From NCBI GenBank assembly GCA_029245345.1, contig JAQWPM010000007.1, positions 1 through 64,000 on the forward strand: a DNA stretch of 64,000 bases, given 5' to 3'. This document shows positions 1 through 64,000 of this stretch, piece after piece (the stretch's first letter is position 1; the number at the start of each line of letters is the position of its first letter). The DNA comes from Longimicrobiales bacterium. Lineage in GTDB: Bacteria; Gemmatimonadota; Gemmatimonadetes; Longimicrobiales; Gaopeijiaceae. Both the position numbers and the translations under genes were made by a program. The notes under the pieces are model-generated. The model made no database searches. It was not told the origin of the DNA and saw nothing but the letters and a program-made list of their open reading frames with translations.

Positions 1-114
1 CCGCCCCAAGGAGACTTCCTCCTCGACCAGACCCCGGCCTTCGATCCTACCCAGGCCGAGTCGATCCCAAACTTTATGTTCGACCCGTCGTTGCCCGCCG
101 ACTTCGACGACTGA
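1..114 (+). CDS. C-terminal end of an unknown protein (partial)
   Basis: Frame 1 is open from the first base to a TGA at 112-114, giving 37 residues ending in an acidic, Phe-rich tail (SLPADFDD). The composition looks coding and the frame ends before a non-coding stretch, so this is probably the 3' end of a plus-strand gene that begins outside the window. Nothing in 37 residues identifies a family, and a chance open frame is possible. Confidence 0.4.
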   Translation, partial: PPQGDFLLDQTPAFDPTQAESIPNFMFDPSLPADFDD

Positions 115-750
115 GCCGCCCGCCTCCAGTCTGTCCGAACACCCTCGGCCACCCGGCCGCTCGCTTCCGCCCATATCGACATCCCCTCGTCCCCCACCCA
201 CATCTCAGCACAGGCCGCGACTCCAGCCGCCTCTGCTTTCAGGCCAACCCCGCAGCCCCATGCTCCTCGTCCCATGCCTCGCGCTGTCCCCGCTCGCTGA
301 ACACCTCATTTGGGGCGTTGAATTTCCTATCCGTTGTATCTGTCCTCGATCCGGGATCTCTAGGCGACATAGTCAGGTTCTCCGCGCACTTCTCCGTTGA
401 TGCATGGGTCGGGGAAGGGGTTGATAGGCAGCGAGATGCAGCTGGGGAGTACTTCCCGGCTCTTTTCCTAGCTGATGGTGACATCGCTGCTGTTCTTCCG
501 ATCCAGGGCTCAGAACGAGGCGACGGAATGAGTTGGATCCGTATTCGTCCATGACCTATCGCACTTTTTCCGGAGAGTGCGATACCAATAAAGTGTCCCG
601 GATGCCCTTGTTAGTGCGTCCCTAAAAGTGGACATGACGCTTGCTGCCGAGTAGCCTAAATGATTATCATATACAACATAACTCTTTGGCACGGAACATG
701 AATCATATAACTGTGTTCCAAGGCATTACTCTTTAGGTCAAAGGACAGAG
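115..750. other. long intergenic stretch without a convincing gene
   Basis: About 640 bases with no open frame that looks like a protein. The short frames at 318-554 (plus) and 510-692 (minus) lack a ribosome binding site and resemble no family I know. The base composition drifts from GC-rich near 115 to clearly AT-richer after about 590, just ahead of the lipoprotein gene. The only structured element I see is the inverted repeat at 557-584. Confidence 0.5.
557..584. repeat. perfect 9-bp inverted repeat with 10-nt loop
   Basis: TATCGCACT at 557-565 is the exact complement of AGTGCGATA at 576-584, with a T-rich loop between them. It could be a transcript-end hairpin or a protein-binding site. 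There is no T-run after either arm, so a simple intrinsic terminator is not supported. Confidence 0.4.
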
Positions 751-1113
751 ATGAAACCGTTAGTCGCATTGATGACCATCAGTCTTGCTGGGTGCGTTTC
801 AGTTAACAGTTCGGTACTCATGGATCGGTCGGCTTATCCTGTGCCGATGAGTTCCGTTGAGGTTCTGATTGAGTCGGATACCGTGTCTGAGGATTGCCAG
901 CGGGTGGCGATGCTCCATGCTGAGGGTCCGGAAATCTGGACGAGTGAAGTAGACATGTGGGATAGTTTGCGCGAAGAGACGGGCGAGCTCGGAGGCAATA
1001 CGGTGCAAGTTTTGTTCATGGGAGGCCCGGACTGGTCTGAGCGGTTACTAACTGAGAACCCAGATCGTGATGCTACCGCGATCGCGCTATGGTGTCCTAG
1101 CAGTAACGGTTGA
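751..1113 (+). CDS. small lipoprotein of unknown function
   Basis: A 120-residue protein with a short hydrophobic signal and a lipobox (SLAGC, Cys about residue 15), so it is expected to be lipid-anchored. The mature part contains a segment around VEVLIESD, a Cys in SEDCQRVA and ETGELGGNTVQ. This layout resembles small envelope lipoproteins in which a Cys in the middle could pair with one near the end (LWCPSS). The ATG follows AAAGGACAGAG, a reasonable ribosome binding site. The gene is AT-richer than most of the window and starts a small patch of short genes. I do not recognise a specific family. Confidence 0.7.
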   Translation: MKPLVALMTISLAGCVSVNSSVLMDRSAYPVPMSSVEVLIESDTVSEDCQRVAMLHAEGPEIWTSEVDMWDSLREETGELGGNTVQVLFMGGPDWSERLLTENPDRDATAIALWCPSSNG

Positions 1114-1130
1114 CCTAGCTGCCGTTGACT

Positions 1131-1367
1131 ATGCGCAGGACCTTTTCGTCAGTGCTGGCTTTGTTTCTGAGTTCGACTGGGTGCGGAGAAGATCTGTTGC
1201 CTATCCGTCGACCTACAAAACTACCTGAAGTTTTCCAAGACCTTTTTCATCCGAGCACTTATATTCAGCCTAACACGCTCATAGCGTATAGCTATACGTC
1301 AACACAGTACGTACCTTTGTCTGAAAATCGCATGAAACATAGTTGTAGACTCAGGAGTTTTATGTGA
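1131..1367 (+). CDS. possible short lipoprotein, doubtful
   Basis: Starts 18 bases after the preceding lipoprotein gene. The first 20 residues look like a lipoprotein signal (hydrophobic LALFL followed by SSTGCG), but the rest (about 58 residues) has no recognisable fold and ends in a basic stretch just before the next gene. No clear ribosome binding site is present. It may be a truncated or decaying lipoprotein gene, or a chance frame. An upstream TTG at 1125 is an alternative start. Confidence 0.25.
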   Translation: MRRTFSSVLALFLSSTGCGEDLLPIRRPTKLPEVFQDLFHPSTYIQPNTLIAYSYTSTQYVPLSENRMKHSCRLRSFM

Positions 1368-1392
1368 AAACCCCTGAAAAAGGAGAGTAGTG

Positions 1393-1761
1393 ATGGATGC
1401 TGCTGCACAGATTCGAGCCCTAATTGCCCCATGGGTGGGCGCTTGTCTAGCCCGCGACTGGGACGCTCTTTTCGACATCTGCACCGAAGACGTATTTTTT
1501 GATCCGCCAGGAGCTCCAAGAGTCAGTGGTCCCGATCTGAGAACTTTTCTGGATGGCTTTCCAGTCATGAGTGAGTTCAATTTCGATTTTGATAACATCC
1601 AAATAGATGGAAACATTGCCATCGGACACGGAAACGGAGCCATGACTGTAGACATGGACGGAGAAGATACAGCAATCTCATTTAAATTTGCTGACCATTT
1701 CCGCCGAGGCGAGGACGGCACATGGCGTTATTCCAGCGTAATTTGGAACGATAACGAATAA
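1393..1761 (+). CDS. SnoaL-like / NTF2-fold protein
   Basis: A 122-residue protein with the SnoaL-like (DUF4440/NTF2 superfamily) pattern: an N-terminal helix (LIAPWVGACLARDW), a 'time of insult' segment (DICTEDVFFDPPG), then beta strands ending in FADHFRRGEDGTWRYSSVIW. These cone-shaped folds serve as small enzymes or binding proteins and sequence alone does not give the substrate. There is no signal peptide, so it is cytoplasmic. A good ribosome binding site (AAGGAGAG, 1380-1386) sits 6 nt before the ATG at 1393; the overlapping GTG at 1390 is less well spaced. It is AT-richer than the rest of the window. Confidence 0.75.
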   Translation: MDAAAQIRALIAPWVGACLARDWDALFDICTEDVFFDPPGAPRVSGPDLRTFLDGFPVMSEFNFDFDNIQIDGNIAIGHGNGAMTVDMDGEDTAISFKFADHFRRGEDGTWRYSSVIWNDNE

Positions 1762-1893
1762 CAAGAAAACGCGACTGGTTCGTCTTACGTTGTTCTAACT
1801 GATTTGCACCCACTGTAATGCGGAGAGTTACCTCATTTTCAGTAGGTGGAATCTCCTACGGGTCCATCCCGACGGGCGTCGTGAAAGGGAGAT

Positions 1894-2550
1894 CTACGTC
1901 TGGCCGAGGCCATACCCCACAACGAGGCGCGTCAGGCCGGCGACAGTGCGCACCCGCAGCTTCGCCATAACACGCTCTCGGTGGGTTTCCACCGTGCGCG
2001 GACTGATCCCGAGCTCTTTGCCGATCTCACGGTTGGTATTCCCATCCGCGATCCGGACCAGAACCTCAACTTCTCTGCCCGTCAGGCTCCCGATGCGAGT
2101 CCGTTTCTGCTCGCGCTCGAGTTCCTCGCGAAGCCCCACACTGAGCTGGTAGGTGACACGCTCGGCAAAGAACTCCTTGCCACTCCCTACGGCCTGAATC
2201 GCGTCGCGGAGTTCAGAAGGTGCCACGTCCTTGAGCACATACCCGTCTGCCCCGGCGCGCACCGCCTGCAGCACGTATTCGGGGTCGTCGTGCATAGAGA
2301 GAATGAGGATGCCCAGGTCGCTGCCAGAGTCGCGCAATTCCTTCGCAACTTCGAGCCCAGTCTTCGCGGGCATGGTCACGTCGAGGACGGCCACGTCCGG
2401 CTTAAACTTCGCGATCAATCGCAGAGCCTCTGCTCCATCACCGGCCTCGGCCACGACTTCGAGCCCAGGGACCTCCTCGAGGACGATTCGGATTCCCTGA
2501 CGCACCACTGTGTGGTCGTCCGCAATAACAACTCTCAATCCTTCACTCAC
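1894..2550 (-). CDS. NarL/FixJ-family response regulator
   Basis: 218 residues. The receiver domain (about 1-120) has the acidic pair DD at 11-12, the phospho-acceptor Asp57 (AVLDVTMP), Ser85 (ILSMHDD) and Lys107 (YVLKD). A LuxR-type HTH follows at about 154-215 (LTGREVEVLVRIADG, then GISPRTVETHRERV). It would bind DNA when phosphorylated by its partner kinase. Its start overlaps the stop of the upstream histidine kinase gene by 4 nt (ATGA), so the two are translationally coupled. The target genes cannot be read from the sequence. Confidence 0.93.
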   Translation of the reverse strand: MSEGLRVVIADDHTVVRQGIRIVLEEVPGLEVVAEAGDGAEALRLIAKFKPDVAVLDVTMPAKTGLEVAKELRDSGSDLGILILSMHDDPEYVLQAVRAGADGYVLKDVAPSELRDAIQAVGSGKEFFAERVTYQLSVGLREELEREQKRTRIGSLTGREVEVLVRIADGNTNREIGKELGISPRTVETHRERVMAKLRVRTVAGLTRLVVGYGLGQT

Positions 2551-4319
2551 GGCTCATCCTCAGTTTGAACTTTCGGGACGCCGACTCGAAGTACGACACC
2601 TCCATCCTCATGGTTGCCGACTTGGAAGTCACCCCGCACTCCGACGGTCCGTTCCCTCAAGCCAGCCAGTCCGCCCCGACTGCTTAGCTTCCCGAGCGCG
2701 TCCTCCGGGATTCCCGTTCCGTTGTCGTGAACAGACAGACGAACCTGCTCGTCCTCGACGACAAGTGAAACCTCGACGCGTGAACACTGAGCGTGGCGCA
2801 CGGCGTTCGAAAGCGCTTCCTGGAGGGCACGGTAGAGAACCAACTCGGCATCCGGATGCAACGCAGGGACCGTCGCGGGTGCTGAAACGTCCACAACAAA
2901 CGCATCGTCGCTCTGGAAGTCCCTCACCAGGGCACAAAGGGACGGGATCAGTCCCAAGTCGTCCAGGGCTATGGGACGGAGGTTTCGCGTCACGCTTCGG
3001 ATACTCTTGATCCCTTCGGCGGCCAACTTCTTCGCCCGGTCGAGTCCCTGCGCCATACTCGTGTCCGCTCGCTCCTCGAGGAGCCCTAGTTGGAGATTCA
3101 GAGCGGCAAGGACCTGAGCGGTCTCATCGTGCAACTCGCGCCACAGCCGGTTCCGCTCCTCTTCGTGCTGATGGATCATACGTGCCTGCAATCGCTCTAG
3201 CTCTTCGGTACGAGACTCCAAGCTCCGGTGGAGATCTTCATTCTCGAGCGCCGCTCCCACCTGCTGTCCAAACGCCAAGAGAAAGCGGTTGTCAAGCACC
3301 GTGAACGGATCACGAGCCTGACCTACGACTACGAGCGCCCCGACGACGTCATCGTCTCGGATGACGGGTAAGGCAGCCGTGTACGCATGACTCCACCCGA
3401 TCCGTCCGCTTTCATCGGGCTTTCGCTCGAGCGCTGGGAGACCCGTTGACTGGACCCACTCGGAGCTCTCGAGCGCCGGACCAGGCGCTCCTTCGTACGG
3501 CCAGAGTGCCGCCACCCCAGCGCCATGCACGAACGCTCCCCCGGAGGGAGTCGCGAGGTACAGAGCCGAGCCATGTACGCCCCTTAAGGAAAGCGCCCGC
3601 CTGAGCATGGCTTCGGCCATCGGTTCGTCGTCCACACCCCGCCCTTGGAGTTCTCCGGACAAGGACGTCAGGGTACGTAACCCCTGGTCCAGGTCTTCAA
3701 GGACCAAGAAGAGAATTCCCAACCCCATTCCCATCTCGAAGAAGATGTCGAGGTAGTACCCCCACGGATTCCACGCGCCCTGGGCACGTAGGAACGGGTA
3801 GTCCAGATGGTGGATGGCCCACAACACGAGTACCGCTACGAGAAAGCGCGCCGCCGGAGAACCGACGAGCCGGTCGTAGCGTAAAAACGCCCACGCCGTC
3901 CAGCCGGTGGTCAGGCTGAGAAACACCACCATTGGCCCGGCGGCCCAGAAGAACGACTCCAGCATGTAGATGGCCACATACGACCACACCAGCGGAACTG
4001 CCACCGCCAGCCAATACCAAGTCCGCCAAGCCGTCCGCTGCGAAAAAACGAGCGCGGCCCAGAGGAGCGCGATCGCCGTCCACCCTGTGACGACTTGATG
4101 CCAGAAGAGCCACCACGACACACCGGTCTGGACCAACATGACGATCGACCCGATGCGTGTGGCGTACAGAAGCCAAGCTGCCGCCCACAACGCGAAATAG
4201 GGCTTCCTATACTGCGCATGCAAAATCGCGCACAGAAGTGCCAGGCCGAGCGTCACGAACAACTGTAAGAATGCCGCTGGCAGTTCGGCCCGGGCGGCCT
4301 CGGAAATCATCAGATCCAT
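2547..4319 (-). CDS. membrane sensor histidine kinase (HisKA_3 type) with GAF-like domain
   Basis: 590 residues. The first 210 are strongly hydrophobic with about seven membrane segments. A GAF-like sensing domain follows (about 220-360), then a coiled coil and the HisKA_3 dimerisation helix with the phospho-acceptor His397 in RELHDETAQV. The HATPase region has the N-box (QEALSNAVRHA), G1 (VHDNGTGIP) and a G2-like GGLAGLRER. This is the NarX/DesK-type architecture that pairs with NarL-type regulators, and the regulator gene follows at once. It is transcribed divergently from the transketolase-family gene, about 100 bp away. The stimulus is unknown; a membrane-associated or small-molecule signal is plausible. 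Confidence 0.93.
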   Translation of the reverse strand: MDLMISEAARAELPAAFLQLFVTLGLALLCAILHAQYRKPYFALWAAAWLLYATRIGSIVMLVQTGVSWWLFWHQVVTGWTAIALLWAALVFSQRTAWRTWYWLAVAVPLVWSYVAIYMLESFFWAAGPMVVFLSLTTGWTAWAFLRYDRLVGSPAARFLVAVLVLWAIHHLDYPFLRAQGAWNPWGYYLDIFFEMGMGLGILFLVLEDLDQGLRTLTSLSGELQGRGVDDEPMAEAMLRRALSLRGVHGSALYLATPSGGAFVHGAGVAALWPYEGAPGPALESSEWVQSTGLPALERKPDESGRIGWSHAYTAALPVIRDDDVVGALVVVGQARDPFTVLDNRFLLAFGQQVGAALENEDLHRSLESRTEELERLQARMIHQHEEERNRLWRELHDETAQVLAALNLQLGLLEERADTSMAQGLDRAKKLAAEGIKSIRSVTRNLRPIALDDLGLIPSLCALVRDFQSDDAFVVDVSAPATVPALHPDAELVLYRALQEALSNAVRHAQCSRVEVSLVVEDEQVRLSVHDNGTGIPEDALGKLSSRGGLAGLRERTVGVRGDFQVGNHEDGGVVLRVGVPKVQTEDEP

Positions 4320-4420
4320 GGCGACAATATAGCCCCTGGGAAGCCGCGACGTCCCGTGTATCTTTCTATGAACAGGTACTGAATAAAGGGCACCACACCC
4401 ATGATAGTTGCCGCAGAATC

Positions 4421-6748
4421 ATGAGCCGAGCCTTCGGACCCCGCAGGGCTGATTGGGTGGAAGTCGATTCCACGGACGATGGCATCGCATCGAGCGAATC
4501 CCTCGCGATCATGACTCGCTTCGACATGATCTATCGATCGATCGTGGCGACGCAGTTCAATTTCCATCAGTCCGGCCACCCCGGTGGCTCCGTCTCGGTG
4601 GGGCACGTCCTCACGGCTCTGTTGTTCGGTACCATGGACTACGACGTGGGGGATCCAAACCGACACGACGCGGACATAATCTCCTTTGCGGCGGGGCACA
4701 AAGCGACGGGCCTGTACGGCATGTGGGCACTTCGCGACGAAGTGGCGCGCCTGGGCAACCGTGACCTCCTCCCCACCGAAGACCATCTGCGCTTGCGGCT
4801 CGAAGACCTCCTCGGCTTCCGCAAAAACCCCACGCATGGGGCACCGTTGTTTGAGCAATTCAACGCGAAGGCGCTCGACGGACACCCGACACCCATGACC
4901 CCCTTCGTGCGGCTGGCCACGGGTCCGTCAGGCGTAGGCATGGGCAGTTCGATCGGGCTCGCCTTTGGCGCAGCTGACTACTACGGCGACAAGGCCCCGT
5001 ACGTCCATATGATCGAAGGCGAAGGCGGACTCACACCGGGCCGAGTCTACGAGGTCGTCGCGTCCGCCGGTGCCTCGGGATTGTCCAACGCGATCTGCCA
5101 CTTGGATTGGAACCAAGCCTCCATCGATTCAGACCAAGTGACACGGGAGGATGACGCGCCGGGCGAATACGTGCAGTGGGATCCCATGGAGTTCTTCTAC
5201 CTGCATGACTGGAACGTCGTGCACGTGAAGGATGGCTTCGACATGGGTCAGGTGATGACCGGCCAGAAGCGAGCGCTCGAATTCGATAACGGCCAACCAA
5301 CCGCCGTAGTGTACCGGACGGAGAAGGGATGGCAGTACGGCATCACCGGAAAGAAGTCGCACGGTGGTGGACACAAAATGGGGAGCGACGCCTGGCGAGA
5401 GACCATGACGCCTCTGTTCGGCGACGAAGCAGCGGACCTAGCCACACCCGACGATCCGTCCAGCCTGGAAGAAGTCGAAGCATGTTATTGGGACACGTTG
5501 ACCCGCATCCGAGGCAAGCTCGAAGAGGACACCACTCTCTGTGGTGAGATGTCAGATCGCCTGACGACTTCCCGGGAACGGCTGAACGCCTTCGGCCGTG
5601 GTCCTCGCCCCGGTGCTCCCACGCTCGACGGCATCCTGCATGTGGCCACGCCGCATGAGACGCCGCCCGAACTCCAGTTGGAGATCGGCTCGAAGAAGCC
5701 GCTCCGGACGCAACTCGGTGCGGTCTTCGGCTACCTGAACAACGCATCTGGCGGAGGCGTGCTCCTCGGCGCAGCGGACCTCTTGGACTCCACGGCGGTC
5801 TCGGGCGGCGCCAAGGGCTTCCCTGAGGGCTTCTGGCATTACCAGAACAATCTCGGCGCACGTTCGCTGAGCGTGGGTGGCATCTGCGAAGACGGTCTCG
5901 CATGTATCCTGTCGGGCATCTCCGGTTTCGGTCGCCACGTTGGAATCGGCGCGTCCTACGGGGCGTTCATTTCGCCGCTCGGCCACATCCCGGCGCGTGT
6001 ACACGCGATCAGCCAACAGATGCGGCAGGAGATCGACCCAGGGCCCTACCGGCCCTTCATTCTCCAGTGTGGCCATGCGGGTATGAAGACGGGCGAAGAC
6101 GGGCCGACGCACGCGGATCCCCAGGCCTATCAGCTGCACGCCGAGAACTACCCGCCGGGCACCGCCATTACGCTCACGCCATGGGAACCTCAGGAGATAT
6201 GGCCGTTGGTGGCGGCCGCATTCAGAGCCGCCCCGGCGGTGATCATCCCGTTTGTGACTCGACCGGGAGAGCCAGTGCTCGACCGGGAAGGACTTGGACT
6301 CGCTCCGGCCTTGGAGGCGACGAAAGGCGTCTACAAGCTCCGCGAGGCACGCGGTGAAGCTGACGTAACGGTGGTTCTCCAAGGATCAGGGGTCGCCATC
6401 GCATTCGTTCAGAGCGCCCTCCCTCAGCTCCTCGAAGACGGGATCGACGTCGAGGCTGTATACGTCTCGAGTCCCGAGTTGTTCGATCGACTCGATGACA
6501 CGGAGAAGGCTGACATCTACGGGGAGGGATTAGCGCAACGGGCCATGGGCATCACCGGCTTCACACTCCCTACCATGTACCGATGGGTCGCTTCTGGACT
6601 CGGACGGGCCCACACCCAACACCCGTTCATTCACGGACACTTCCTGGGATCTGGAACCGGCGATGTCGTAATCCACGAGGCCGGACTGGATGGGCCGGGA
6701 CAATACGCGGCAATCAAGGCGTACATCGGAGCCCGAGCCGGGGCGTGA
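4421..6748 (+). CDS. transketolase-family thiamine-diphosphate enzyme
   Basis: About 775 residues from the ATG at 4421. The N-terminal thiamine-diphosphate half begins with the hallmark SGHPGGSVSVGH, followed by ISFAAGHKATGLYGMWA. A pyrimidine-binding half and a C-terminal domain (GSGVAIAFVQ...) follow. It is longer than typical transketolase (about 660) and shorter than AceE (about 890), so it may be a 2-oxoacid dehydrogenase E1-like or ketose-transfer enzyme. The usual GDG...NN cofactor motif appears as GEGG (about 5028) and, about 27 residues later, DWNQ. The frame stays open upstream to about 4157, but that part overlaps the divergent kinase gene and reads as non-protein sequence. I am sure of the superfamily, not the substrate. 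Confidence 0.85.
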   Translation: MSRAFGPRRADWVEVDSTDDGIASSESLAIMTRFDMIYRSIVATQFNFHQSGHPGGSVSVGHVLTALLFGTMDYDVGDPNRHDADIISFAAGHKATGLYGMWALRDEVARLGNRDLLPTEDHLRLRLEDLLGFRKNPTHGAPLFEQFNAKALDGHPTPMTPFVRLATGPSGVGMGSSIGLAFGAADYYGDKAPYVHMIEGEGGLTPGRVYEVVASAGASGLSNAICHLDWNQASIDSDQVTREDDAPGEYVQWDPMEFFYLHDWNVVHVKDGFDMGQVMTGQKRALEFDNGQPTAVVYRTEKGWQYGITGKKSHGGGHKMGSDAWRETMTPLFGDEAADLATPDDPSSLEEVEACYWDTLTRIRGKLEEDTTLCGEMSDRLTTSRERLNAFGRGPRPGAPTLDGILHVATPHETPPELQLEIGSKKPLRTQLGAVFGYLNNASGGGVLLGAADLLDSTAVSGGAKGFPEGFWHYQNNLGARSLSVGGICEDGLACILSGISGFGRHVGIGASYGAFISPLGHIPARVHAISQQMRQEIDPGPYRPFILQCGHAGMKTGEDGPTHADPQAYQLHAENYPPGTAITLTPWEPQEIWPLVAAAFRAAPAVIIPFVTRPGEPVLDREGLGLAPALEATKGVYKLREARGEADVTVVLQGSGVAIAFVQSALPQLLEDGIDVEAVYVSSPELFDRLDDTEKADIYGEGLAQRAMGITGFTLPTMYRWVASGLGRAHTQHPFIHGHFLGSGTGDVVIHEAGLDGPGQYAAIKAYIGARAGA

Positions 6749-6765
6749 GTCCCTTGCTTCCCCCA

Positions 6766-7407
6766 ATGTTTAGGCAGTTGGCCTTGGTGATGTTTGCCAT
6801 GGCCTCGGTGGCGGCATGCGCTCCGCGCAGTGACGACCTGTCGGACGACTCGGCCGTCGTGACGTCCTCCGAGTTGGTCGCCCTAAGTGACGGTGCGGTT
6901 CACGTCCTGCCTAAAGTGGAGGCAGGCGCTGTGGTCGCATATGCCTCCTGGGCAGAACATCGCATCTACATCGATCATGAATTCCGTGATCGAATACAGA
7001 ACATCCTGAACGCGCACATCTCGGTGAGTACAGGTCACTGGAGAATCCCTCTCCCCGGTGACTCACCCAAGGAGCCCCTCACACCAGGGGCACCCGAGAG
7101 AGAATTCGAGGAATTCTCTCTGGCGAACCTTGCACCACCCGACGAGCCGACACTTGGTGATTTCCGAATCGTCCGTGCAGGGTACGTCCGAGCGTACATC
7201 GAGATGCACTGTACCGGGACCGACGACAAATCACAGTTCTTTCGCGGCGGCCCGATCGACGTGCTGACGGGTAACGGACGACTGCCCGGCGTGATCCGTG
7301 AGGATTTTCGGCGGGTTGGATCCTTCGACGGATTCTCAGACGCCAACTGTGACGGTCCGGCTCGCTCTGTCGCTGCGTTAGTGTGGACGGCTCCGCGCGA
7401 CGGATAG
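6766..7407 (+). CDS. lipoprotein of unknown function
   Basis: 213 residues beginning MFRQLALVMF with a lipobox (SVAAC, Cys about residue 19), so lipid-anchored outside the cytoplasm. The mature part includes HVLPKVEAGAVVAY, a central Pro- and Glu-rich stretch (about 95-130), and a second half with two Cys residues (MHCTGT, DANCDGP) that could form a disulfide. I do not recognise a family. The frame is open upstream into the preceding gene, but the ATG at 6766 is the only start that gives a signal peptide. It begins 17 nt after the transketolase-family gene and may share its transcript. It ends 9 nt before the stop of the convergent M28 peptidase gene. Confidence 0.75.
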   Translation: MFRQLALVMFAMASVAACAPRSDDLSDDSAVVTSSELVALSDGAVHVLPKVEAGAVVAYASWAEHRIYIDHEFRDRIQNILNAHISVSTGHWRIPLPGDSPKEPLTPGAPEREFEEFSLANLAPPDEPTLGDFRIVRAGYVRAYIEMHCTGTDDKSQFFRGGPIDVLTGNGRLPGVIREDFRRVGSFDGFSDANCDGPARSVAALVWTAPRDG

Positions 7408-7416
7408 CTTACGGGG

Positions 7417-9057
7417 TCAGGACGGAGGGCTCGATCCCATTCCAGCCAAACCGGGCCGTCCGACGGCGTTCGCCAAGGACCAACTCGTCTCGTGAACGAG
7501 CTTCACGATCCGGGTCATCTTTTCGTACTCGATGCGGTCCGGAGTATCGTTCGGCGTGTGGTAGTCCGGGTGGAGTCCATTGTGGAACCAGACGGCGGGC
7601 ACCCCACTCTGTAGAAACGGCCAGTGGTCGGACCGCCGTAGCAGGTTCGACGCACTGTTGTCGTAACGAAGCCGAAGCGTCAGATCGAACCGGTTCGCAT
7701 CTTGAACGATCTGCACGAGCTCGGGCGTGTAGGAATAGCCAAGGATGTTCGTCGCATTCGAGTTGGACTCCGCACTCTGTACGTCGAGGCCACGGAAGCG
7801 ACCACCTCCGTCGGTGGGCACCTCTTCGTGCCGGCCGATCATGTCCATGTTGAGGTTCGCCACCGTGCTCTGAAGCGGAAATAGTGGCCGCTGCGTGTAG
7901 TACCAGGCCCCGAGCAGCCCCCTCTCTTCAGCATCCCAAATCGCGAAGATGACACTGCGCGCGGGCAAATCTCCGCTGGCCGCTGCCTGCGCATACGCCT
8001 CCGCAATCGCGAGTACGCCGACCGTCCCAGATCCGTCATCGTCTGCGCCGTTGTAGACGACTTCCCCATCCATGCCGTTGTGATCGTGATGGGCCCCGAT
8101 GATGACGACTTCGTCACGCAGGTCCGGGTCCGAGCCTTCGATCATGGCGAGCACATTGGTACCCGGCGACACATGGCGTTCGACCTCGGTGCGAAGGTCA
8201 GCACGGGCGCTTCCGAGGTCCACCACCCCGAGGCCCCCCTCGGCATTCTCGGCTTCAACCGCGAGTTCCTCGAGCGTGCGACCAGAGCCTTCTACGAGCG
8301 TCGCGGCAAGTTCTGCGGAAATCTGCGCGGCAGGGATCGTGATCTGTTCTGCCCACGCCTCAAGGGTGAACCGCTCGATGCGGCGAGGCTCATCCGGCCA
8401 CGCACCAGTATGGACAGCTGGCCAGTCGTTGATGTCCTCGCGGTTGTGTACGTCCCTGACGAACAGCACAGCCGTCGCGCCCCGCTCCTGTGCGGCTAGG
8501 ACCTTCCGCCATGTCCGCGACGCCTCCGCAGTTACGATTCCGTCGAAGGGACTGCTCGGGTCCGCCACGCCGGGCTCCCGTTCCAGCATGAGAACGATAC
8601 GGCCATTCACATCGGCCCCTTGGTAGTCGTCATGCTCCAAGCGCGGTTCGACGATCCCGAAGCCAGCGAAGACGACCGAACCGCTCGCAGAACCGCTCGC
8701 TCCCGCATTTGAGGGCGTCCAACCCTGCCCCGGGGTCCGGCCTGGACCGGCGCCCTCCACGGTCAGCCGATTCCCCACTCCCAGGCTGAACCAGGCCAAC
8801 CCGAAGCGCTGAAAATACCCGCCCCGGTCACCGGCCGGAGCGAGCCCAAGGGACTCGAAGCGATCAGCGATCCAGGCCGACGCTTGGTCGAGTCCCGACG
8901 ACGCCACGAGACGCCCACCCATCGAGTCATTGGCCAGAACATGGAGATCCGCGGACAGGGCCGACTCCGAAATGGCACTGTTTCCGGGCACGCCCGAATC
9001 GCACGCAATGAGACTGAGGGAAGTGATCGCGACGATGGAGGTAGCACGGAGGTTCAT
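7417..9057 (-). CDS. M28-family zinc aminopeptidase, lipoprotein
   Basis: 546 residues with a lipoprotein signal (SLIAC, Cys19). A PA-like inserted domain occupies about 95-260. The M28 catalytic domain follows with the dizinc ligands: His323 (GAHHDH), the bridging Asp in NGADDDGSG (about 339), Glu377/378 (WDAEERG), Asp405 (NMDMIGR) and a late His in SDHWPF. Such enzymes remove N-terminal residues from peptides outside the cytoplasm. It lies 17 nt downstream of the zinc alcohol dehydrogenase gene on the same strand, so the two are probably co-transcribed. All metal ligands are present, so it should be active. Confidence 0.92.
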   Translation of the reverse strand: MNLRATSIVAITSLSLIACDSGVPGNSAISESALSADLHVLANDSMGGRLVASSGLDQASAWIADRFESLGLAPAGDRGGYFQRFGLAWFSLGVGNRLTVEGAGPGRTPGQGWTPSNAGASGSASGSVVFAGFGIVEPRLEHDDYQGADVNGRIVLMLEREPGVADPSSPFDGIVTAEASRTWRKVLAAQERGATAVLFVRDVHNREDINDWPAVHTGAWPDEPRRIERFTLEAWAEQITIPAAQISAELAATLVEGSGRTLEELAVEAENAEGGLGVVDLGSARADLRTEVERHVSPGTNVLAMIEGSDPDLRDEVVIIGAHHDHNGMDGEVVYNGADDDGSGTVGVLAIAEAYAQAAASGDLPARSVIFAIWDAEERGLLGAWYYTQRPLFPLQSTVANLNMDMIGRHEEVPTDGGGRFRGLDVQSAESNSNATNILGYSYTPELVQIVQDANRFDLTLRLRYDNSASNLLRRSDHWPFLQSGVPAVWFHNGLHPDYHTPNDTPDRIEYEKMTRIVKLVHETSWSLANAVGRPGLAGMGSSPPS

Positions 9058-9074
9058 TGGGTCTCTTCTCTGTT

Positions 9075-10127
9075 TCAGTCGGTCGGGTGCAGAACGACCT
9101 TGGTCCAGCCCGATTCTCGGGCCGCGAAGCTCCGGTACGCGTCAATGCCGTCCGAGAGCGGCAACCGGTGCGAGATGAGCGTACCGATCAAAGCCTCATC
9201 CCGTACGGCCAACGCAAGCGAGGCCGGCATATAGTGACGCGCCGGGCATCGCCCACCGGAGTAGGTCAGGTTGCGATCATAGATCTCGCCGGGTGAGAGC
9301 GCGAGGTGGGGCTCAGCGTGAACTCCAACCGCTGCCAGAGTTCCTCCCAGGCGAAGGAGGTCAGCCGCAGCCCGCGTGGCCTCAGGTGAGCCTACGGCTT
9401 CGATCGCCGAGTCTGCGCCCCGGCCGTCGGTGAATCCTCTCACAATTTCAGATGGGTCCTCTTCGGCGAAGTTTGCCGGCTGGGCGCCAAACGCCTCTGC
9501 GACTGCGAGACGACTCGGCACGTTGTCCACGGCGATGACGCACGCGGCTCCTCGCTCGAAAGCGGCCCGGATCCCGAGCAACCCGACCGGCCCGCACCCG
9601 ACAACGACCACGGTGTCTCCGCTTCCCACACGAGCCAATTCCGCACCGAACGTGGCAGTCGAGAGAATATCCCCAGCCAGCAGTGCGACGGCCTCGTCTA
9701 GGCCCTCGGGGACCCGCACAAGGGTCCCGTCTGCTATCGGCACGCGGACGTAGTCGGCCTGGCAGCCGTGGAGGCCCACTCCGTCCTGAACCCAACCGAA
9801 TAGCTGGCTGCGTTCACACCGAGCGGTCAGTCCAGCTCGGCAATAGAAACAGGCGCCACAACTCGTGGTGAAGGGTGCGACCACTCGATCCCCAACTACA
9901 AAGTCTGTGACCTCACCGCCGACTTCTAGGACTTCACCCACCATCTCGTGGCCCATGACGGTGCCCACGTCTAATCCTGTCTCGCGACCGAAGTACGGAT
10001 GGAGGTCTGACCCGCACAAACCGGCCGCTGTCACACGCACAATCACATCTGTGGCTTCTTCGATGCTCGGTTCGGCTACGTCTTCGTAGGCGAGTGTCTC
10101 GACGCCCTGGAACGTTATGGCTTTCAT
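9075..10127 (-). CDS. zinc-dependent alcohol dehydrogenase (MDR superfamily)
   Basis: About 350 residues. The catalytic zinc site has Cys in AAGLCGSDLHP and the GHE motif (MGHEMVGEV). A structural zinc lobe has clustered Cys (SCGACFYCRAGLTARC). The Rossmann fold has GCGPVGLLGIRAAFERGA and an acidic residue at the strand end (VIAVDNVPSR), indicating NAD(H) preference. It oxidises alcohols or polyols in the cytoplasm; the substrate is unknown, and formaldehyde- or sorbitol-dehydrogenase-like members look most similar. The ATG at 10127 begins the conserved MKAITFQG; the 32 residues upstream in the open frame are not family-like. Divergent from phoD. Confidence 0.9.
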   Translation of the reverse strand: MKAITFQGVETLAYEDVAEPSIEEATDVIVRVTAAGLCGSDLHPYFGRETGLDVGTVMGHEMVGEVLEVGGEVTDFVVGDRVVAPFTTSCGACFYCRAGLTARCERSQLFGWVQDGVGLHGCQADYVRVPIADGTLVRVPEGLDEAVALLAGDILSTATFGAELARVGSGDTVVVVGCGPVGLLGIRAAFERGAACVIAVDNVPSRLAVAEAFGAQPANFAEEDPSEIVRGFTDGRGADSAIEAVGSPEATRAAADLLRLGGTLAAVGVHAEPHLALSPGEIYDRNLTYSGGRCPARHYMPASLALAVRDEALIGTLISHRLPLSDGIDAYRSFAARESGWTKVVLHPTD

Positions 10128-10184
10128 GCGCCGAACATGCAGCACACATATCATTGCGTCGACCCCGAAACGACGGAGCTGGAA

Positions 10185-11771
10185 ATGAAGACCACCGATC
10201 TTCAGTGGTACGACCTCTTTCACCTAAACGGCACGCGCCGCGACTTCCTGCGTTTGAGCAGTAGTGTGGCGGCGTTACTAGCTACGGGGTGTTACAGGGG
10301 AGGCGACCAGTGGGGCCTTGAGAGCGTGTCCTCGTACCCGTTTACGCTCGGGGTCGCCTCGGGAGATCCAGCGCCCGACGGAATGGTCTTATGGACCCGT
10401 CTGGCCAGAGAGGCGCTCGAGGGAGTAGGAGCACTGGCCAACCCCGTACGCGCCTACTTCGAGATCGCTCATGACGAGGGGTTCACGCGGATGGCTCAGA
10501 CAGGGTCCACGCTCGCGACCCCCGAGTTGGGACACAGCGCGCACGCAGAGATCGTTGGTCTCGATCCGGACCGCTGGTACTTCTATCGATGGATGGTCGG
10601 TGGGGAGGTGAGCGCCGTTGGGCGGGCCAAGACAGCCCCCGCCGTCGGGGCGACGGTCGATGAGCTCCGTTTCGCTTTTGCCTCCTGCCAACACTACGAG
10701 GTGGGGTACTTCACCTCCCTCGAGCACCTCTCACGGGAGGACGTCGACTTCGCGGTGCACCTCGGTGACTATATCTACGAGTACGCGGAGCATGACGGGG
10801 ACACGGTTCGCCACCACGAGGGCCCTGAGATCGTCACGCTGGATCATTACAGGAATCGCTACACCCAATACAAATCGGACCCGGCGCTGCAGGCGGCCCA
10901 CGCCGCGATGCCCTGGATCATGACCTTTGACGACCACGAAGTGGACAACAACTGGGCGAGTGTCTTCGCACAGGACGATCAGAGTCCAGAACAACTCATG
11001 CTCCGGCGTGCTTCTGCTTTCCAGGCTTACTACGAGATGATGCCGCTTCGTACCTCGACGGTGCGCGACGGCCCGAATATGCAGGTCTTTCGCCGCCTGA
11101 ACTTCGGCAACCTCATACAGATGAATGTGCTCGACACGCGTCAGTACCGGAGCGATCAGCCGTGCTCGGACGGGCGGGTGCCTACCTGTGCGGAACACAT
11201 CTCGCCGGAGCAGTCCATTCTGGGTGCCGCGCAGCGTGACTGGCTGTTCGAAGGCCTCGCCGTCTCAGGCGCCGGTTGGAATGTGATGGCGCAACAGGTG
11301 ATGGTGGCTCGCTTACGTGGCGAGTCCGACGAAGGCGACGATACCTGGGCCATGGACAAGTGGGACGGATATCCAATGGAACGCAGAGCCTTCCTGGACC
11401 ACCTCGAGTCGACAGAGGTCAACAATCCGGTGGTGCTGACCGGAGACATTCACTCGAATTGGGTCGCAGACCTCCACACCGACTTCGACGACCTATCGTC
11501 CCCTGTGGTGGGGACGGAATTCGTCGGGACGTCGCTCTCTTCCGGTGGGGACGGAGCAGACATGACAAACGGCGGGCGGGCGTCGTTGAGCCACAACCCA
11601 CACATCAAGTTCTACAATGGACAGCGCGGCTACGTGACCGCGACCGTCACCCCGGACACATGGACCAGTGAATACAAAGTGGTCGACAAGGTCTCAGAAC
11701 CGGGTGGGTCGTTGTCGACGCGCGCGACCTTCGTGGTCGAGTCAGGGAGTCCGGGAGCGCAGGAAGACTGA
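10185..11771 (+). CDS. phoD: PhoD-like alkaline phosphatase/phosphodiesterase, Tat-exported
   Basis: 528 residues from the ATG at 10185, with GGAG 7 nt upstream. The twin-arginine signal GTRRDFLRLS is followed by a hydrophobic stretch and a lipobox-like ATGC, so export is by Tat, possibly with a lipid anchor. The PhoD N-terminal domain has FTLGVASGDP and MVLWTRLA. The metallophosphatase domain has FASCQHYE, VHLGDYIYE, MTFDDHEVDNNW and LTGDIHSNWVADL, the metal-binding Asp, Asn and His sets of the family. It releases phosphate from phosphomono- or diesters outside the cytoplasm and is usually part of phosphate acquisition. No pho box was recognised in the short gap shared with the divergent dehydrogenase. 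Confidence 0.92.
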   Translation: MKTTDLQWYDLFHLNGTRRDFLRLSSSVAALLATGCYRGGDQWGLESVSSYPFTLGVASGDPAPDGMVLWTRLAREALEGVGALANPVRAYFEIAHDEGFTRMAQTGSTLATPELGHSAHAEIVGLDPDRWYFYRWMVGGEVSAVGRAKTAPAVGATVDELRFAFASCQHYEVGYFTSLEHLSREDVDFAVHLGDYIYEYAEHDGDTVRHHEGPEIVTLDHYRNRYTQYKSDPALQAAHAAMPWIMTFDDHEVDNNWASVFAQDDQSPEQLMLRRASAFQAYYEMMPLRTSTVRDGPNMQVFRRLNFGNLIQMNVLDTRQYRSDQPCSDGRVPTCAEHISPEQSILGAAQRDWLFEGLAVSGAGWNVMAQQVMVARLRGESDEGDDTWAMDKWDGYPMERRAFLDHLESTEVNNPVVLTGDIHSNWVADLHTDFDDLSSPVVGTEFVGTSLSSGGDGADMTNGGRASLSHNPHIKFYNGQRGYVTATVTPDTWTSEYKVVDKVSEPGGSLSTRATFVVESGSPGAQED

Positions 11772-11777
11772 CGCGTC

Positions 11778-11900
11778 CTATCCGACGAGATCCAGCGTCG
11801 TAAGGGCCAGGACCTGGGCACTCGCGACTAGATCATGGATGGCACATGACTCGTCAGGCTGATGCACCTCATCGAGGGTCCCAGCCCTGCCACCACATGG
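11778..11900 (-). pseudogene. possible remnant of an M20-peptidase C-terminus
   Basis: On the minus strand the last 35 or so codons before a TAG at 11778-11780 read GTLDEVHQPDES...DLVASAQVLALTTLDLVG. This resembles the end of M20-type zinc carboxypeptidases, with a 'HxPDE' segment followed by a terminal helix. The frame upstream becomes Arg/Pro/Cys-rich and no longer protein-like, so only the tail survives. The match is short and made by eye. The rest of 11900-12063 shows no gene. Confidence 0.35.
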
Positions 11901-12063
11901 GGACGGACACTGTGCTGGGGCGCTCAACCTATCGCGGGTCGTTGCCCGGCAAAGCCTGCGCCTCCTTGCCGGTTTCGACCCACCGTCGGACATTGGCCGA
12001 ACGAATTAGGGAGGCGGCCCGGGATACGTCGGCCCGCCGATCACTTTCAGCAGGAGCACCACT

Positions 12064-12753
12064 TTGAGGAAGGCGATCGCAGTACTCGCTGCTTTGGCAT
12101 TCGCGGGCGCAGCACCGGTTTCGGCTCAAGACGCGGATATGAGTTTCTTCGTCACCAGTGCAGGCCCTGGTGACGGAGCCAACCTAGATGGCCTAGCGGG
12201 TGCGGATCAGCACTGCGAGGACCTCGCGTACGCAGCCGGCTTCGGAGACCTGAGGTGGCGCGCATACCTCAGTGCGCTCGAGAGCAACGGCACCATGGCG
12301 GTGAATGCCCGAGATCGGATCGGGTCAGGACCGTGGTACAACTTCAGCGGCGACATGATCGCTCGCGACGTCACGGATCTGCACTCCGACGACGCCAACC
12401 TCACGAAGGAGTCGATCCTCACGGAGAAGGGCTCCATCGTGAACGGGCGCGGTGACGATCCCAACATGCACGACCTCATGACCGGTTCGAATCTGGACGG
12501 CACGGCGTACGTCGGAGACGAGAGCTACACCGCCTGTGACAACTGGACGAGCAACGGCGCGGGTTCCACGCGAGTCGGTCATCACGACCGCCAAGGTGGC
12601 GGCGAGAACCCCACGTCCTGGAACTCCGCACACAACTCACGCGGCTGCTCCCAGACGGACTTACAAGGATCTGGCGGAAACGGATTCTTCTTCTGCTTCG
12701 CAACTGACGGAAACGGTGCGCCGCAACAGGCAGCACGTACGGAGAACGACTGA
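12064..12753 (+). CDS. secreted lectin-like (endostatin/C-type-lectin-fold) protein
   Basis: 229 residues with a Sec signal (cleavage about VSAQ-D). The mature domain has AGADQHCEDLAYAAG, then RWRAYLS, GPWYNFSG, CDNWTSNGAG and a final GNGFFFCFAT. The four Cys (HC, TAC, RGC, FFC) and the 'W-S-aromatic' spacing match bacterial lectin-like domains related to collagen-XVIII endostatin. The start is TTG at 12064 with AGGAG at 12055-12059. The stop TGA overlaps the ATG of the PQQ dehydrogenase by one base (12753), so the two are translationally coupled. This suggests the protein acts outside the cytoplasm together with that enzyme; the ligand is unknown. Confidence 0.75.
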   Translation: MRKAIAVLAALAFAGAAPVSAQDADMSFFVTSAGPGDGANLDGLAGADQHCEDLAYAAGFGDLRWRAYLSALESNGTMAVNARDRIGSGPWYNFSGDMIARDVTDLHSDDANLTKESILTEKGSIVNGRGDDPNMHDLMTGSNLDGTAYVGDESYTACDNWTSNGAGSTRVGHHDRQGGGENPTSWNSAHNSRGCSQTDLQGSGGNGFFFCFATDGNGAPQQAARTEND

Positions 12754-14711
12754 TGAAAAAGCTCTTCACGGCCCTCGCGGCCATCGCGATTTCCGCGAGC
12801 ATCGTTTCGGCGCAGGCCGTCGAGCGCGGCACACCCGTCGGTGAGTGGCGCTCTTGGGGCGCGGACACTCACACGACCCGGTATTCGCCACTCGACCAGA
12901 TCGACGCCAGCAATTTCGAAGACCTCGAGGTCGCGTGGATGTGGCGCGGCGACAACTACAGCCCGGGCGGTCCGGATCCCCTCCTCCGTTCGACGCCGAT
13001 CTACGTGAACGGCAAGCTGTACTCCGTCGCCGGTTCCAGGCGCACGGTGGTTTCCATCGACCCCGCCACGGGTGAGACGCTGTGGACCTTCCGCGAGCCT
13101 AATACGAAGCGGTGGGAAGACTCCATGCGGAAGAACTACGGCAAGGGCGTCGCATACGACATCGTTGACGGTCAGGAGCGGATCTACGTGATCACGCCGG
13201 GCTTCTTCCTGTGGGCCCTGGATGCGGAGACGGGATATCCCATTGAGGACTTCGGTGTTGGCGGAGAAGTGGACCTGCTCACCTACCTGGGTGACTGGGA
13301 GCATGACCACGACGAAGGACTCGATCATTCCATCGGGTACATCACGAACTCGACCCCGCCCATGATCATCAACGGTACGATCGTCGTCGGTAACTCTCAC
13401 GAGCAGGGCTACTACGAGTACATGCAGGAGAACGTCCCTGGGAACATCATGGGCTTCGACACGAAGACCGGTGCCCACAAATGGACGTTCAACGTCATCC
13501 CGCAGGAGGGTGAGTTCGGCAACGACACGTGGCTCAACGACGCGTGGCAGTGGACGGGTAACGTCTCCGCATGGGCACCGATGTCGGCCGACCCGGAGCT
13601 CGGGCTCGTGTACGTCTCGACCGACCCGCCCACCATCGACTACTACGGTGGGTTCCATCCAGGTGCGAATCTCTTCTCCACGACGATGCTCGCGCTCGAC
13701 GCCGAGACGGGAGAACGTCGCTGGCACTTCCAGACGGTCCATCACGACATCTGGAACTACGACAACCCCGCGCAGCCCGCGCTCATCGATGTCACGATCG
13801 ATGGACAGCCACGCAAGATCGTCGCGCAGACCACGAAGCAAAGCTTCGTTTATGTGCTCGACCGCGTGACGGGTGAGCCGATCTGGCCCATCGAGGAACG
13901 CGCGGTCCCGCAGACGGACGTACCTGGTGAATGGACGTCTCCGACCCAGCCGTTCCCGACGAAGCCTGCTGCGTACGAGATGCAGGGACTCACCGAGGAC
14001 ATGCTGATCGACTACACACCTGAACTCCGCGCCGAAGCACTCGAGATCACCTCGAAGTACCGACTCGGCCCGCTCTTTAATCCGCCTGCATTAGCCGATG
14101 CAAACGGTGTCGGGACGTCGATCCACTGCCCTGGCGCAAACGGTGGCACGAACATCCCTGGTGGCACCGTGGTCGACCCCGTTTCCGGAATTCTGTACAC
14201 GGCTTCGCAACGCGGCTGCAGCGCGCCGGTGCTCCGTCCGGGAACCGATGTGGACGACGACTCGAACGTCGACTGGGTAACCGTTGGCCCAGGTGGTATC
14301 AGGGGTCCGCAGGGGCTGCCCATCATGAAGCCGCCTTATGCGAGCATCACAGCCATCGACATGAATACCGGTGAGACCCTGTGGTCGATCCCGAACGGAT
14401 TCACGCCGGATCGCATCAAGGACCACCCAGCGCTGCAGGGAGTCGACATCCCAAACACGGGAAGCACGGGGCACGCGACGGCGATCGTGACGAAGACTCT
14501 CTTCCTGTATGGCGAGGGTCGCGGGCAGGCGCCGGTTATGCATGGTGTGGACAAGCTGACAGGCATGCACCTCGGCTCCGTTGAACTCCCGGCCCCGACG
14601 CTCACCGCACCGATGTCGTTCATGCACGAAGGTGTGCAGTACATCATTGTGTCGGTTGGTGGCGGTGGACTCCCGGGCTCGTACGCGGCGCTCCGGCTGC
14701 CCGCGAACTGA
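12753..14711 (+). CDS. PQQ-dependent dehydrogenase, periplasmic
   Basis: 652 residues with a Sec signal (cleavage about SAQA). The beta-propeller PQQ-dehydrogenase repeats are visible (GEWRSWGAD.., STPIYVNGKLYSVAGSRR, SIDPATGETLW, ALDAETGERRWHFQ, and TVHHDIWNYDNPAQP, a common glucose/alcohol-dehydrogenase segment). No haem motif (CxxCH) is present, so it is a quinoprotein without its own cytochrome and needs a partner electron acceptor. It oxidises a sugar or alcohol in the periplasm. Genes for PQQ synthesis are not in the window. It is coupled to the lectin-like gene upstream and followed 19 nt later by the P1 peptidase gene. Confidence 0.92.
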   Translation: MKKLFTALAAIAISASIVSAQAVERGTPVGEWRSWGADTHTTRYSPLDQIDASNFEDLEVAWMWRGDNYSPGGPDPLLRSTPIYVNGKLYSVAGSRRTVVSIDPATGETLWTFREPNTKRWEDSMRKNYGKGVAYDIVDGQERIYVITPGFFLWALDAETGYPIEDFGVGGEVDLLTYLGDWEHDHDEGLDHSIGYITNSTPPMIINGTIVVGNSHEQGYYEYMQENVPGNIMGFDTKTGAHKWTFNVIPQEGEFGNDTWLNDAWQWTGNVSAWAPMSADPELGLVYVSTDPPTIDYYGGFHPGANLFSTTMLALDAETGERRWHFQTVHHDIWNYDNPAQPALIDVTIDGQPRKIVAQTTKQSFVYVLDRVTGEPIWPIEERAVPQTDVPGEWTSPTQPFPTKPAAYEMQGLTEDMLIDYTPELRAEALEITSKYRLGPLFNPPALADANGVGTSIHCPGANGGTNIPGGTVVDPVSGILYTASQRGCSAPVLRPGTDVDDDSNVDWVTVGPGGIRGPQGLPIMKPPYASITAIDMNTGETLWSIPNGFTPDRIKDHPALQGVDIPNTGSTGHATAIVTKTLFLYGEGRGQAPVMHGVDKLTGMHLGSVELPAPTLTAPMSFMHEGVQYIIVSVGGGGLPGSYAALRLPAN

Positions 14712-14730
14712 TGAAGGGAAGGAGCCGCAC

Positions 14731-15819
14731 ATGAAGCGGATCAGAACATTGGCGATCGGGGCCCTCCTCGCGGGGGTCCCGATCGTCTTATCGGCATGTG
14801 CCATTCGAGCGCAGGAGGGACCCGGTATGGAAGCGTGGGGCATCACCGCGGTTCCAGGCATCGAGCTCGGACATCACACACTCACTGAGCGTCCCACCGG
14901 CTGCACGGTGATCCTCGCCCGCAGTGGAGCCGTGGGCGGCGTGGACGTGCGCGGGAGCGCGCCAGGATCACGTGAGATCGCACTTCTTGACCCTGTGAAC
15001 ATGGTCGACCAGGTACACGCAGTCGTGCTGTCGGGCGGGAGCGCATTCGGGTTGGACGCGGCATCTGGCGTCATGCAGTACCTAGAGGAGCGAGACATCG
15101 GGTGGCCGGTGGGGCGCGGGAAAGTCGTGCCAATCGTGGTCGCCGCGATCCTCTTCGACCTGGGACTCGAAGAAGGCGACCAGAAGGTGCGGCCCGGCCC
15201 AGAGTGTGGGTATCTGGCGGCTGAGGCGGCTTCGAGTGACTCGCCGGCTGAAGGCTCAGTAGGCGCTGGCACGGGCGCGACGGTCGGCAAGATGGGCGGA
15301 AGCGGTCGCTCCATGAAGGGTGGCTTCGGAACCGCCTCGATCACGCTGAACAACGGACTCGTGGTCGCGGCCGCAGTGGCCGTGAATGCAGTCGGTGACA
15401 TCATCGATCACGCCACGGGCGAGGTCATAGCTGGAGTGCGAACAGAAGACGGACGCGGATTGGCGGACGCTCGCCTGCTCCTGCGCAATTCAGGTGGCCC
15501 GGGCGAAGAGCCACAGGATGCGTTGGGCCAGAATACCACCATTGGGCTCGTCGCGACGAACGCCACGCTCACGAAGGCTCAGGCCACGAAGATGGCCCAA
15601 ATGGCTCAGGACGGGTTCGCACGGACGATCTATCCCGCCCACACGATGGGTGATGGTGACACCGTGTTCTCACTGGCGACCGGGACCATGGACGGACCTG
15701 CGAACGTCACGCTCATCGGTGCGTTAGCTGCCGATGTGATGGCCGAGGCGATCCTCAGGGCGGTACGCATGGCGAAAGGACTGCCCGGCATTCCTAGCGT
15801 GTCGGAATTGGGGCGCTAG
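14731..15819 (+). CDS. P1-family self-processing aminopeptidase (DmpA-like)
   Basis: 362 residues. A lipoprotein-type signal (VLSAC, Cys about 22) is followed by the P1 fold: GHHTLTERPTGCTVILA, then VVLSGGSAFGLDAASGV. In DmpA-type enzymes the precursor cuts itself before a Ser or Thr nucleophile. Here the likely cleavage is Asn268-Thr269 in GQNTTIGLVATNA, giving a Thr nucleophile. The enzyme hydrolyses N-terminal amino acids or beta-amino acid peptides. Start ATG at 14731 with GGAG 7 nt upstream; earlier open-frame codons overlap the dehydrogenase gene. An export signal is unusual for this mostly cytoplasmic family. It probably shares the operon with the PQQ dehydrogenase. Confidence 0.88.
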   Translation: MKRIRTLAIGALLAGVPIVLSACAIRAQEGPGMEAWGITAVPGIELGHHTLTERPTGCTVILARSGAVGGVDVRGSAPGSREIALLDPVNMVDQVHAVVLSGGSAFGLDAASGVMQYLEERDIGWPVGRGKVVPIVVAAILFDLGLEEGDQKVRPGPECGYLAAEAASSDSPAEGSVGAGTGATVGKMGGSGRSMKGGFGTASITLNNGLVVAAAVAVNAVGDIIDHATGEVIAGVRTEDGRGLADARLLLRNSGGPGEEPQDALGQNTTIGLVATNATLTKAQATKMAQMAQDGFARTIYPAHTMGDGDTVFSLATGTMDGPANVTLIGALAADVMAEAILRAVRMAKGLPGIPSVSELGR

Positions 15820-15909
15820 GCAAGGACCCCACGGCTCGTCTGGCGGTCCGGCCTTCACCCGAATACGCTGGCTCCTTGAATCACACCGCGCTCTTCCCCT
15901 GGATGCCCC

Positions 15910-17544
15910 ATGCGCAACGACACTATCGCTCGGCACCTCACCGTTCTCGCTGTGCTTCTCATAGCGATCTCTCTGGGATCGAGCGACGGGAATGCCCAGA
16001 CGCTCTCCGACGAAGCGCGCGAAGGTCCTTTCGACCGACTCGCGATCCTCAACGCGATGATCATCCCAGGGCACGGAGGCCCGGCCTACGGCCCTGCCGA
16101 CATCATCGTCGAGGGCGGGACGATCCATCAGATTGTTTCTCACAATGGGGTGACGGGCCGACCCGCAGACGCCGGAGACTACGGCGCTCAGCGTGTCATC
16201 GACGCGACCGGCATGTATGTCATGCCGGGGCTCATCGACCTACATGCGCACGTCCGCACCGAGCCGCTCCCGCTTCAGTACATCTACAACCTCAAGCTGG
16301 CGCACGGAGTCACGACGATCGTGAACGGTACTGGCCGTGGATGGGACGCCGCAGTCGAACAGCAGCGTTTGTCGGACGAGAACCGCATCACAGCCCCGCG
16401 CATGTATCCGATCGCCGAATGGGGTCCGCCGCGCGCGCGTGACCCCGGTCACGCACCGTCCGCCGACGTCATGGAGCCCTGGCACGATTCCGCGCGGGTC
16501 CCGGACCTCATCGACGAGGTCGTGGGCCCGGGGAAGGCACACGTGGTTCGCGTCGGGAGCCTGGCGTGGAACGACGAGCTCTTCCAGGCCGTCACACAGG
16601 CCGTCGACGAAGCGGGCGGGATCACGACCGTCCATCTCCCGCCCGAGGACCTCAACGTGGTAAACGCCGTGCGGGCCGCCGAGTTGGGCGTCACCATGAT
16701 CGAACACCACTACGGCTACGCGGAGGCTGCACTGGGTGAAGGGGCTCTTCCCGCGCTTCCGGTGGACTACAACTACAACGACGAAGCGCACCGCTTCAGG
16801 CAGGCCGGAGCGGTCTGGCAGGAGGCGGACGAGGACCTGCTCGAAGGCGAGGTCGTGGACCGGCTGGTTGCGTCGGGCGTGTCCCTCATCCCCACCATGA
16901 GTGCCTATGAGGTCAACCGGGACTTCAACCGCGCGGTGAGTCTCGGGTGGCATGAGAAGTACACCCACCGTGTACTCATCGACTGGTACTTCCCAAGCCC
17001 GGAGTTTCACGCGGCCCACCATTGGGATTGGACGTCCAAGGACGAACAGCGCTGGTCCGACACCTTCAGAAAGTGGCAGGGGCTCATTCAGGCGTTCAAC
17101 GACCGTGGTGGGAATCTCTCCTACGCCGTGGACGACCCGTACCTCTGGAACACGTCAGGCTTGGGCAACGTGCGCGAGCTCGAACTAATGCACGAAGGCG
17201 GACTCGAGCCGCTGGAGGTGATCCGCGCTGCCACCTACAACAGCGCCCTCACGCTCAAGCGGCCCGACCTCGGCTACATCCAGACCGGGTACACGGCTGA
17301 TCTCGCGATCGTGGACGGTAACCCGCTCGAGAACCTTCGGTACCTCTACAGCTTCGGTGCCCTAGACGTGGATGACGACGGCGTAATGGTCCGCCGAGGT
17401 GGCGTTCGCTGGACCGTCAAGGACGGAGTCGTCTTCGACAACGGGGTACTGATCCAGGAGGTGCTGCGGATGGTCGAGGAGTCTAAGGAAGGCTGGACGA
17501 GTCCCGTCGACGGGTTGTTCGAGCCGCTGATCGGGCGGGAGTAG
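15910..17544 (+). CDS. secreted amidohydrolase-family enzyme
   Basis: 544 residues with a Sec signal (cleavage about NAQT). The amidohydrolase pattern is VIDATGMYVMPGLIDLHAHVR with the HxH metal site, then conserved beta-strand ends (TTVHLPPED, TMIEHHYGYAEA, SLIPTMSAY). The C-terminal NPLENLRYLYSF and TADLAIVDGNP motifs belong to imidazolonepropionase/dihydroorotase-like members. It hydrolyses amide or ester bonds of a small substrate; prolidase-like or aryldialkylphosphatase-like members are common in peptide-degrading bacteria. The usual late catalytic Asp may be the one in SYAVDDPYLW. About 90 nt after the P1 peptidase gene. Confidence 0.85.
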   Translation: MRNDTIARHLTVLAVLLIAISLGSSDGNAQTLSDEAREGPFDRLAILNAMIIPGHGGPAYGPADIIVEGGTIHQIVSHNGVTGRPADAGDYGAQRVIDATGMYVMPGLIDLHAHVRTEPLPLQYIYNLKLAHGVTTIVNGTGRGWDAAVEQQRLSDENRITAPRMYPIAEWGPPRARDPGHAPSADVMEPWHDSARVPDLIDEVVGPGKAHVVRVGSLAWNDELFQAVTQAVDEAGGITTVHLPPEDLNVVNAVRAAELGVTMIEHHYGYAEAALGEGALPALPVDYNYNDEAHRFRQAGAVWQEADEDLLEGEVVDRLVASGVSLIPTMSAYEVNRDFNRAVSLGWHEKYTHRVLIDWYFPSPEFHAAHHWDWTSKDEQRWSDTFRKWQGLIQAFNDRGGNLSYAVDDPYLWNTSGLGNVRELELMHEGGLEPLEVIRAATYNSALTLKRPDLGYIQTGYTADLAIVDGNPLENLRYLYSFGALDVDDDGVMVRRGGVRWTVKDGVVFDNGVLIQEVLRMVEESKEGWTSPVDGLFEPLIGRE

Positions 17545-17673
17545 AGCTCGGGGCCGGATCGGCCCACTTCGCTGCCAACTGACTGTAGTTGCCTTCGGCG
17601 GGGCGGACCTAGTCAAAACCGCTGCCTCGTCCCATCGTAGGCCCTCTTCCCTGCCACCGAGCGCCGTCTCTCC

Positions 17674-19107
17674 GTGAACCCTGATCCCAACGCCCCAGTC
17701 GGCCTCCAACTCGGAGTCCTCGTTGCGTACTCCCTTGGCCTGATCGCACTCGGGCTCTGGATTTCGAGGCGGGTCAAAGGTGCGGACTCGTTCTTCGTCG
17801 CGGACAGGAAGCTCGGGCCTGGCCTCACCTTCTCGACCTTCTTGGCGGCAAACATCGGGGCGGGTTCGATCATCGGCGCCTCGGGGCTCGGGTACCGGGA
17901 CGGTATGTCAGCCTGGTGGTGGGTGGGCTCAGCCGGAATCGGATCGTTGTTCCTGGCCATGTGGCTCGGGCCGCGCATCTGGCGTGTGGCGACGAAGAAC
18001 GGCCTGTACACGGCGGGTGACTATCTCGAGCATCGGTACGGCAGCGCGGTCCGCGCCACCATCGCGATGCTGCTGTGGGTCGCCACGCTAGCCGTGCTTT
18101 CCGCCCAATTGATCGCCATGGCCCAGATCTTCGAGTGGGTTCTTGGGACGCCCCGTTGGGTCGGGGCGGTGATCGGCGGGGTGGTGATGACCGCGTACTT
18201 CGCAGCTGGCGGCCTACTCACGACAGCCTGGGTCAACATGGTGCAGCTCATCGTGTTGCTCGTTGGCATGGCGATCGCCCTGCCCATGGCGCTGTCCAAC
18301 GCCGGAGGGTGGGCCGCCGTGCAAGCCGCCGCGCCGGCTCACCCCGAATGGTCCAACTTTCTGACCGGTCCCAACTCGGGCATCATCATGATCGCACTCC
18401 TTGTGCCGGCCTTCATGGTCTCCCCAGGCTTGCTTCAGAAGGCCTACGGAGCTCGTGACGAGCGTTCGCTGCGCCTCGGCATCGGAGTCCAAGGCCTCGT
18501 GCTCATGGCCTTTGCGTTCGTGCCCGCGCTACTCGGCATGATCGCGCGAGTCTACAACCCAGAGCTGGGCGCAAACTTCGAACTCGCGGTTCCGACCGTG
18601 CTGACCCAAGGGCTCCCGCCGCTTCTGGGGGCTCTCGGCTTGGCGGCCGTCTTCTCTGCGGAGGTGAGTTCAGCCGACGCTGTGCTCTTCATGCTGTCGA
18701 CGTCACTCTCGAAGGACCTGTACAAGCGATATGTCCGTCCGGACGCGTCGGACCGTGACGTGCTGAGAGTGGCGCGTTGGGCTGCGGTGGCTGGCGGCGT
18801 GCTCGGGGTTCTGCTCGCGGTGGTGAATCCCACAGTGCTCGGACAGCTCACCGTCTTCTATTCCGTGATGTCCGTGTGTCTGTTCGTGCCCATTGTCGTC
18901 GGCCTGCACACTAGGCGGCCTGGCGTCCCCGAGGTCCTCACCGGAATCGCAGCAGGTGTTTCAGTACTCTTCGCTGTGCGGCTCTCCGGAATCACAGATA
19001 CCAACCGCTTGCTGGACCCCACACTTCTTGGGATCGTGGCGTCCGCGGCCGCATTTGCGCTCGTCTTTCTCGTCCGACGCCCCTCGGCGTCAAACACTGA
19101 CTCCTAG
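17674..19107 (+). CDS. sodium:solute symporter (SSS family)
   Basis: 477 residues, almost entirely membrane segments (about 13 helices), with SSS signatures: N-terminal GLWISRRVKGADSFFVADRKLGPG, NIGAGSIIGASGLGYRDG, and the later AEVSSADAVLFMLSTSLSKDLYKRY. These transporters couple Na+ entry to uptake of amino acids, sugars or organic acids; the substrate cannot be told from sequence. The start is GTG at 17674, with no strong ribosome binding site. It lies between an amidohydrolase gene and an SDR gene (8 nt to the latter), which fits uptake of a released product followed by oxidation. Confidence 0.93.
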   Translation: MNPDPNAPVGLQLGVLVAYSLGLIALGLWISRRVKGADSFFVADRKLGPGLTFSTFLAANIGAGSIIGASGLGYRDGMSAWWWVGSAGIGSLFLAMWLGPRIWRVATKNGLYTAGDYLEHRYGSAVRATIAMLLWVATLAVLSAQLIAMAQIFEWVLGTPRWVGAVIGGVVMTAYFAAGGLLTTAWVNMVQLIVLLVGMAIALPMALSNAGGWAAVQAAAPAHPEWSNFLTGPNSGIIMIALLVPAFMVSPGLLQKAYGARDERSLRLGIGVQGLVLMAFAFVPALLGMIARVYNPELGANFELAVPTVLTQGLPPLLGALGLAAVFSAEVSSADAVLFMLSTSLSKDLYKRYVRPDASDRDVLRVARWAAVAGGVLGVLLAVVNPTVLGQLTVFYSVMSVCLFVPIVVGLHTRRPGVPEVLTGIAAGVSVLFAVRLSGITDTNRLLDPTLLGIVASAAAFALVFLVRRPSASNTDS

Positions 19108-19115
19108 CCTCACAC

Positions 19116-19910
19116 ATGTCACCTATGTCCATGTTCTCATTGGCAGGTAAGAACGCCGCTGTCGTCGGCGGCGGATCCGGTATCGGTAGAGCGGTCGCAC
19201 TCGGGTGTGCCCAGCAGGGCGCCTATGTCCGGTGCCTCGACGTCAACGTGGACGGAGCGGCCGAAACGGCAGAGATGATCCGAAACGCAGGTGGGCAAGC
19301 GGATTCCGGCGCGGTCGATATCGTCGACGGCAACGCGGTTACGGGGGCATTCCAGAGCGTCGCGAACGACAGAGGCTCGCTCGACGTCGTGGTCTGTACG
19401 CCCGCCATCAACGTCCGGAAACCACTGCTCGACTACACCGATGAAGAGATGGACCTGGTATTGGGCGTGAACCTCAAGGGCAACGCACACGTCCTGCAGT
19501 CCGCTGGACGGATCATGAAGGACCAAGGCTCCGGATCGATCATTCTCTTCAGCTCGATCCGTTCGCTCGTTGTAGAGCCGGGTCAGTCGATGTACGCCGC
19601 CACCAAAGCCGGCATCGTACAACTCGTCCGGACAGCCGCAGCCGAGCTGGGGCCCTCAGGCGTGCGCGTGAACGCGGTTGCGCCCGGTGTTATCGACACA
19701 CCCCTGACGGCACCCATCAAGGACATCCCGGACTGGTACAATGCATACGGCGACCGGAACATTTTCAGGCGGTGGGGCAGCGCCAGTGAAATGGCAGGCC
19801 CGACGTGTTTCCTCGCTTCGGATGCCGCGAGCTATGTAACCGGCACGGTGCTTTTTGCCGATGGCGGCTGGACGGCCATCGACGGACGATTCAGCCCGCC
19901 TGGCATGTAG
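19116..19910 (+). CDS. short-chain dehydrogenase/reductase (SDR)
   Basis: 264 residues. The Rossmann glycine motif is GGGSGIGRAVA, Asp in CLDVNVDG points to NAD(H), and the usual NAG appears as TPAINVRK. The catalytic Ser is in ILFSSIRSL, with Tyr and Lys in MYAATKAG, so the enzyme should be active. The C-terminal ASYVTGTVLFADGGWTA is typical. It oxidises or reduces a hydroxyl/keto group in the cytoplasm; glucose- or gluconate-dehydrogenase-like members look closest but the substrate is unknown. It starts 8 nt after the SSS symporter gene, so probably co-expressed with it. Confidence 0.92.
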   Translation: MSPMSMFSLAGKNAAVVGGGSGIGRAVALGCAQQGAYVRCLDVNVDGAAETAEMIRNAGGQADSGAVDIVDGNAVTGAFQSVANDRGSLDVVVCTPAINVRKPLLDYTDEEMDLVLGVNLKGNAHVLQSAGRIMKDQGSGSIILFSSIRSLVVEPGQSMYAATKAGIVQLVRTAAAELGPSGVRVNAVAPGVIDTPLTAPIKDIPDWYNAYGDRNIFRRWGSASEMAGPTCFLASDAASYVTGTVLFADGGWTAIDGRFSPPGM

Positions 19911-19953
19911 GACAAGATTCGGCGGCCGCTCCTCCTTCCTGCCCCACTCCACT

Positions 19954-20019
19954 ATGTGCGGAATCACCGCAGCGCTGTCCACCGGCACACCGATCACCGA
20001 CGAAGGCGGAGGGCCATAG
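19954..20019 (+). pseudogene. possible relic of a class II glutamine-amidotransferase start
   Basis: A 21-codon frame reads MCGITAALSTG... and stops at 20019. The first four residues, Met-Cys-Gly-Ile, are the exact N-terminus of Ntn-type glutamine amidotransferases (GlmS, AsnB), where Cys2 is the nucleophile after Met removal. No further family similarity follows in any frame, and the aldolase gene begins 100 nt later. It may be the stump of a deleted gene or a coincidence. Confidence 0.2.
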
Positions 20020-20120
20020 GTCCGGATCGAACCATCCCCGTCAGGCAGCCCACTCCAAAACTGCCTAGATTGGGGGACGGATCAGAGTCACCTCCCATCT
20101 CAACGTCAGTTGATTTAGCC

Positions 20121-21155
20121 ATGCCGATCGCGACCCCCGCCCAGTTCAAGCAGATGCTCAAGACCGCGCAGGACTCGAGCTACGCCTACCCCGCCATCAA
20201 CGTCACGTCGATCATCACGCTCAACGCGGCCATGAAGGGCTTCGCCGAGTCGAAGTCGGACGGGATCATCCAGTTCTCGACGGGAGCCGGCCAGTTCGCG
20301 TCGGGTCTGGCCAACAAGGACGCGGCCTACGGATGCATCGTGCTCGCTGAAGCGGCCCACATGCTGGCCGAGCAGTATGACGTGCTGATCGCGCTCAACA
20401 CGGACCACTGTCAGCCCGAGAAGGCCGAAGGCTTCTTGAAGCCTCTCATCGAGGCTACAGCGGCCCGGCGAGCGGCGGGAAAGGGCAACCTCTTCCAGAA
20501 CCACATGCTTGACGCGTCGATCCTGCCACTCGAGGAAAACATCGCGATTTGCGACGAATACCTGCGTCTGTGTGCTGCAAACGAGATCGTGCTTGAAGTC
20601 GAAGCCGGCGTCGTTGGTGGTGAAGAGGACGGGGCGGCCGGAACCGAAGACATGCCCGACGACATGCTCTACACCACTCCCGAGGACATGGTCACCGTCT
20701 ACGAAGCGCTGCAAGGCATTGGGCAGTACACGTTTGCGGCCACATTCGGGAACGTGCACGGCCACTATAAGCCGGGCGCGGTGAAGCTCCGGCCGGAGAT
20801 TCTTAAGGACGGTCAGGCTGCGGTCATCGCCAAGTACGGCGCGGACGCCGAAATGGACCTCGTCTTCCATGGCGGAAGTGGATCCCAAATCTCGGAAATC
20901 CGGGAAACTCTGGATTACGGCGTCGTGAAGATGAACGTGGACACAGACACCCAGTACGCGTTCACTCGTCCCGTCGCGGACCACATGCTCAGCAACTACG
21001 ACGCGGTGCTCAAGATCGATGGAGAAATCGGCAACAAGAAGCTGTACGACCCCCGCTCGTACCTGAAGGCAGGCGAAGAGGGCATGTCTGCTCGGGTCTG
21101 CGTCGCTTGTGAAGATCTCCTGAGTTCAGGGAAGACGCTGTTCGGGCAGGTCTGA
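20121..21155 (+). CDS. fbaA: class II fructose-bisphosphate aldolase
   Basis: 344 residues with the class IIA layout: YAYPAINVTS, GIIQFSTGAG, zinc ligand His in LNTDHCQPEKA, EAGVVGGEEDG, then HGHYKPGAVKL and FHGGSGS with the other zinc His residues, and KMNVDTDTQYAFTRP. It cleaves fructose-1,6-bisphosphate to glyceraldehyde-3-phosphate and dihydroxyacetone phosphate in the cytoplasm. The ATG at 20121 matches the family start; the 55 codons of open frame before it are not family-like. A 6-bp GAAAA-type hairpin (21153-21168) overlaps the stop codon, without a T-run. Confidence 0.94.
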   Translation: MPIATPAQFKQMLKTAQDSSYAYPAINVTSIITLNAAMKGFAESKSDGIIQFSTGAGQFASGLANKDAAYGCIVLAEAAHMLAEQYDVLIALNTDHCQPEKAEGFLKPLIEATAARRAAGKGNLFQNHMLDASILPLEENIAICDEYLRLCAANEIVLEVEAGVVGGEEDGAAGTEDMPDDMLYTTPEDMVTVYEALQGIGQYTFAATFGNVHGHYKPGAVKLRPEILKDGQAAVIAKYGADAEMDLVFHGGSGSQISEIRETLDYGVVKMNVDTDTQYAFTRPVADHMLSNYDAVLKIDGEIGNKKLYDPRSYLKAGEEGMSARVCVACEDLLSSGKTLFGQV

Positions 21156-21326
21156 GCGAAAACGCTCACGTGAAGCGCAGGTCGTAGCTTCAGCTCAAAC
21201 CTGCTTGCAGCACCACCCTGAGAAGCCGATCCTCCGCGTCGCCAACGGGCAGTGAATGCCGCGGTGCCCCCCAGTGATCCGCCGCCCCAATAGCCCTTTA
21301 CCTAGGGCCATGACAACAGAACACGT

Positions 21327-21602
21327 ATGAGCTCGACCCCTATTGAGCGCCTGAACGAAGCCCTTTCAGTCCGTTATGTCATTGAGGGGGAACTGGGCGA
21401 AGGCGGGATGGCCACCGCCTACCTCTCGGACGACCTCAAGCACAAGCTGGCCGCGGTCGGCGGAACCGAGGTTGGCACGGCGCCGTCGGAGTTCGTCCGA
21501 GTCCAGGACTGGATCGAAGAGCTGCGGGAGCGCCTGGGGAACGAGCACCCCGGATACAAAAAAGGGCGGGCCCCGTTCTGGAGCCCGCCCCGCATCGCCT
21601 GA
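21327..21602 (+). pseudogene. collapsed Ser/Thr protein kinase (both ends, no middle)
   Basis: A 91-codon frame. The first 40 residues are the start of a PknB-type kinase domain: LNEALSVRYVIEGELGEGG with the glycine-rich loop, MATAYLSDDLKHK. The segment with the catalytic Lys (normally VALKVL) is missing and the frame jumps to LAAVGGTEV. It continues with VRVQDWIEELRERLGN, which looks like the very end of kinases carrying TolB/WD40-like repeats. So about 2 kb of the gene seems deleted in frame. The last residues run into the neighbouring terminator. It cannot be an active kinase. Confidence 0.6.
21558..21590 (-). terminator. intrinsic terminator of the OsmC-family gene
   Basis: Reading the minus strand, GGGCGGGC (21590-21583) pairs with GCCCGCCC (21571-21564), followed by six T (21563-21558). 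This 8-bp GC stem with T-run is a textbook rho-independent terminator, 25 nt after the stop of the OsmC-family gene. Its preservation argues that the gene is still expressed. Confidence 0.8.
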
Positions 21603-21614
21603 ACCAGCGGTCGC

Positions 21615-22079
21615 CTACGCCTTGAGCACGAAGTCCGTCGTGATGTCGATGGCTTTGTACATCGATCGATACACAGGGCATTTGTTCGCGTGCATGTCGT
21701 GCACCCGCTGCACCGTCTCACGATGCTCTTCCCCGGCCTTGAGGTGGTACGTGACGTGGATCCGTTTCACCACGATCACGCCGTCGTCTTCCTTCTCGAC
21801 CTCGCCCTTTACCTGACCGATCAGGGCACCGTCACTCGCATTGATCCCGCGCGCCTCCAGCGCGCCTCCGAAGGTCCCCGCTAGTCAGCCACCCGCGGCG
21901 GCCATCATGTAGTCGAGGGTGGTCGTGATCTGGCGCTCGGGGTCGACCCCGTAGTGCTCGGCGATCGCGCTGTGCACGCCGAACTCGACGGGACCGTCGT
22001 GGGCGGGCAGCCAGGCGTGCCGGTGAGGTCCCTTCAACCGCTCGATCTTGATGTCGGCGGTGTAGACGACGTCGGACAT
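21615..22079 (-). CDS. OsmC-family peroxidase, candidate selenoprotein (UGA at codon 65)
   Basis: 154 codons from the ATG at 22079 (AGGAG 4 nt upstream) to TAG at 21615, interrupted only by TGA at 21885-21887 (codon 65). The part before it reads YTADIKIERLKGPHRHA, PVEFGVHSAIAEHYGVDP, TTTLDYMMAAAGG. The part after it reads LAGTFGGALEARGINASDG, VEKEDDGVIVVKRIHVTY and ANKCPVYRSM with the family's second Cys. In OsmC/Ohr-like proteins the position of the UGA holds the reactive Cys (AAAGC-L-x-GTFGGALEARGI), so reading it as selenocysteine restores a complete protein. OsmC-like selenoproteins are known from metagenomic surveys. Function: thiol-type reduction of organic or hydrogen peroxides in the cytoplasm. 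The alternative is a TGC-to-TGA nonsense mutation. Confidence 0.75.
21849..21865 (-). promoter_or_regulatory. candidate bacterial SECIS hairpin
   Basis: On the minus strand, 25 nt after the in-frame UGA the apical loop UGGAG begins, closed by a perfect 6-bp stem GCGCGC/GCGCGC. Bacterial SECIS elements have the loop 16-37 nt after the UGA, a stem of at least 4 bp, and a G in the first two loop positions; all three hold. The hairpin falls on the conserved codons for ALEARG, so GC-rich coding could produce it by chance. Confidence 0.5.
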
Positions 22080-22164
22080 GAGGCTCCTGTGTGAGATGAG
22101 CCCCGATGGTAGACCGGGCACACCCCCATGGAAAGAGGGCGAGGAGTCGAACCCCAGCGGACCT

Positions 22165-22700
22165 GCGAGTTACTCCCCGCCGTCCGTCCGGATGCTGCTG
22201 ACGGTGAACGGCAGTTTGCGGGTCGCGGTGACTCGGAAACCATCATCCGTGCTCACCGACGCCGCAAAACCCTCGTTGCGTTTCTGATCGATAGAGGACC
22301 GACCCATCCGGGGACCACTGGTGGTAAATCGCGCCGGTCAACTGCCCGTCTTAATCCGAGACCAACGTCTCGCCCAGCATGTTCGGCCAGGTGCGCACGT
22401 ACAGCTGGTTGTCTCCTCCGCGGAAAGGTCCACCACACGCACGTTGACGTCGTCATCCGAGCGGTACACGACGCGTGTGCCATCCGGCGGATTGTGTTGC
22501 CGGCTCGCGCCCTCTGAGGGCCGGGTATCGGAGCCCCGGTCCAAATCGAAAATCCAGACATCGCCGGACCGGTGACGGTAGCCTGCGGCTCATCGAATGG
22601 AACCGCCCACAGCGCTCCGCTCGTGTGTGCATAGACCAGGTGCCCCGTTGCGGCCCAGCGAGCGTCAGAATGACAGCAGCGCTCACGATGCGCCCGCTTG
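22165..22700 (-). pseudogene. frameshifted TolB/WD40-like C-terminus of a Ser/Thr kinase
   Basis: Consecutive fragments in different minus-strand frames line up as one protein. They read GHLVYAHTSGALWAVPFDE (about 22650-22590), PDGTRVVYRSDDDVNVRVVD (about 22490-22430), VRTWPNMLGETLVSD, YHQWSPDGSVLYRS (about 22330-22290), and STDDGFRVTATRKLPF before a TAA near 22169. These are beta-propeller repeats as found after the kinase domain in Gemmatimonadota-type Ser/Thr kinases. At least two frameshifts and an in-frame stop separate them, so the gene is dead. It lies just upstream of the OsmC-family gene on the same strand; nothing else was recognised between 22080 and 22844. Confidence 0.55.
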
Positions 22701-22844
22701 CCTATCGCGCGAGGACTCATTTCCTTGCCCTTCCTCGATCTTCGGTTTATCTTCGGTTTCCGCGCTCGGGGAGAGTGAGGGAGCGATCGCAAACGGCCAA
22801 AACCCAGAATCGCTCAGGTGATGACGCGCCGATGGTAGGCGCCT

Positions 22845-25800
22845 GTGCGGAAGTGGAGCCTTTTGTCGATTCCTTACGTCGAGTTGCACTGCCACTCGGG
22901 CTTTTCATTCCTGGACGGCGCATCGCACCCTGAAGAACTGGCCGTGCGAGCAGCCGAGTTTGGCTACCCCGCCCTCGCGCTCACCGACCACAACGGCCTC
23001 TACGGCTCCATGGAGTTCGCTCACGCCGCAAGGCGCGTGAACGTCCAGCCCATCACAGGCGCCGAAGTCACGCTTCGGGACTGCTTTCCTGGCGTGGAAG
23101 AGCCGGAAGGCGGCCACCACGTCACTCTCTTGGCCGAAACGCCCCAGGGTTACGCCAATCTGTGCCGCCTGCTCACCGAAGCGCACATGGGTTCGGAGCG
23201 TGGCGACACGCGTTTGGCCCTGCCTTCCCTGCTGGAACTCTCCGAAGGGCTGATTCTGCTGTCGGGATGCGCGCAGAGCCCGGTTGCTGCCGCCATGCGC
23301 TCCTCCGTCGCGGACGGCGAGGCCTTCACCCGCAAACTCCTCGACGTTTTTGGCCCCGGCAGCATGTTTATGGAGCTGCAAGACAATGCGGTGAAAGGAG
23401 ATACCGCCCGTAACAAGACGCTCGCGCGGCTGGCAGGCCGAATGGGCCTAGGTGTCGTCGCAACGAGCAACGTGCACTACCACCGCCCCGAGCGGCATCG
23501 CCTGCAGGATGTGCTCGTTTCCATCAAGAACCGCGCGACGCTCGATGGAGCACACGGGGCCCGAAGGGCCAACAAACTCTTCCACCTCCCCGAGCCCTGG
23601 GATATGCGTCATCGCTTCGAAAGTCGGCCCGAAGCACTCACGAACACACTTCTTATCGCCGAACGATGCGCCGCCTTCGATCTCACCGAAGATCTGGGCT
23701 ATGAATTCCCGGATTTCGAGGGATCGGCTCGTGGTGGAGCGATCGAATCACTCGCCGCGATGTGTTTGGCGAAAATCACGACCCTCTACAAAGACGGCAG
23801 CAAAGAACAACAAGACGCAGAAGACCGTCTACACACGGAGTTGAGGCTCGTGGATCTCCACGGGCTCGCGGGATTTTTTCTCGTGTACCGCGATATCATG
23901 GACTTAGCCGTCAGCGTCGCACGGGACGTTCGCGGTGAGGCCCCGCGGGCCCGTTCTGGCCTCCCTCCAGGCCGAGGCAGGGGATCCTCGGTTTCGTCGA
24001 TCATCTGCTATTTGATTGGCCTTTCACACATCGACCCGGTCAAAAACAACCTGTTTTTGGGCCGATTCCTCAACGAAGCACTCCGTAGCGTCCCCGATAT
24101 CGACCTGGACTTCCCCAGGGACATTCGAGAACAGCTCATTCTTAAGGTCTATGAGAAATACGGGTTCGAGCACACGGCCCTCGTGTGCACGTTTCCCACG
24201 TATCGGCTGAAATCGGCGGTCCGGGAGATCGGGAAATCCCTTGATTTGCCTATGGGAGAACTCGAAAAGCTTTCAAAACTGGCCGAACACCGTTCCGCGT
24301 CAGGCCTGGCCGACGAAATCGCCTCACTTCCGGAGTTCAAAGAGCGTGCGGACGCCGGGCTTTGGAAGCTTTTAGGCGAATTGGCCGAAGACGTAGCCGG
24401 CCTGCCCCGCCATATCTCTCAGCACGTGGGCGGAATGATCATTTCCAGCCGTCCGCTCGTGGAAATCGTCCCGCTCGAGCCCGCCGCCTGGGAAGGCCGC
24501 GTGTTGTGCCAATGGGACAAAGACTCGTGTGAGGACGCGGGTTTTATCAAGATCGACTTCCTCGCGCTCGGCATGTTGTCGCTCATCGAGGAGAGCATCG
24601 ATCTGATCGCGGATCGGCATGGAGAAGCGCCTGATTTGTCCCGAATCGACTTCGAAGACGAGATCATCTACGATCGGGTCTGTTCTGGGGACACCGTGGG
24701 GCTCTTTCAGGTCGAATCTCGAGCCCAAATCCAGATGCTGAGGCGCACCAGACCCCGGAATCTCGAGGATTTGGCGGTTCAGGTCGCCATTGTCCGCCCC
24801 GGGCCCATCGTGGGTGGCGCCGTGAACCCCTATGTCCGGCGCCGGGAGATGCTCAGAGAGAATCCCAACTATGAGATCCCCTACCCGCATCCGCTCCTCG
24901 CAGAGCCGCTCGGGGAGACGCTGGGCGTCATCATCTTCCAGGACCAGGTTTTGACCGTTTGCCAAGCATTGGCAGGCTTTTCGGACGGTCAGGCCGAGTC
25001 CCTGAGGCGCGCGATGAGCCGGAAACGCTCCAAAGAGGCTCTGATAGCCCATTGGGAGGAGTTTCGGGACGGTGCAGCAGCAAATGGGGTCGATGACACC
25101 ACGGCTCGAGAGATCTTTCAGCAAGTCACGGCTTTTTCAGAGTTCGGGTTCCCGAAATCACATGCTGCAGCGTTCGGCCTCCTGGCCTACCAATCCGCGT
25201 GGTTACGCCATTATTACCCCGTCGAGTTCTATGTGGGACTCTTCAACAACCAACCCATGGGCTTCTACTCGCTGGATGCCCTGGGCCGAGATGCACGCCG
25301 GAACGGCATCAAGACGATGCTGCCCCATATCAACCGCAGCCAGGTCGAGTGCATGGCGGAAGGTGACGATTTGCGCATCGGGCTCGGTTTCGTACGGAAT
25401 TGGGGCGCCGACATCGCCACACGGATCGTGGAAGAGCGCGACAAACGAGGCCCCTACATGTCTTTGCCCGATTTTCTGCGCCGAACACCAGCTTCGCTCA
25501 AGCGGCCAGCCATCGAAAACCTCATTTGGGTGGGCGGATTCGAAGAATTCGGCATGACCAGGCGCGAATTGTTGTGGCAAGCAGGCCTTTGGCTCGGCCC
25601 CGAGACCGACAATGACCGCACCGGAGGCCGAGACGACCATGCGCAGACTGAATTAGCCCTCGCGGACCCCTATGCGAGCCTGGCGTTTCCGGCATTGAAC
25701 CCCACGGATCAAATGGTCGCCGAGTACCGCATGATGCGCTTCAGTGCCGACCTCCATCCGCTCACACTGATCAAATCTTCATTACCGGCTGGGACCGTTA

Positions 25801-26333
25801 CTTCGGACCGTCTTCCACACCTCAGGCAGGGCAGCACGGTTCGTGTTGCGGGGCTCGTAACCACACGCCAAAGGCCTGGAACTGCAAATGGCTATGTCTT
25901 TGTTATGATGGAAGATGAGTACGGTCCTATAAACGTGATTGTGAAGCCTGATATCTACAAAAGAGACCGCAATCAAGTGCGTATGGAGCCCTTCCTTTCG
26001 GTACGTGGAAAACTCCAAAAAGATGGCGGAACCCTCAACGTGATCGCCTACGAAGTAGAGGCTCTCCGAGTACCCGGAACTCCCATACGGCGCCGGGGAC
26101 TTTCGCGTACTTACGAAACCTCCAGGGAGGGTGCTGGGCTCACTACTTCAGAGAATGTGGGAAACGGCCTTTCGATGGTCCACGAAGGCCCCGAGTCGGA
26201 CATCGAAGAACTTCCGGGTGCCCTGCCCCCTGTTATGGACACCTGGGCGGACCCGGACCAGAAGGGTCCGACGCCGTTCAGCTACCTGACAGCGCTTCGG
26301 CAGCACGCTCCTGGAGCTAAGAGCTGGAAGTAG
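22845..26333 (+). CDS. dnaE2: error-prone DNA polymerase III alpha subunit (DnaE2)
   Basis: About 1160 residues. The N-terminal PHP domain has VELHCHSGFSFLDGAS and LALTDHNGLYGSMEF. The C-family polymerase core has SVPDIDLDFPRDIRE with the catalytic Asp pair, PRHISQHVGGMI and FGFPKSHAAAFGLLAYQ. A helix-hairpin-helix region and an OB fold (VRVAGLVTTRQRPGTANGYVFVMMEDE) follow. The lack of a long C-terminal tau-binding tail and the length match DnaE2, which does translesion synthesis in the SOS response. Its usual partners ImuA and ImuB are not adjacent. The start is uncertain: GTG at 22845 is given, but TTG at 22863 is nearer to GTGGAG. Confidence 0.93.
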   Translation: MRKWSLLSIPYVELHCHSGFSFLDGASHPEELAVRAAEFGYPALALTDHNGLYGSMEFAHAARRVNVQPITGAEVTLRDCFPGVEEPEGGHHVTLLAETPQGYANLCRLLTEAHMGSERGDTRLALPSLLELSEGLILLSGCAQSPVAAAMRSSVADGEAFTRKLLDVFGPGSMFMELQDNAVKGDTARNKTLARLAGRMGLGVVATSNVHYHRPERHRLQDVLVSIKNRATLDGAHGARRANKLFHLPEPWDMRHRFESRPEALTNTLLIAERCAAFDLTEDLGYEFPDFEGSARGGAIESLAAMCLAKITTLYKDGSKEQQDAEDRLHTELRLVDLHGLAGFFLVYRDIMDLAVSVARDVRGEAPRARSGLPPGRGRGSSVSSIICYLIGLSHIDPVKNNLFLGRFLNEALRSVPDIDLDFPRDIREQLILKVYEKYGFEHTALVCTFPTYRLKSAVREIGKSLDLPMGELEKLSKLAEHRSASGLADEIASLPEFKERADAGLWKLLGELAEDVAGLPRHISQHVGGMIISSRPLVEIVPLEPAAWEGRVLCQWDKDSCEDAGFIKIDFLALGMLSLIEESIDLIADRHGEAPDLSRIDFEDEIIYDRVCSGDTVGLFQVESRAQIQMLRRTRPRNLEDLAVQVAIVRPGPIVGGAVNPYVRRREMLRENPNYEIPYPHPLLAEPLGETLGVIIFQDQVLTVCQALAGFSDGQAESLRRAMSRKRSKEALIAHWEEFRDGAAANGVDDTTAREIFQQVTAFSEFGFPKSHAAAFGLLAYQSAWLRHYYPVEFYVGLFNNQPMGFYSLDALGRDARRNGIKTMLPHINRSQVECMAEGDDLRIGLGFVRNWGADIATRIVEERDKRGPYMSLPDFLRRTPASLKRPAIENLIWVGGFEEFGMTRRELLWQAGLWLGPETDNDRTGGRDDHAQTELALADPYASLAFPALNPTDQMVAEYRMMRFSADLHPLTLIKSSLPAGTVTSDRLPHLRQGSTVRVAGLVTTRQRPGTANGYVFVMMEDEYGPINVIVKPDIYKRDRNQVRMEPFLSVRGKLQKDGGTLNVIAYEVEALRVPGTPIRRRGLSRTYETSREGAGLTTSENVGNGLSMVHEGPESDIEELPGALPPVMDTWADPDQKGPTPFSYLTALRQHAPGAKSWK

Positions 26334-26741
26334 TGGGATGTTGCGGTGGGAGCTGCGGTGACCCGCCGGCACATTGGGGGTCACAAGGCACACGACCGGG
26401 TTGATTCTGGCAGCGAATAGCCAAATCATGACTTGTCGTACCCCACTATCCGGGATTTCTGTGTAATCTTCGGTAGAAACGCTGGTCCCACGCCGTCAGA
26501 CCTTCTACGGCATGGATGAGGTCTTCGTCAGGGCCCCGTGTGAGACCCTAGTTGGCTTGGCCGCGAAGACGGAAGGCGCCGAGGCCGAGGAGTAGGGCCC
26601 AGGCCGCGGAGTAGCCCGTGTAGCCCCAAAAGCGGTAAAAAGCCGATGCGCGCCGTCGCTTAGCGAGCCCCGAAGCCGCGGATCGCAGTTAGGCGAGCGG
26701 CCCCGAAAAGAAACGATTCCTTCGGGGCCGCCCCACCAACC
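26334..26741. other. intergenic region with a small membrane-protein-like fragment
   Basis: About 400 bases between dnaE2 and the convergent M1 peptidase gene. On the minus strand a frame ending at a TAG near 26548 reads FYRFWGYTGYSAAWALLLGLGAF in two pieces of one hydrophobic segment, followed by basic residues. It looks like the end of a membrane protein, but there is no start or ribosome binding site, so it is either a relic or a small unrecognised gene. The rest shows no coding signal. The palindrome at 26697-26731 closes the region. Confidence 0.35.
26697..26731 (-). terminator. GC-rich hairpin after the M1 peptidase gene
   Basis: GCGGCCCCGAA (26697-26707) is the exact complement of TTCGGGGCCGC (26721-26731), an 11-bp stem with a 13-nt loop, 10 nt after the M1 gene stop. 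There is no T-run on the minus side, so it may end transcription weakly or protect the transcript's 3' end. Confidence 0.5.
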
Positions 26742-28727
26742 CTAGCCTCGCGGCCAGATGTTATTCCGCCGATTCACATCAGGCGCATAACCACGAGAGT
26801 TGATCTCCACCCGTGTCACCGACCCAGCGCTCGCCGGCACCTCGATGTCGTAACTCGTATTCCCATTCAACCAGTGATCCACAGGCACGTCGTGCAAGAT
26901 CGTGCCTCCATTCGTCGTGCGAATACTCACTTTGGCTGGGAACGGCGCGAAGCCACGGTCTTCGATCGTCACGGTTGCTCCGCCACCCGTGTGGCCATCG
27001 ACATCGCCCACGGCGTGGTCCAGCGTCCACGTTTCGAAGTAGTACGACGTCCAAAACCAATCGAGGTCCTGTTCAGCGAACCGCTCGAACGTCGCGAAGA
27101 AGTCCCATGGGGTCGGGTGTTTGTACGCCCACTCAGAAATAAACGCCTGGTAGGCCTCATCCCAGGTTTCTTCACCAATGAGCTCGCGCAACGCGGCCAT
27201 GAGCGTGGCGGGCTTCGGATACGAAGCTGTGCCATAGCCCGGGCCCGGCTCATACCAGTCGCCATGCCTCATCATGCTTTGCTCGAGCCCGAGCGCCGCT
27301 ACCTGGATGTAGTTGGCCGCCTCGACCCGATGATGATCAACACCAGGCCAGAGCTCCATCTTGCTCTCGTCCTCGAGGAAGGTCGTCGACCCTTCATCCA
27401 TCCATGCATGACGTTTCTCGTTCGAACCCACGATCATCGGCACCCACATATGGCCTAGCTCGTGCGACGTCACGCTGAACAAGGCCTGATCCTCACTGTC
27501 TTCGTAGGGCCCGATGAGCGTCAGCATGGGGAATTCCATCCCGCCATCGATGATGTCGGCGCCTTCAACGGACGTCATATGCGGCCAGGGGTATGCAAAG
27601 CCGGTCCGTTCAGAATGGTGCTCGATCGACTGTTTCCCGTACAACCACTGCTCGGCCCATAGAGGGGCACGTTCGGGACGCCAAAACGAATGGATCATCA
27701 CTCGATCATCGGTCCCGTCTTCGTCCCGATCAGGTACGAGCGCCGAAGTCGCGTTCCACCGCTGCATGTTAGAGGTCGTCCAAGTGAAGTCACGGACGTT
27801 ATCCGCCTCGAAGCGGTAGGTGAGCCACCCATCCGTCCCGGAGGCCGTCACCGTACCCGCGTCTCGCTCCGCCTGGCCAGCAACCGTCACGAGTTCGTCC
27901 GAAGTAGACGCTTCAGCCAATCGTTCGAGCGTGATCGGCGAGAATACTTCGTCCGGATTCGTCAAATCTCCCGTCGCCATGACCGTCCAACCATCAGGCA
28001 CAGAGATTTCCGCCGTGTAGTTGGCGAAGCCGTCGTAGAACTCCGACGAACCCAGATACGGCTGCGCATCCCAGAGACGGAGATCGTCCAGCATCGCCAT
28101 CTTCGGGAACCAGTAGGCGATGAAGTACATCTCGCGGTCAGAATGGCCCATCCGGCCGGATCCGTTCTGGGGAACGGTGAACTCGAACTCGATTTCGAGA
28201 TCCAGCGTGTCATCCTGTTCGATTTGGAGCTCAGGCCGAATCTGCATGAGGGATCCGTCGATTTCGTATCCCGGCCCATCGCTCAGCTCGACTTCCTCCA
28301 TCATCTCACCATCCACCGACACCGAAGTCAGGGTCATCCCGCCCGTGATTTCTTGGGATGCATTCCGTGGGGCACCCTCCTTGTGGAGGTTCTGGTGCAG
28401 GTGGAGCCACAGCGTGGGATACCTCGCGGGCGCGTTGTTCGCGTATTCGATCGCCACGCTGCCGGTGACCCTACCTGTCTCAGGGTCGAGCCGAGCTGTG
28501 AGATCATATGTGATGCCCTGCTGCCAATATGCATGACCAGGGCTCCCGTCTTCGCTCCGCCAGCCGCGCTCCATGGACTGCAGATAGTTGGCGGGGAGTA
28601 CGATCGGGGCCGGAATCGGTCGCCGAACACGCGTGTCACCATTCTGTGCCGCAGACTGACCCGGAAGCGCGGTCATTAGAAGCGCCGCAAACAGGCCCGC
28701 ACCTGCAATCGAGGGGATTCGAACCAT
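26742..28727 (-). CDS. M1-family zinc metallopeptidase, secreted
   Basis: About 661 residues from the ATG at 28727 (GGAG 8 nt upstream), with a Sec signal (cleavage about SAAQ). The beta-sandwich N-terminal domain includes DLTARLDPETGRVTGSV. The catalytic gluzincin domain has EFPMLTLIG, a G-x-M-E-N-like strand, and HELGH at 422-426 with the third zinc ligand Glu445 (WMDEGS) 19 residues on. A C-terminal Ig-like strand set follows (VTIEDRGFAPFP). It cleaves N-terminal residues from peptides outside the cytoplasm. All zinc ligands are intact. The next gene upstream on this strand is the MBL-fold hydrolase, with a 52-nt gap. Confidence 0.9.
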   Translation of the reverse strand: MVRIPSIAGAGLFAALLMTALPGQSAAQNGDTRVRRPIPAPIVLPANYLQSMERGWRSEDGSPGHAYWQQGITYDLTARLDPETGRVTGSVAIEYANNAPARYPTLWLHLHQNLHKEGAPRNASQEITGGMTLTSVSVDGEMMEEVELSDGPGYEIDGSLMQIRPELQIEQDDTLDLEIEFEFTVPQNGSGRMGHSDREMYFIAYWFPKMAMLDDLRLWDAQPYLGSSEFYDGFANYTAEISVPDGWTVMATGDLTNPDEVFSPITLERLAEASTSDELVTVAGQAERDAGTVTASGTDGWLTYRFEADNVRDFTWTTSNMQRWNATSALVPDRDEDGTDDRVMIHSFWRPERAPLWAEQWLYGKQSIEHHSERTGFAYPWPHMTSVEGADIIDGGMEFPMLTLIGPYEDSEDQALFSVTSHELGHMWVPMIVGSNEKRHAWMDEGSTTFLEDESKMELWPGVDHHRVEAANYIQVAALGLEQSMMRHGDWYEPGPGYGTASYPKPATLMAALRELIGEETWDEAYQAFISEWAYKHPTPWDFFATFERFAEQDLDWFWTSYYFETWTLDHAVGDVDGHTGGGATVTIEDRGFAPFPAKVSIRTTNGGTILHDVPVDHWLNGNTSYDIEVPASAGSVTRVEINSRGYAPDVNRRNNIWPRG

Positions 28728-28779
28728 CGATGTTTCTCCAATCTTCAAAGGGGAGGTCCGCACTCGCGTCCGAACCGCC

Positions 28780-29661
28780 TCAGGGATTCCGTTTCAAGTA
28801 AAACGCCACGCCAGCCCAATCCGTCGCTGCCGAGAACATATCGAAGTACCGTCTCACACGGTCTTCGCCCATGTAGGGCGCCAATTCTTCCATCACTTCG
28901 TCGTTGAAGCGCTCGGCATCCGACGTGTCGTCCTCGGCCAATGCCACCCTCACCCGCGCCTCGAGCGCGGCCAAACGGGACCGCATCTGTTCTCTGCGGA
29001 CATCTACTCCCTCGTGCATCCCGAAATGCGTGGCGCCGAATCGCTCCGGACCAATCATCCCGATCTCTTCGAGCGTTCCCTCCCAAGCCCTCAAGTCGAC
29101 CGCCGGTGGAGGTGTCGCCGGGTGCGTCGGGCCCCCAGCGAGCACAATCCCCATTGAATCACCGGCGAACAGAGTGCCATCTCGCTCATCCAGATACGCC
29201 ACGTGGTGCGCGATATGTCCGGGAGTGGAAATCGTCCGAATTCCGGCCCACGGCCCCGCATCTCCGGGACTCCATGCTGTGATCCTGTCCGCCGGCACTC
29301 CCTTCATCTCACCCCACAGCCTGTCGTGCGCATCGCCAAACGTCCGACGCGTGCTCGACACGAGCCGCTCCGGATCCACCATGTATGACGCGCCGTCTTC
29401 ATGAACATGCACGGTCGCATTGGGGAAGATGTCCACCAGGTGCCCGCAAGCGCCCGCATGATCGAGGTGAATGTGGGTCAAGAGAACGTGTTGAAGGTCC
29501 TTCGGGCCCACTCCTCGCGCGGCCAGTTCATCGACCAAGAGCTCCAAACACGTTGTGGGGCCTGGATCCACGATCGTGGGCTCTTCGGCATCGACCAAAT
29601 AACAGGCGATGGCGCCCTCGAGCTCCAGATGGTTGAGATCAATGCAGGTTGGTTGGCCCAT
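28780..29661 (-). CDS. MBL-fold metallo-hydrolase
   Basis: 293 residues. Motif THIHLDHAG supplies the HxHxDH metal ligands, with His in STPGHIAHHVA, Asp in LFAGDSMG and a late His in THFGMHEG, so a complete dizinc site is present. The C-terminal helical region (about 215-293) is typical of larger MBL hydrolases and may be a dimer or substrate cap. There is no signal peptide, so it is cytoplasmic. Family members hydrolyse thioesters, lactones or phosphoesters; glyoxalase-II-like is the nearest description, but the substrate is unknown. Confidence 0.88.
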   Translation of the reverse strand: MGQPTCIDLNHLELEGAIACYLVDAEEPTIVDPGPTTCLELLVDELAARGVGPKDLQHVLLTHIHLDHAGACGHLVDIFPNATVHVHEDGASYMVDPERLVSSTRRTFGDAHDRLWGEMKGVPADRITAWSPGDAGPWAGIRTISTPGHIAHHVAYLDERDGTLFAGDSMGIVLAGGPTHPATPPPAVDLRAWEGTLEEIGMIGPERFGATHFGMHEGVDVRREQMRSRLAALEARVRVALAEDDTSDAERFNDEVMEELAPYMGEDRVRRYFDMFSAATDWAGVAFYLKRNP

Positions 29662-29690
29662 GCCTCGACTTCCTTTGGATATCAGATACG

Positions 29691-29719
29691 AAAGAGGGCG
29701 CCCGCTCGCGGACGCCCTC
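29691..29719 (-). terminator. intrinsic terminator of gltA
   Basis: Reading the minus strand, GAGGGCG (29719-29713) pairs with CGCCCTC (29700-29694) around a 12-nt loop, followed by TTT. It lies 31 nt after the citrate synthase stop codon and before the MBL hydrolase gene, which therefore probably needs its own promoter or read-through. Confidence 0.6.
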
Positions 29720-29749
29720 TCACTACAGATTCAACAACGGTCAGCCGTA

Positions 29750-31060
29750 TCAGCCACGCTGATCGAGCGAAACGAAGTCCCGCTCGTCGCTGCCGGTGAA
29801 GATTTGGCGCGGACGGGCGATCCGCTGCTCCGGATCGCTCAAATGCTCCTGCCACTGTGCGAGCCACCCGACGGTCCGCGGGATGGCGAACAACACAGGG
29901 AAGAGCTCGACCGGGAAGCCCATCGCTTGATAGATGATCCCCGAGTAGAAGTCGACGTTGGGGTAGAGGTTCCTCTCGACGAAGAAGTCCTCATTCAGCG
30001 CAATCTTCTCAAGCTCTAACGCGATGTCCAGCATCGGGTTACGGCCCGTGACCTCAAACACTTCATCAGCTGTGCGCTTGATGATGCTGGCCCGTGGATC
30101 GTACGCCTTGTAGACCCTGTGGCCGAAGCCCATGAGCCGCTCTTCGCGGTTCTTCACGCCTTCCATGAAGGCAGGGATGTTGTCGACACTCCCAATACGA
30201 CGGAGCATGCGCAGAACTGCTTCGTTCGCCCCACCGTGAAGCGGGCCGTACAGAGCGCCCATTGCCCCACCGAGCGCCGAGTATGGATCCGCGTGCGACG
30301 AACCAATCACCCGCATCGCAGTCGCAGAGCAGTTCTGCTCGTGATCCGCATGCAAAATGAAGAGGACATCCAGCGCCCTCTCCAGGACCGGGCTTGGCTT
30401 GTATTCACGTGTCCCGACGCGGAACAGCATGTTCAGCAGGTTGGCCGTGTACGAGAGTTCGTTTTCCGGGTAGACGAAGGGCAGCCCCCGGTGATGACGA
30501 TACGCGTACGCCGCGAGCGTCGGCATCTTCGCAACGAGGCGAATGATCTGGCGCCAGCGAACATCCGGATCTTCAATGTCCCGGGCTTCAGGATAGAAGG
30601 TCGAAAGAGCAGTCACGGCACTCATGACCATGCTCATGGCATGGGCATCGTACCGGAAGCCCGACAGAAGGTCGGTGATGTTCTCGTGGACGTACGTGTG
30701 GAACGTCACTTCGTGAACAAAGCTGTCCAACTCGCTCTGAGTCGGGAGCTCTCCCTTCAGGAGCAGGTAGGACACCTCGAGGTGCGTGCTACGCTCGGCG
30801 AGCTGTTCGATCGGGTAGCCACGGTACCGGAGAATGCCCTTCCCTCCGTCGATGTACGTGACCGAACTGCGCGTCGAGGCAGTGTTCGTATATCCAGGAT
30901 CGTAAGACATCATCCCGAAATCGGACTCGTCGACCTTAATCTGGCGCAGATCCATGGCTCGGATCACATCACCGCTCTGAATGTCGACTTCGTAGTTCTT
31001 TCCGGTCCGGTTGTCTCGGATCGAGAGGGTGTTTGCCCCCTCGTCTCCGTCTTCTGACAT
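29750..31060 (-). CDS. gltA: citrate synthase
   Basis: 436 residues, the usual length of bacterial type II (hexameric) citrate synthase. It opens with a small beta domain (IRDNRTGKNYEVDIQSGDVI), then GILRYRGYPIEQLAE. The catalytic residues lie in ALYGPLHGGANEAVLRML, MGFGHRVYKAYDPRA and the Asp in NVDFYSGIIYQAMG; HADHEQNCSATAMR is also conserved. It condenses acetyl-CoA with oxaloacetate to citrate. The ATG at 31060 has AGGAGA upstream and a well-formed promoter about 55-85 bases away. The tRNA-Leu and aconitase genes lie just upstream. Confidence 0.96.
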   Translation of the reverse strand: MSEDGDEGANTLSIRDNRTGKNYEVDIQSGDVIRAMDLRQIKVDESDFGMMSYDPGYTNTASTRSSVTYIDGGKGILRYRGYPIEQLAERSTHLEVSYLLLKGELPTQSELDSFVHEVTFHTYVHENITDLLSGFRYDAHAMSMVMSAVTALSTFYPEARDIEDPDVRWRQIIRLVAKMPTLAAYAYRHHRGLPFVYPENELSYTANLLNMLFRVGTREYKPSPVLERALDVLFILHADHEQNCSATAMRVIGSSHADPYSALGGAMGALYGPLHGGANEAVLRMLRRIGSVDNIPAFMEGVKNREERLMGFGHRVYKAYDPRASIIKRTADEVFEVTGRNPMLDIALELEKIALNEDFFVERNLYPNVDFYSGIIYQAMGFPVELFPVLFAIPRTVGWLAQWQEHLSDPEQRIARPRQIFTGSDERDFVSLDQRG

Positions 31061-31075
31061 GGTGTCTCCTACGGG

Positions 31076-31091
31076 GCCGAGCGCGCTCGGC
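31076..31091. promoter_or_regulatory. 16-bp perfect palindrome in the gltA leader
   Basis: GCCGAGCGCGCTCGGC reads the same on both strands. It lies between the predicted transcription start and the gltA ribosome binding site, where a hairpin or a dimeric repressor could control synthesis. No known regulator motif is recognised. Confidence 0.4.
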
Positions 31092-31114
31092 GTTTATTAG
31101 CTCATCAGCGATTT

Positions 31115-31143
31115 ATTATACCGACGCGGTGCAGCCGTCCCAA
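31115..31143 (-). promoter_or_regulatory. sigma-70-type promoter of gltA
   Basis: On the minus strand, TTGGGA (31143-31138) and a perfect TATAAT (31120-31115) are separated by exactly 17 nt. Transcription should begin near 31108, giving a leader of about 48 nt to the gltA start. Confidence 0.65.
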
Positions 31144-31285
31144 GGGGACGCGCCGTCTGGTACCTGGGCTGCGCCCGCCTTAGGCTCGCGGAAGTCGGTG
31201 CCGGTGCTGGCGCGCACAAGCCAACGGCCCGCTCGGCTCGAACCCTCTGTTCGATCCCGCCGCCCCCACACACGCCAAGAACAAC

Positions 31286-31328
31286 ACAAAGGAGTCTCGG
31301 ACCTAGCTGAGATCCGAGACTCCTTTGT
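31286..31328 (-). terminator. strong bidirectional hairpin after tRNA-Leu
   Basis: ACAAAGGAGTCTCGGA (31286-31301) is the exact complement of TCCGAGACTCCTTTGT (31313-31328): a 16-bp stem with an 11-nt loop. It starts 3 nt beyond the tRNA 3' end, so it should end the tRNA transcript on the minus strand. The stem ends in A/T pairs on both sides, so it could work in either direction. Confidence 0.7.
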
Positions 31329-31330
31329 CA

Positions 31331-31413
31331 TACCGGGGGCGGGAATCGAACCCGCATGTCCTTGCGGACAGCGGCTTTTGAGGCCGCCGCGTCTACCGTT
31401 CCGCCACCCCGGC
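31331..31413 (-). tRNA. tRNA-Leu (anticodon CAA)
   Basis: The minus strand folds as a class II tRNA of 83 nt. The acceptor stem is GCCGGGG with CCCCGGT (one G-U pair) and discriminator A. The anticodon stem GCGGC/GCCGC encloses loop CTCAAAA (anticodon CAA, plus-strand 31378-31380). A long variable arm (GTCC GCAA GGAC) and a T arm GCGGG-TTCGATT-CCCGC follow. The long variable arm and discriminator A identify a leucine tRNA that reads UUG. The 3' CCA is not encoded. Confidence 0.95.
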
Positions 31414-31432
31414 AAAGTGCGTGAGACAAATA

Positions 31433-31459
31433 ATCTTACACCTTCTCCAAGATAGGCAA
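31433..31459 (-). promoter_or_regulatory. possible promoter of tRNA-Leu
   Basis: On the minus strand, TTGCCT (31459-31454) and TAAGAT (31438-31433) are separated by 15 nt, with the second box about 20 nt before the tRNA. The spacing is slightly short, so this is a weak call. Confidence 0.3.
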
Positions 31460-31664
31460 CCGCATTCGCGGGACCTTGACCCCGCCAGGAAATACAACAG
31501 GACTCCGCGGCTGGCTGTCACGTGCATCGGTAGAGACTCCCTACAATAAACCGAAGCTAGCTTTGCTTCGCACGGGACTCATCCGGCCTGGGCCTGACAT
31601 CGCACAGGACTTCGACCATCATATTGGTCTCCGTAGCCGATCAACGCACGAACCAGGAGTCAAC

Positions 31665-34475
31665 TTGGCTGACCCTAGAATCGACCCCTTCGGGGCGCTT
31701 ACTACGGTCGACCTCCCCGAGGGGCCGACGTCTTTCTATCGAATTGGGAAACTCGAGGAGGACGGCATCGTCGACTCACTCGACCGCCTTCCCTTCTCCA
31801 TCCGCATCCTGCTCGAAAACTCCCTTCGGCACGCCGGTGGCAGTTACGTCTCGCAGGAACACGTGCGCGCGGTCACTGATTGGTCACCGACCAACTCGGG
31901 CGCCGACGTACCGTTCATGCCGACGCGAGTGGTCCTCCAGGACTTCACGGGCGTACCCGCGGTTGTGGACCTGGCCGCCATGCGTGATGGCCTCAAGGCA
32001 CTCGGGGGCGACCCGCAGCGCATCAACCCGGTCGTTCCGGCGGACTTGGTCATCGACCACTCCGTGCAGGTAGACTACGCGGGCTTCCACGATGCCTTCC
32101 GTCTGAACGTTGAACGCGAGTTCGAGCGGAACCGGGAACGCTACGCGCTACTTCGCTGGGCCGGTGAGGCATTTGAGAACTTCTCTGTCGTGCCTCCTGG
32201 CACCGGGATCGTTCACCAGGTGAACCTCGAATACCTCGCTTCGGTGATTCACCGTCGTGAGCATGAGGGCACGTATCTGGCCTACCCTGACACCCTGGTA
32301 GGTACCGACTCACACACGACCATGATCAACGGACTCGGTGTCGTGGGCTGGGGCGTGGGCGGGATTGAAGCAGAAGCAGTGGTCCTGGGTCAGCCCTACT
32401 ACATGCTCCTCCCTGAAGTCGTTGGCATGAAGCTCAGCGGGACGCTCCCGGAGGGCGCGACCGCGACTGATCTAGTCCTGCGCGTGACCGAGATGCTTCG
32501 CTCGCACGGGGTCGTTGGCCGCTTCGTCGAGTACTACGGAGCCGGGCTCAGTAACCTCACGCTTCCCGACAAGGCGACGCTGGCAAACATGTCGCCGGAA
32601 TACGGAGCGACGATCGGCTTCTTCCCGGTAGACGCCTCTTCCCTCGACTACCTGCGCGGTACGGGTCGGTCAGAAGGCTTGGTTTCGCGGGTAGAGACAA
32701 TCACGAAGGAACTCGGCCTCTTCCGCACAGACGAGACGCCAGATCCACAGTTCACATCAACGCTCGAACTGGACCTCTCGACCGTAGAGCCGAGTCTCGC
32801 CGGTCCGAAGCGGCCGCAAGACCGGATTCGCATGGCGGACATGCGGTCACAATTCGAGAAGGACCTGCCAGCGCTTGCGCCAGCAGGATTTGCACTGCCG
32901 GACGCAGCCACGGCCGGCGCAGAAGGTGGCGAGGGCTCCGGCGAGAGTTGGGACGGCGAAGGTGGAGCCGAGCAGTCTGTGGCAGTCGCTCAGGCGGCGC
33001 CAGGACGCGCGTGCACCGTAGAAGCCGACGGTGAGAGCTACGAAATCGGGGACGGCACCGTCGTCATCGCATCGATTACGAGTTGCACCAACACGTCGAA
33101 CCCGTCCGTCATGGTCGGGGCCGGCCTCCTTGCCAAGAGAGCGGTGGAGAAGGGCCTAGACGTGAAGCCTTGGGTCAAGACCGCTCTGGCGCCGGGTAGC
33201 GGCGTTGTGACGGACTACCTGACTCAGGCAGGACTGTTGCCCTACCTGGAGCAACTCCGCTTCCACGTCGTCGGCTACGGCTGCATGACGTGCATCGGAA
33301 ACAGCGGCCCGCTTCCGGAGAAGATCCACGAAGCCATCGAAGCCAATGGGCTGGTCGTGTCCTCGGTGCTCAGCGGAAACCGCAACTTCGAGGCCCGCAT
33401 CCACCCCTTGGTGCGCGCCAATTATTTAGCGTCACCGGGTCTTGTTGTCGCTTATGCGATCGCGGGCCGGATGGACATCGACCTGTACAACGAGCCACTG
33501 GGTCACGGCACAGACGGCAAACCGGTCTTCCTCGCCGACATCTGGCCAACGCCGGAAGAGGTGAAGGAGACTGTGGCCTCCGCGCTTAAGCCCGAGATGT
33601 TCACGGAGCGCTACAGCGCCGTCTCGACCGGCGACGAGAACTGGCAGGCGTTGCCGCTGCCGGAAGAGAGCAGCCTCTACGAGTGGGACCCGGACTCCAC
33701 GTACGTCCGGAACCCTCCCTTCTTTGAAGGTATGTCGCTCGACGTACCGGTGCTGCAGGACGTACAGGGGGCCCGAGTCCTCGCGATGATGGGCCAATCC
33801 GTCACAACAGACCATATCTCACCGGCTGGTGCGATTCCCAAGGCCGAACCGGCGGGGACGTACCTGCGCGAGCATGGCGTGGAAGTGAGGGACTTCAACA
33901 CCTTCGGCTCACGTCGCGGGAACCACGAGGTCATGATGCGAGGCACGTTTGGAAACGTCCGCATCAAGAACCTCCTGCTGGATGGCACGGAGGGTGGCTA
34001 CACGATGCACTTCCCCACCGGCGAAGAAATCCCGATTTACGACGCGGCCATGCGTTATCAGGAAGCGGGCACGCCGCTCGTCGTCCTCGCGGGCCAGGAG
34101 TACGGCACTGGCTCATCACGCGACTGGGCCGCAAAGGGCACGATCCTCCTGGGCGTGAAGGCAGTGATCGCAGAAAGCTTCGAGCGTATCCACCGGAGCA
34201 ACCTGGTAGGCATGGGTGTTCTTCCGCTCGAGTACTCGGGCGGCCAAACAGCCGAGTCGTTGGGTCTCTCAGGGCGCGAGACCTTCGATATCTCCGGAGT
34301 AGCGGACGGCCTCGAGCCAGGCTGTAGCGTTGCTGTCGTCGCAACAGCCGAAGACGGAACGGAGACGACGTTCCAAGCCAAGGTGCGTCTCGACTCTGAC
34401 GTCGACGTCGAGTACTACACGAACGGCGGGATTCTACAGACGGTGCTCAGGAAGATGGCGCGCGGCGAGATGTAG
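31665..34475 (+). CDS. acnA: aconitate hydratase A
   Basis: About 936 residues, the usual length of AcnA. Recognisable parts: [54 protein letters not shown], the [4Fe-4S] ligands in [13 protein letters not shown] and [25 protein letters not shown], and the C-terminal swivel domain [19 protein letters not shown] and [19 protein letters not shown]. It interconverts citrate and isocitrate in the TCA cycle. The family start fits TTG at 31665 ([11 protein letters not shown]) with AGGAG 5 nt upstream; the longer open frame to 31476 is not family-like. A Glu/Gly-rich linker of about 45 residues (about 410-455) lies between the third and fourth parts. Divergent from gltA. Confidence 0.95.
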
Positions 34476-34485
34476 CTCGCTGGGG

Positions 34486-35157
34486 CTACTCGCGGAACGC
34501 CGCGGGTGGCCCCAGAAGTTCTTGCAGGATGATCGCCTGACGAAGCGAATGCATATCGTGGCCCTGGAGGAGCGCGCGAGCCGTCGCTGCATCGCGACTC
34601 AGCGTCTCGGCAAGTGGGTCCAAGTCGTCCTGCTCGGACGGCGCCCTCGAGGACGGATCGGTCCCGTACCCCCTATGTGAGCCGTGGACACGATGCTCTT
34701 TCGTCCGTCCGATGGACCTTTCTACTCGCCTGGCCGGCTGGGCTCGCAGCGCCCGCCTTCGCGCCCGCTCAGATTCGCTTGGATCAACCGGCAACTGGGG
34801 CTCAACCACGAAGGGCAGATTCACCTCAGGCTCAGGAGCCTGATCGACGGGCAGTCGCCCACCGGCCAACGCAGCGATCTCCTCCCAGAGATCCTTGGGA
34901 ATCGCCAGTTCCGGCTCAGTAAGCGGCGGTTCAGCATACTGCCGGTTCGCTTCGAGGCCACTCACGCGCCGCTCATCATCGTACGATGGCTCTTCATCGT
35001 ACGTAGGCTGGTACGCCTCGACTTCGGCTGGCTCCCATGCCTGCGCTTCTGGGATGGGGATTCCGTCCGTGCCCTTCTGCCTTTTCTTCTTTCCACGAAC
35101 GATCGAATCGAGGATCGAAAAGGCGATGATCACGCCAAAGAAGATCAGCTCATCCAT
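34486..35157 (-). CDS. unknown membrane-anchored protein in the nfeD-floA operon
   Basis: 223 residues. One N-terminal membrane segment (LIFFGVIIAFSILDSIV) is followed by a Lys-rich stop-transfer (RGKKKRQK). A long, probably disordered, acidic and Pro-rich region has tandem DEEPSYDDE-type segments, then a basic region (about 135-165). The C-terminal helix RDAATARALLQGHDMHSLRQAIILQELLGPP is reminiscent of a peptide-binding or dimer helix. I do not recognise a family. It starts 12 nt after floA, so it is almost certainly in the same operon, and it ends 10 nt before the acnA stop (convergent). A membrane-scaffold helper for the FloA assembly is an inference from position. Confidence 0.8.
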   Translation of the reverse strand: MDELIFFGVIIAFSILDSIVRGKKKRQKGTDGIPIPEAQAWEPAEVEAYQPTYDEEPSYDDERRVSGLEANRQYAEPPLTEPELAIPKDLWEEIAALAGGRLPVDQAPEPEVNLPFVVEPQLPVDPSESERARRRALRAQPARRVERSIGRTKEHRVHGSHRGYGTDPSSRAPSEQDDLDPLAETLSRDAATARALLQGHDMHSLRQAIILQELLGPPAAFRE

Positions 35158-35169
35158 TACGGCGCCTCT

Positions 35170-36162
35170 CTACTCCAGGTCGTCGACCGGCTTATCATCC
35201 GGCCCCGCGATCGCCTTCCTCATAGCCGTGTCAGCCTGGACGTTCTGGTACTTCATGTAGTCCATCACACCCAGATTCCCGGAGCGGAATGCGTCTGCCA
35301 GAGCGAGCGGCACCTGCGCCTCCGCCTTCACGACCTCGGCCTTCATCTCGCCCACCAGCGCCTTCATCTCTTGCTCCTTCGCAACGGCCATTGCACGCCG
35401 CTCCTCTGCCCGCGCCTGCGCGACACGTTTGTCGGCTTCGGCCTGATCCGTCTGGAGTTCGGCACCGATGTTCTTCCCAACGTCGACGTCGGCGATATCG
35501 ATGGAGAGGATCTCGAACGCGGTGCCGGAATCCAGCCCCTTCGCCAGAACGGTCTTGGAAATCGCGTCGGGGTTCTCTAGCACAGCCTTATGCGACATTG
35601 CGGAACCGATCGTGGATACGATGCCCTCACCGACCCGTGCGAGAATCGTCTCCTCACCGGCACCACCGACGAGGCGGTTGATGTTCGCGCGCACGGTCAC
35701 CCTTGCGATAGCGATCAGCTGAATGCCGTCCTTTGCCATGGCGGCCACCTTCGGTGTGTTGATCACCTTCGGGTTCACCGACACCTGCACGGCTTCAAAG
35801 ACGTCACGTCCGGCCAGATCGATGGCTGCTGCCTGGTTGAAGGCCAACTCAATAGACGCCTTGTCCGCAGAGATCAGTGCCCCGACCACACGATCCACAC
35901 GACCACCGGCCATGTAGTGTGCTTCGAGTGCATCGATGTCGAGATCCAAGCCGGCCTTGGTCGCCGTAATCAGCGGCCGCACCACGGCCGGCGGAGAGAC
36001 CTTCCTCAGCCGCATCCCGACCAGGGTCCCAATGCTCACCTGAACACCGGCGGAAATCGCTTCAACCCACAGTCGAACCGGGATCGCCCACAGGACGACC
36101 GAAACTCCGATAATTCCGGCGAGAATTAGGAATGCTTGGAACGCGAGTAACTCGTTACCCAT
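35170..36162 (-). CDS. floA: flotillin-like protein FloA
   Basis: 330 residues, the length of the FloA (YqfA, UPF0365) family. An N-terminal membrane hairpin ([21 protein letters not shown]) precedes an SPFH/band-7 domain: [77 protein letters not shown] coiled coil rich in Ala/Glu ([51 protein letters not shown]) follows in the C-terminal third. FloA forms membrane microdomain scaffolds in bacteria and is usually paired with an NfeD protein, which here precedes it by 32 nt on the same strand. Confidence 0.95.
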
Positions 36163-36194
36163 GACGGTGCCTCAATGCAGTATGTGTGTCCGCC

Positions 36195-37550
36195 TCAAGC
36201 CTCTTCGAGCTTGTCGACGGTGACGGGTCTAACGATGTGCCGGTAACCCTCAGCGCTGATTACCCGCACCGAGGTTCCTTCGGTAATCCACTCCGACTCG
36301 GATACTACGTCGACGCGCTCATCACCGAAGAGCGCGGTACCGGACGGCCGCAAGTCGGTGATGGCCTTCCCTTCTTGGCCAACGAGATCGGCACGTACCT
36401 CAGCAGACTCGTACCCAAGCGCGCGGTCGGTCCGTTGGAAGAGGAAGATCCCGCTCTTCGCGAAGCGTGAGCTGCGCGGAAGCGTGCGCACGAGGACCCA
36501 TACAGAGACCAAGATGAGCAAAGCCGATGTCGTGAGTACCATACCCGCCTGTGTGAAGTCCGGCGTTGTGGGGACCGAGCCGAGAAGGCTCATGTAGAGA
36601 CCGCCCAGTACTGCCAAAATACCCACCAACCCGAACAAACCGAAACCGGGAACGATTAGGATCTCCAATCCAAGAAAGAGGATGCCTCCCGCAAAGACGA
36701 GAATTTCCTCCAACCCCGCAAGGCCCACGATTAGGTGGGACCCGAAGAAAAGACTGAGCGACAAGAGACCTGCGGCTCCGGCCATCCCGAAGGCCGGCGT
36801 CTTGATTTCGGCGATCAGCCCTAGGAAGCCAAGAGACAACAGGAAGGGCGCAACGACCGGGTGTGAGAAGAAGCGAACGATCTGCTCCGCCCAGTTGACC
36901 TCTGTCGTGACGATCGTCGCGTTCTCGTAGCCGAGGTCGGCCAGGAGTGCGTCCAGGTCTTCGATCTGCTGCGCGTAGTCGGTCCGGACGGCCTCCTCCG
37001 TGGTGAGCGTAAGGAGCTTTCCTTCTTCGACGACACCTTCGATCGCTATGTCCTCATCGACCATTGCGGCCGCGACTTGAGGATCCAACCCACGCGCTTC
37101 AGCCAAGGCCCGCATCTCGCTCCGCATGGCCGAGACGATCTTCTCCGGGGCCTTCTGCCCTGACCCATCGACCGGTGTAGCGGCGCCCATTACCGAGCCC
37201 GGACGCATATACACGCCGTCCGTGGAAAGCGCGATCAGCGCACCTGCGGAAAACGCCCGTCGATTCACGAGAGCGTAGACAGGTACTTCCGAATCCGCGA
37301 GAGCATCCGAAATGCGCTCAGCGGCGTCGACGCGTCCGCCCGGCGTGTCGATGTCCAACACGACGGCGACAGCCCCCATCTCGGCTGCTTCATGAAGCGC
37401 ACGTTCGATGTAAGGAGCGACCCCTAGTTCAATGACCCCCGTCACGGGCACGCGATAGACGGTGACCGGGTCCTGAGCGGGCATCGGCGTCGCGAGCGGA
37501 CCGATGACCACGGCCAGTAGAAGTGAGTACACCTTTTGTCGACGGTTCAT
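36195..37550 (-). CDS. nfeD: NfeD family protein with ClpP-like protease domain
   Basis: 451 residues. After a signal peptide (MPAQD), the ClpP/signal-peptide-peptidase-type domain has GVIELGVAPYIERAL, DIDTPGGRVDAAERI, the likely nucleophile Ser in RRAFSAGALIAL and a candidate Lys in GQKAPEKIVSA. Four to five membrane segments (about 225-345) and the C-terminal NfeD OB-fold (VGQEGKAITDLRPSGTALFGDERVDVVSE) complete the long NfeD form. It pairs with flotillin-like FloA and is thought to process membrane proteins such as stomatin partners. It is the first gene of an apparent nfeD-floA-unknown operon. Confidence 0.93.
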   Translation of the reverse strand: MNRRQKVYSLLLAVVIGPLATPMPAQDPVTVYRVPVTGVIELGVAPYIERALHEAAEMGAVAVVLDIDTPGGRVDAAERISDALADSEVPVYALVNRRAFSAGALIALSTDGVYMRPGSVMGAATPVDGSGQKAPEKIVSAMRSEMRALAEARGLDPQVAAAMVDEDIAIEGVVEEGKLLTLTTEEAVRTDYAQQIEDLDALLADLGYENATIVTTEVNWAEQIVRFFSHPVVAPFLLSLGFLGLIAEIKTPAFGMAGAAGLLSLSLFFGSHLIVGLAGLEEILVFAGGILFLGLEILIVPGFGLFGLVGILAVLGGLYMSLLGSVPTTPDFTQAGMVLTTSALLILVSVWVLVRTLPRSSRFAKSGIFLFQRTDRALGYESAEVRADLVGQEGKAITDLRPSGTALFGDERVDVVSESEWITEGTSVRVISAEGYRHIVRPVTVDKLEEA

Positions 37551-37857
37551 CGCAGTTCCTTCGGCTCGAATCGGTCGAGGCCGGGCTCACCAAAGCGGGG
37601 CAAATCAGCAGGACGATCCGGACGATCTGGATCATATCCCGAGTACGGATCACGCCTGGAAATACTTCCCGATACGGTCCGGGTCCCCAGACGTCACGAG
37701 AGGAACTTCGTACCACCTGCCCCTGGGCCGCCACCCTCGCTTGACCGGCGTGACAGAGCTCGGGTAACCTTCCCCTGACGGAACCCCCTCCCATCCATGT
37801 GTATACGGGGCGGCCCGAACCGGGTCGCACACCCTCCAATCTCTCAAGGAAGTCCTG
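37551..37857. other. divergent intergenic region, nfeD and beta-oxidation operon
   Basis: About 300 bases between divergent start codons. No open frame here looks like a gene. It must hold the promoters of nfeD (minus) and of the enoyl-CoA hydratase (plus), but I see no convincing -35/-10 pair. The last 15 bases contain the hydratase ribosome binding site (AAGGAAG). Confidence 0.5.
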
Positions 37858-38658
37858 ATGTCCGAGAAGGTACTGGTCCAATACGAAGTCCAGGATCAGA
37901 TCGCGATCTTCACGCTCGACGATCCCCCTGCGAACACCTACACGCACGAGATGATGCGCCAGCTGGACGAGTGCATCGTCCGGGCACGCTTCGACAAAGA
38001 GGTCGAGGTCATCGTCATCACCGGTAAAGGCGAGAAGTTCTTTTGCGCCGGAGCCAACATCGGGATGCTCGCCGAGGCCGACCCGGACTGGAAGTACTGC
38101 TTCTGTCTGCACGCCAACGAGACGCTCAACCGCCTGGAGCAGACTCCGAAGCTCGTCATCGCGGCGCTCAACGGACACACCGTGGGTGGTGGCCTCGAAA
38201 TCGCAATGGCTGCAGACATCCGCATCGCTCGGAAGGACTCGGGGAAGGTGGGACTCCCTGAGGTCGCGCTCGGCGTGTTGCCCGGTACGGGTGGTACGCA
38301 GCGCCTGGTCCGTATCGTCGGGAAGTCCCGCGCGATCCAGATGATGGCTGAAGGTTCGGTCTACGGCTTCGACAAGGCTCATGACTTTGGGATCGTGAAC
38401 GAGATCTACGAGTCCGAGGACAGAGACTCGTTCCTCGCTCAAGTCTTGGAATACGCCGGCCAGTTCCGCACCCCCGGAAAGGCGACGAAAGCTGTCGGGC
38501 TCATCAAAAGGTCCGTCCAGACCGGTGCCGAGTTGCCCTTTGAGTTGGCCCTCGCGCTCGAGCGCGAGTTGCAGGCCCAGCTCTTCGCGAGCAGCGACGC
38601 GAAGGAAGGCCTCTCCGCTTACATAGAGAAGCGCACGGCGGAGTTCGAGGGGAAGTAA
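37858..38658 (+). CDS. enoyl-CoA hydratase/isomerase (crotonase family)
   Basis: 266 residues. The crotonase pattern has the CoA-binding ITGKGEKFFCAGANIGML, the oxyanion region NGHTVGGGLEIAMAADIRIA and the catalytic pair Glu in GGLEIA and Glu in LPEVALGVLPG, both present, so true hydratase activity is likely. It hydrates trans-2-enoyl-CoA in beta-oxidation. ATG at 37858 with AAGGAAG about 8 nt upstream. A strong intrinsic terminator follows, so it seems to be transcribed mostly alone although it heads a run of fatty-acid genes. It is one of two hydratases in the cluster; a WKYCFC segment is specific to this copy. Confidence 0.93.
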   Translation: MSEKVLVQYEVQDQIAIFTLDDPPANTYTHEMMRQLDECIVRARFDKEVEVIVITGKGEKFFCAGANIGMLAEADPDWKYCFCLHANETLNRLEQTPKLVIAALNGHTVGGGLEIAMAADIRIARKDSGKVGLPEVALGVLPGTGGTQRLVRIVGKSRAIQMMAEGSVYGFDKAHDFGIVNEIYESEDRDSFLAQVLEYAGQFRTPGKATKAVGLIKRSVQTGAELPFELALALERELQAQLFASSDAKEGLSAYIEKRTAEFEGK

Positions 38659-38682
38659 GACCCCGCGTTGTGCTGACGAACG

Positions 38683-38718
38683 AGCGGGGTCCGGGCGACG
38701 TGCCGGACCCCGCTTTTA
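38683..38718 (+). terminator. intrinsic terminator after the first enoyl-CoA hydratase
   Basis: AGCGGGGTCCGG (38683-38694) pairs exactly with CCGGACCCCGCT (38703-38714) around an 8-nt loop, followed by TTTTA. A 12-bp GC stem with T-run is a clear terminator, 25 nt after the stop. It separates this gene from the aldehyde dehydrogenase operon, which starts 19 nt further on. Confidence 0.85.
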
Positions 38719-38736
38719 TTCATGAGATGAAGACCA

Positions 38737-40191
38737 ATGAGTGCATCCGTCCGGAACCGTCTGTGGATCGGGAACGAATGGGCCGACGCCGCGTCCGGTG
38801 CGTCCTTCGAGTCGATCAATCCCGCCACCGGTGAAGTCATCACCAATGTCGCCGAGGGTGATGCCGCTGATATCGATCAAGCGGTGGCTGCTGCGCAGGC
38901 GGCGATGGCGAACCCGAAGTGGACCGGCATGAACCCGCACAAGCGATCCCATCTGATGTGGAAGCTCGCGGATGCGATCGAAGCCAACATCGATGAACTC
39001 GCGACGCTCGAGACGCAGGACAACGGGAAGCCGTTCTTCGAATCGAGATACGCCGACCTACCGCTCGTGGTCGAGATCTACCGCTACCTCGCGGGCATCG
39101 CGGACAAGGTTCAGGGTACGACCGTCCCGGTAAAGGGAAACCACCTCAACTACACGTTGAGAGAGCCCGTCGGTGTTGTCGGGTGCATCACCCCCTGGAA
39201 CTTCCCCCTGCTGATGGCGAGCTGGAAAATCGCGCCCGCGTTGGCGACGGGGAACGCGGTGGTGCTCAAGCCGGCCGAGGAAACTCCACTCACTGTGCTC
39301 CGGCTCGCGGAACTCGTGGCTGAGGTCGGCTTCCCTGAAGGCGTGCTCAATGTCGTGCCGGGCTTCGGCGAGACGGCTGGGGCTGCACTCGTTCGGCACC
39401 CCGGCGTGGATGCGATCGCGTTCACGGGGTCTACCGAGGTGGGCAAGATCATTATGCGCGAGTCGGCCGATACGCTGAAGAAGATCTCGCTCGAACTCGG
39501 CGGCAAGTCGCCCAACGTGATCTTCGCCGACGCGGACCTGAAAGCCGCGGCGAAGGGAGCGAACCAGGGCATCTTCTATGGGAAGGGCGAGGTGTGCGCG
39601 GCCGGCTCCCGCGTCTTGGTACAACGGTCGGTCTACGATGACTTCCTCGAAGCTCTGAAGTCGAACGCCGAACGCATGACCATCGGTGACCCGATGGAGA
39701 AGTCGACTCGCATCGGCGCGATCGTCAGTGAAGCTCAGCTGGATCGTGTAATGGAGTATGTCGATGCGGGGAAGGCAGAGGGTGCACGCCTCCTCACCGG
39801 CGGCGAACGATCGACTGTCGACGGGAAGGGCAATTTTGTGACTGCCACGGTATTCGCAGACGTCGATCCCGGTATGCGCATTGCTCAGGAAGAGATCTTC
39901 GGGCCTGTGATGGCCGTGATCCCCTTCGAAGACGAAGCGGACGCCGTGGCCAAGGCCAACGACACCATTTATGGCCTGGCGGCAGGCGTCTGGACACGGG
40001 ACGTTGGGAAGGCTCACCGCGTGGCAGCCGCGATCAAGGCGGGCACCGTGTGGGTGAACACCTACAATCAGTATGACGCGGCAATGCCGTTCGGTGGATT
40101 CAAGAAGAGCGGATTCGGGCGCGACTTGGGCTTCGAATCGGCGCTCGAGAAGTACACTCAAGTGAAGAGCGTGTGGGTTTCGCTCGACTAG
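38737..40191 (+). CDS. NAD(P)-dependent aldehyde dehydrogenase
   Basis: 484 residues with the ALDH superfamily layout: NPATGEVITNV, TPWNFPLLMASWKIAPALA, FTGSTEVGK, the catalytic Glu in LELGGKSPNVIF, the catalytic Cys in GKGEVCAAGSRVLV, and EEIFGPVMAVIPF and NTYNQYDAAMPFGGFKKSG. The last two resemble betaine- or phenylacetaldehyde-dehydrogenase-type members. It oxidises an aldehyde to the acid in the cytoplasm. It begins the plus-strand run ALDH, thiolase, 3-hydroxyacyl-CoA dehydrogenase, hydratase with short gaps (9 nt to the thiolase), so it likely delivers the acid that enters beta-oxidation. Confidence 0.94.
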   Translation: MSASVRNRLWIGNEWADAASGASFESINPATGEVITNVAEGDAADIDQAVAAAQAAMANPKWTGMNPHKRSHLMWKLADAIEANIDELATLETQDNGKPFFESRYADLPLVVEIYRYLAGIADKVQGTTVPVKGNHLNYTLREPVGVVGCITPWNFPLLMASWKIAPALATGNAVVLKPAEETPLTVLRLAELVAEVGFPEGVLNVVPGFGETAGAALVRHPGVDAIAFTGSTEVGKIIMRESADTLKKISLELGGKSPNVIFADADLKAAAKGANQGIFYGKGEVCAAGSRVLVQRSVYDDFLEALKSNAERMTIGDPMEKSTRIGAIVSEAQLDRVMEYVDAGKAEGARLLTGGERSTVDGKGNFVTATVFADVDPGMRIAQEEIFGPVMAVIPFEDEADAVAKANDTIYGLAAGVWTRDVGKAHRVAAAIKAGTVWVNTYNQYDAAMPFGGFKKSGFGRDLGFESALEKYTQVKSVWVSLD

Positions 40192-40200
40192 GACAAGCAG

Positions 40201-41397
40201 ATGCGTGAAGCATGGATCGTAGACGGTGTTCGGACCCCCATTGGGAGGCACGGCGGCGGGTTGGCCAAGGTGCGGCCTGACGACCTTGCAGCGCTGACCA
40301 TTGAAGCGCTCATGGCTCGGAACGATGTCGATCCTGGCGCGATCGACGACGTGCTCTTGGGGTGCATCAATCAGGCAGGCGAAGACAACCGGAACGTGGC
40401 CCGCATGGCGCTGCTCCGGGCGGGCCTTCCCGTGACCGTGCCCGGTCAGACGATCAACCGTCTGTGCGGGTCCGGAATGCAGGCCGTGATGTCCGCGTGT
40501 CACGCGATCGCCGCAGGCGAGGGAGACCTCTTCGTGGCAGGCGGCGTGGAGAGCATGTCTCGCTCTCCATTCGTGATGCTCAAGCCGGAAGTGGGCTACT
40601 CCCGGGGGAACCCGAAGACCGCCGACACAGTCCTTGGCTGGCGCTTCCCCAATCCGGCGTTCGCCCCCGAATGGACGATCGGCCTAGGCGAAACCGCTGA
40701 GGTCATCGCGGAGGAATTCGCTGTGACTCGTGAGGCTCAGGATGCGTTCGCCGCAGAGAGCCAAGCGCGAGCCGCCGCTGCGGTGGCTGCTGGCCGGTTC
40801 GATGATGAGATCATCCCAGTTGGTGTCCCTCAGCGAAAGGGCGACCCGGTCGTCGTCGATACGGACGAGCACCCCCGCCCTTCTTCGACCGAGTCAGCGT
40901 TGGCCAAGCTCCAGCCGGTCTTCAAGAAGGACGGCACGGTGACTGCCGGCAACTCATCTGGCATCAACGATGGGGCTGCAGCCCTCCTAGTGGTCTCCGC
41001 GGAACGCGGGCGTGAACTGGGACTGGAGCCCATGGCTCGGATCGTGTCTGGGGCCGTATCAGGCGTTGAACCGCAGCGCATGGGGATTGGGCCTGTTCCT
41101 GCGACACGAAAAGCCCTCGGACGTGCCGGCTGGTCCACCAGCGACATCGACATCTCCGAACTCAACGAGGCGTTCGCCGCGCAGGCCATTCCGTGCATGA
41201 ACGAGCTGGAACTCGACCCTGCGACGGTGAACGTCAACGGAGGCGCCATCGCGCTGGGCCATCCAGTCGGCTGCTCGGGCGCACGCATCACTGTGACGCT
41301 CCTGCATGAGATGAAACGCCGAGGAGCATCGCGTGGACTCGCGTCGATGTGCATCGGGGTCGGTCAGGGCATCGCGACGTTGTGGGAACGCACATGA
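40201..41397 (+). CDS. acetyl-CoA acyltransferase (thiolase)
   Basis: 398 residues. Thiolase motifs: [15 protein letters not shown], the nucleophile Cys in [43 protein letters not shown] with the catalytic His and a late Cys in SMCIGVGQG. The family carries out the last beta-oxidation step (3-ketoacyl-CoA to acetyl-CoA plus shortened acyl-CoA) or acetoacetyl-CoA synthesis; the beta-ketoadipyl-CoA-type (PcaF/FadA) form is most similar. Its stop overlaps the next gene's ATG by 4 nt. Confidence 0.94.
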
Positions 41398-42248
41398 GCG
41401 ACATCAACACCGTCGCGGTACTCGGCGCAGGAACCATGGGCCACGGCATCGCACAGGTCTGCGCAGCCGCTGGGTGCTCAGTTCGGCTCTATGACATCAA
41501 CGACGAGGCCGTTGCCAGCGGAGCAGCCCGCATCGAAGGCAACCTGAACAAGGGCATCGATCGCGGGAAGGTCACGGAGAACGAGCGAGACGCTGTCCTC
41601 AACCGCCTGACGACAACGACTCTGATCGCGGAGGCCGTCACGGGTGCTGATCTCGTCGTCGAAGCGGCCCCTGAATCGATCGAGCTAAAGGCAAAGATCT
41701 TCTCCGCGGTGGACGCCGCGGCTCCGGATCACGCCCTCCTCGCGTCGAACACATCCTCTCTTTCCATCGCTCAGATCGCGTCAGCCGTCGCAGATCCGAC
41801 TCGTGTCGTCGGCATGCACTTCTTCAACCCCGTCCACATCATGAAGCTGGTGGAGGTGGTGTGGGGTGCCGAGACGTCGGATGCGACAAGGGACGCAGCC
41901 GTGGCTTTTTCGCGCAGACTCGGCAAAGAACCGATCGTGGTGAAGGACGCTCCTGGATTCGCGTCCTCCCGTCTGGGCATCGTGCTGGGCATGGAGGCCA
42001 TCCGTATGGTCCAAGAGGGCGTCGCGAGCCCTGAGGACATCGACACCGCTATGGAGCTGGGCTACCGACACCCTATGGGCCCCCTGAAGCTCACGGACCT
42101 CGTGGGCCTCGACGTTCGCCTCGGCATCGCTGAATACCTTCAAGAAACGCTCGGTTCAGACGCGTTCGAGCCACCCGAACTGCTCCGGCGTATGGTCGCC
42201 GAGGGTAAGCTTGGGAAGAAGAGCGGCAGTGGCTTTTACCAGTGGTAG
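41394..42248 (+). CDS. 3-hydroxybutyryl-CoA / 3-hydroxyacyl-CoA dehydrogenase
   Basis: About 284 residues. The Rossmann motif [17 protein letters not shown], the catalytic His and Glu in [17 protein letters not shown], Ser in [11 protein letters not shown], and the C-terminal domain [18 protein letters not shown] and [21 protein letters not shown] are all present. It oxidises L-3-hydroxyacyl-CoA with NAD+. The ATG at 41394 overlaps the thiolase stop (ATGA), which indicates translational coupling; the earlier in-frame start at 41349 lies inside the thiolase gene. It precedes the second hydratase by 11 nt. Confidence 0.95.
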
Positions 42249-42259
42249 GCACAACCAAC

Positions 42260-43057
42260 ATGACTGAGCAAGAATTCAACGAAGCCCCCGTTCTGATCGA
42301 GAAGCGAGACGATTTCATCGCCGTCATCACGCTCAATCGGCCGGACAAACTGAATGCCCTGAACGCCAAAGTCCGGACCGTCCTCAAGGAGACGTTCGCC
42401 GCTCTGGCGGACGACGACACCGTTCGCGCAGTGGTGATTCACGGCATGGGTGAAAAGGCCTTTGTCGCCGGTGCGGACATCACTGAGTTTCATGCCCGCA
42501 CGCCCGAAGAACAGGCCGCCGTATACTCCGGCCGGCGCATCTACGAGGTCGTCGCCGACTTCCCCAAGCCTGTGATTGCTGCAATCCATGGTTTCTGCAT
42601 CGGGGGCGGCTCTGAACTCGCCCTCGCGTGTGACATTCGGGTCGCCGACAAGACGGCACGTATCAGCCAAGCTGAGATTCGTATTGGCCTCATCCCTGGC
42701 GGAGGAGGCACGCAACGGCTGGCGCGCCTGGTCGGCCGCGGGTGGGCTTCGATCATGTCGTTTACGGGTGACTTTGTGGAGGCCGAGGAAGCGCACCGCA
42801 TTGGCCTCGTGGATATCCTCGTTGGCGAAGGTGAGCACCTGGCCAAGGCGATCGATCTTGCCGGGCGTATGACGCGTTGGAGCCCCGTTGCACTTCGGCT
42901 CGCGAAGGACGCGATTCGGGCTGCCTTCGAGATGCCCCTGGCGGAAGGTCTCGTGTACGAGAAGGATCGCTTTCTGGATGCCTTCGCGTCCGAAGATGGC
43001 GCGGAAGGCGTGGCCGCATTCGTCGAGAAACGGAAGCCGAACTTCAAGGGACGGTAG
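42260..43057 (+). CDS. enoyl-CoA hydratase
   Basis: 265 residues. Crotonase signatures: NRPDKLNALNAKV, VAGADITEFHA, HGFCIGGGSELALACDIRVA with the first catalytic Glu and ISQAEIRIGLIPGGGGTQRLARL with the second, so it should be a functional hydratase. The C-terminal region FEMPLAEGLVYEKDRFLDAFASEDGAEGVAAFVEKRKPNF is standard. The ATG at 42260 gives the family-type start; the frame opens 6 codons earlier. It completes a thiolase, dehydrogenase, hydratase operon for short-chain acyl-CoA oxidation, and the acetyl-CoA it helps produce can enter the TCA cycle through citrate synthase. Confidence 0.94.
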   Translation: MTEQEFNEAPVLIEKRDDFIAVITLNRPDKLNALNAKVRTVLKETFAALADDDTVRAVVIHGMGEKAFVAGADITEFHARTPEEQAAVYSGRRIYEVVADFPKPVIAAIHGFCIGGGSELALACDIRVADKTARISQAEIRIGLIPGGGGTQRLARLVGRGWASIMSFTGDFVEAEEAHRIGLVDILVGEGEHLAKAIDLAGRMTRWSPVALRLAKDAIRAAFEMPLAEGLVYEKDRFLDAFASEDGAEGVAAFVEKRKPNFKGR

Positions 43058-43145
43058 GCACACACAAGTCGGTCCCGCCCCCGATTTCGTGCGGAGAGGC
43101 GGCCCCTCAGCTAGGATTACCCTGTGATCACTGCACGGAGGCAGA

Positions 43146-44093
43146 ATGCGTAGGTTTCGACACCTGTTGGGCACCTGCACGATGGCGCTTGCCATGGCGA
43201 GCTTCGCCGCGCCGGCATCAAGTCAGGAAGCTCATCTCGAAATTATCGGCACAAAGTTCCAAGGTAGCCTGGAGCACATCGTCGACGCCTACGAAGGCGT
43301 TGCCGGCATCCACGTTCTTGACCTCACGACGGGTGAACGGTTCGTGGTCCAGGACGACTTGGCGTTCCCGCAGGCGAGTGCGATCAAGATCCCCATCCTG
43401 CTCGAGCTCTTCCGGCGTGCAGAGTCGGAGCCAGGGTTCCTGGCGAAGCGCATCGAGATGACCGACGAGGTCCGCACCGCGGGGAGCGGCGTGCTTCAGG
43501 TCCTCACCGACGGCGGCTCTGCGCTGTCGCTCGAGGACTACGCGATCTATATGATCCTGCACTCGGACAACACGGCAACAAACGTGCTGATCGATGAATT
43601 GGGCATGCCGGCCATCAACGCCCTGTCCGCCTCACTCGGCGCAGCGGAGACGAAGCTCCAGAGAAAGATGATCCAGCCGGAAGAATCCGCGCGCGGGAAC
43701 GAGAATCTCTCCACGCCTCGAGACGCCGCGCTCATCATGGAAAAGATCGCTGACTGCGACCTGCCCATGGGCGAAGCCGCCTGCGCCCGAGTCCGCGAGA
43801 TCCTCGAGATCTACAAGAGCGGACCGATCCGGACACCGATCCCCCGCTCCGTACCGGTTGCCTTCAAGCCTGGCGGTATCACAGGCGTCGCCACGGTCTG
43901 GGGCCTCGTCGACGTACCGGACCGCCCCTACGTGATCTCCGTGATGGCCAACTACGGCGGAAACGGAGGAGCCGTAGTCGAAGCCGCATCCGCCGCCGCC
44001 TACGACTACTTCTCTCGCCTCTCCGGCATTACTGAATACGGGACGCGGGTGCCCCTCGCGGTGAAGCGGCGCGTCCGCGGAGGTATCCAATGA
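43146..44093 (+). CDS. class A beta-lactamase-like serine hydrolase, secreted
   Basis: 315 residues with a Sec signal (cleavage about SSQ-EA). The penicillin-binding fold shows the SxxK motif SAIK (about residue 78), SDN (about 140), and KPGG in place of KTG. The omega-loop segment reads RGNENLSTPRD without the E166-x-x-N170 arrangement of true class A beta-lactamases. It therefore belongs to the beta-lactamase2 (PF13354-like) group, which includes peptidases and esterases, and antibiotic resistance should not be assumed. It starts a coupled run: its stop overlaps the next gene's ATG by 4 nt. Confidence 0.88.
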   Translation: MRRFRHLLGTCTMALAMASFAAPASSQEAHLEIIGTKFQGSLEHIVDAYEGVAGIHVLDLTTGERFVVQDDLAFPQASAIKIPILLELFRRAESEPGFLAKRIEMTDEVRTAGSGVLQVLTDGGSALSLEDYAIYMILHSDNTATNVLIDELGMPAINALSASLGAAETKLQRKMIQPEESARGNENLSTPRDAALIMEKIADCDLPMGEAACARVREILEIYKSGPIRTPIPRSVPVAFKPGGITGVATVWGLVDVPDRPYVISVMANYGGNGGAVVEAASAAAYDYFSRLSGITEYGTRVPLAVKRRVRGGIQ

Positions 44094-44311
44094 GCCTCAA
44101 GACCGCGCGCGTGCTCACGACGATCTATTTCATCCTGATGGCGCTGGCAGTGACCTGGCCAGGGCTCGTACTCTTCGCCCGTATTGAGCCCTTCATCCTA
44201 GGACTGCCCTTCAGTTTGGCGTGGATCTCCGCCTGGATCGCCGGGAGTGTTGTGGTCCTCTACCTGCTGGATCGCGTCGAAAAGCGTTACCGAGACGGAG
44301 GTGAGGGCTGA
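44090..44311 (+). CDS. DUF3311-like small membrane protein
   Basis: 73 residues with two membrane helices (VLTTIYFILMALAVTWPGLVLF and AWISAWIAGSVVVLYLL) around IEPFILGLPFSLAW, then a basic end. This is the pattern of DUF3311 proteins, which are usually encoded next to SSS-family symporters and are probably small transporter subunits. It overlaps the upstream hydrolase gene by 4 nt and the symporter gene by 1 nt. Confidence 0.8.
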   Translation: MSLKTARVLTTIYFILMALAVTWPGLVLFARIEPFILGLPFSLAWISAWIAGSVVVLYLLDRVEKRYRDGGEG

Positions 44312-45768
44312 TGGAGCAATGGGTTGTCGTCACGATCATCATCGTCCTCTATCTGGCGCTGACGCTCACCATCGGCCTCATGGCGGGCCGGAATCAAACG
44401 GACAGTGTGGCCGGCTATGTCGCCGCCGATCGGTCCTTTGGTCTCCTCGTCATGTATTTCGTCACCGGGGCGTCGGTCTTCAGTGCCTTCGCTTTCCTTG
44501 GTGGTCCAGGCTGGGCCTACTCGCGAGGCGCAGCAGCCTTCTACATCCTGGCGTACGGAGCGCTCGGGATGGCGCCCTTCTACTGGATGGGCCCCCGGGC
44601 AGCCTTGCTCGGCCGAAAGTTCGGGTATGTGACCCAAGCGCAGCTGGTCACCGGACGATTCCCGTCCAAGAGACTGTCGGCGATGATCGCCGTGCTCAGC
44701 CTTGTCGCCTTCGTGCCTTACGTCACACTGCAGATGCGTGGCGCCGGAATCGTCATTGAAGCCGTGACCGACGGCCACGTCCCCCTCTGGCTCGGTTCGT
44801 TCGTGGCCTACGGGATCGTGATCCTGTACGTCCTCCGATCCGGAGCGATGGCCGTAGGGTGGACCAACACCTTCCAGGGTGTCTTCATGGTGATCATCGC
44901 CTGGTCGCTGGGTCTGTATCTGCCCCATCGACTGTACGGTGGCATCGGGCCGATGTTCGAACAGATCGCAGTAGCCAGGCCGGAACTTCTGGTTCCACCG
45001 GGGCTCACAGCGGCAGGAGATCCATGGAGCTGGGGTGCGTTCTCTACGTTCATTCTCGTGAGCGCGATCGGACTCATGATGTGGCCACATCTGTTCATGA
45101 AGGCGTTCACCGCCAAGGACGACGACACACTGCGCCGCACGGTGATCCTCTTTCCCACGTTCCAGCTCTTCCTGATTCCAGTATTACTGATCGGCTTTGC
45201 GGGTGTGATGTTCGCCGGGCAGCCGGCTTCGTCGGACTTCATCTTGCCCTTCATGATCCTGGAGACCGACCTGCCCGCCGTCGTCGTGGGGCTTTTCTGT
45301 GCCGGAGCACTCTCGGCGTCCATGTCTACCGGCGACGCCCTTCTGCACGCCTCAGCATCCGTATTCGTTGGGGACGGGGTCGCGAAGTTCATGCCCCTCA
45401 CAGAGCACCAACAGCGTCGCCTAATGCAAGTCATCGTCTTGCTGACCGGCGCCATCGCGTACTACTTCGCGATGGATCCGGAGTCGTCGCTGGTTCAGCT
45501 CCTAGCTACCGCCTACGGGATCATCTCTCAGCTCGCTCCGCCGGTAGTCGCAGCCATGTATTGGAAGCGTGCCACAACCGCGGGTGTGATCACGGGACTG
45601 ATCGCAGGAACGGCTACAGCATTCTTCTTCTACACCAACCCAGAGCTGAAACCGTACGACATGCACGAAGGGATCTTGGCTCTAATGGTCCATGTGCCCG
45701 TCTTGGTAGGCGCCAGTCTGATGACCCAGCGTCAAGATGAAGAGCATCTGAAAGGGTTCTTTTCGTGA
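44311..45768 (+). CDS. sodium:solute symporter (SSS family)
   Basis: 485 residues with about 13 membrane segments: MAGRNQTDSVAGYVAADRSFGLLVMYFVTGASVFSAFAFLGGPGWAYSRG, FVPYVTLQMRGAGIVIEAV, GALSASMSTGDALLHASASVFVGDG. The last is the SSS 'sodium' signature region. Substrate unknown; carboxylate or solute uptake is typical when a DUF3311 partner is present. The ATG at 44311 overlaps the DUF3311 stop by one base, and its own stop overlaps the chorismate mutase start by 4 nt (GTGA), so all four genes from 43146 are coupled. Confidence 0.93.
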   Translation: MEQWVVVTIIIVLYLALTLTIGLMAGRNQTDSVAGYVAADRSFGLLVMYFVTGASVFSAFAFLGGPGWAYSRGAAAFYILAYGALGMAPFYWMGPRAALLGRKFGYVTQAQLVTGRFPSKRLSAMIAVLSLVAFVPYVTLQMRGAGIVIEAVTDGHVPLWLGSFVAYGIVILYVLRSGAMAVGWTNTFQGVFMVIIAWSLGLYLPHRLYGGIGPMFEQIAVARPELLVPPGLTAAGDPWSWGAFSTFILVSAIGLMMWPHLFMKAFTAKDDDTLRRTVILFPTFQLFLIPVLLIGFAGVMFAGQPASSDFILPFMILETDLPAVVVGLFCAGALSASMSTGDALLHASASVFVGDGVAKFMPLTEHQQRRLMQVIVLLTGAIAYYFAMDPESSLVQLLATAYGIISQLAPPVVAAMYWKRATTAGVITGLIAGTATAFFFYTNPELKPYDMHEGILALMVHVPVLVGASLMTQRQDEEHLKGFFS

Positions 45769-46082
45769 GCCACGAAAAGCTGGCCGACATGCGGGAGAGA
45801 ATCCGCGCGCTGGACGAGGAGTTCATTGGCCTGATCGGAAAGCGTCGTGACCTGGCCATCGAAATCGGGCACGCGAAGGAAGCGCTCGGCCTCCCTGTGA
45901 TGGACCCCCCTCAGGAAGCTCAAGTCGTGCGGAGAGCCGCCGACATTGCCCGCGAACTGGGTGTAGACGAAGAACTCACCCGCGACGTCGTGTGGCGAAT
46001 CATCGCGTCGGCCCGGGACGCACAAGAGGAGCAAACCCGCTGGGGCCAGCCCCTCTCGGACGAATCTGCTTCGGACGAATGA
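45765..46082 (+). CDS. AroQ-class chorismate mutase
   Basis: 105 residues, all-helical, AroQ length. The pattern is MRERIRALDEEFIGLIGKRRDLAIEIGHAKEALG with the substrate-binding Arg and Lys residues, then PVMDPPQEAQVVRRA, where the usual D-x-x-R-E appears to be D-x-x-Q-E, and a late Gln (ARDAQEE). It would convert chorismate to prephenate, the branch to phenylalanine and tyrosine, in the cytoplasm. The start is GTG at 45765, overlapping the symporter stop. Coupling to a transporter is unusual for an aromatic-pathway enzyme. The Gln in place of Arg may lower activity. Confidence 0.88.
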   Translation: MSHEKLADMRERIRALDEEFIGLIGKRRDLAIEIGHAKEALGLPVMDPPQEAQVVRRAADIARELGVDEELTRDVVWRIIASARDAQEEQTRWGQPLSDESASDE

Positions 46083-46101
46083 GTCGCGCCCGGCCCGGCT
46101 C

Positions 46102-47058
46102 CTAGTCGTCTGCGCGTCTGACCGCGGTTTCGCGCGCAATCGACGCCACGACGAGTGACGAACCGCCAACTGGCACGCGGACGCCGTAGATCTGACCCGG
46201 GGGCGTGATCGCCTGTAACAGGTGCGGATTTAGATTGCGAAGCTCCCACATCTGGACACCGAGAACGTCGGCGACCTTCCAGAGCGACGTGCCTCCCGGC
46301 ACGAATACGGTCTCGTACCGATAGGTCTCAGCCGAAGTCACTACGAATCCGTATTCGGACGGATCCTCTCCAAGGATCGTCGCAGCGATCAACCGGGGGA
46401 CATACTCACGCGTCTCGCGTGGAAGGTGATCCAAAACCTCCCAGTAGATGTCTTCCTCACCCGACCGGCCCTCAGCATGACGCCTCAGCACGCGCTGGAC
46501 CCGACCAGGGCCGGCGTTGTATGCGGCAGCTGCCAGGTACCACGATCCGTCGAATCGCTCGTGGAGCCATTGGAGGTAGTCGAGGGCGGCATCCGTCGCC
46601 CGCACGGGGTCACGACGCTCGTCGACGTACTCGTTCAGTCTGAGTCCATACTGAATCGCGGTCGGGCTCATGAACTGCCACAGACCGACGGCAGAGACAG
46701 AAGAAACCGCGCGCGGCTTCAGCCCAGACTCCATCATCGCGAGGTAGAGCAGCTCCTCGGGCATTCCGCGCTCACGGAGCTTGCCGCGCACCAAGGGGCC
46801 CCAGACGCCACGACGATCCAACAGTGTCTCAAACGCGGCCTTTTGGGGTCCCTGGAATCGCTCCATCCAGCGCTCGACACGCGCATTCACGTGGAGCGGT
46901 AACTCCGTGCCCAGTGCTTCGATCGTGACCGGCACCGACGCCACAGTAGTCTCAGCCTTTTCTCCACCCCAAACGAGGAATGGCACCAACAGCAGCGGCG
47001 TAAGACCCCACCATCTATCAGAACGGGTCAGAGACCCATCGTTTTTCTTGGTAGACAT
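46102..47058 (-). CDS. lytic transglycosylase with LysM domain (MltD-like)
   Basis: 318 residues. The N-terminal membrane segment (LTPLLLVPFLVWGGE) probably acts as signal or anchor. The SLT domain has the catalytic Glu in LLYLAMMESGLKPRAVSSVSAVGLWQFM and AAAYNAGPGRVQRVL. A LysM domain at the end (TVFVPGGTSLWKVADVLGVQMWELRNLNPHLL) binds peptidoglycan. It cleaves the glycan strand to 1,6-anhydromuropeptides at the cell envelope. A strong AAGGAGGTG ribosome binding site precedes ATG 47058. It ends 20 nt from the convergent chorismate mutase gene. Confidence 0.93.
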   Translation of the reverse strand: MSTKKNDGSLTRSDRWWGLTPLLLVPFLVWGGEKAETTVASVPVTIEALGTELPLHVNARVERWMERFQGPQKAAFETLLDRRGVWGPLVRGKLRERGMPEELLYLAMMESGLKPRAVSSVSAVGLWQFMSPTAIQYGLRLNEYVDERRDPVRATDAALDYLQWLHERFDGSWYLAAAAYNAGPGRVQRVLRRHAEGRSGEEDIYWEVLDHLPRETREYVPRLIAATILGEDPSEYGFVVTSAETYRYETVFVPGGTSLWKVADVLGVQMWELRNLNPHLLQAITPPGQIYGVRVPVGGSSLVVASIARETAVRRADD

Positions 47059-47233
47059 TGCCCACCTCCTTCTCTATCGCCGTCTTCCTGTACGAACAAT
47101 CGCACCAACTTGTTGCAATGTCGCTGGATCCCTTTGTTGTGCCTCTATTGGATCCCGCAGGAAGGTGAGGCGTTACAGCCGACTTATGGATGCGTCCCCG
47201 ATCGGGAGCAGAGCACATAGTCGACGTATGCGA

Positions 47234-47277
47234 AGAGGTCCGGTCCGCAGGTTGAAAACCTCCGGATCCGGACCTCT
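47234..47277 (-). terminator. hairpin terminator after rpmA
   Basis: AGAGGTCCGG (47234-47243) is the complement of CCGGACCTCT (47268-47277); inside it AGGTT and AACCT form a second smaller stem. It lies 17 nt after the L27 stop on the minus strand. No long T-run follows, so it may act with other factors. Confidence 0.6.
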
Positions 47278-47293
47278 GAAAGCGTTTTGGAAA

Positions 47294-47548
47294 CTACTCG
47301 CCCGGATAAACCGAGATGACGTTCCGCGCACGCATGCGTTCGAACTTCACTACACCGTCGACCTTGGAGAAGAGCGTGTCGTCTTTGCCCTTCCCGACGT
47401 TGCGACCGGCGTGGAAACGGGTGCCGCGCTGACGGATGAGAATACTGCCGGCACTAACCGGCTCCCCCCCAAAGCGCTTCACGCCGAGGCGCTGCCCATT
47501 GCTGTCGCGCCCGTTTCGACTGGAACCACCCGCTTTTTTATGTGCCAT
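47294..47548 (-). CDS. rpmA: 50S ribosomal protein L27
   Basis: 84 residues beginning [28 protein letters not shown], the nearly invariant L27 N-terminus that reaches the peptidyl-transferase centre. [28 protein letters not shown] and a short basic C-terminus follow. It follows L21 by 36 nt in the standard rplU-rpmA order. There is no N-terminal cleavage extension. Confidence 0.97.
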
Positions 47549-47584
47549 TCGTTACTACCCTCTATCAGAACACGATCGAGTCGC

Positions 47585-47899
47585 TTAGAGCGCGACGGAA
47601 TCGACCAGGATCTCCGTGAAGTTCTGGCGATGGCCCTGCTTTTTGCGGTAGCCTTTCCGGCGCTTCCGCTTGAAGACGATCACCTTGTCGCCACGACCGT
47701 GTCTGAGCACCTCGGCCGTAACCGACGCACCTTCAACGATGGGCGTGCCTACCATGACTTTGTCCTCGCCGTCACCAGCGAGAAGCACATGGTCAAACGT
47801 GACCGAGGCCCCAGGCTCAATGTCGAGCGTAGGAATGCGAAAACGCGAGCCTGCCTCAGCTCTGAATTGCTTTCCACCAGTCTGAAATACTGCGTACAT
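47585..47899 (-). CDS. rplU: 50S ribosomal protein L21
   Basis: 104 residues: [30 protein letters not shown], a central [23 protein letters not shown], and the L21 C-terminal signature [20 protein letters not shown]. The ATG at 47899 gives the family start; an earlier in-frame start at 47914 adds five residues. It is followed by rpmA and preceded by the RNase G/E gene with a 90-nt gap that includes a palindrome. Confidence 0.97.
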
Positions 47900-47955
47900 A
47901 TCTATTCTTCCCAACGTTTCTCGGCCTTCGATGTAGAGCCTGTAAATGTCGGCTT

Positions 47956-47967
47956 GTTCGTACGAAC
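47956..47967. promoter_or_regulatory. 12-bp palindrome ahead of rplU
   Basis: GTTCGTACGAAC is a perfect palindrome in the short gap between the RNase G/E gene and rplU, and on the minus strand it directly follows a TTGACC that could be a -35 box. The related string TTGTTCGTAC recurs on the minus strand upstream of the lytic transglycosylase gene (about 47090). It might be an operator, but no regulator is identified. Confidence 0.3.
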
Positions 47968-47989
47968 GGTCAAGGCATTCAGCACTCCT

Positions 47990-49570
47990 TTAGGCTGCTA
48001 CGTATTTGTCGGTGACATCGGTCTCAGCCGGACCGGCCAGGAGGCGGAATTCATCGACCCGCATTCTAGGGTCATCGCGCAGAGCCAACTGCAATCGGGT
48101 GCTGCCTCGAAGCCTCTTCAATAGGCCCGGCTCTTCTTCCATCACACGTAGAGCGACCTCGGGGTGAACCCGAACCACGATCAGCTTTTCGTCCTTCGCC
48201 GACGCTACTCGCGTTAGGCTCCGCTCGATGCGCCGCACGACCGTCGCCGGCGTATAAATACGCCCAGTGCCGCCACACGAACCGCAGATCGAAGTGAGAG
48301 ACTGGAACAAGCTTGGGCGCACGCGTTGGCGAGTCATCTCAATCAAGCCCAGCGCTGAGACGTCGTAAGCCTTGGTCCGCGCTCGATCACGGCCGAGCTG
48401 AGTCCGCATCTCATGGACGAGCATCTCTCGATGCTCCTTCGACTCCATGTCGATGAAGTCGACGACGATGATGCCGCCGATGTCCCTCAAGCGAAGCTGT
48501 TTGGCGACCTCACGGGCTGCATCGAGGTTGGTCTTGAGGATCGTCTGTTCGGGGTCCTTCTTGCCCTTCCCCGTGAAACGCCCGGTGTTCACGTCGATCG
48601 AGACGAGCGCCTCCGTGACCTCGATCACGATGTGCCCGCCCGACTTGAGGGTCACCTTCTCTTGGAAGACCTGCTGGATCTCTTCTTCAACGCCGTACTT
48701 GTCGAAGAGACTCCCTGGGCCGTCATAGAGGTGAATCCGTTCAAGCAACTCCGGATCGACGCCCTCGACGTACTCTTTGACCTCGTCGTAGGTGGCTTTC
48801 GAGTCGATGCGCACGGCGTCGAACTTGTCACTGAAGAGATCGCGGATCACTCCGCTGATGAGCTGTGCCTCCCGGTGCACGGGAGAGGGCGCGCTCTGGG
48901 ACTTGGCCCGAGCTTGGATCTTCGTCCAACTCTCGTGAAGTCGCCCGTATTCGTTGCCGAGCTTCTTCTTGGTCACTTCCTCCCCGACCGTGCGAACAAT
49001 CATTCCGCCGGTCGTCGGCTTCACGATGGACTTCGCCATCTTGCGGAGCTTCGACCGGTGGTCCCGGCCTTCGATCTTCCTGCTCACGCCTACGTGCGTC
49101 GAATACGGCATGTAGACCATGAAGCGCCCCGGCAGAGACACCTGCGCAGTGATTCGAGGACCCTTCGTGCTGATGGGCTCCTTGGTCACCTGAACCAAAA
49201 TGGTTTGACCCTTCTGCACGTTCTCCTGGATGGAGGGGTACTTAGTGGGACGACGCCTGCCACCTCGCCCGCCGCCGCCTCCACTCTTCTTGCCGTCGCC
49301 TTCCGCTTCCCCATTGTCGTCGCCGTCTTCGAGATCTTCGTCTTCGTAGTTGAGATCCGATACGTGCAGGAAGCCTGCCTTTTCGGTCCCGATGTCCACG
49401 AAAGCGGCCTGAATGCCGGGAAGAACCGCTTCGACGCGGCCCAGGAAGATATCTCCGACCATTCTGCCTTGGTCGGGACGGTCCAGCATGATCTGGACCA
49501 ACTGGTTGTCTTCAAGCAGCGCCACCCATGACTCTTGTGGGGTGGCACTTACAAGGATTTCTCTCCTCAA
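47990..49570 (-). CDS. rng: ribonuclease G/E
   Basis: 526 residues. It begins with ILVSATPQESWVALLEDNQLVQ, then an S1 domain (VGDIFLGRVEAVLPGIQAAFVDIGTEKAGFLHVSDL). The S1 domain is interrupted by an acidic, then Gly/Arg-rich insertion (about 77-110). The catalytic core has GPRITAQVSLPGRFMVYMP, VTEALVSIDVNTGRFTGKG and the metal Asp residues (IIVVDFIDM). A zinc-link with Cys residues (ICGSCGGTGRIY) is expected to hold the dimer. It lacks the long RNase E C-terminal scaffold, so RNase G-like processing of rRNA and mRNA is expected. It stands just upstream of rplU-rpmA on the same strand, a common order. Confidence 0.93.
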   Translation of the reverse strand: MRREILVSATPQESWVALLEDNQLVQIMLDRPDQGRMVGDIFLGRVEAVLPGIQAAFVDIGTEKAGFLHVSDLNYEDEDLEDGDDNGEAEGDGKKSGGGGGRGGRRRPTKYPSIQENVQKGQTILVQVTKEPISTKGPRITAQVSLPGRFMVYMPYSTHVGVSRKIEGRDHRSKLRKMAKSIVKPTTGGMIVRTVGEEVTKKKLGNEYGRLHESWTKIQARAKSQSAPSPVHREAQLISGVIRDLFSDKFDAVRIDSKATYDEVKEYVEGVDPELLERIHLYDGPGSLFDKYGVEEEIQQVFQEKVTLKSGGHIVIEVTEALVSIDVNTGRFTGKGKKDPEQTILKTNLDAAREVAKQLRLRDIGGIIVVDFIDMESKEHREMLVHEMRTQLGRDRARTKAYDVSALGLIEMTRQRVRPSLFQSLTSICGSCGGTGRIYTPATVVRRIERSLTRVASAKDEKLIVVRVHPEVALRVMEEEPGLLKRLRGSTRLQLALRDDPRMRVDEFRLLAGPAETDVTDKYVAA

Positions 49571-49762
49571 GTATGTCTCCGTTTTTCTGCGTCGATCCGC
49601 TTCACCCTATCCGGGCCCGTTCGCGTCCCGCACCCGCCCGCCGACTTTAGCAAAGCGAATTCGGCGACCGTGCGGCCTCCGGCATCCTGGGCGCGGTGGA
49701 ATCGGCGCCCTTCCGAACGATCTCGAAAATGCCCCAGTCCCCTACCGCTAGGATTCGACTCT

Positions 49763-50505
49763 TTAGGTTAGTTCCGCTCCAACGCGCTCAGTCGAGCTCG
49801 CAAGAACAGGCTCTACAATCGGGTCCGTCATAAGCTCGGCTCCTAAATGCCGCCCAATGACCAACCTTTGAATCTCACTCGTACCCGTCGCCGATCTCAC
49901 AGATCTTAGCGTCTCGCATGATCCGCTCGACAGGGCAATCGCTCGTGTAGCCGTCCCCGCCCATCACCTGAATGGCGTCCAACGACGCCGTCATTGCCAA
50001 CTCCGAGCAAGACAACTTCGCCATATCGGCCTCCTTGGAGTAGGGAGCCCCTTGGTTTCTTAACCAGGAGCGTAGTATACCAGATGCCGTCCGGCCTGAA
50101 TCTCCGTTCAGCCCGAGCCGTGTCTATCGTGGGCTTGCAGACGATGAAGCTCGAAATTCCTCGAGATCCAGCCTCCGGATCCGTCACCGCCGTTGCCCCG
50201 AAGATCTCGCCGACGCCCGCATGTGGGATGAAGATCTTGGATCCGTTGAGATCGAATGGCTTTCATCGAACCTAGCCAATTCCTCGACCACGAGGACGTA
50301 GCTCAAGTAGTTGAGTCCCATGCCCCCGAGGTCCTTAGGGCACTGGAACTCCGAGCCGGCCCATCTCTCCCATTGCCTTGACGTTCTCCCACGGAAACTC
50401 CGCTGTCTCATCTAACTCACGAGCCACCGGGGCAATCGCTTCTTGAGCAAAGCGCCGCACCCGGGCTTGAAGCTCACGGTGGTCAGGAGTCCGGTAGCGA
50501 TGCAT
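49763..50505 (-). pseudogene. acyl-CoA dehydrogenase pseudogene
   Basis: From an ATG at 50505 the minus strand reads MHRYRTPDHRELQARVRRFA...ELDETAEFPWENVKAMGEMGRLG. It continues after a frameshift with DLGGMGLNYLSYVLVVEELARFD, then in a third frame LNGSKIFIPHAGVGEIFG and TDPEAGSRGISSFIV. After a gap it reads ELAMTASLDAIQVMGGDGYTSDCPVERIMRDAKI and finally GTSEIQRLVIGRHLGAE, to a TAA at 49763. All parts are acyl-CoA dehydrogenase, in order, but with three or more frameshifts and an internal deletion that removes the catalytic-Glu region. About 740 bases remain of the usual 1,150. The remaining 49571-49762 shows no gene. Confidence 0.9.
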
Positions 50506-50524
50506 GAGAATTTAGGAGTCTCGT

Positions 50525-52021
50525 TCAATGGGGACAGCAGTTGTCGCAGCTTCCGCAAAAGTCGGACGGCGACTCCCCGAAGTAACTCAGGAGGGCGCCC
50601 CGCCGGCATCCGGCAGTCGTTGCGTACCGACGAACTCGGGCGAGTTTAGTCAGACCATTCCGGCGCAATTCCACGGCCAAGGCCCATTGAGGTCGGCGGC
50701 GGATCCCGATGCGGAGAGGCTTAGAGCCGCCACACCCCTCTGCCGTTCCCATTTCAGGGAGAGGGCCGCTCAGACTTTGGATGCCCCCGACACGTGCCAA
50801 CGCGGCTACGGCCACGAGAAGCCCTCGTGTGTCGATTCGGCCCACAAAGGAGGCCAACGACTCCAGGCCGGCGGTCACAACACCGTGTTTGTCCGACAAA
50901 CGCAACAACCTCCGGTGCACGCGGCGCAGACGACGAAGGGGCGGATGGACGCCTTCTAGGAACCGGATCCCAGTCCTCTGATCAGATCGATGGTGCAGCG
51001 CTAGGCACAGTGACTCCCCCCCGTCCCTCCCGGCCCGACCCGCCTCCTGGTAGTAGGCCTCGAGAGTCGTGGGCAATTGCGTGTGAATGACGGTCCGAAC
51101 GTCGGGTTTGTCGATTCCCATGCCGAACGCGTTTGTTGCCACGACGACTCTGCAATCACCTGCCATGAACCCCTCGAGGACCTGGGTGCGCTGCGGGCCA
51201 GGCAGGCCAGCGTGATATGCCTCGACTCTGTAGCCGCGACGCGCGAGCGCGTCCCTCATTCCCTCCACGCTCCTGCGGGTCGGGGCATATACGATCGCGA
51301 TCCCAGGACGTCTCCGAAGCACTCCGTGTACTACAGACGCCCGGTTCGCGCCCTTGGGAATGCGATCCACCCACCAGGCGAGATTGGGCCGATCGAAGGA
51401 CTGCACGACGGTTTCCGCGTCGCAAAGGCGAAGGTTGCGGGACACATCGTCCCTCACCGCAGGAGTGGCCGTAGCCGTCAGCGCGATAACCGGACACGAC
51501 AGACGATCACGTACCCGACCGATCTCTCTGTAAGACGGCCGGAAATCGTGCCCCCACTCCGAAATGCAGTGGGCTTCATCCACAGCCAGAAGCCGGATGT
51601 CACAGGCCTCGATCAGCTTGAGAAATGGGGCCAGGCCCAATCGTTCTGGAGCCACAAATAGGACGTCGAGGTTGCCCCCGAGGGCCGCTCGACCCGTGGC
51701 GTCCCGTTCGGTCGCAGACTGAGTGGCGCTCAGGTGGCGTGCTCGTAAGCCGATCTCATTGGCTCGGCGAACCTGGTCCTCCATGAGGGACACCAACGGG
51801 GTCACTACAAGAGTCAGGCCACCCAGAGCTAGCGCAGGAACTTGATAACAGACGCTCTTGCCACCCCCAGTTGGAAGGATGCCAAGGGCGTCGCGACCGG
51901 AGATTACGGCCCTAACAAGGGATTCCTGTCCAGGTCGGAACCCTGGGTATCCGAGGTAACGCTGGAGGAGTTCAACGGGATCAGATTCCACCCATGAGAA
52001 TGGCCTCCCGAAGTGGGCCAT
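50525..52021 (-). CDS. recQ: RecQ-family ATP-dependent DNA helicase
   Basis: 498 residues, against about 610 for E. coli RecQ. Motif 0 and Walker A read [33 protein letters not shown]. The DEAH box is [19 protein letters not shown], with [23 protein letters not shown] and the final [28 protein letters not shown]. After the helicase core comes about 100 residues that look like a winged helix, then a zinc-binding module at the very end ([12 protein letters not shown]...FCGSCDNC). No HRDC domain is seen. RecQ unwinds DNA 3' to 5' in recombination and repair. The start at 52021 is assumed; a later Met would shorten it by few residues. Confidence 0.9.
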
Positions 52022-52048
52022 CCCATGGGCGAACGCGCCAACCCTTGT

Positions 52049-52891
52049 CTACCAGACGTACACAAAGTTCACTATGGGAAGCGTGAATACTCCGCTGCCT
52101 CTCACCACAAATCCGATGCCCAGATCAGCGCTCAAGCGCTCGCCAAAGAAGCGCGGCCCAAGCGTGAACAGTGAGACCTCTGACGTCAGGTAGTTCTCGG
52201 TGATCAACTTGATGGTCCGAGACACGCGGTACTCACCGCCCAGCATCGCGACAGGGGTGTCTAAGAAGCCGTCTTCGTCATATCCGGCCCCCACGACGAG
52301 CGTAACCGCCGCGTCCGACGAGCCCTGTGTCACGGCCGCGTACAACGCTCCGACTTTCATGTCGTGCCCGTCGACCTCATGGAAGAAGAACCCGCCAATC
52401 GCAAGGTCCGTGCGTGCAGACGTATAGACATTGAGTTTGGGAGCGAAGTAGAACACCCGAGCGTCGAGCAGGTCCCCGAATAGCGGCGTTCCACCCGCGA
52501 GGAGCAGATTGTCCGTCGGAGCTACCGCTACGAACGGGAACACCAACTCGTATCCGGCGACGTAGCCGTGCCCCTTCGGCATCGTCCGTGCGGTGGGCGA
52601 GAAGAAGAGACGCGTGAGATTCGGGTCCTCCCGCCACATCTCGCCGTTCCGGACGGTCCCCTTCGCCTTTCGGATGCTGCGGACTCTCGATCTCGAGATC
52701 GTGATCTCGTCGCCGGAAAGCAGCCGCATGCGAATCGGATCGCCATCAGAAACCAAGGTTCCGTATAAAGTCGAACCGTCCACGAGACGCACTTCTTGGA
52801 GCGAGTCGAGCGATTCTTGTGCGGCCGTCGGGGCCGCCGTGCCTATCAGCGATAGCGCCAAAAGGAGTGGCGCGAATGTTTGCTTCATCAT
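52049..52891 (-). CDS. unknown exported beta-rich protein
   Basis: About 280 residues with a Sec signal (cleavage about TAAQ). The start is ATG 52891 (or 52888), with a perfect GGAGGTGA at 52896-52903. The first mature part, VRLVDGSTLYGTLVSDGDPIRMRLLSGDEITISRSRVRSI, is a small SH3/Sm-like barrel as found in envelope proteins. The rest has repeated amphipathic beta strands with alternating aromatic and small residues (FYFAPKLNVYTSARTDLAIGGFFF...FGERLSADLGIGFVVRG) ending in an aromatic residue (YVW), as in outer-membrane barrels. The family is unknown to me; a porin-like location is inferred. Confidence 0.8.
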   Translation of the reverse strand: MMKQTFAPLLLALSLIGTAAPTAAQESLDSLQEVRLVDGSTLYGTLVSDGDPIRMRLLSGDEITISRSRVRSIRKAKGTVRNGEMWREDPNLTRLFFSPTARTMPKGHGYVAGYELVFPFVAVAPTDNLLLAGGTPLFGDLLDARVFYFAPKLNVYTSARTDLAIGGFFFHEVDGHDMKVGALYAAVTQGSSDAAVTLVVGAGYDEDGFLDTPVAMLGGEYRVSRTIKLITENYLTSEVSLFTLGPRFFGERLSADLGIGFVVRGSGVFTLPIVNFVYVW

Positions 52892-52975
52892 GATGTCACC
52901 TCCGTGATGACAACTTTCCAAATAGAACGACTGACTCTCTAGGAAGTTTGACGTATTCCGCTTGTAACAGCCGAA

Positions 52976-53227
52976 TCAGGCTTCGCTGCTAGGAGTCCCA
53001 ACGTCGTTCTGTTCGTCATCGTCATCCGCGTAAAGGCTGCCTGAAGGATTACGCTCGAGGACGACCCGGATGACGAGTCCAGCAAGCAGTACGACGATGG
53101 CAAGACCCGTCATCCAGCGCTCGCCGAAATACATGCCCACAAGTGCGAGCACCGCGCCCCCGCCGAAGATTCGGACCTTCCACTCAAGAAAGCGCCCTGG
53201 CCGATTCGACGGCTTCGGTGTGCTCAC
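52976..53227 (-). CDS. small membrane protein of unknown function
   Basis: 83 residues. Basic N-terminus (TPKPSNRPGRF), two membrane helices (IFGGGAVLALVGMYF and MTGLAIVVLLAGLVI) separated by GERW, and a C-terminal acidic stretch (ADDDDEQN). It is 103 nt downstream of the carboxyltransferase gene on the same strand. Some acyl-CoA carboxylase clusters carry small accessory proteins, but this one does not look like a known epsilon subunit, so a role there is only a guess. Confidence 0.65.
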   Translation of the reverse strand: MSTPKPSNRPGRFLEWKVRIFGGGAVLALVGMYFGERWMTGLAIVVLLAGLVIRVVLERNPSGSLYADDDDEQNDVGTPSSEA

Positions 53228-53330
53228 GGCGATCCGGCTAACCGGCCGACTTCGACCTGCCGCACGGGAGCCTCTAGGTCATCGCCCCAAAAGCCCTGTC
53301 CACTGGCAACACGCACCACGTCCTTGCCGC

Positions 53331-54956
53331 TCAAAGTGTCCCTCCGGGAATCTGGAACGCACCGATGTGAGGTCCAGGATTGTGTCGTGCCGTCTTGTAC
53401 AGAAGGCCGAGCGCGGGTCGTAACTCTTCAGGGAGCACGATTTCGTCCACGAAGCCGCGCGCCGCAGCGAATCGCGCGTCCAGCTGACGCTCATACTCCT
53501 CGCGGACCTCGTCCATACGTGTGGTCAGATCTTCGTCCGGGACCATGCCCGCTTCCTTGAGTTTCTCGAGTTGCCCACTGAACAGCGCGACGACCGCGCT
53601 TGATCCCTCCATCACTCCCATGCGCCCAGTAGGCAGCGAGATGATGAAGTCGGGATCGAAGCCCTGCCCCGCCATCGCGTAGTACCCGGCACCCGACGCG
53701 TGATTCACGGTAAGTACGATCTTGGGCACAGTCGCTGTGGCCATGGCTTCCACGAACTCAGCGCCAGCCCGGATGATGCCGGAGTGTTCAGCCTCAGGTC
53801 CTACCATGAATCCAGAGACGTCCTGAACGAACAAAAGCGGAGTCTTGTGGCGATTCATCGTTTCGATGAAGTAGGCCACTTTGCGTGCGCTCTCCGTGTA
53901 CACGATGCCGCCCAAGCGTGGGGGCCCGTCGTCGCTCTTGAACATCCCCCTGGCATTTGCGATCACGCCTACAGGGTGACCGTCCATGAACCCAGTGCCA
54001 CAAATCATCTCGGGAGCGTGTCCGGGTTGGAATTCATCCAACGCGTCGCCATCCAAAATGCACTCGAGCACTTCCTTCATGTCATACGGCTGCCTGTGGT
54101 CGTCCGGGAGTAGGTCATACAGCTCATACGCCAGACGCTTAGGCGGCGTCGGGGTGCGATTCTCAGACCGATCCTCAACGGGGAGATCTGCCACCAATTG
54201 CCGGATCTTCACTAAACAGGCAGGGTCATCCTTCAGCATGTAGTGAGCGACCGCACCGACTTCGGTGTGGACTCGAGCTCCGCCCAACTCCTCTGACCCC
54301 ACTGTCTGGCCGGTCGCGCCCTTTACGAGATCCGGACCTCCAAGGCCCATGAACGACGTCCCTTCGACCATCAGGATGACATCAGACAGCGCCGGGAGGT
54401 ACGCGCCACCGGCGATACACGGCCCCATAACAGCTGCGATCTGAGGAATGCGTAGATAGCGACGCATGATCGAGTTGTAGTAGAAGATCCGTCCAGCCCC
54501 GTACTGACCCGGAAAGACACCTCCCTGGTGCGGAAGATTCACACCCGCTGAATCAACCAGATACACGATCGGAACGCGACAACGCATGGCCACTTCTTGA
54601 GCTCGAAGCATCTTGGTAATCGTCTCGGGCCACCAAGATCCCCCCTTCACGGTGGCGTCGTTTGCCACGACGACCACTTCCCTCCCCGCAACCCTGCCGA
54701 CTCCAGTGACCACGCCGGCGCCCGGCGCCTGACCGTCGTAGAGGTCGTGCGCGACGAGAAGCCCCAACTCAACCCACGGCTCTCCATCGTCGAGAAGCAG
54801 GTGGACTCGCTCGCGAGCCGTCAGTTTGCCCTGATCGTGCTGGAGCTGAATGCGTTTCGCACCGCCACCGTCGTAAAGTGTGTCACGCAGTTTCCGCAAT
54901 TCGAACGCGAGTTCGGCCATACGTCCGGAGGGGTCGGGCCCGGATGCATCCGTCAT
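53331..54956 (-). CDS. acyl-CoA carboxylase carboxyltransferase subunit
   Basis: 541 residues from the ATG at 54956, the usual length of PccB/AccD5-type subunits; the 52 upstream codons overlap the B12-subunit gene and are not family-like. The crotonase-like N-half has GKLTARERVHLLLDDGEPWVELG, VVVVANDATVKGGSW and CRVPIVYLVDSAGVNLPHQ. The C-half has FMVGPEAEHSGIIRAGAEFVEAM and MGVMEGSSAVVALF. It transfers carboxyl from biotin to an acyl-CoA; with a mutase module next to it, propionyl-CoA is the likely substrate, though methylcrotonyl- or geranyl-type activity is possible. A biotin carboxylase/carrier subunit must be encoded elsewhere. The gap to the B12 subunit gene is 19 nt. Confidence 0.92.
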   Translation of the reverse strand: MTDASGPDPSGRMAELAFELRKLRDTLYDGGGAKRIQLQHDQGKLTARERVHLLLDDGEPWVELGLLVAHDLYDGQAPGAGVVTGVGRVAGREVVVVANDATVKGGSWWPETITKMLRAQEVAMRCRVPIVYLVDSAGVNLPHQGGVFPGQYGAGRIFYYNSIMRRYLRIPQIAAVMGPCIAGGAYLPALSDVILMVEGTSFMGLGGPDLVKGATGQTVGSEELGGARVHTEVGAVAHYMLKDDPACLVKIRQLVADLPVEDRSENRTPTPPKRLAYELYDLLPDDHRQPYDMKEVLECILDGDALDEFQPGHAPEMICGTGFMDGHPVGVIANARGMFKSDDGPPRLGGIVYTESARKVAYFIETMNRHKTPLLFVQDVSGFMVGPEAEHSGIIRAGAEFVEAMATATVPKIVLTVNHASGAGYYAMAGQGFDPDFIISLPTGRMGVMEGSSAVVALFSGQLEKLKEAGMVPDEDLTTRMDEVREEYERQLDARFAAARGFVDEIVLPEELRPALGLLYKTARHNPGPHIGAFQIPGGTL

Positions 54957-54975
54957 ATCAAGCGATCCGTCCCGG

Positions 54976-55392
54976 TCAAACCGTCTCCCGAGTTGCGAAC
55001 CACTCGCGGATGTACTCGATGGCTTCTGTGGTCCGAGTTCCCGGACCAAACAACTTCCCCACGCCAAGATCGACGAGGGAGTCGACGTCCTCTTCGGGGA
55101 TGATCCCGCCACCGGTCAACAGCATGTGATCCACGCCTGCCTCATCCAGAAGCGCCTTCACTCGCGGAAAGAGCGTCAGGTGAGCGCCCGAAAGGATGGA
55201 CATCGCTATGACGTCCACGTCTTCCTGGATCGCAGCGCTGACCACCATTTCGGGCGTCTGATGAAGCCCCGTATAGATGACCTCGAACCCGGCATCGCGG
55301 AAGGCGCTGGCAATGACTTTCGCGCCGCGGTCGTGGCCATCGAGGCCAGGCTTGGCCACCAGTACTCGAATCTTTCGGTCGGTCTCGGACAT
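54976..55392 (-). CDS. methylmalonyl-CoA mutase, B12-binding subunit
   Basis: 138 residues: [28 protein letters not shown] has the D-x-H-x-x-G cobalamin motif, followed by [37 protein letters not shown] and [13 protein letters not shown]. This is the separate C-terminal (small) domain of methylmalonyl-CoA mutase that holds B12. It works with the catalytic subunit two genes upstream; a HAD gene lies between. The carboxyltransferase gene follows by 19 nt. Confidence 0.94.
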
Positions 55393-55504
55393 GGTCGTTC
55401 CTGAAGAGGCCGGATGGGTGTCTCCGAAGGCTAAAAAGATACCGGATCACACGTTACGCCGGGAGGAGCCAGGTGCCGATCCAGCGACTCACCGCAGATT
55501 CGGG

Positions 55505-56188
55505 TTAACGCGCCACCAATTGGGTCGTCAGTTCGGCCAGATCCGACACTCGCGGAGTGCGACCTTCATGGAGCCTCAACGGGTCGAAGAGGACTCCCTG
55601 GAGACCGGCTGCCGTCGACCCCTGGTAGTCCACTTGGTACAGATCCCCCACATAGAGGCATTCACTCGGTTCCAGCTCTAAGCGCTGGCAGGCATCGAGA
55701 AAAATCGCAGGATCAGGTTTCTCCACGCCCACAGTCTCTGAGTCGATGACGAAGTCGAAGTAGGTGGTGAGGCCACATCGGTCGAGGACGTCGGCCATCC
55801 TACCATCAGCGTTGGAGATGACGGCCAGGCGAAGCCCCGCGCTCCGGAGCTCTTCCAGCGCTTCGTGCGTGCCCGGCTCGGTTCCAGTCCACATGTGATC
55901 CCGGTGGTGCTCATCCCGTAACCGAAGGCCGACGTCTTCAAGTCTGTCATCCGGCACGCCACTGCCCTTAAACAACGCCAGGAAGTACTGATGCCATAGC
56001 TCAGGTTCGGTACCGACTTGGCCAGCCTGGATTCCCTCGTGCAGTTTCGCGCGAGCGCGGAGTTCCGCCTCCCGCACCTGCTCGGCATCAGTCACCACCC
56101 CAGCCTCTAGAAACAGGCCGGCCATCCGTTCCTGATCCAGGTATACGAGCGTGTTTCCCGCATCGAACAAGACCGCTCGCACAGCCAT
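55505..56188 (-). CDS. HAD-family hydrolase
   Basis: 227 residues. HAD motif I is VLFDAGNTLV at the N-terminus; the second Asp of the usual DxD is replaced by Gly (D-A-G-N-T). Motif II is in VISNADGRM, motif III Lys in VGVEKPDPAIF, and motif IV is VGDLYQVDYQGS. The four-helix cap lies at about 18-90. The family dephosphorylates small metabolites such as phosphoglycolate or acts as a haloacid dehalogenase. It sits between the two mutase subunit genes (11 nt after the catalytic subunit), so a role in clearing a by-product of that pathway is possible but unproven. Confidence 0.88.
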   Translation of the reverse strand: MAVRAVLFDAGNTLVYLDQERMAGLFLEAGVVTDAEQVREAELRARAKLHEGIQAGQVGTEPELWHQYFLALFKGSGVPDDRLEDVGLRLRDEHHRDHMWTGTEPGTHEALEELRSAGLRLAVISNADGRMADVLDRCGLTTYFDFVIDSETVGVEKPDPAIFLDACQRLELEPSECLYVGDLYQVDYQGSTAAGLQGVLFDPLRLHEGRTPRVSDLAELTTQLVAR

Positions 56189-56199
56189 GGAAACCTCGG

Positions 56200-57921
56200 T
56201 CAGAAGAACACCGGCTCCTTGTACGAACCGAAGACGTCTTCCATGGCCGCACGGATCTCGTACAGAGTGCAGTATGCTCGGGCACAGTCGAGGATGAATG
56301 GGACCACGTTGTCCTCGGTGCCACTGGCGTGACGTAAGGCCGATAACGTTCTCTCAACTTCGTCGGCATCACGCCGCTCTCTCAGGTCTGCCATGCTTTC
56401 GACCTGACCTGCCTCGACCGAAGGATCGATGCGAAGGGTGTCGATCTCGATACCACCCGACCCCTCGGTGAACTTGTTCACACCCACAACGACACGGTCG
56501 CCTGATTCGATCTCACGCTGCTGGCGCATCGCAGAGCCCGCGATCTCCTTCTGGAACCAGCCCTCATGGATACCGGGCACCACACCTCCGAGCGCGTCGA
56601 TCTGTTCGAAGATCTCCATGGCTTCCTGTTCGAGCTCGTCCGTCAGCGTTTCCACGTAATACGATCCGGCTAACGGATCGATGGTGTCCGCCACTCCGGA
56701 CTCGAAGGCCAAGACTTGTTGAGTGCGAAGAGCGATGCGGACGCTTTTTTCCGTGGGAAGCGCGAGCGTCTCATCCATGGAATTGGTGTGCAGCGACTGG
56801 GTACCACCAAGGGCCGCCGCCATCGCTTGATAGGCGACCCGGACAATGTTGTTCTCGGGCTGTTGGGCCACGAGGCTCACACCGGCCGTCTGCGCATGTG
56901 TGCGCAACCGCCAGGAGTCGGGGTTCTTCGCGCCGTACTTGTCCCGCATGCCCTTCGCCCAAATACGCCTGGCGGCACGGAACTTCGCAATCTCTTCGAA
57001 AAAGTCATTGTGCACGTCAAAGAAGAACGAGAGCCGCGGGGCAAACGCATCTATGTCGAGGCCCGCTGCGACCGCACGCTCCACATATTCAAATCCGTTA
57101 CGCAGGGTAAAGGCTAATTCTTGGCCTGCGGTCGCCCCTGCTTCACGAATGTGATAGCCCGAGATCGAGATCGGATTGTACTTGGGGGTGTGCTCGCTAC
57201 ACCACTCGAACATGTCGACGATCAGTCGCAAGGCAGGCTCGGGTGGATACACCCAGGCGTGCTGTGCCTGGTATTCTTTCAGGATGTCGTTCTGAACAGT
57301 CCCACGAAGCACCTCAGGCGACACGCCCTGCCGCTCGGCAGCCGCAACGTAGAAGCAAAAGAGAATGATCGCCGGACCATTGATGGTCATGGACACCGAC
57401 ACTTGATCGAGGGGGATGCCCTCGAACAGTCGCTCCATGTCGGCCAGCGACGATATCGCCACACCGCACACACCGACCTCACCGAGCGAGCGCGGGTGGT
57501 CGGAGTCGTACCCCATCAGCGTGGGGAAGTCGAACGCGACTGAGAGTCCGGTCTGCCCATGCGCAAGCAGATAGTGATACCGCTCGTTCGTCTCTTCTGC
57601 CGTAGCGAAGCCGGCGAATTGCCTCATGGTCCAGAGGCGAGTGCGGTACATCGTGGAATAAGGCCCCCGTGTGAACGGGAACTCTCCCGGGAATCCGACA
57701 TCTTCCTCGGGATCCTCACTCGTCCGATCCAACGGCGTATACAGCGGACGCACCTCTCGCCCAGAGATCGACTCGAATAGAGAGTCGCGCTTTGGCATGC
57801 CTTCGTAGGTCTCTTCCCAACCGGCGAGTCGGGCCTTCAGCTGGGAGAGTTCCTCCTCGCGTACACGGACCAAATCAGCCAACTCGGCGGGGTTCAGAGC
57901 GTCTTTTTCAACCGTCGACAT
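56200..57921 (-). CDS. methylmalonyl-CoA mutase, catalytic (large) subunit
   Basis: 573 residues. It is the N-terminal TIM-barrel and CoA-binding part of the mutase, without the B12 domain, which is a separate gene here. Conserved: REVRPLYTPLDRTSEDP, GFPGEFPFTRGPYSTMYRTRLWTMRQFAGFATAEETNERYHYLLAHGQTGLSVAFDFPTLMGYDSDHP, VSVSMTINGPA and GGTQSLHTNSMDETLALPTE. It rearranges methylmalonyl-CoA to succinyl-CoA with adenosyl-B12. The two-gene layout is known in archaea and several bacterial phyla. It lies about 98 nt downstream of meaB. Confidence 0.95.
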   Translation of the reverse strand: MSTVEKDALNPAELADLVRVREEELSQLKARLAGWEETYEGMPKRDSLFESISGREVRPLYTPLDRTSEDPEEDVGFPGEFPFTRGPYSTMYRTRLWTMRQFAGFATAEETNERYHYLLAHGQTGLSVAFDFPTLMGYDSDHPRSLGEVGVCGVAISSLADMERLFEGIPLDQVSVSMTINGPAIILFCFYVAAAERQGVSPEVLRGTVQNDILKEYQAQHAWVYPPEPALRLIVDMFEWCSEHTPKYNPISISGYHIREAGATAGQELAFTLRNGFEYVERAVAAGLDIDAFAPRLSFFFDVHNDFFEEIAKFRAARRIWAKGMRDKYGAKNPDSWRLRTHAQTAGVSLVAQQPENNIVRVAYQAMAAALGGTQSLHTNSMDETLALPTEKSVRIALRTQQVLAFESGVADTIDPLAGSYYVETLTDELEQEAMEIFEQIDALGGVVPGIHEGWFQKEIAGSAMRQQREIESGDRVVVGVNKFTEGSGGIEIDTLRIDPSVEAGQVESMADLRERRDADEVERTLSALRHASGTEDNVVPFILDCARAYCTLYEIRAAMEDVFGSYKEPVFF

Positions 57922-58019
57922 TCAGACTCCTGTATTGATACTGATTCCGCGTATACCGTCGGATCAGGCCCTGCGATTCCGGAATAGCACTGAAAGATGA
58001 CGCTGGGCGGGAGACAAGG

Positions 58020-59060
58020 TCAACGCAGCAGGCGCTTCAGCAACTCCGCGGCAACCGAATAAGCGGTCTCTGTCCCGTCCCTCATCTGGTCCAAGTACGG
58101 CTCTAAGCCCCCCCCTGTAGCCTCGGAACGCCTCGCGACTCTCCTTAGCTCGCGATCGACCACGTCCTGGACTCGCACACGCGCACGGGCCCTCCGGCGC
58201 ACCTCGATCTGACCGCTGGTTCCCAACCATTCTCGGTGAGCGTCGATGGCTGCGAGCAGATCCCCCACGCCTTCACCGGTGAGCGCTACGGTGGACAAGA
58301 CGGGAATCTGCCACCCCCCCTCTTGTATGGGAGGAGCGTCGGTCGTCCGCTCCTCTTTCGCGATACGGGCCAGATCCACCCCATGGTGGGCCGGCATGTC
58401 CTTCATGGCATTGCCCGCTTTCAGGTGGAGAGCTTGGCGCAAGTCCTTGACCAGGCGATCCGCACCGGGACGGTCCGATTTGTTCACCACGAAGATGTCG
58501 GCGATTTCCATCAGGCCGGCCTTCATGGCCTGAATGGCGTCGCCAGATTCGGGCACTAGGACCACCACGACCGTATCCGCCGCCGCGGTGATCTCTAGCT
58601 CAGTTTGGCCCACGCCGACCGTCTCGACGAGGAGGACATCGAAGCCGAACACGTCTACCAAGTCGAGAACTTCCTTTGTCGTGGTCGCGAGGCCACCCAG
58701 CGACCCGCGCGTGGCCATCGAGCGAATAAAGATCCCCGGATCCGTCGCGAGATCGTTCATCCGGATCCGATCTCCAAGGAGCGCCCCCCCCGAATAGGGA
58801 GATGTGGGGTCTACCGCGACCACACCGATTCGCTCTCCCTGACCCAGGAACGTCTTCGCCGCTGCCGCGACCAGACTCGATTTGCCGGCCCCGGGAGGCC
58901 CCGTGAATCCGATCCTTCGAACGGACGGACCCTCCTGAAGAGCCTCGTGCAGCAGCTCTTGAAAGCCGGCCCGCTCGTCTTCGACGATCGAAATCGCGCG
59001 GGCCAAAGCTGGGATGTTCCCGGCTCTGAACCGTTTCAGAAGATCTTGGTGAAAAGTCAT
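58020..59060 (-). CDS. meaB: methylmalonyl-CoA mutase-associated GTPase MeaB
   Basis: 346 residues. The G3E-type P-loop is GPPGAGKSSL (about 54-63), then VAVDPTSPYSGGALLGDRIRM, the switch region IRSMATRGSLGGLA, VETVGVGQTE and NKSDRPGA for guanine recognition. MeaB (ArgK) protects the mutase and helps load adenosylcobalamin. ATG 59060 gives the family start; the 17-codon extension lies toward the ubiB-like gene. It is the first gene of the mutase run and is followed by the catalytic subunit. Confidence 0.95.
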   Translation of the reverse strand: MTFHQDLLKRFRAGNIPALARAISIVEDERAGFQELLHEALQEGPSVRRIGFTGPPGAGKSSLVAAAAKTFLGQGERIGVVAVDPTSPYSGGALLGDRIRMNDLATDPGIFIRSMATRGSLGGLATTTKEVLDLVDVFGFDVLLVETVGVGQTELEITAAADTVVVVLVPESGDAIQAMKAGLMEIADIFVVNKSDRPGADRLVKDLRQALHLKAGNAMKDMPAHHGVDLARIAKEERTTDAPPIQEGGWQIPVLSTVALTGEGVGDLLAAIDAHREWLGTSGQIEVRRRARARVRVQDVVDRELRRVARRSEATGGGLEPYLDQMRDGTETAYSVAAELLKRLLR

Positions 59061-59076
59061 AGACAGAGCCTCATCT

Positions 59077-60738
59077 CTATTTCCGATTGTCCGGCCGGAC
59101 CCCCCGCGCATGGCGAAGCGGGTTTTCCAACAGGTGAGTAGGAATGAAGAGAACTACGACGAACATGGTGAGAGCCGCGAAGAGTCCGAGCCCAAGCAGC
59201 CACCAACTGCGCAGGGCGATAAACAAAATCGACGTGATTACTGCTGTGGCACTCGCGAATATGCTCAACAACAGGCGGCGGGCCTGGAGGTGAACCACTC
59301 GCTCAGCGGCTTGAACGTCCCGGGGATGGATTCGCACTCGGAGCTCTTCCTTCTCCGCGCGCATCACCAAGTCCCTCACGGACCGGATCGCCGATTGAGC
59401 CTCGTCCACAAAATTCTTCGCAATCTGTGCCGGCTGTTGACCCGCCGACTTCAGAAGCTCGACCTGATTCTCCCGAATCACACCCTGAATAAAGGTCAGG
59501 CCGTCGAAATTCGAGTCGTAGTGTAAGGCCAAGCCCTCAATGAGGGCGCCCGTGCGGAAGAAGTAGACGAGCTCTTGGGGCAGTTGGATCGGCCAGGTAT
59601 AGAACGTGTCGAGGAGCTCGGCGACGAGCTCTTGTACAATGCGCTGGCGATTTTTGGTCTTCGCGCGCTGGACAATTCGCAGGATCTCCGTGGCCGCCTC
59701 ACGGATCTCACCCCGTGAGACGTCTGGGCTGATCATGCCCAAGCGATACATCTCGTTGATCACGCCGTCGATGTCTTCTCGCCCCACTGCGAGCGCAACG
59801 CCCAGAATCGACTCTCGCGTCCAACGGGGCACCTCGAGGACGGCGCCCCAATCCAGGACCACGATCGTCCCATCGTCCTGCACCAGGAGGTTCCCCGGAT
59901 GAGGGTCGGCGTGCATGAAGCCGTCCACCATCATCATCCGGAGGTATACGCCGGTGAGCGACTCCATCACCGCCCGGAAAGACAGACGGCCTGACCGGAA
60001 CAATTCGTGTAGGCTGTCGACCTTCGTGCCGGGACAGTACTCCATGACCAGGACACGGCGATGCGTGAAGTCCTCTAAGACCTCCGGAGCACGTACGCGC
60101 CGGTCTCCCGAGAACACCGCATGGAACCGTGCGACATTCTGCGCCTCGGACCGGAAGTCCATCTCCGCTCGCACACCCACGGAGAACTCCCGAACGACAT
60201 TCGTCAGCGCCCGAACATGGTGGGTCGGGAAGATGATGTTGAGCCAGAACAGAAGTCGGAACGAGATATCGAGATCCAGGGCGATAGCCGCTTCCACACC
60301 GGGTCGCAGCACCTTCACCACGACCTCCCGCCCATTCACGCGGGCGCGGTGAACCTGTCCGAGGGAGGCCGCTGCCATGGGCTCGTCCTCGAATTCTTCG
60401 AAGATCTCTGCAATCGGCGCACCGACTTCCGATTCGATGACTCGTCGGATCTCATCAGCAGGGTCTGGGGGGACCTGGTCCTGCAGCCGAGACACCTGTG
60501 ACAGATAGGGCTCCGGCAGGATGTCCGCGCGCGAGCTCAACAGCTGAGACAACTTGATGAACGTAGGTCCGAGCTTGGCCAAGCGGGCTGTCAGGCGTTC
60601 GGCTCTAAGTTGGTGGTGCGCGTCCGTGCGAGAAGCCGGGCGGCCGAACAAAATCCACGCTCTCCGGTCCCTCAGGAACGCCACGACGAACGGGCTCAGT
60701 CGGAAGAGCACAGAGAAGGTGCGTGAGATTCGCTTCAT
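59077..60738 (-). CDS. UbiB/ABC1-family atypical kinase
   Basis: 553 residues. UbiB/ADCK signatures: KLGPTFIKLSQLLSSRADILPEPYLSQVSRLQDQVPP (the KxGQ-like loop appears as LGPTFIKL), MAAASLGQVHRARVNGREVVVKV, MEYCPGTKVDSL, MHADPHPGNLLVQDDGTIVVLDWGAV with the catalytic Asp and Asn. Two membrane helices sit at the end (about 495-540). These proteins are ATPases that support ubiquinone or other isoprenoid-lipid metabolism. Its ATG overlaps the mgtE stop by 4 nt and it is 16 nt upstream of meaB. Confidence 0.93.
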   Translation of the reverse strand: MKRISRTFSVLFRLSPFVVAFLRDRRAWILFGRPASRTDAHHQLRAERLTARLAKLGPTFIKLSQLLSSRADILPEPYLSQVSRLQDQVPPDPADEIRRVIESEVGAPIAEIFEEFEDEPMAAASLGQVHRARVNGREVVVKVLRPGVEAAIALDLDISFRLLFWLNIIFPTHHVRALTNVVREFSVGVRAEMDFRSEAQNVARFHAVFSGDRRVRAPEVLEDFTHRRVLVMEYCPGTKVDSLHELFRSGRLSFRAVMESLTGVYLRMMMVDGFMHADPHPGNLLVQDDGTIVVLDWGAVLEVPRWTRESILGVALAVGREDIDGVINEMYRLGMISPDVSRGEIREAATEILRIVQRAKTKNRQRIVQELVAELLDTFYTWPIQLPQELVYFFRTGALIEGLALHYDSNFDGLTFIQGVIRENQVELLKSAGQQPAQIAKNFVDEAQSAIRSVRDLVMRAEKEELRVRIHPRDVQAAERVVHLQARRLLLSIFASATAVITSILFIALRSWWLLGLGLFAALTMFVVVLFIPTHLLENPLRHARGVRPDNRK

Positions 60739-62087
60739 AACAGGAGTCTAGACGCCAGTCCCAGTAGCAGGAAGAAACCGATTAGGTCGGTGAGCGTGTG
60801 AACAAACACCGAAGAGGCGACGGAAGGATCGACGCCTGCCCGCTCGAGCATGGTTGGGATGAACGCCCCCGCGAAGCCGGCGGCGATCTGATTGCCCCAC
60901 ATCGCGAGCATGACGACCAACCCCAATCGCGGATCTGCTCCGGGAATGAGCATAGCGAGGCCCGCCAGCCCCACACCGAGCACGGCTCCGTTGACGAGCC
61001 CGATCAGGACTTCCTTCCCCACAAACCCTTGGACACCATCCGGTCCCGCGATCGTCATCCGTCGAATGGTGATGGCGAGTGACTGAGTCCCGGAACTCCC
61101 GCCCATGGCAGCGATGATCGGTGCGATGAAGGCGAGCACTGTCATCTGAGCGATCACATCTTCGAAAATCAGAATCACCGAAGCTGCGAGTGAAGCGGTG
61201 ATCAAGTTGAGTATGAGCCACGGAAGACGGACCCGGACCGACTCCGTCCATGTGTGCCTCAGCTCGTCTTCATTCGTGACCCCGGCGAGGCGAAGGATAT
61301 CCTCTGTCTGTTCCGCTTCGAGCACGTCGATCACATCATCGAAGGTGATCCGACCCAGGAGTTTGTTGTCCTCCGAAACAACTGGAACGGACGCCAAGTT
61401 GTATCGCGATATGAGTCGGCCAACCTCTTCCTGATCGAGATCCGGGAGGGCTGTCGCAACAGGTTCTTGCACCAGCCCAGCGAACGTCTCTTCCGGATTC
61501 GCAATGACGAGATCGTCGAGTCGAAGCGTGCCTAGAAGCCTGTCGTCCGCATCGATAACAAAGACGGTATAGAAGTCCTCGACTTCCTGTCCTTGGATTC
61601 GCACCTGATCGATCGCCTGCCCCGCAGTCAGCGTTCCATACACTTTGACCAATTCCGTGGTCATGAGTCCGCCAGCCGTCTCCTCGTCGTACTCGAGGAG
61701 ATCTCGGAGTTCCAAAGCTTCTTCATCTGAGAGCGCGCCGAGAATCGCTTCTTGTTCGTCGGGCTCGAGTTCTGCGATGAGGTCCGCAGCGTCATCATCC
61801 GGAAGCTCGTGGAGGAGCTCCGCACCCTTCTCCGGAGTAAACGCCGCGAGGAGGTCGCCGCGCTCCTCGCCTTCTTCCATCTCCGAGAGTGTCTCAGAGG
61901 CCACATCAGCCGACAACGCACTGAGGAATTCTACCTGCTGACCCTCGTCGAGAAGCTCTACGACGTCCGCAATATCCGAGGCATGCAGTCCCTCGACTAC
62001 GGCTCTTAGCGCAAACAAATCACCCGAGGCGACGAGAGCCTCGAGGCGTTCTTTGCTTCGCTGGAGGTCATGCTCGGAGTTGCTCAT
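60735..62087 (-). CDS. mgtE: magnesium transporter MgtE
   Basis: 450 residues. The acidic N-domain of superhelical repeats is ELLHELPDDDAADLIAELEPDEQEAILGAL. Two CBS domains follow (VFVIDADDRLLGTLRLDDL, VPVVSEDNKLLGRITFDDVIDVL), a plug helix, and five membrane helices with LPWLILNLITASLAASVI and MGGSSGTQSLAITIRRM. This is the MgtE order. It is a Mg2+-gated Mg2+ channel: the cytoplasmic domains sense Mg2+ and close the pore. It precedes the ubiB-like gene, with a 4-nt overlap. Confidence 0.95.
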   Translation of the reverse strand: MSNSEHDLQRSKERLEALVASGDLFALRAVVEGLHASDIADVVELLDEGQQVEFLSALSADVASETLSEMEEGEERGDLLAAFTPEKGAELLHELPDDDAADLIAELEPDEQEAILGALSDEEALELRDLLEYDEETAGGLMTTELVKVYGTLTAGQAIDQVRIQGQEVEDFYTVFVIDADDRLLGTLRLDDLVIANPEETFAGLVQEPVATALPDLDQEEVGRLISRYNLASVPVVSEDNKLLGRITFDDVIDVLEAEQTEDILRLAGVTNEDELRHTWTESVRVRLPWLILNLITASLAASVILIFEDVIAQMTVLAFIAPIIAAMGGSSGTQSLAITIRRMTIAGPDGVQGFVGKEVLIGLVNGAVLGVGLAGLAMLIPGADPRLGLVVMLAMWGNQIAAGFAGAFIPTMLERAGVDPSVASSVFVHTLTDLIGFFLLLGLASRLLL

Positions 62088-62208
62088 GGCCAGTCGGTCG
62101 AAATCGGGGGGCGCCGTGAGCCGATCTGCGACATGAAACGGTCACGGAGAGCGCGAGGCTGGAAGATCCCGGAGGTGCGGAGACCCCGCAAGGCGGGCAT
62201 GAGGCTAA

Positions 62209-62634
62209 CTAACAGCCGCCGGCGAGAACCTCGCTCAAGAGTCTCTCTTGAAGCACAAACATCGGGCTTTCCAATCGGTCCAGCCCATCGGGATGGTCTT
62301 CGCCCATCACGTGAAGTGCGCCGTGGATGGCAAGTCGGGTGAGTTCCTCCTTCACCGAGACATTGAGTTCGACCGCTTGGCGTTCTGCCTGGCTCACGCA
62401 CACATAGACATCACCTAAGGGCACATGTTCGTCGCCAAGATTGAAAGCGATGACATCGGTAGGGCAATCTTTCCCTAAGTATTCCCGATTCAGCGAGGTG
62501 ATCTCCTCGTCGGACACGAGAGTCAGAGAGACCTCCGCCTGGTCTGCCGCGCCCCGAAGCACACGCTCGACAGCGCACCGGAGCAACTTCAAAGGTGCAT
62601 CTTCGAACCCATTCGTATTGACCTGAACCCTCAT
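62209..62634 (-). CDS. ybeY: endoribonuclease YbeY
   Basis: 141 residues. The zinc motif H-x3-H-x5-H is HGALHVMGEDH (His104, His108, His114), preceded by NREYLGKDCPTDVIAFNL and GDVYVCVSQAERQA. YbeY is an RNase for 16S rRNA 3'-end maturation and ribosome quality control. It starts 3 nt after the 7TM-HD phosphohydrolase gene, a standard neighbour. The 120 nt to the next gene downstream show nothing. Confidence 0.95.
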   Translation of the reverse strand: MRVQVNTNGFEDAPLKLLRCAVERVLRGAADQAEVSLTLVSDEEITSLNREYLGKDCPTDVIAFNLGDEHVPLGDVYVCVSQAERQAVELNVSVKEELTRLAIHGALHVMGEDHPDGLDRLESPMFVLQERLLSEVLAGGC

Positions 62635-62637
62635 TCG

Positions 62638-64000
62638 TTAGGCAGATGCATGGGGTTCGGATGCCCCGGAACCGGGCGCTTGGTCCGCACCCTCTTCCGC
62701 AGTCCCGTTCTTCGGGCTCTCCCCATTTTCACCCTCGGCATCCGTGAGGTGCTTCGTCGAGGGGTATTCGATACGCCGGTGCATGACACCCGCGAGGATC
62801 TTCACGAACTGTTCCTTGACCCGTGCGATCTCTCCGAGCGTCAGCGGAGACTCATCAAGCTGACCGTCGGCGATCTTGCCGTCGACGACGTTGTTGATCA
62901 GATCGCGCATACGCTCCGGGGTCGGCTCTTGCATCGCCCGAGTCGCAGACTCACACGAGTCGGCAAGCATCGCGATCGCTGTCTCTTTGGATTGAGGCTT
63001 CGGCCCGGGGTAGGAGAAACGCTCCGCATGGACCTCGCCGGAGGCCTCCTCGCAAGCCTTCTCGTAGAAGAAGCCGATCCGTTGTGTACCGTGGTGCTCT
63101 AGGATGAAATCGAGAACGATGTCGGGGACTTTCTCCTCTTTCGCGAGCCGCACTCCTTCCGTGACGTGTTCCCTCACGATGGCGGCAGACGTCTCCGGTT
63201 TGAGCTTATCGTGCGGGTTCCGGCCGGCCGGCTGGTTCTCCACGAAGTAGTGCGGCTTCAGCATCTTGCCCACGTCGTGATAGTAGACACCCACTCGGCT
63301 CAGTAGCCCGTTCGCTCCGACTTCGGCCGCAGCCGCCTCACTCAGGTTCGCGACATTGATCGTGTGAGCGTATGTGCCCGGCGCCTCCAGAGAGAGCCTA
63401 CGCAACAGTGGCCGCGTTGGATCTGCCCATTCGAGGAGCGTCTGGTCCGTCGTGATACCTGTGAACAACTCGAAGACGAACAGAAAGCCCATCGCAAGGA
63501 GCGCAGAGATTGTCGCGTTCCCAGCGAGCGCTACGGTGCCACGGGCGACACCGCCGAAATCGGCCGCTGTCGCGAGTCCGTGCGCCGCCAGCATGACCCC
63601 TCCTGCCGCCGCGATGATCGCGATGGACACCCACGTCTCCGACCGGCGCCGGACGGCTCGCACACTCATCGCGGCAGCGGCACCCGCAGCCATCAAGGCC
63701 AGCACGCTTCCATAGTCGGAGAACGGTGTGAGCGTTCCAGTGATCGCGACAAGAACCAGCACAAGGAAGAGCGACATCCTCGAGTCCCAAAGAACTGCAA
63801 CTGGCAACGCGACGAACGCGATCGGGAGCCACTCCGTAGCCAGCCCACTGCGATCGATCGCCACTGCGGCACCAAAGTAGGTCGCGACGAGAACCGCGAT
63901 GAGCACCAACCACCGATAGTTCGCATACACCTCAGGGCGGTTGAAGAACAAGAGCAAGCCAAAGAGCGACAGCATCATCGCATTGACGATGCCGGATCCG
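62638..64000 (-). CDS. 7TM-HD family phosphohydrolase, 5' end outside window
   Basis: At least 453 residues; the frame runs off the window end (GSGIVNAMMLSLFGLLL before the first internal Met), so the N-terminal part is missing. Six to seven membrane helices occupy the first 190 residues. The HD domain then has TYAHTINVANLSEAAAAEVGANGLLSRVGVYYHDVGKMLKPHYFVENQ, FILEHHGTQRIGFFYEKA and a SYPGPKPQSKETAIAMLADS tail. The set of His and Asp metal ligands is that of PgpH-type cyclic-di-AMP phosphodiesterases, here with a disordered C-terminal tail. The ybeY gene follows 3 nt after it. Confidence 0.93.
   Translation of the reverse strand, partial: GSGIVNAMMLSLFGLLLFFNRPEVYANYRWLVLIAVLVATYFGAAVAIDRSGLATEWLPIAFVALPVAVLWDSRMSLFLVLVLVAITGTLTPFSDYGSVLALMAAGAAAAMSVRAVRRRSETWVSIAIIAAAGGVMLAAHGLATAADFGGVARGTVALAGNATISALLAMGFLFVFELFTGITTDQTLLEWADPTRPLLRRLSLEAPGTYAHTINVANLSEAAAAEVGANGLLSRVGVYYHDVGKMLKPHYFVENQPAGRNPHDKLKPETSAAIVREHVTEGVRLAKEEKVPDIVLDFILEHHGTQRIGFFYEKACEEASGEVHAERFSYPGPKPQSKETAIAMLADSCESATRAMQEPTPERMRDLINNVVDGKIADGQLDESPLTLGEIARVKEQFVKILAGVMHRRIEYPSTKHLTDAEGENGESPKNGTAEEGADQAPGSGASEPHASA

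Follow-up and report, generated by a model that had tools for sequence, protein, structure and literature searches.

A gene of the OsmC family in the 64,000-nucleotide stretch of DNA analysed here (the window) consists of 154 codons, and its frame is broken by a single TGA at codon 65. The question it raises is whether this UGA ends the protein or is read as selenocysteine (Sec), as a sequence-only reading of the locus had proposed. Translation of 21615–22079 bore out the frame and recovered the two peptides on which that proposal was built, AAAGG-U-LAGTFGGALEARG and NKCPVYRS. The coordinates given at that time hold; the strand, which had been left out, is the minus strand. The ribosome-binding site and the terminator, both described as intact, could also be located (Table 1).

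Table 1. Coordinates in the window of the gene and of its predicted signals
Feature	Position	Strand	Details and basis
osmC-like selenoprotein gene	21615..22079	minus	ATG 22079-22077, TAG 21617-21615; 154 codons, one in-frame UGA; PF02566 match and homologues
UGA codon 65, predicted selenocysteine	21885..21887	minus (+ strand TCA)	peroxidatic-Cys position of OsmC
Cys134 codon (NKCPVYRS), predicted resolving cysteine	21678..21680	minus	invariance and alignment with 1ukk
AGGAG, Shine-Dalgarno-like site	22084..22088	minus	4 nt 5' of ATG; read from sequence
Intrinsic terminator hairpin	21563..21591	minus	12 bp, 5-nt loop, T tail, 3' of stop codon
Predicted bacterial SECIS hairpin	21849..21865	minus	covariation, isolated-element energy, published model constraints

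The protein belongs to the Pfam family OsmC (PF02566), scoring 54.6 bits against a gathering cut-off of 27.5. The AlphaFold2 model has a pLDDT of 95.4, and a structure search with it returned OsmC/Ohr proteins as the top PDB matches, with E-values down to 6e-9, even though the sequence is only ~10–17% identical to the solved members. A phmmer search started from this protein alone detected no relative of known structure, whereas a profile of the subfamily matched OsmC from T. thermophilus (1ukk, E 3.5e-4) and placed Sec65 on the catalytic Cys and Cys134 on the Cys of its CPVSRAL motif. Cys134 is invariant in both homologue alignments that we inspected. Alignment and model together give an OsmC/Ohr fold carrying two redox residues, with codon 65 at the peroxidatic position, as had been suggested from the sequence, and Cys134 at the resolving one.

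The gene would thus encode a 154-residue thiol (selenol) peroxidase of the OsmC/Ohr fold, in which a SECIS hairpin located 26 nt after the codon would direct SelB and tRNA-Sec to read the UGA as selenocysteine. By analogy with the Ohr/OsmC mechanism, we infer that the selenolate of Sec65 would attack a hydroperoxide, probably an organic one, that the resulting selenenic acid would be resolved by Cys134 to a selenenyl-sulfide, and that a dithiol would regenerate the enzyme. The regenerating dithiol of known Ohr/OsmC proteins is dihydrolipoamide. We consider it probable that the protein is a peroxidase. A genuine selenoprotein with a role other than hydroperoxide reduction, for instance in selenol transfer or in a different redox step carried out by a YhfA-like OsmC protein, is the less likely reading, yet one to be taken seriously: members of the OsmC superfamily are functionally diverse, the protein and its relatives fall under every NCBIfam peroxidase cut-off, and none of the catalytic Ohr residues besides the two redox sites was matched, the conserved Glu of Ohr included. 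However, the protein retains the two redox positions of the OsmC/Ohr peroxidases and has its closest solved folds among OsmC/Ohr proteins, which favours the peroxidase.

If the UGA were a true stop, the gene would be a pseudogene or would encode a 64-residue peptide, with the remainder untranslated. Standard annotation would take the codon in this way, and UGA is the commonest stop in the window (18 of 32 long open reading frames). The homologues speak strongly against it. TGA occupies the codon-65 column in 157 of 157 homologous matches read at the codon level, of which 115 are distinct, the same gene having been fetched twice in some cases; the UGA is therefore not there by chance. Moreover, the frame is conserved beyond the UGA, with about 37–87% protein identity among homologues and the invariant Cys134, and the third codon positions are the most variable across the homologue loci (0.64 vs. 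about 0.36). We regard a true stop as very improbable. A sequencing error at codon 65 is ruled out, as the same codon recurs in many independent assemblies.

Homologues occur in 44 of 98 related genomes; the search yielded 64 matches, each with exactly one TGA. Exactly one TGA was likewise present in every homologue among the matches listed for a sample of 395 genomes of Gemmatimonadota, and TGA was again found in every site-spanning match among those listed for Chloroflexota (301 genomes) and Acidobacteriota (347 genomes); the few matches without TGA in the latter two samples are fragments that do not cover the Sec site. A scan of named genomes extended the homologues to six phyla (Gemmatimonadota, Acidobacteriota, Chloroflexota, Desulfobacterota, Poribacteria and Calditrichota), the chloroflexotal carriers including the cultured Candidatus Lucifugimonas marina. 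The queries were blind to the residue at the site, which was set to X, or to Cys in the 98-genome search, so that a Cys form would have turned up. None was found among the matches listed for the three phyla sampled in this way (about 1,000 genomes); rare, distant Cys forms may escape a sampling by best matches. The site is thus UGA and not TGC throughout the aligned homologues, and the Cys-containing OsmC paralogues present in the relatives belong to other subfamilies. As far as sampled, Sec in this subfamily appears never to have been swapped for Cys. The protein tree largely tracks phylum (8 label changes against a minimum of 6, the few columns limiting its resolution), and this order suggests an old, mainly vertical descent.

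The source genome, that of a Gemmatimonadota bacterium and 98% complete in 30 contigs, encodes the whole machinery for selenocysteine: selA (548.8 bits), selB, selD and a tRNA-Sec with the anticodon TCA (C2:136553; 65.1 bits). Together with a UGA that stands in frame where a redox Cys is expected and that is conserved in homologues, this is what is expected of a bacterial selenoprotein gene. The selD gene itself (L019, G000:C24:30597-31520, minus strand) has a UGA at its catalytic GAGUACK motif, a known selenoprotein position, and thereby constitutes a second, unrelated UGA-Sec gene of the genome. A further one lies on another contig (L052:2960-3403, plus strand). It is an OsmC-like paralogue with 39% identity to the first gene (59.2 bits to PF02566), whose UGA at codon 64 is homologous to codon 65 and whose downstream hairpin is a compensated GCA/GTG variant.

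The gene also follows selenium use across genomes. Among the 98 related genomes, selA occurs in 42 of the 44 carriers and in 19 of the 54 non-carriers (Fisher p = 1.8e-10, treating related genomes as independent, with no phylogenetic correction). The two carriers in which no selA was found are fragmented assemblies, and each has a tRNA-Sec gene of 93 nt (77.7 and 66.8 bits), whereas six selA-negative non-carriers yielded either no match or 82–85-nt matches below 50 bits, which are probably other tRNAs. All 15 carriers picked mainly from other phyla possess selA.

The sequence after the UGA contains a SECIS-type hairpin, 26 nt past the codon, of 7 bp with a GGA loop (or of 6 bp with a UGGAG loop), which is present in 85 sequences and was recovered unprompted by RNAalifold. 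In the 7-bp form, 99.5% of the alignment cells are paired; shuffled alignments reach 95.3%, and sliding the partner strand lowers the figure to 68.7% or less; compensatory double-changed cells number 31, against 6.2 in the shuffles. This covariation is carried by codon choice. When both +8 and +11 are Ala, the pair GCG/GCG predominates (75 rows); when one of them is Val, the remaining Ala is encoded by GCA at +8 in 18 of the 19 rows with Val at +11, and at +11 in all 16 rows with Val at +8, while GCA makes up about 10% of the background Ala codons. The independent compensatory events behind these counts are few, with one supported event for each of two pairs. The folding energy of the 45-nt fragment after the UGA is no better than that of shuffled sequence (z 0.44), and the minimum-energy fold of this fragment from the window differs from the 7-bp hairpin. 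As this energy is uninformative, the case for a SECIS element is built on covariation together with the 21-nt element taken in isolation, which has an MFE of −12.8 kcal/mol. Three Chloroflexota sequences lack the 7-bp helix, and the other hairpin considered for them does not outscore shuffled sequences. Published constraints for bacterial SECIS elements are a loop of 3–9 nt with a G in the first two positions, a stem of 4–16 bp, a spacing of 16–37 nt and an MFE of −7.5 or lower (PMC13188914, Figure 2 legend). The hairpin found here lies within all of them in loop, stem and spacing, and so does the isolated element in energy.

That the UGA stands for another amino acid, by decoding as Trp, by near-cognate readthrough or under a genetic code altered across the genome, is mechanically possible in an open frame under TGA=W but highly improbable, given that the site is the redox-Cys position, that the gene tracks selA and tRNA-Sec, that the SECIS hairpin covaries and that TGA terminates other genes in the window, the last of which led us to reject genome-wide recoding. 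Selenocysteine is very likely what UGA codon 65 inserts, a conclusion drawn from genomic data and backed by the machinery, the UGA-only relatives, the other UGA genes of the genome and the covarying hairpin.

Gene neighbourhoods at 80 named loci gave no functional clue besides an error-prone DNA polymerase gene, which is paired divergently with the osmC gene at 14 of them. In the window, this dnaE2-like gene lies at 22845–26333 (plus strand). An open reading frame of 91 amino acids at 21327–21602 (plus strand), without a Pfam match, starts like the N-terminus of a bacterial Ser/Thr kinase (YVIEGELGEGGMATAYLSDDLKHKLAAV) and then diverges; it is probably a gene remnant. A search for a plasmid homologue of the osmC-like gene found none. 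Two other loci came to light in the surveyed genomes. In the genome G093, which is of the same class as the source bacterium, a separate YhfA-like OsmC gene (L195:717-1100, plus strand; 48 bits to NF041052) has its UGA at AALGSUMSMT and is apparently an independent Sec-OsmC lineage. In one genome sampled from Chloroflexota, an OsmC selenoprotein gene is split (L194, G547:C29, minus strand): its N-terminal half (3166-2972) and its C-terminal half (about 811-584) are separated by about 2.2 kb with a long opposite-strand open reading frame. The break adjoins the Sec site, and the split may reflect either a disrupted gene or a misassembly.

On balance, we favour the view that the gene represents an ancient, obligately Sec-containing OsmC/Ohr subfamily that spans at least six phyla in two paralogue groups, has no Cys form, is missed by current family models and would usually be truncated in annotation. 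Cys homologues exist for nearly all selenoprotein families (PMC13188914), and a seemingly Sec-only subfamily would therefore lend itself naturally to testing why selenium is retained. The subfamily would also tie a widespread protein of the peroxide-defence type to the selenium supply in Gemmatimonadota, Acidobacteriota and Chloroflexota. To our knowledge, selenoproteins have been little discussed in these three phyla. Standard annotation would truncate or miss the genes, and the alignments obtained here could seed an NCBIfam model and a SECIS profile.

OsmC-like selenoproteins had been reported in metagenomic surveys, as the sequence-only reading noted: three sequences with the motif UxxT from the Sargasso Sea in 2005 (PMC1088965, Table 3) and five Sec sequences in the 2008 GOS survey (PMC2398784). 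The family has since been entered as COG1765/YhfA (PMC9312934) and as PF02566 (PMC13188914), each time with UxxT. Like the present proteins, its members belong to the OsmC superfamily, have Sec in place of the catalytic Cys and carry a bacterial SECIS element after the Sec codon. Here, by contrast, each of the 115 distinct rows reads U[LM]xGT (U-x-x-x-T), without T at the UxxT position, and Cys forms, which have been counted for the Sargasso/GOS family, were not found. The separation relies on the published motif and description, and the 2005 sequences may belong to the same branch. In the publications consulted on OsmC-like selenoproteins, we found no description of this branch or of its apparent Sec-only state.

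The NCBIfam model OsmC_like_Se (NF041052) is the best or joint-best NCBIfam match for most proteins of the subfamily and has the OsmC fold in common with them. However, the gene product scores 21.8 bits, related Sec proteins 22.5–30.4 bits and the second paralogue of the genome 29.1 bits against a cut-off of 95, and the best matches of the model in the relatives are Cys proteins without UGA. We rejected the name for the family, as scores of about 22–30 bits lie too far below that cut-off. With the Ohr/OsmC organic-hydroperoxide peroxidases (2onf, 1ukk and 4xx2), the proteins share the fold and the peroxidatic and resolving positions, the difference being Cys there and selenocysteine here. OsmC-like selenoproteins have thus been a known kind since 2005; what is new is a broad, apparently Sec-only subfamily that lies far under the OsmC_like_Se cut-off.
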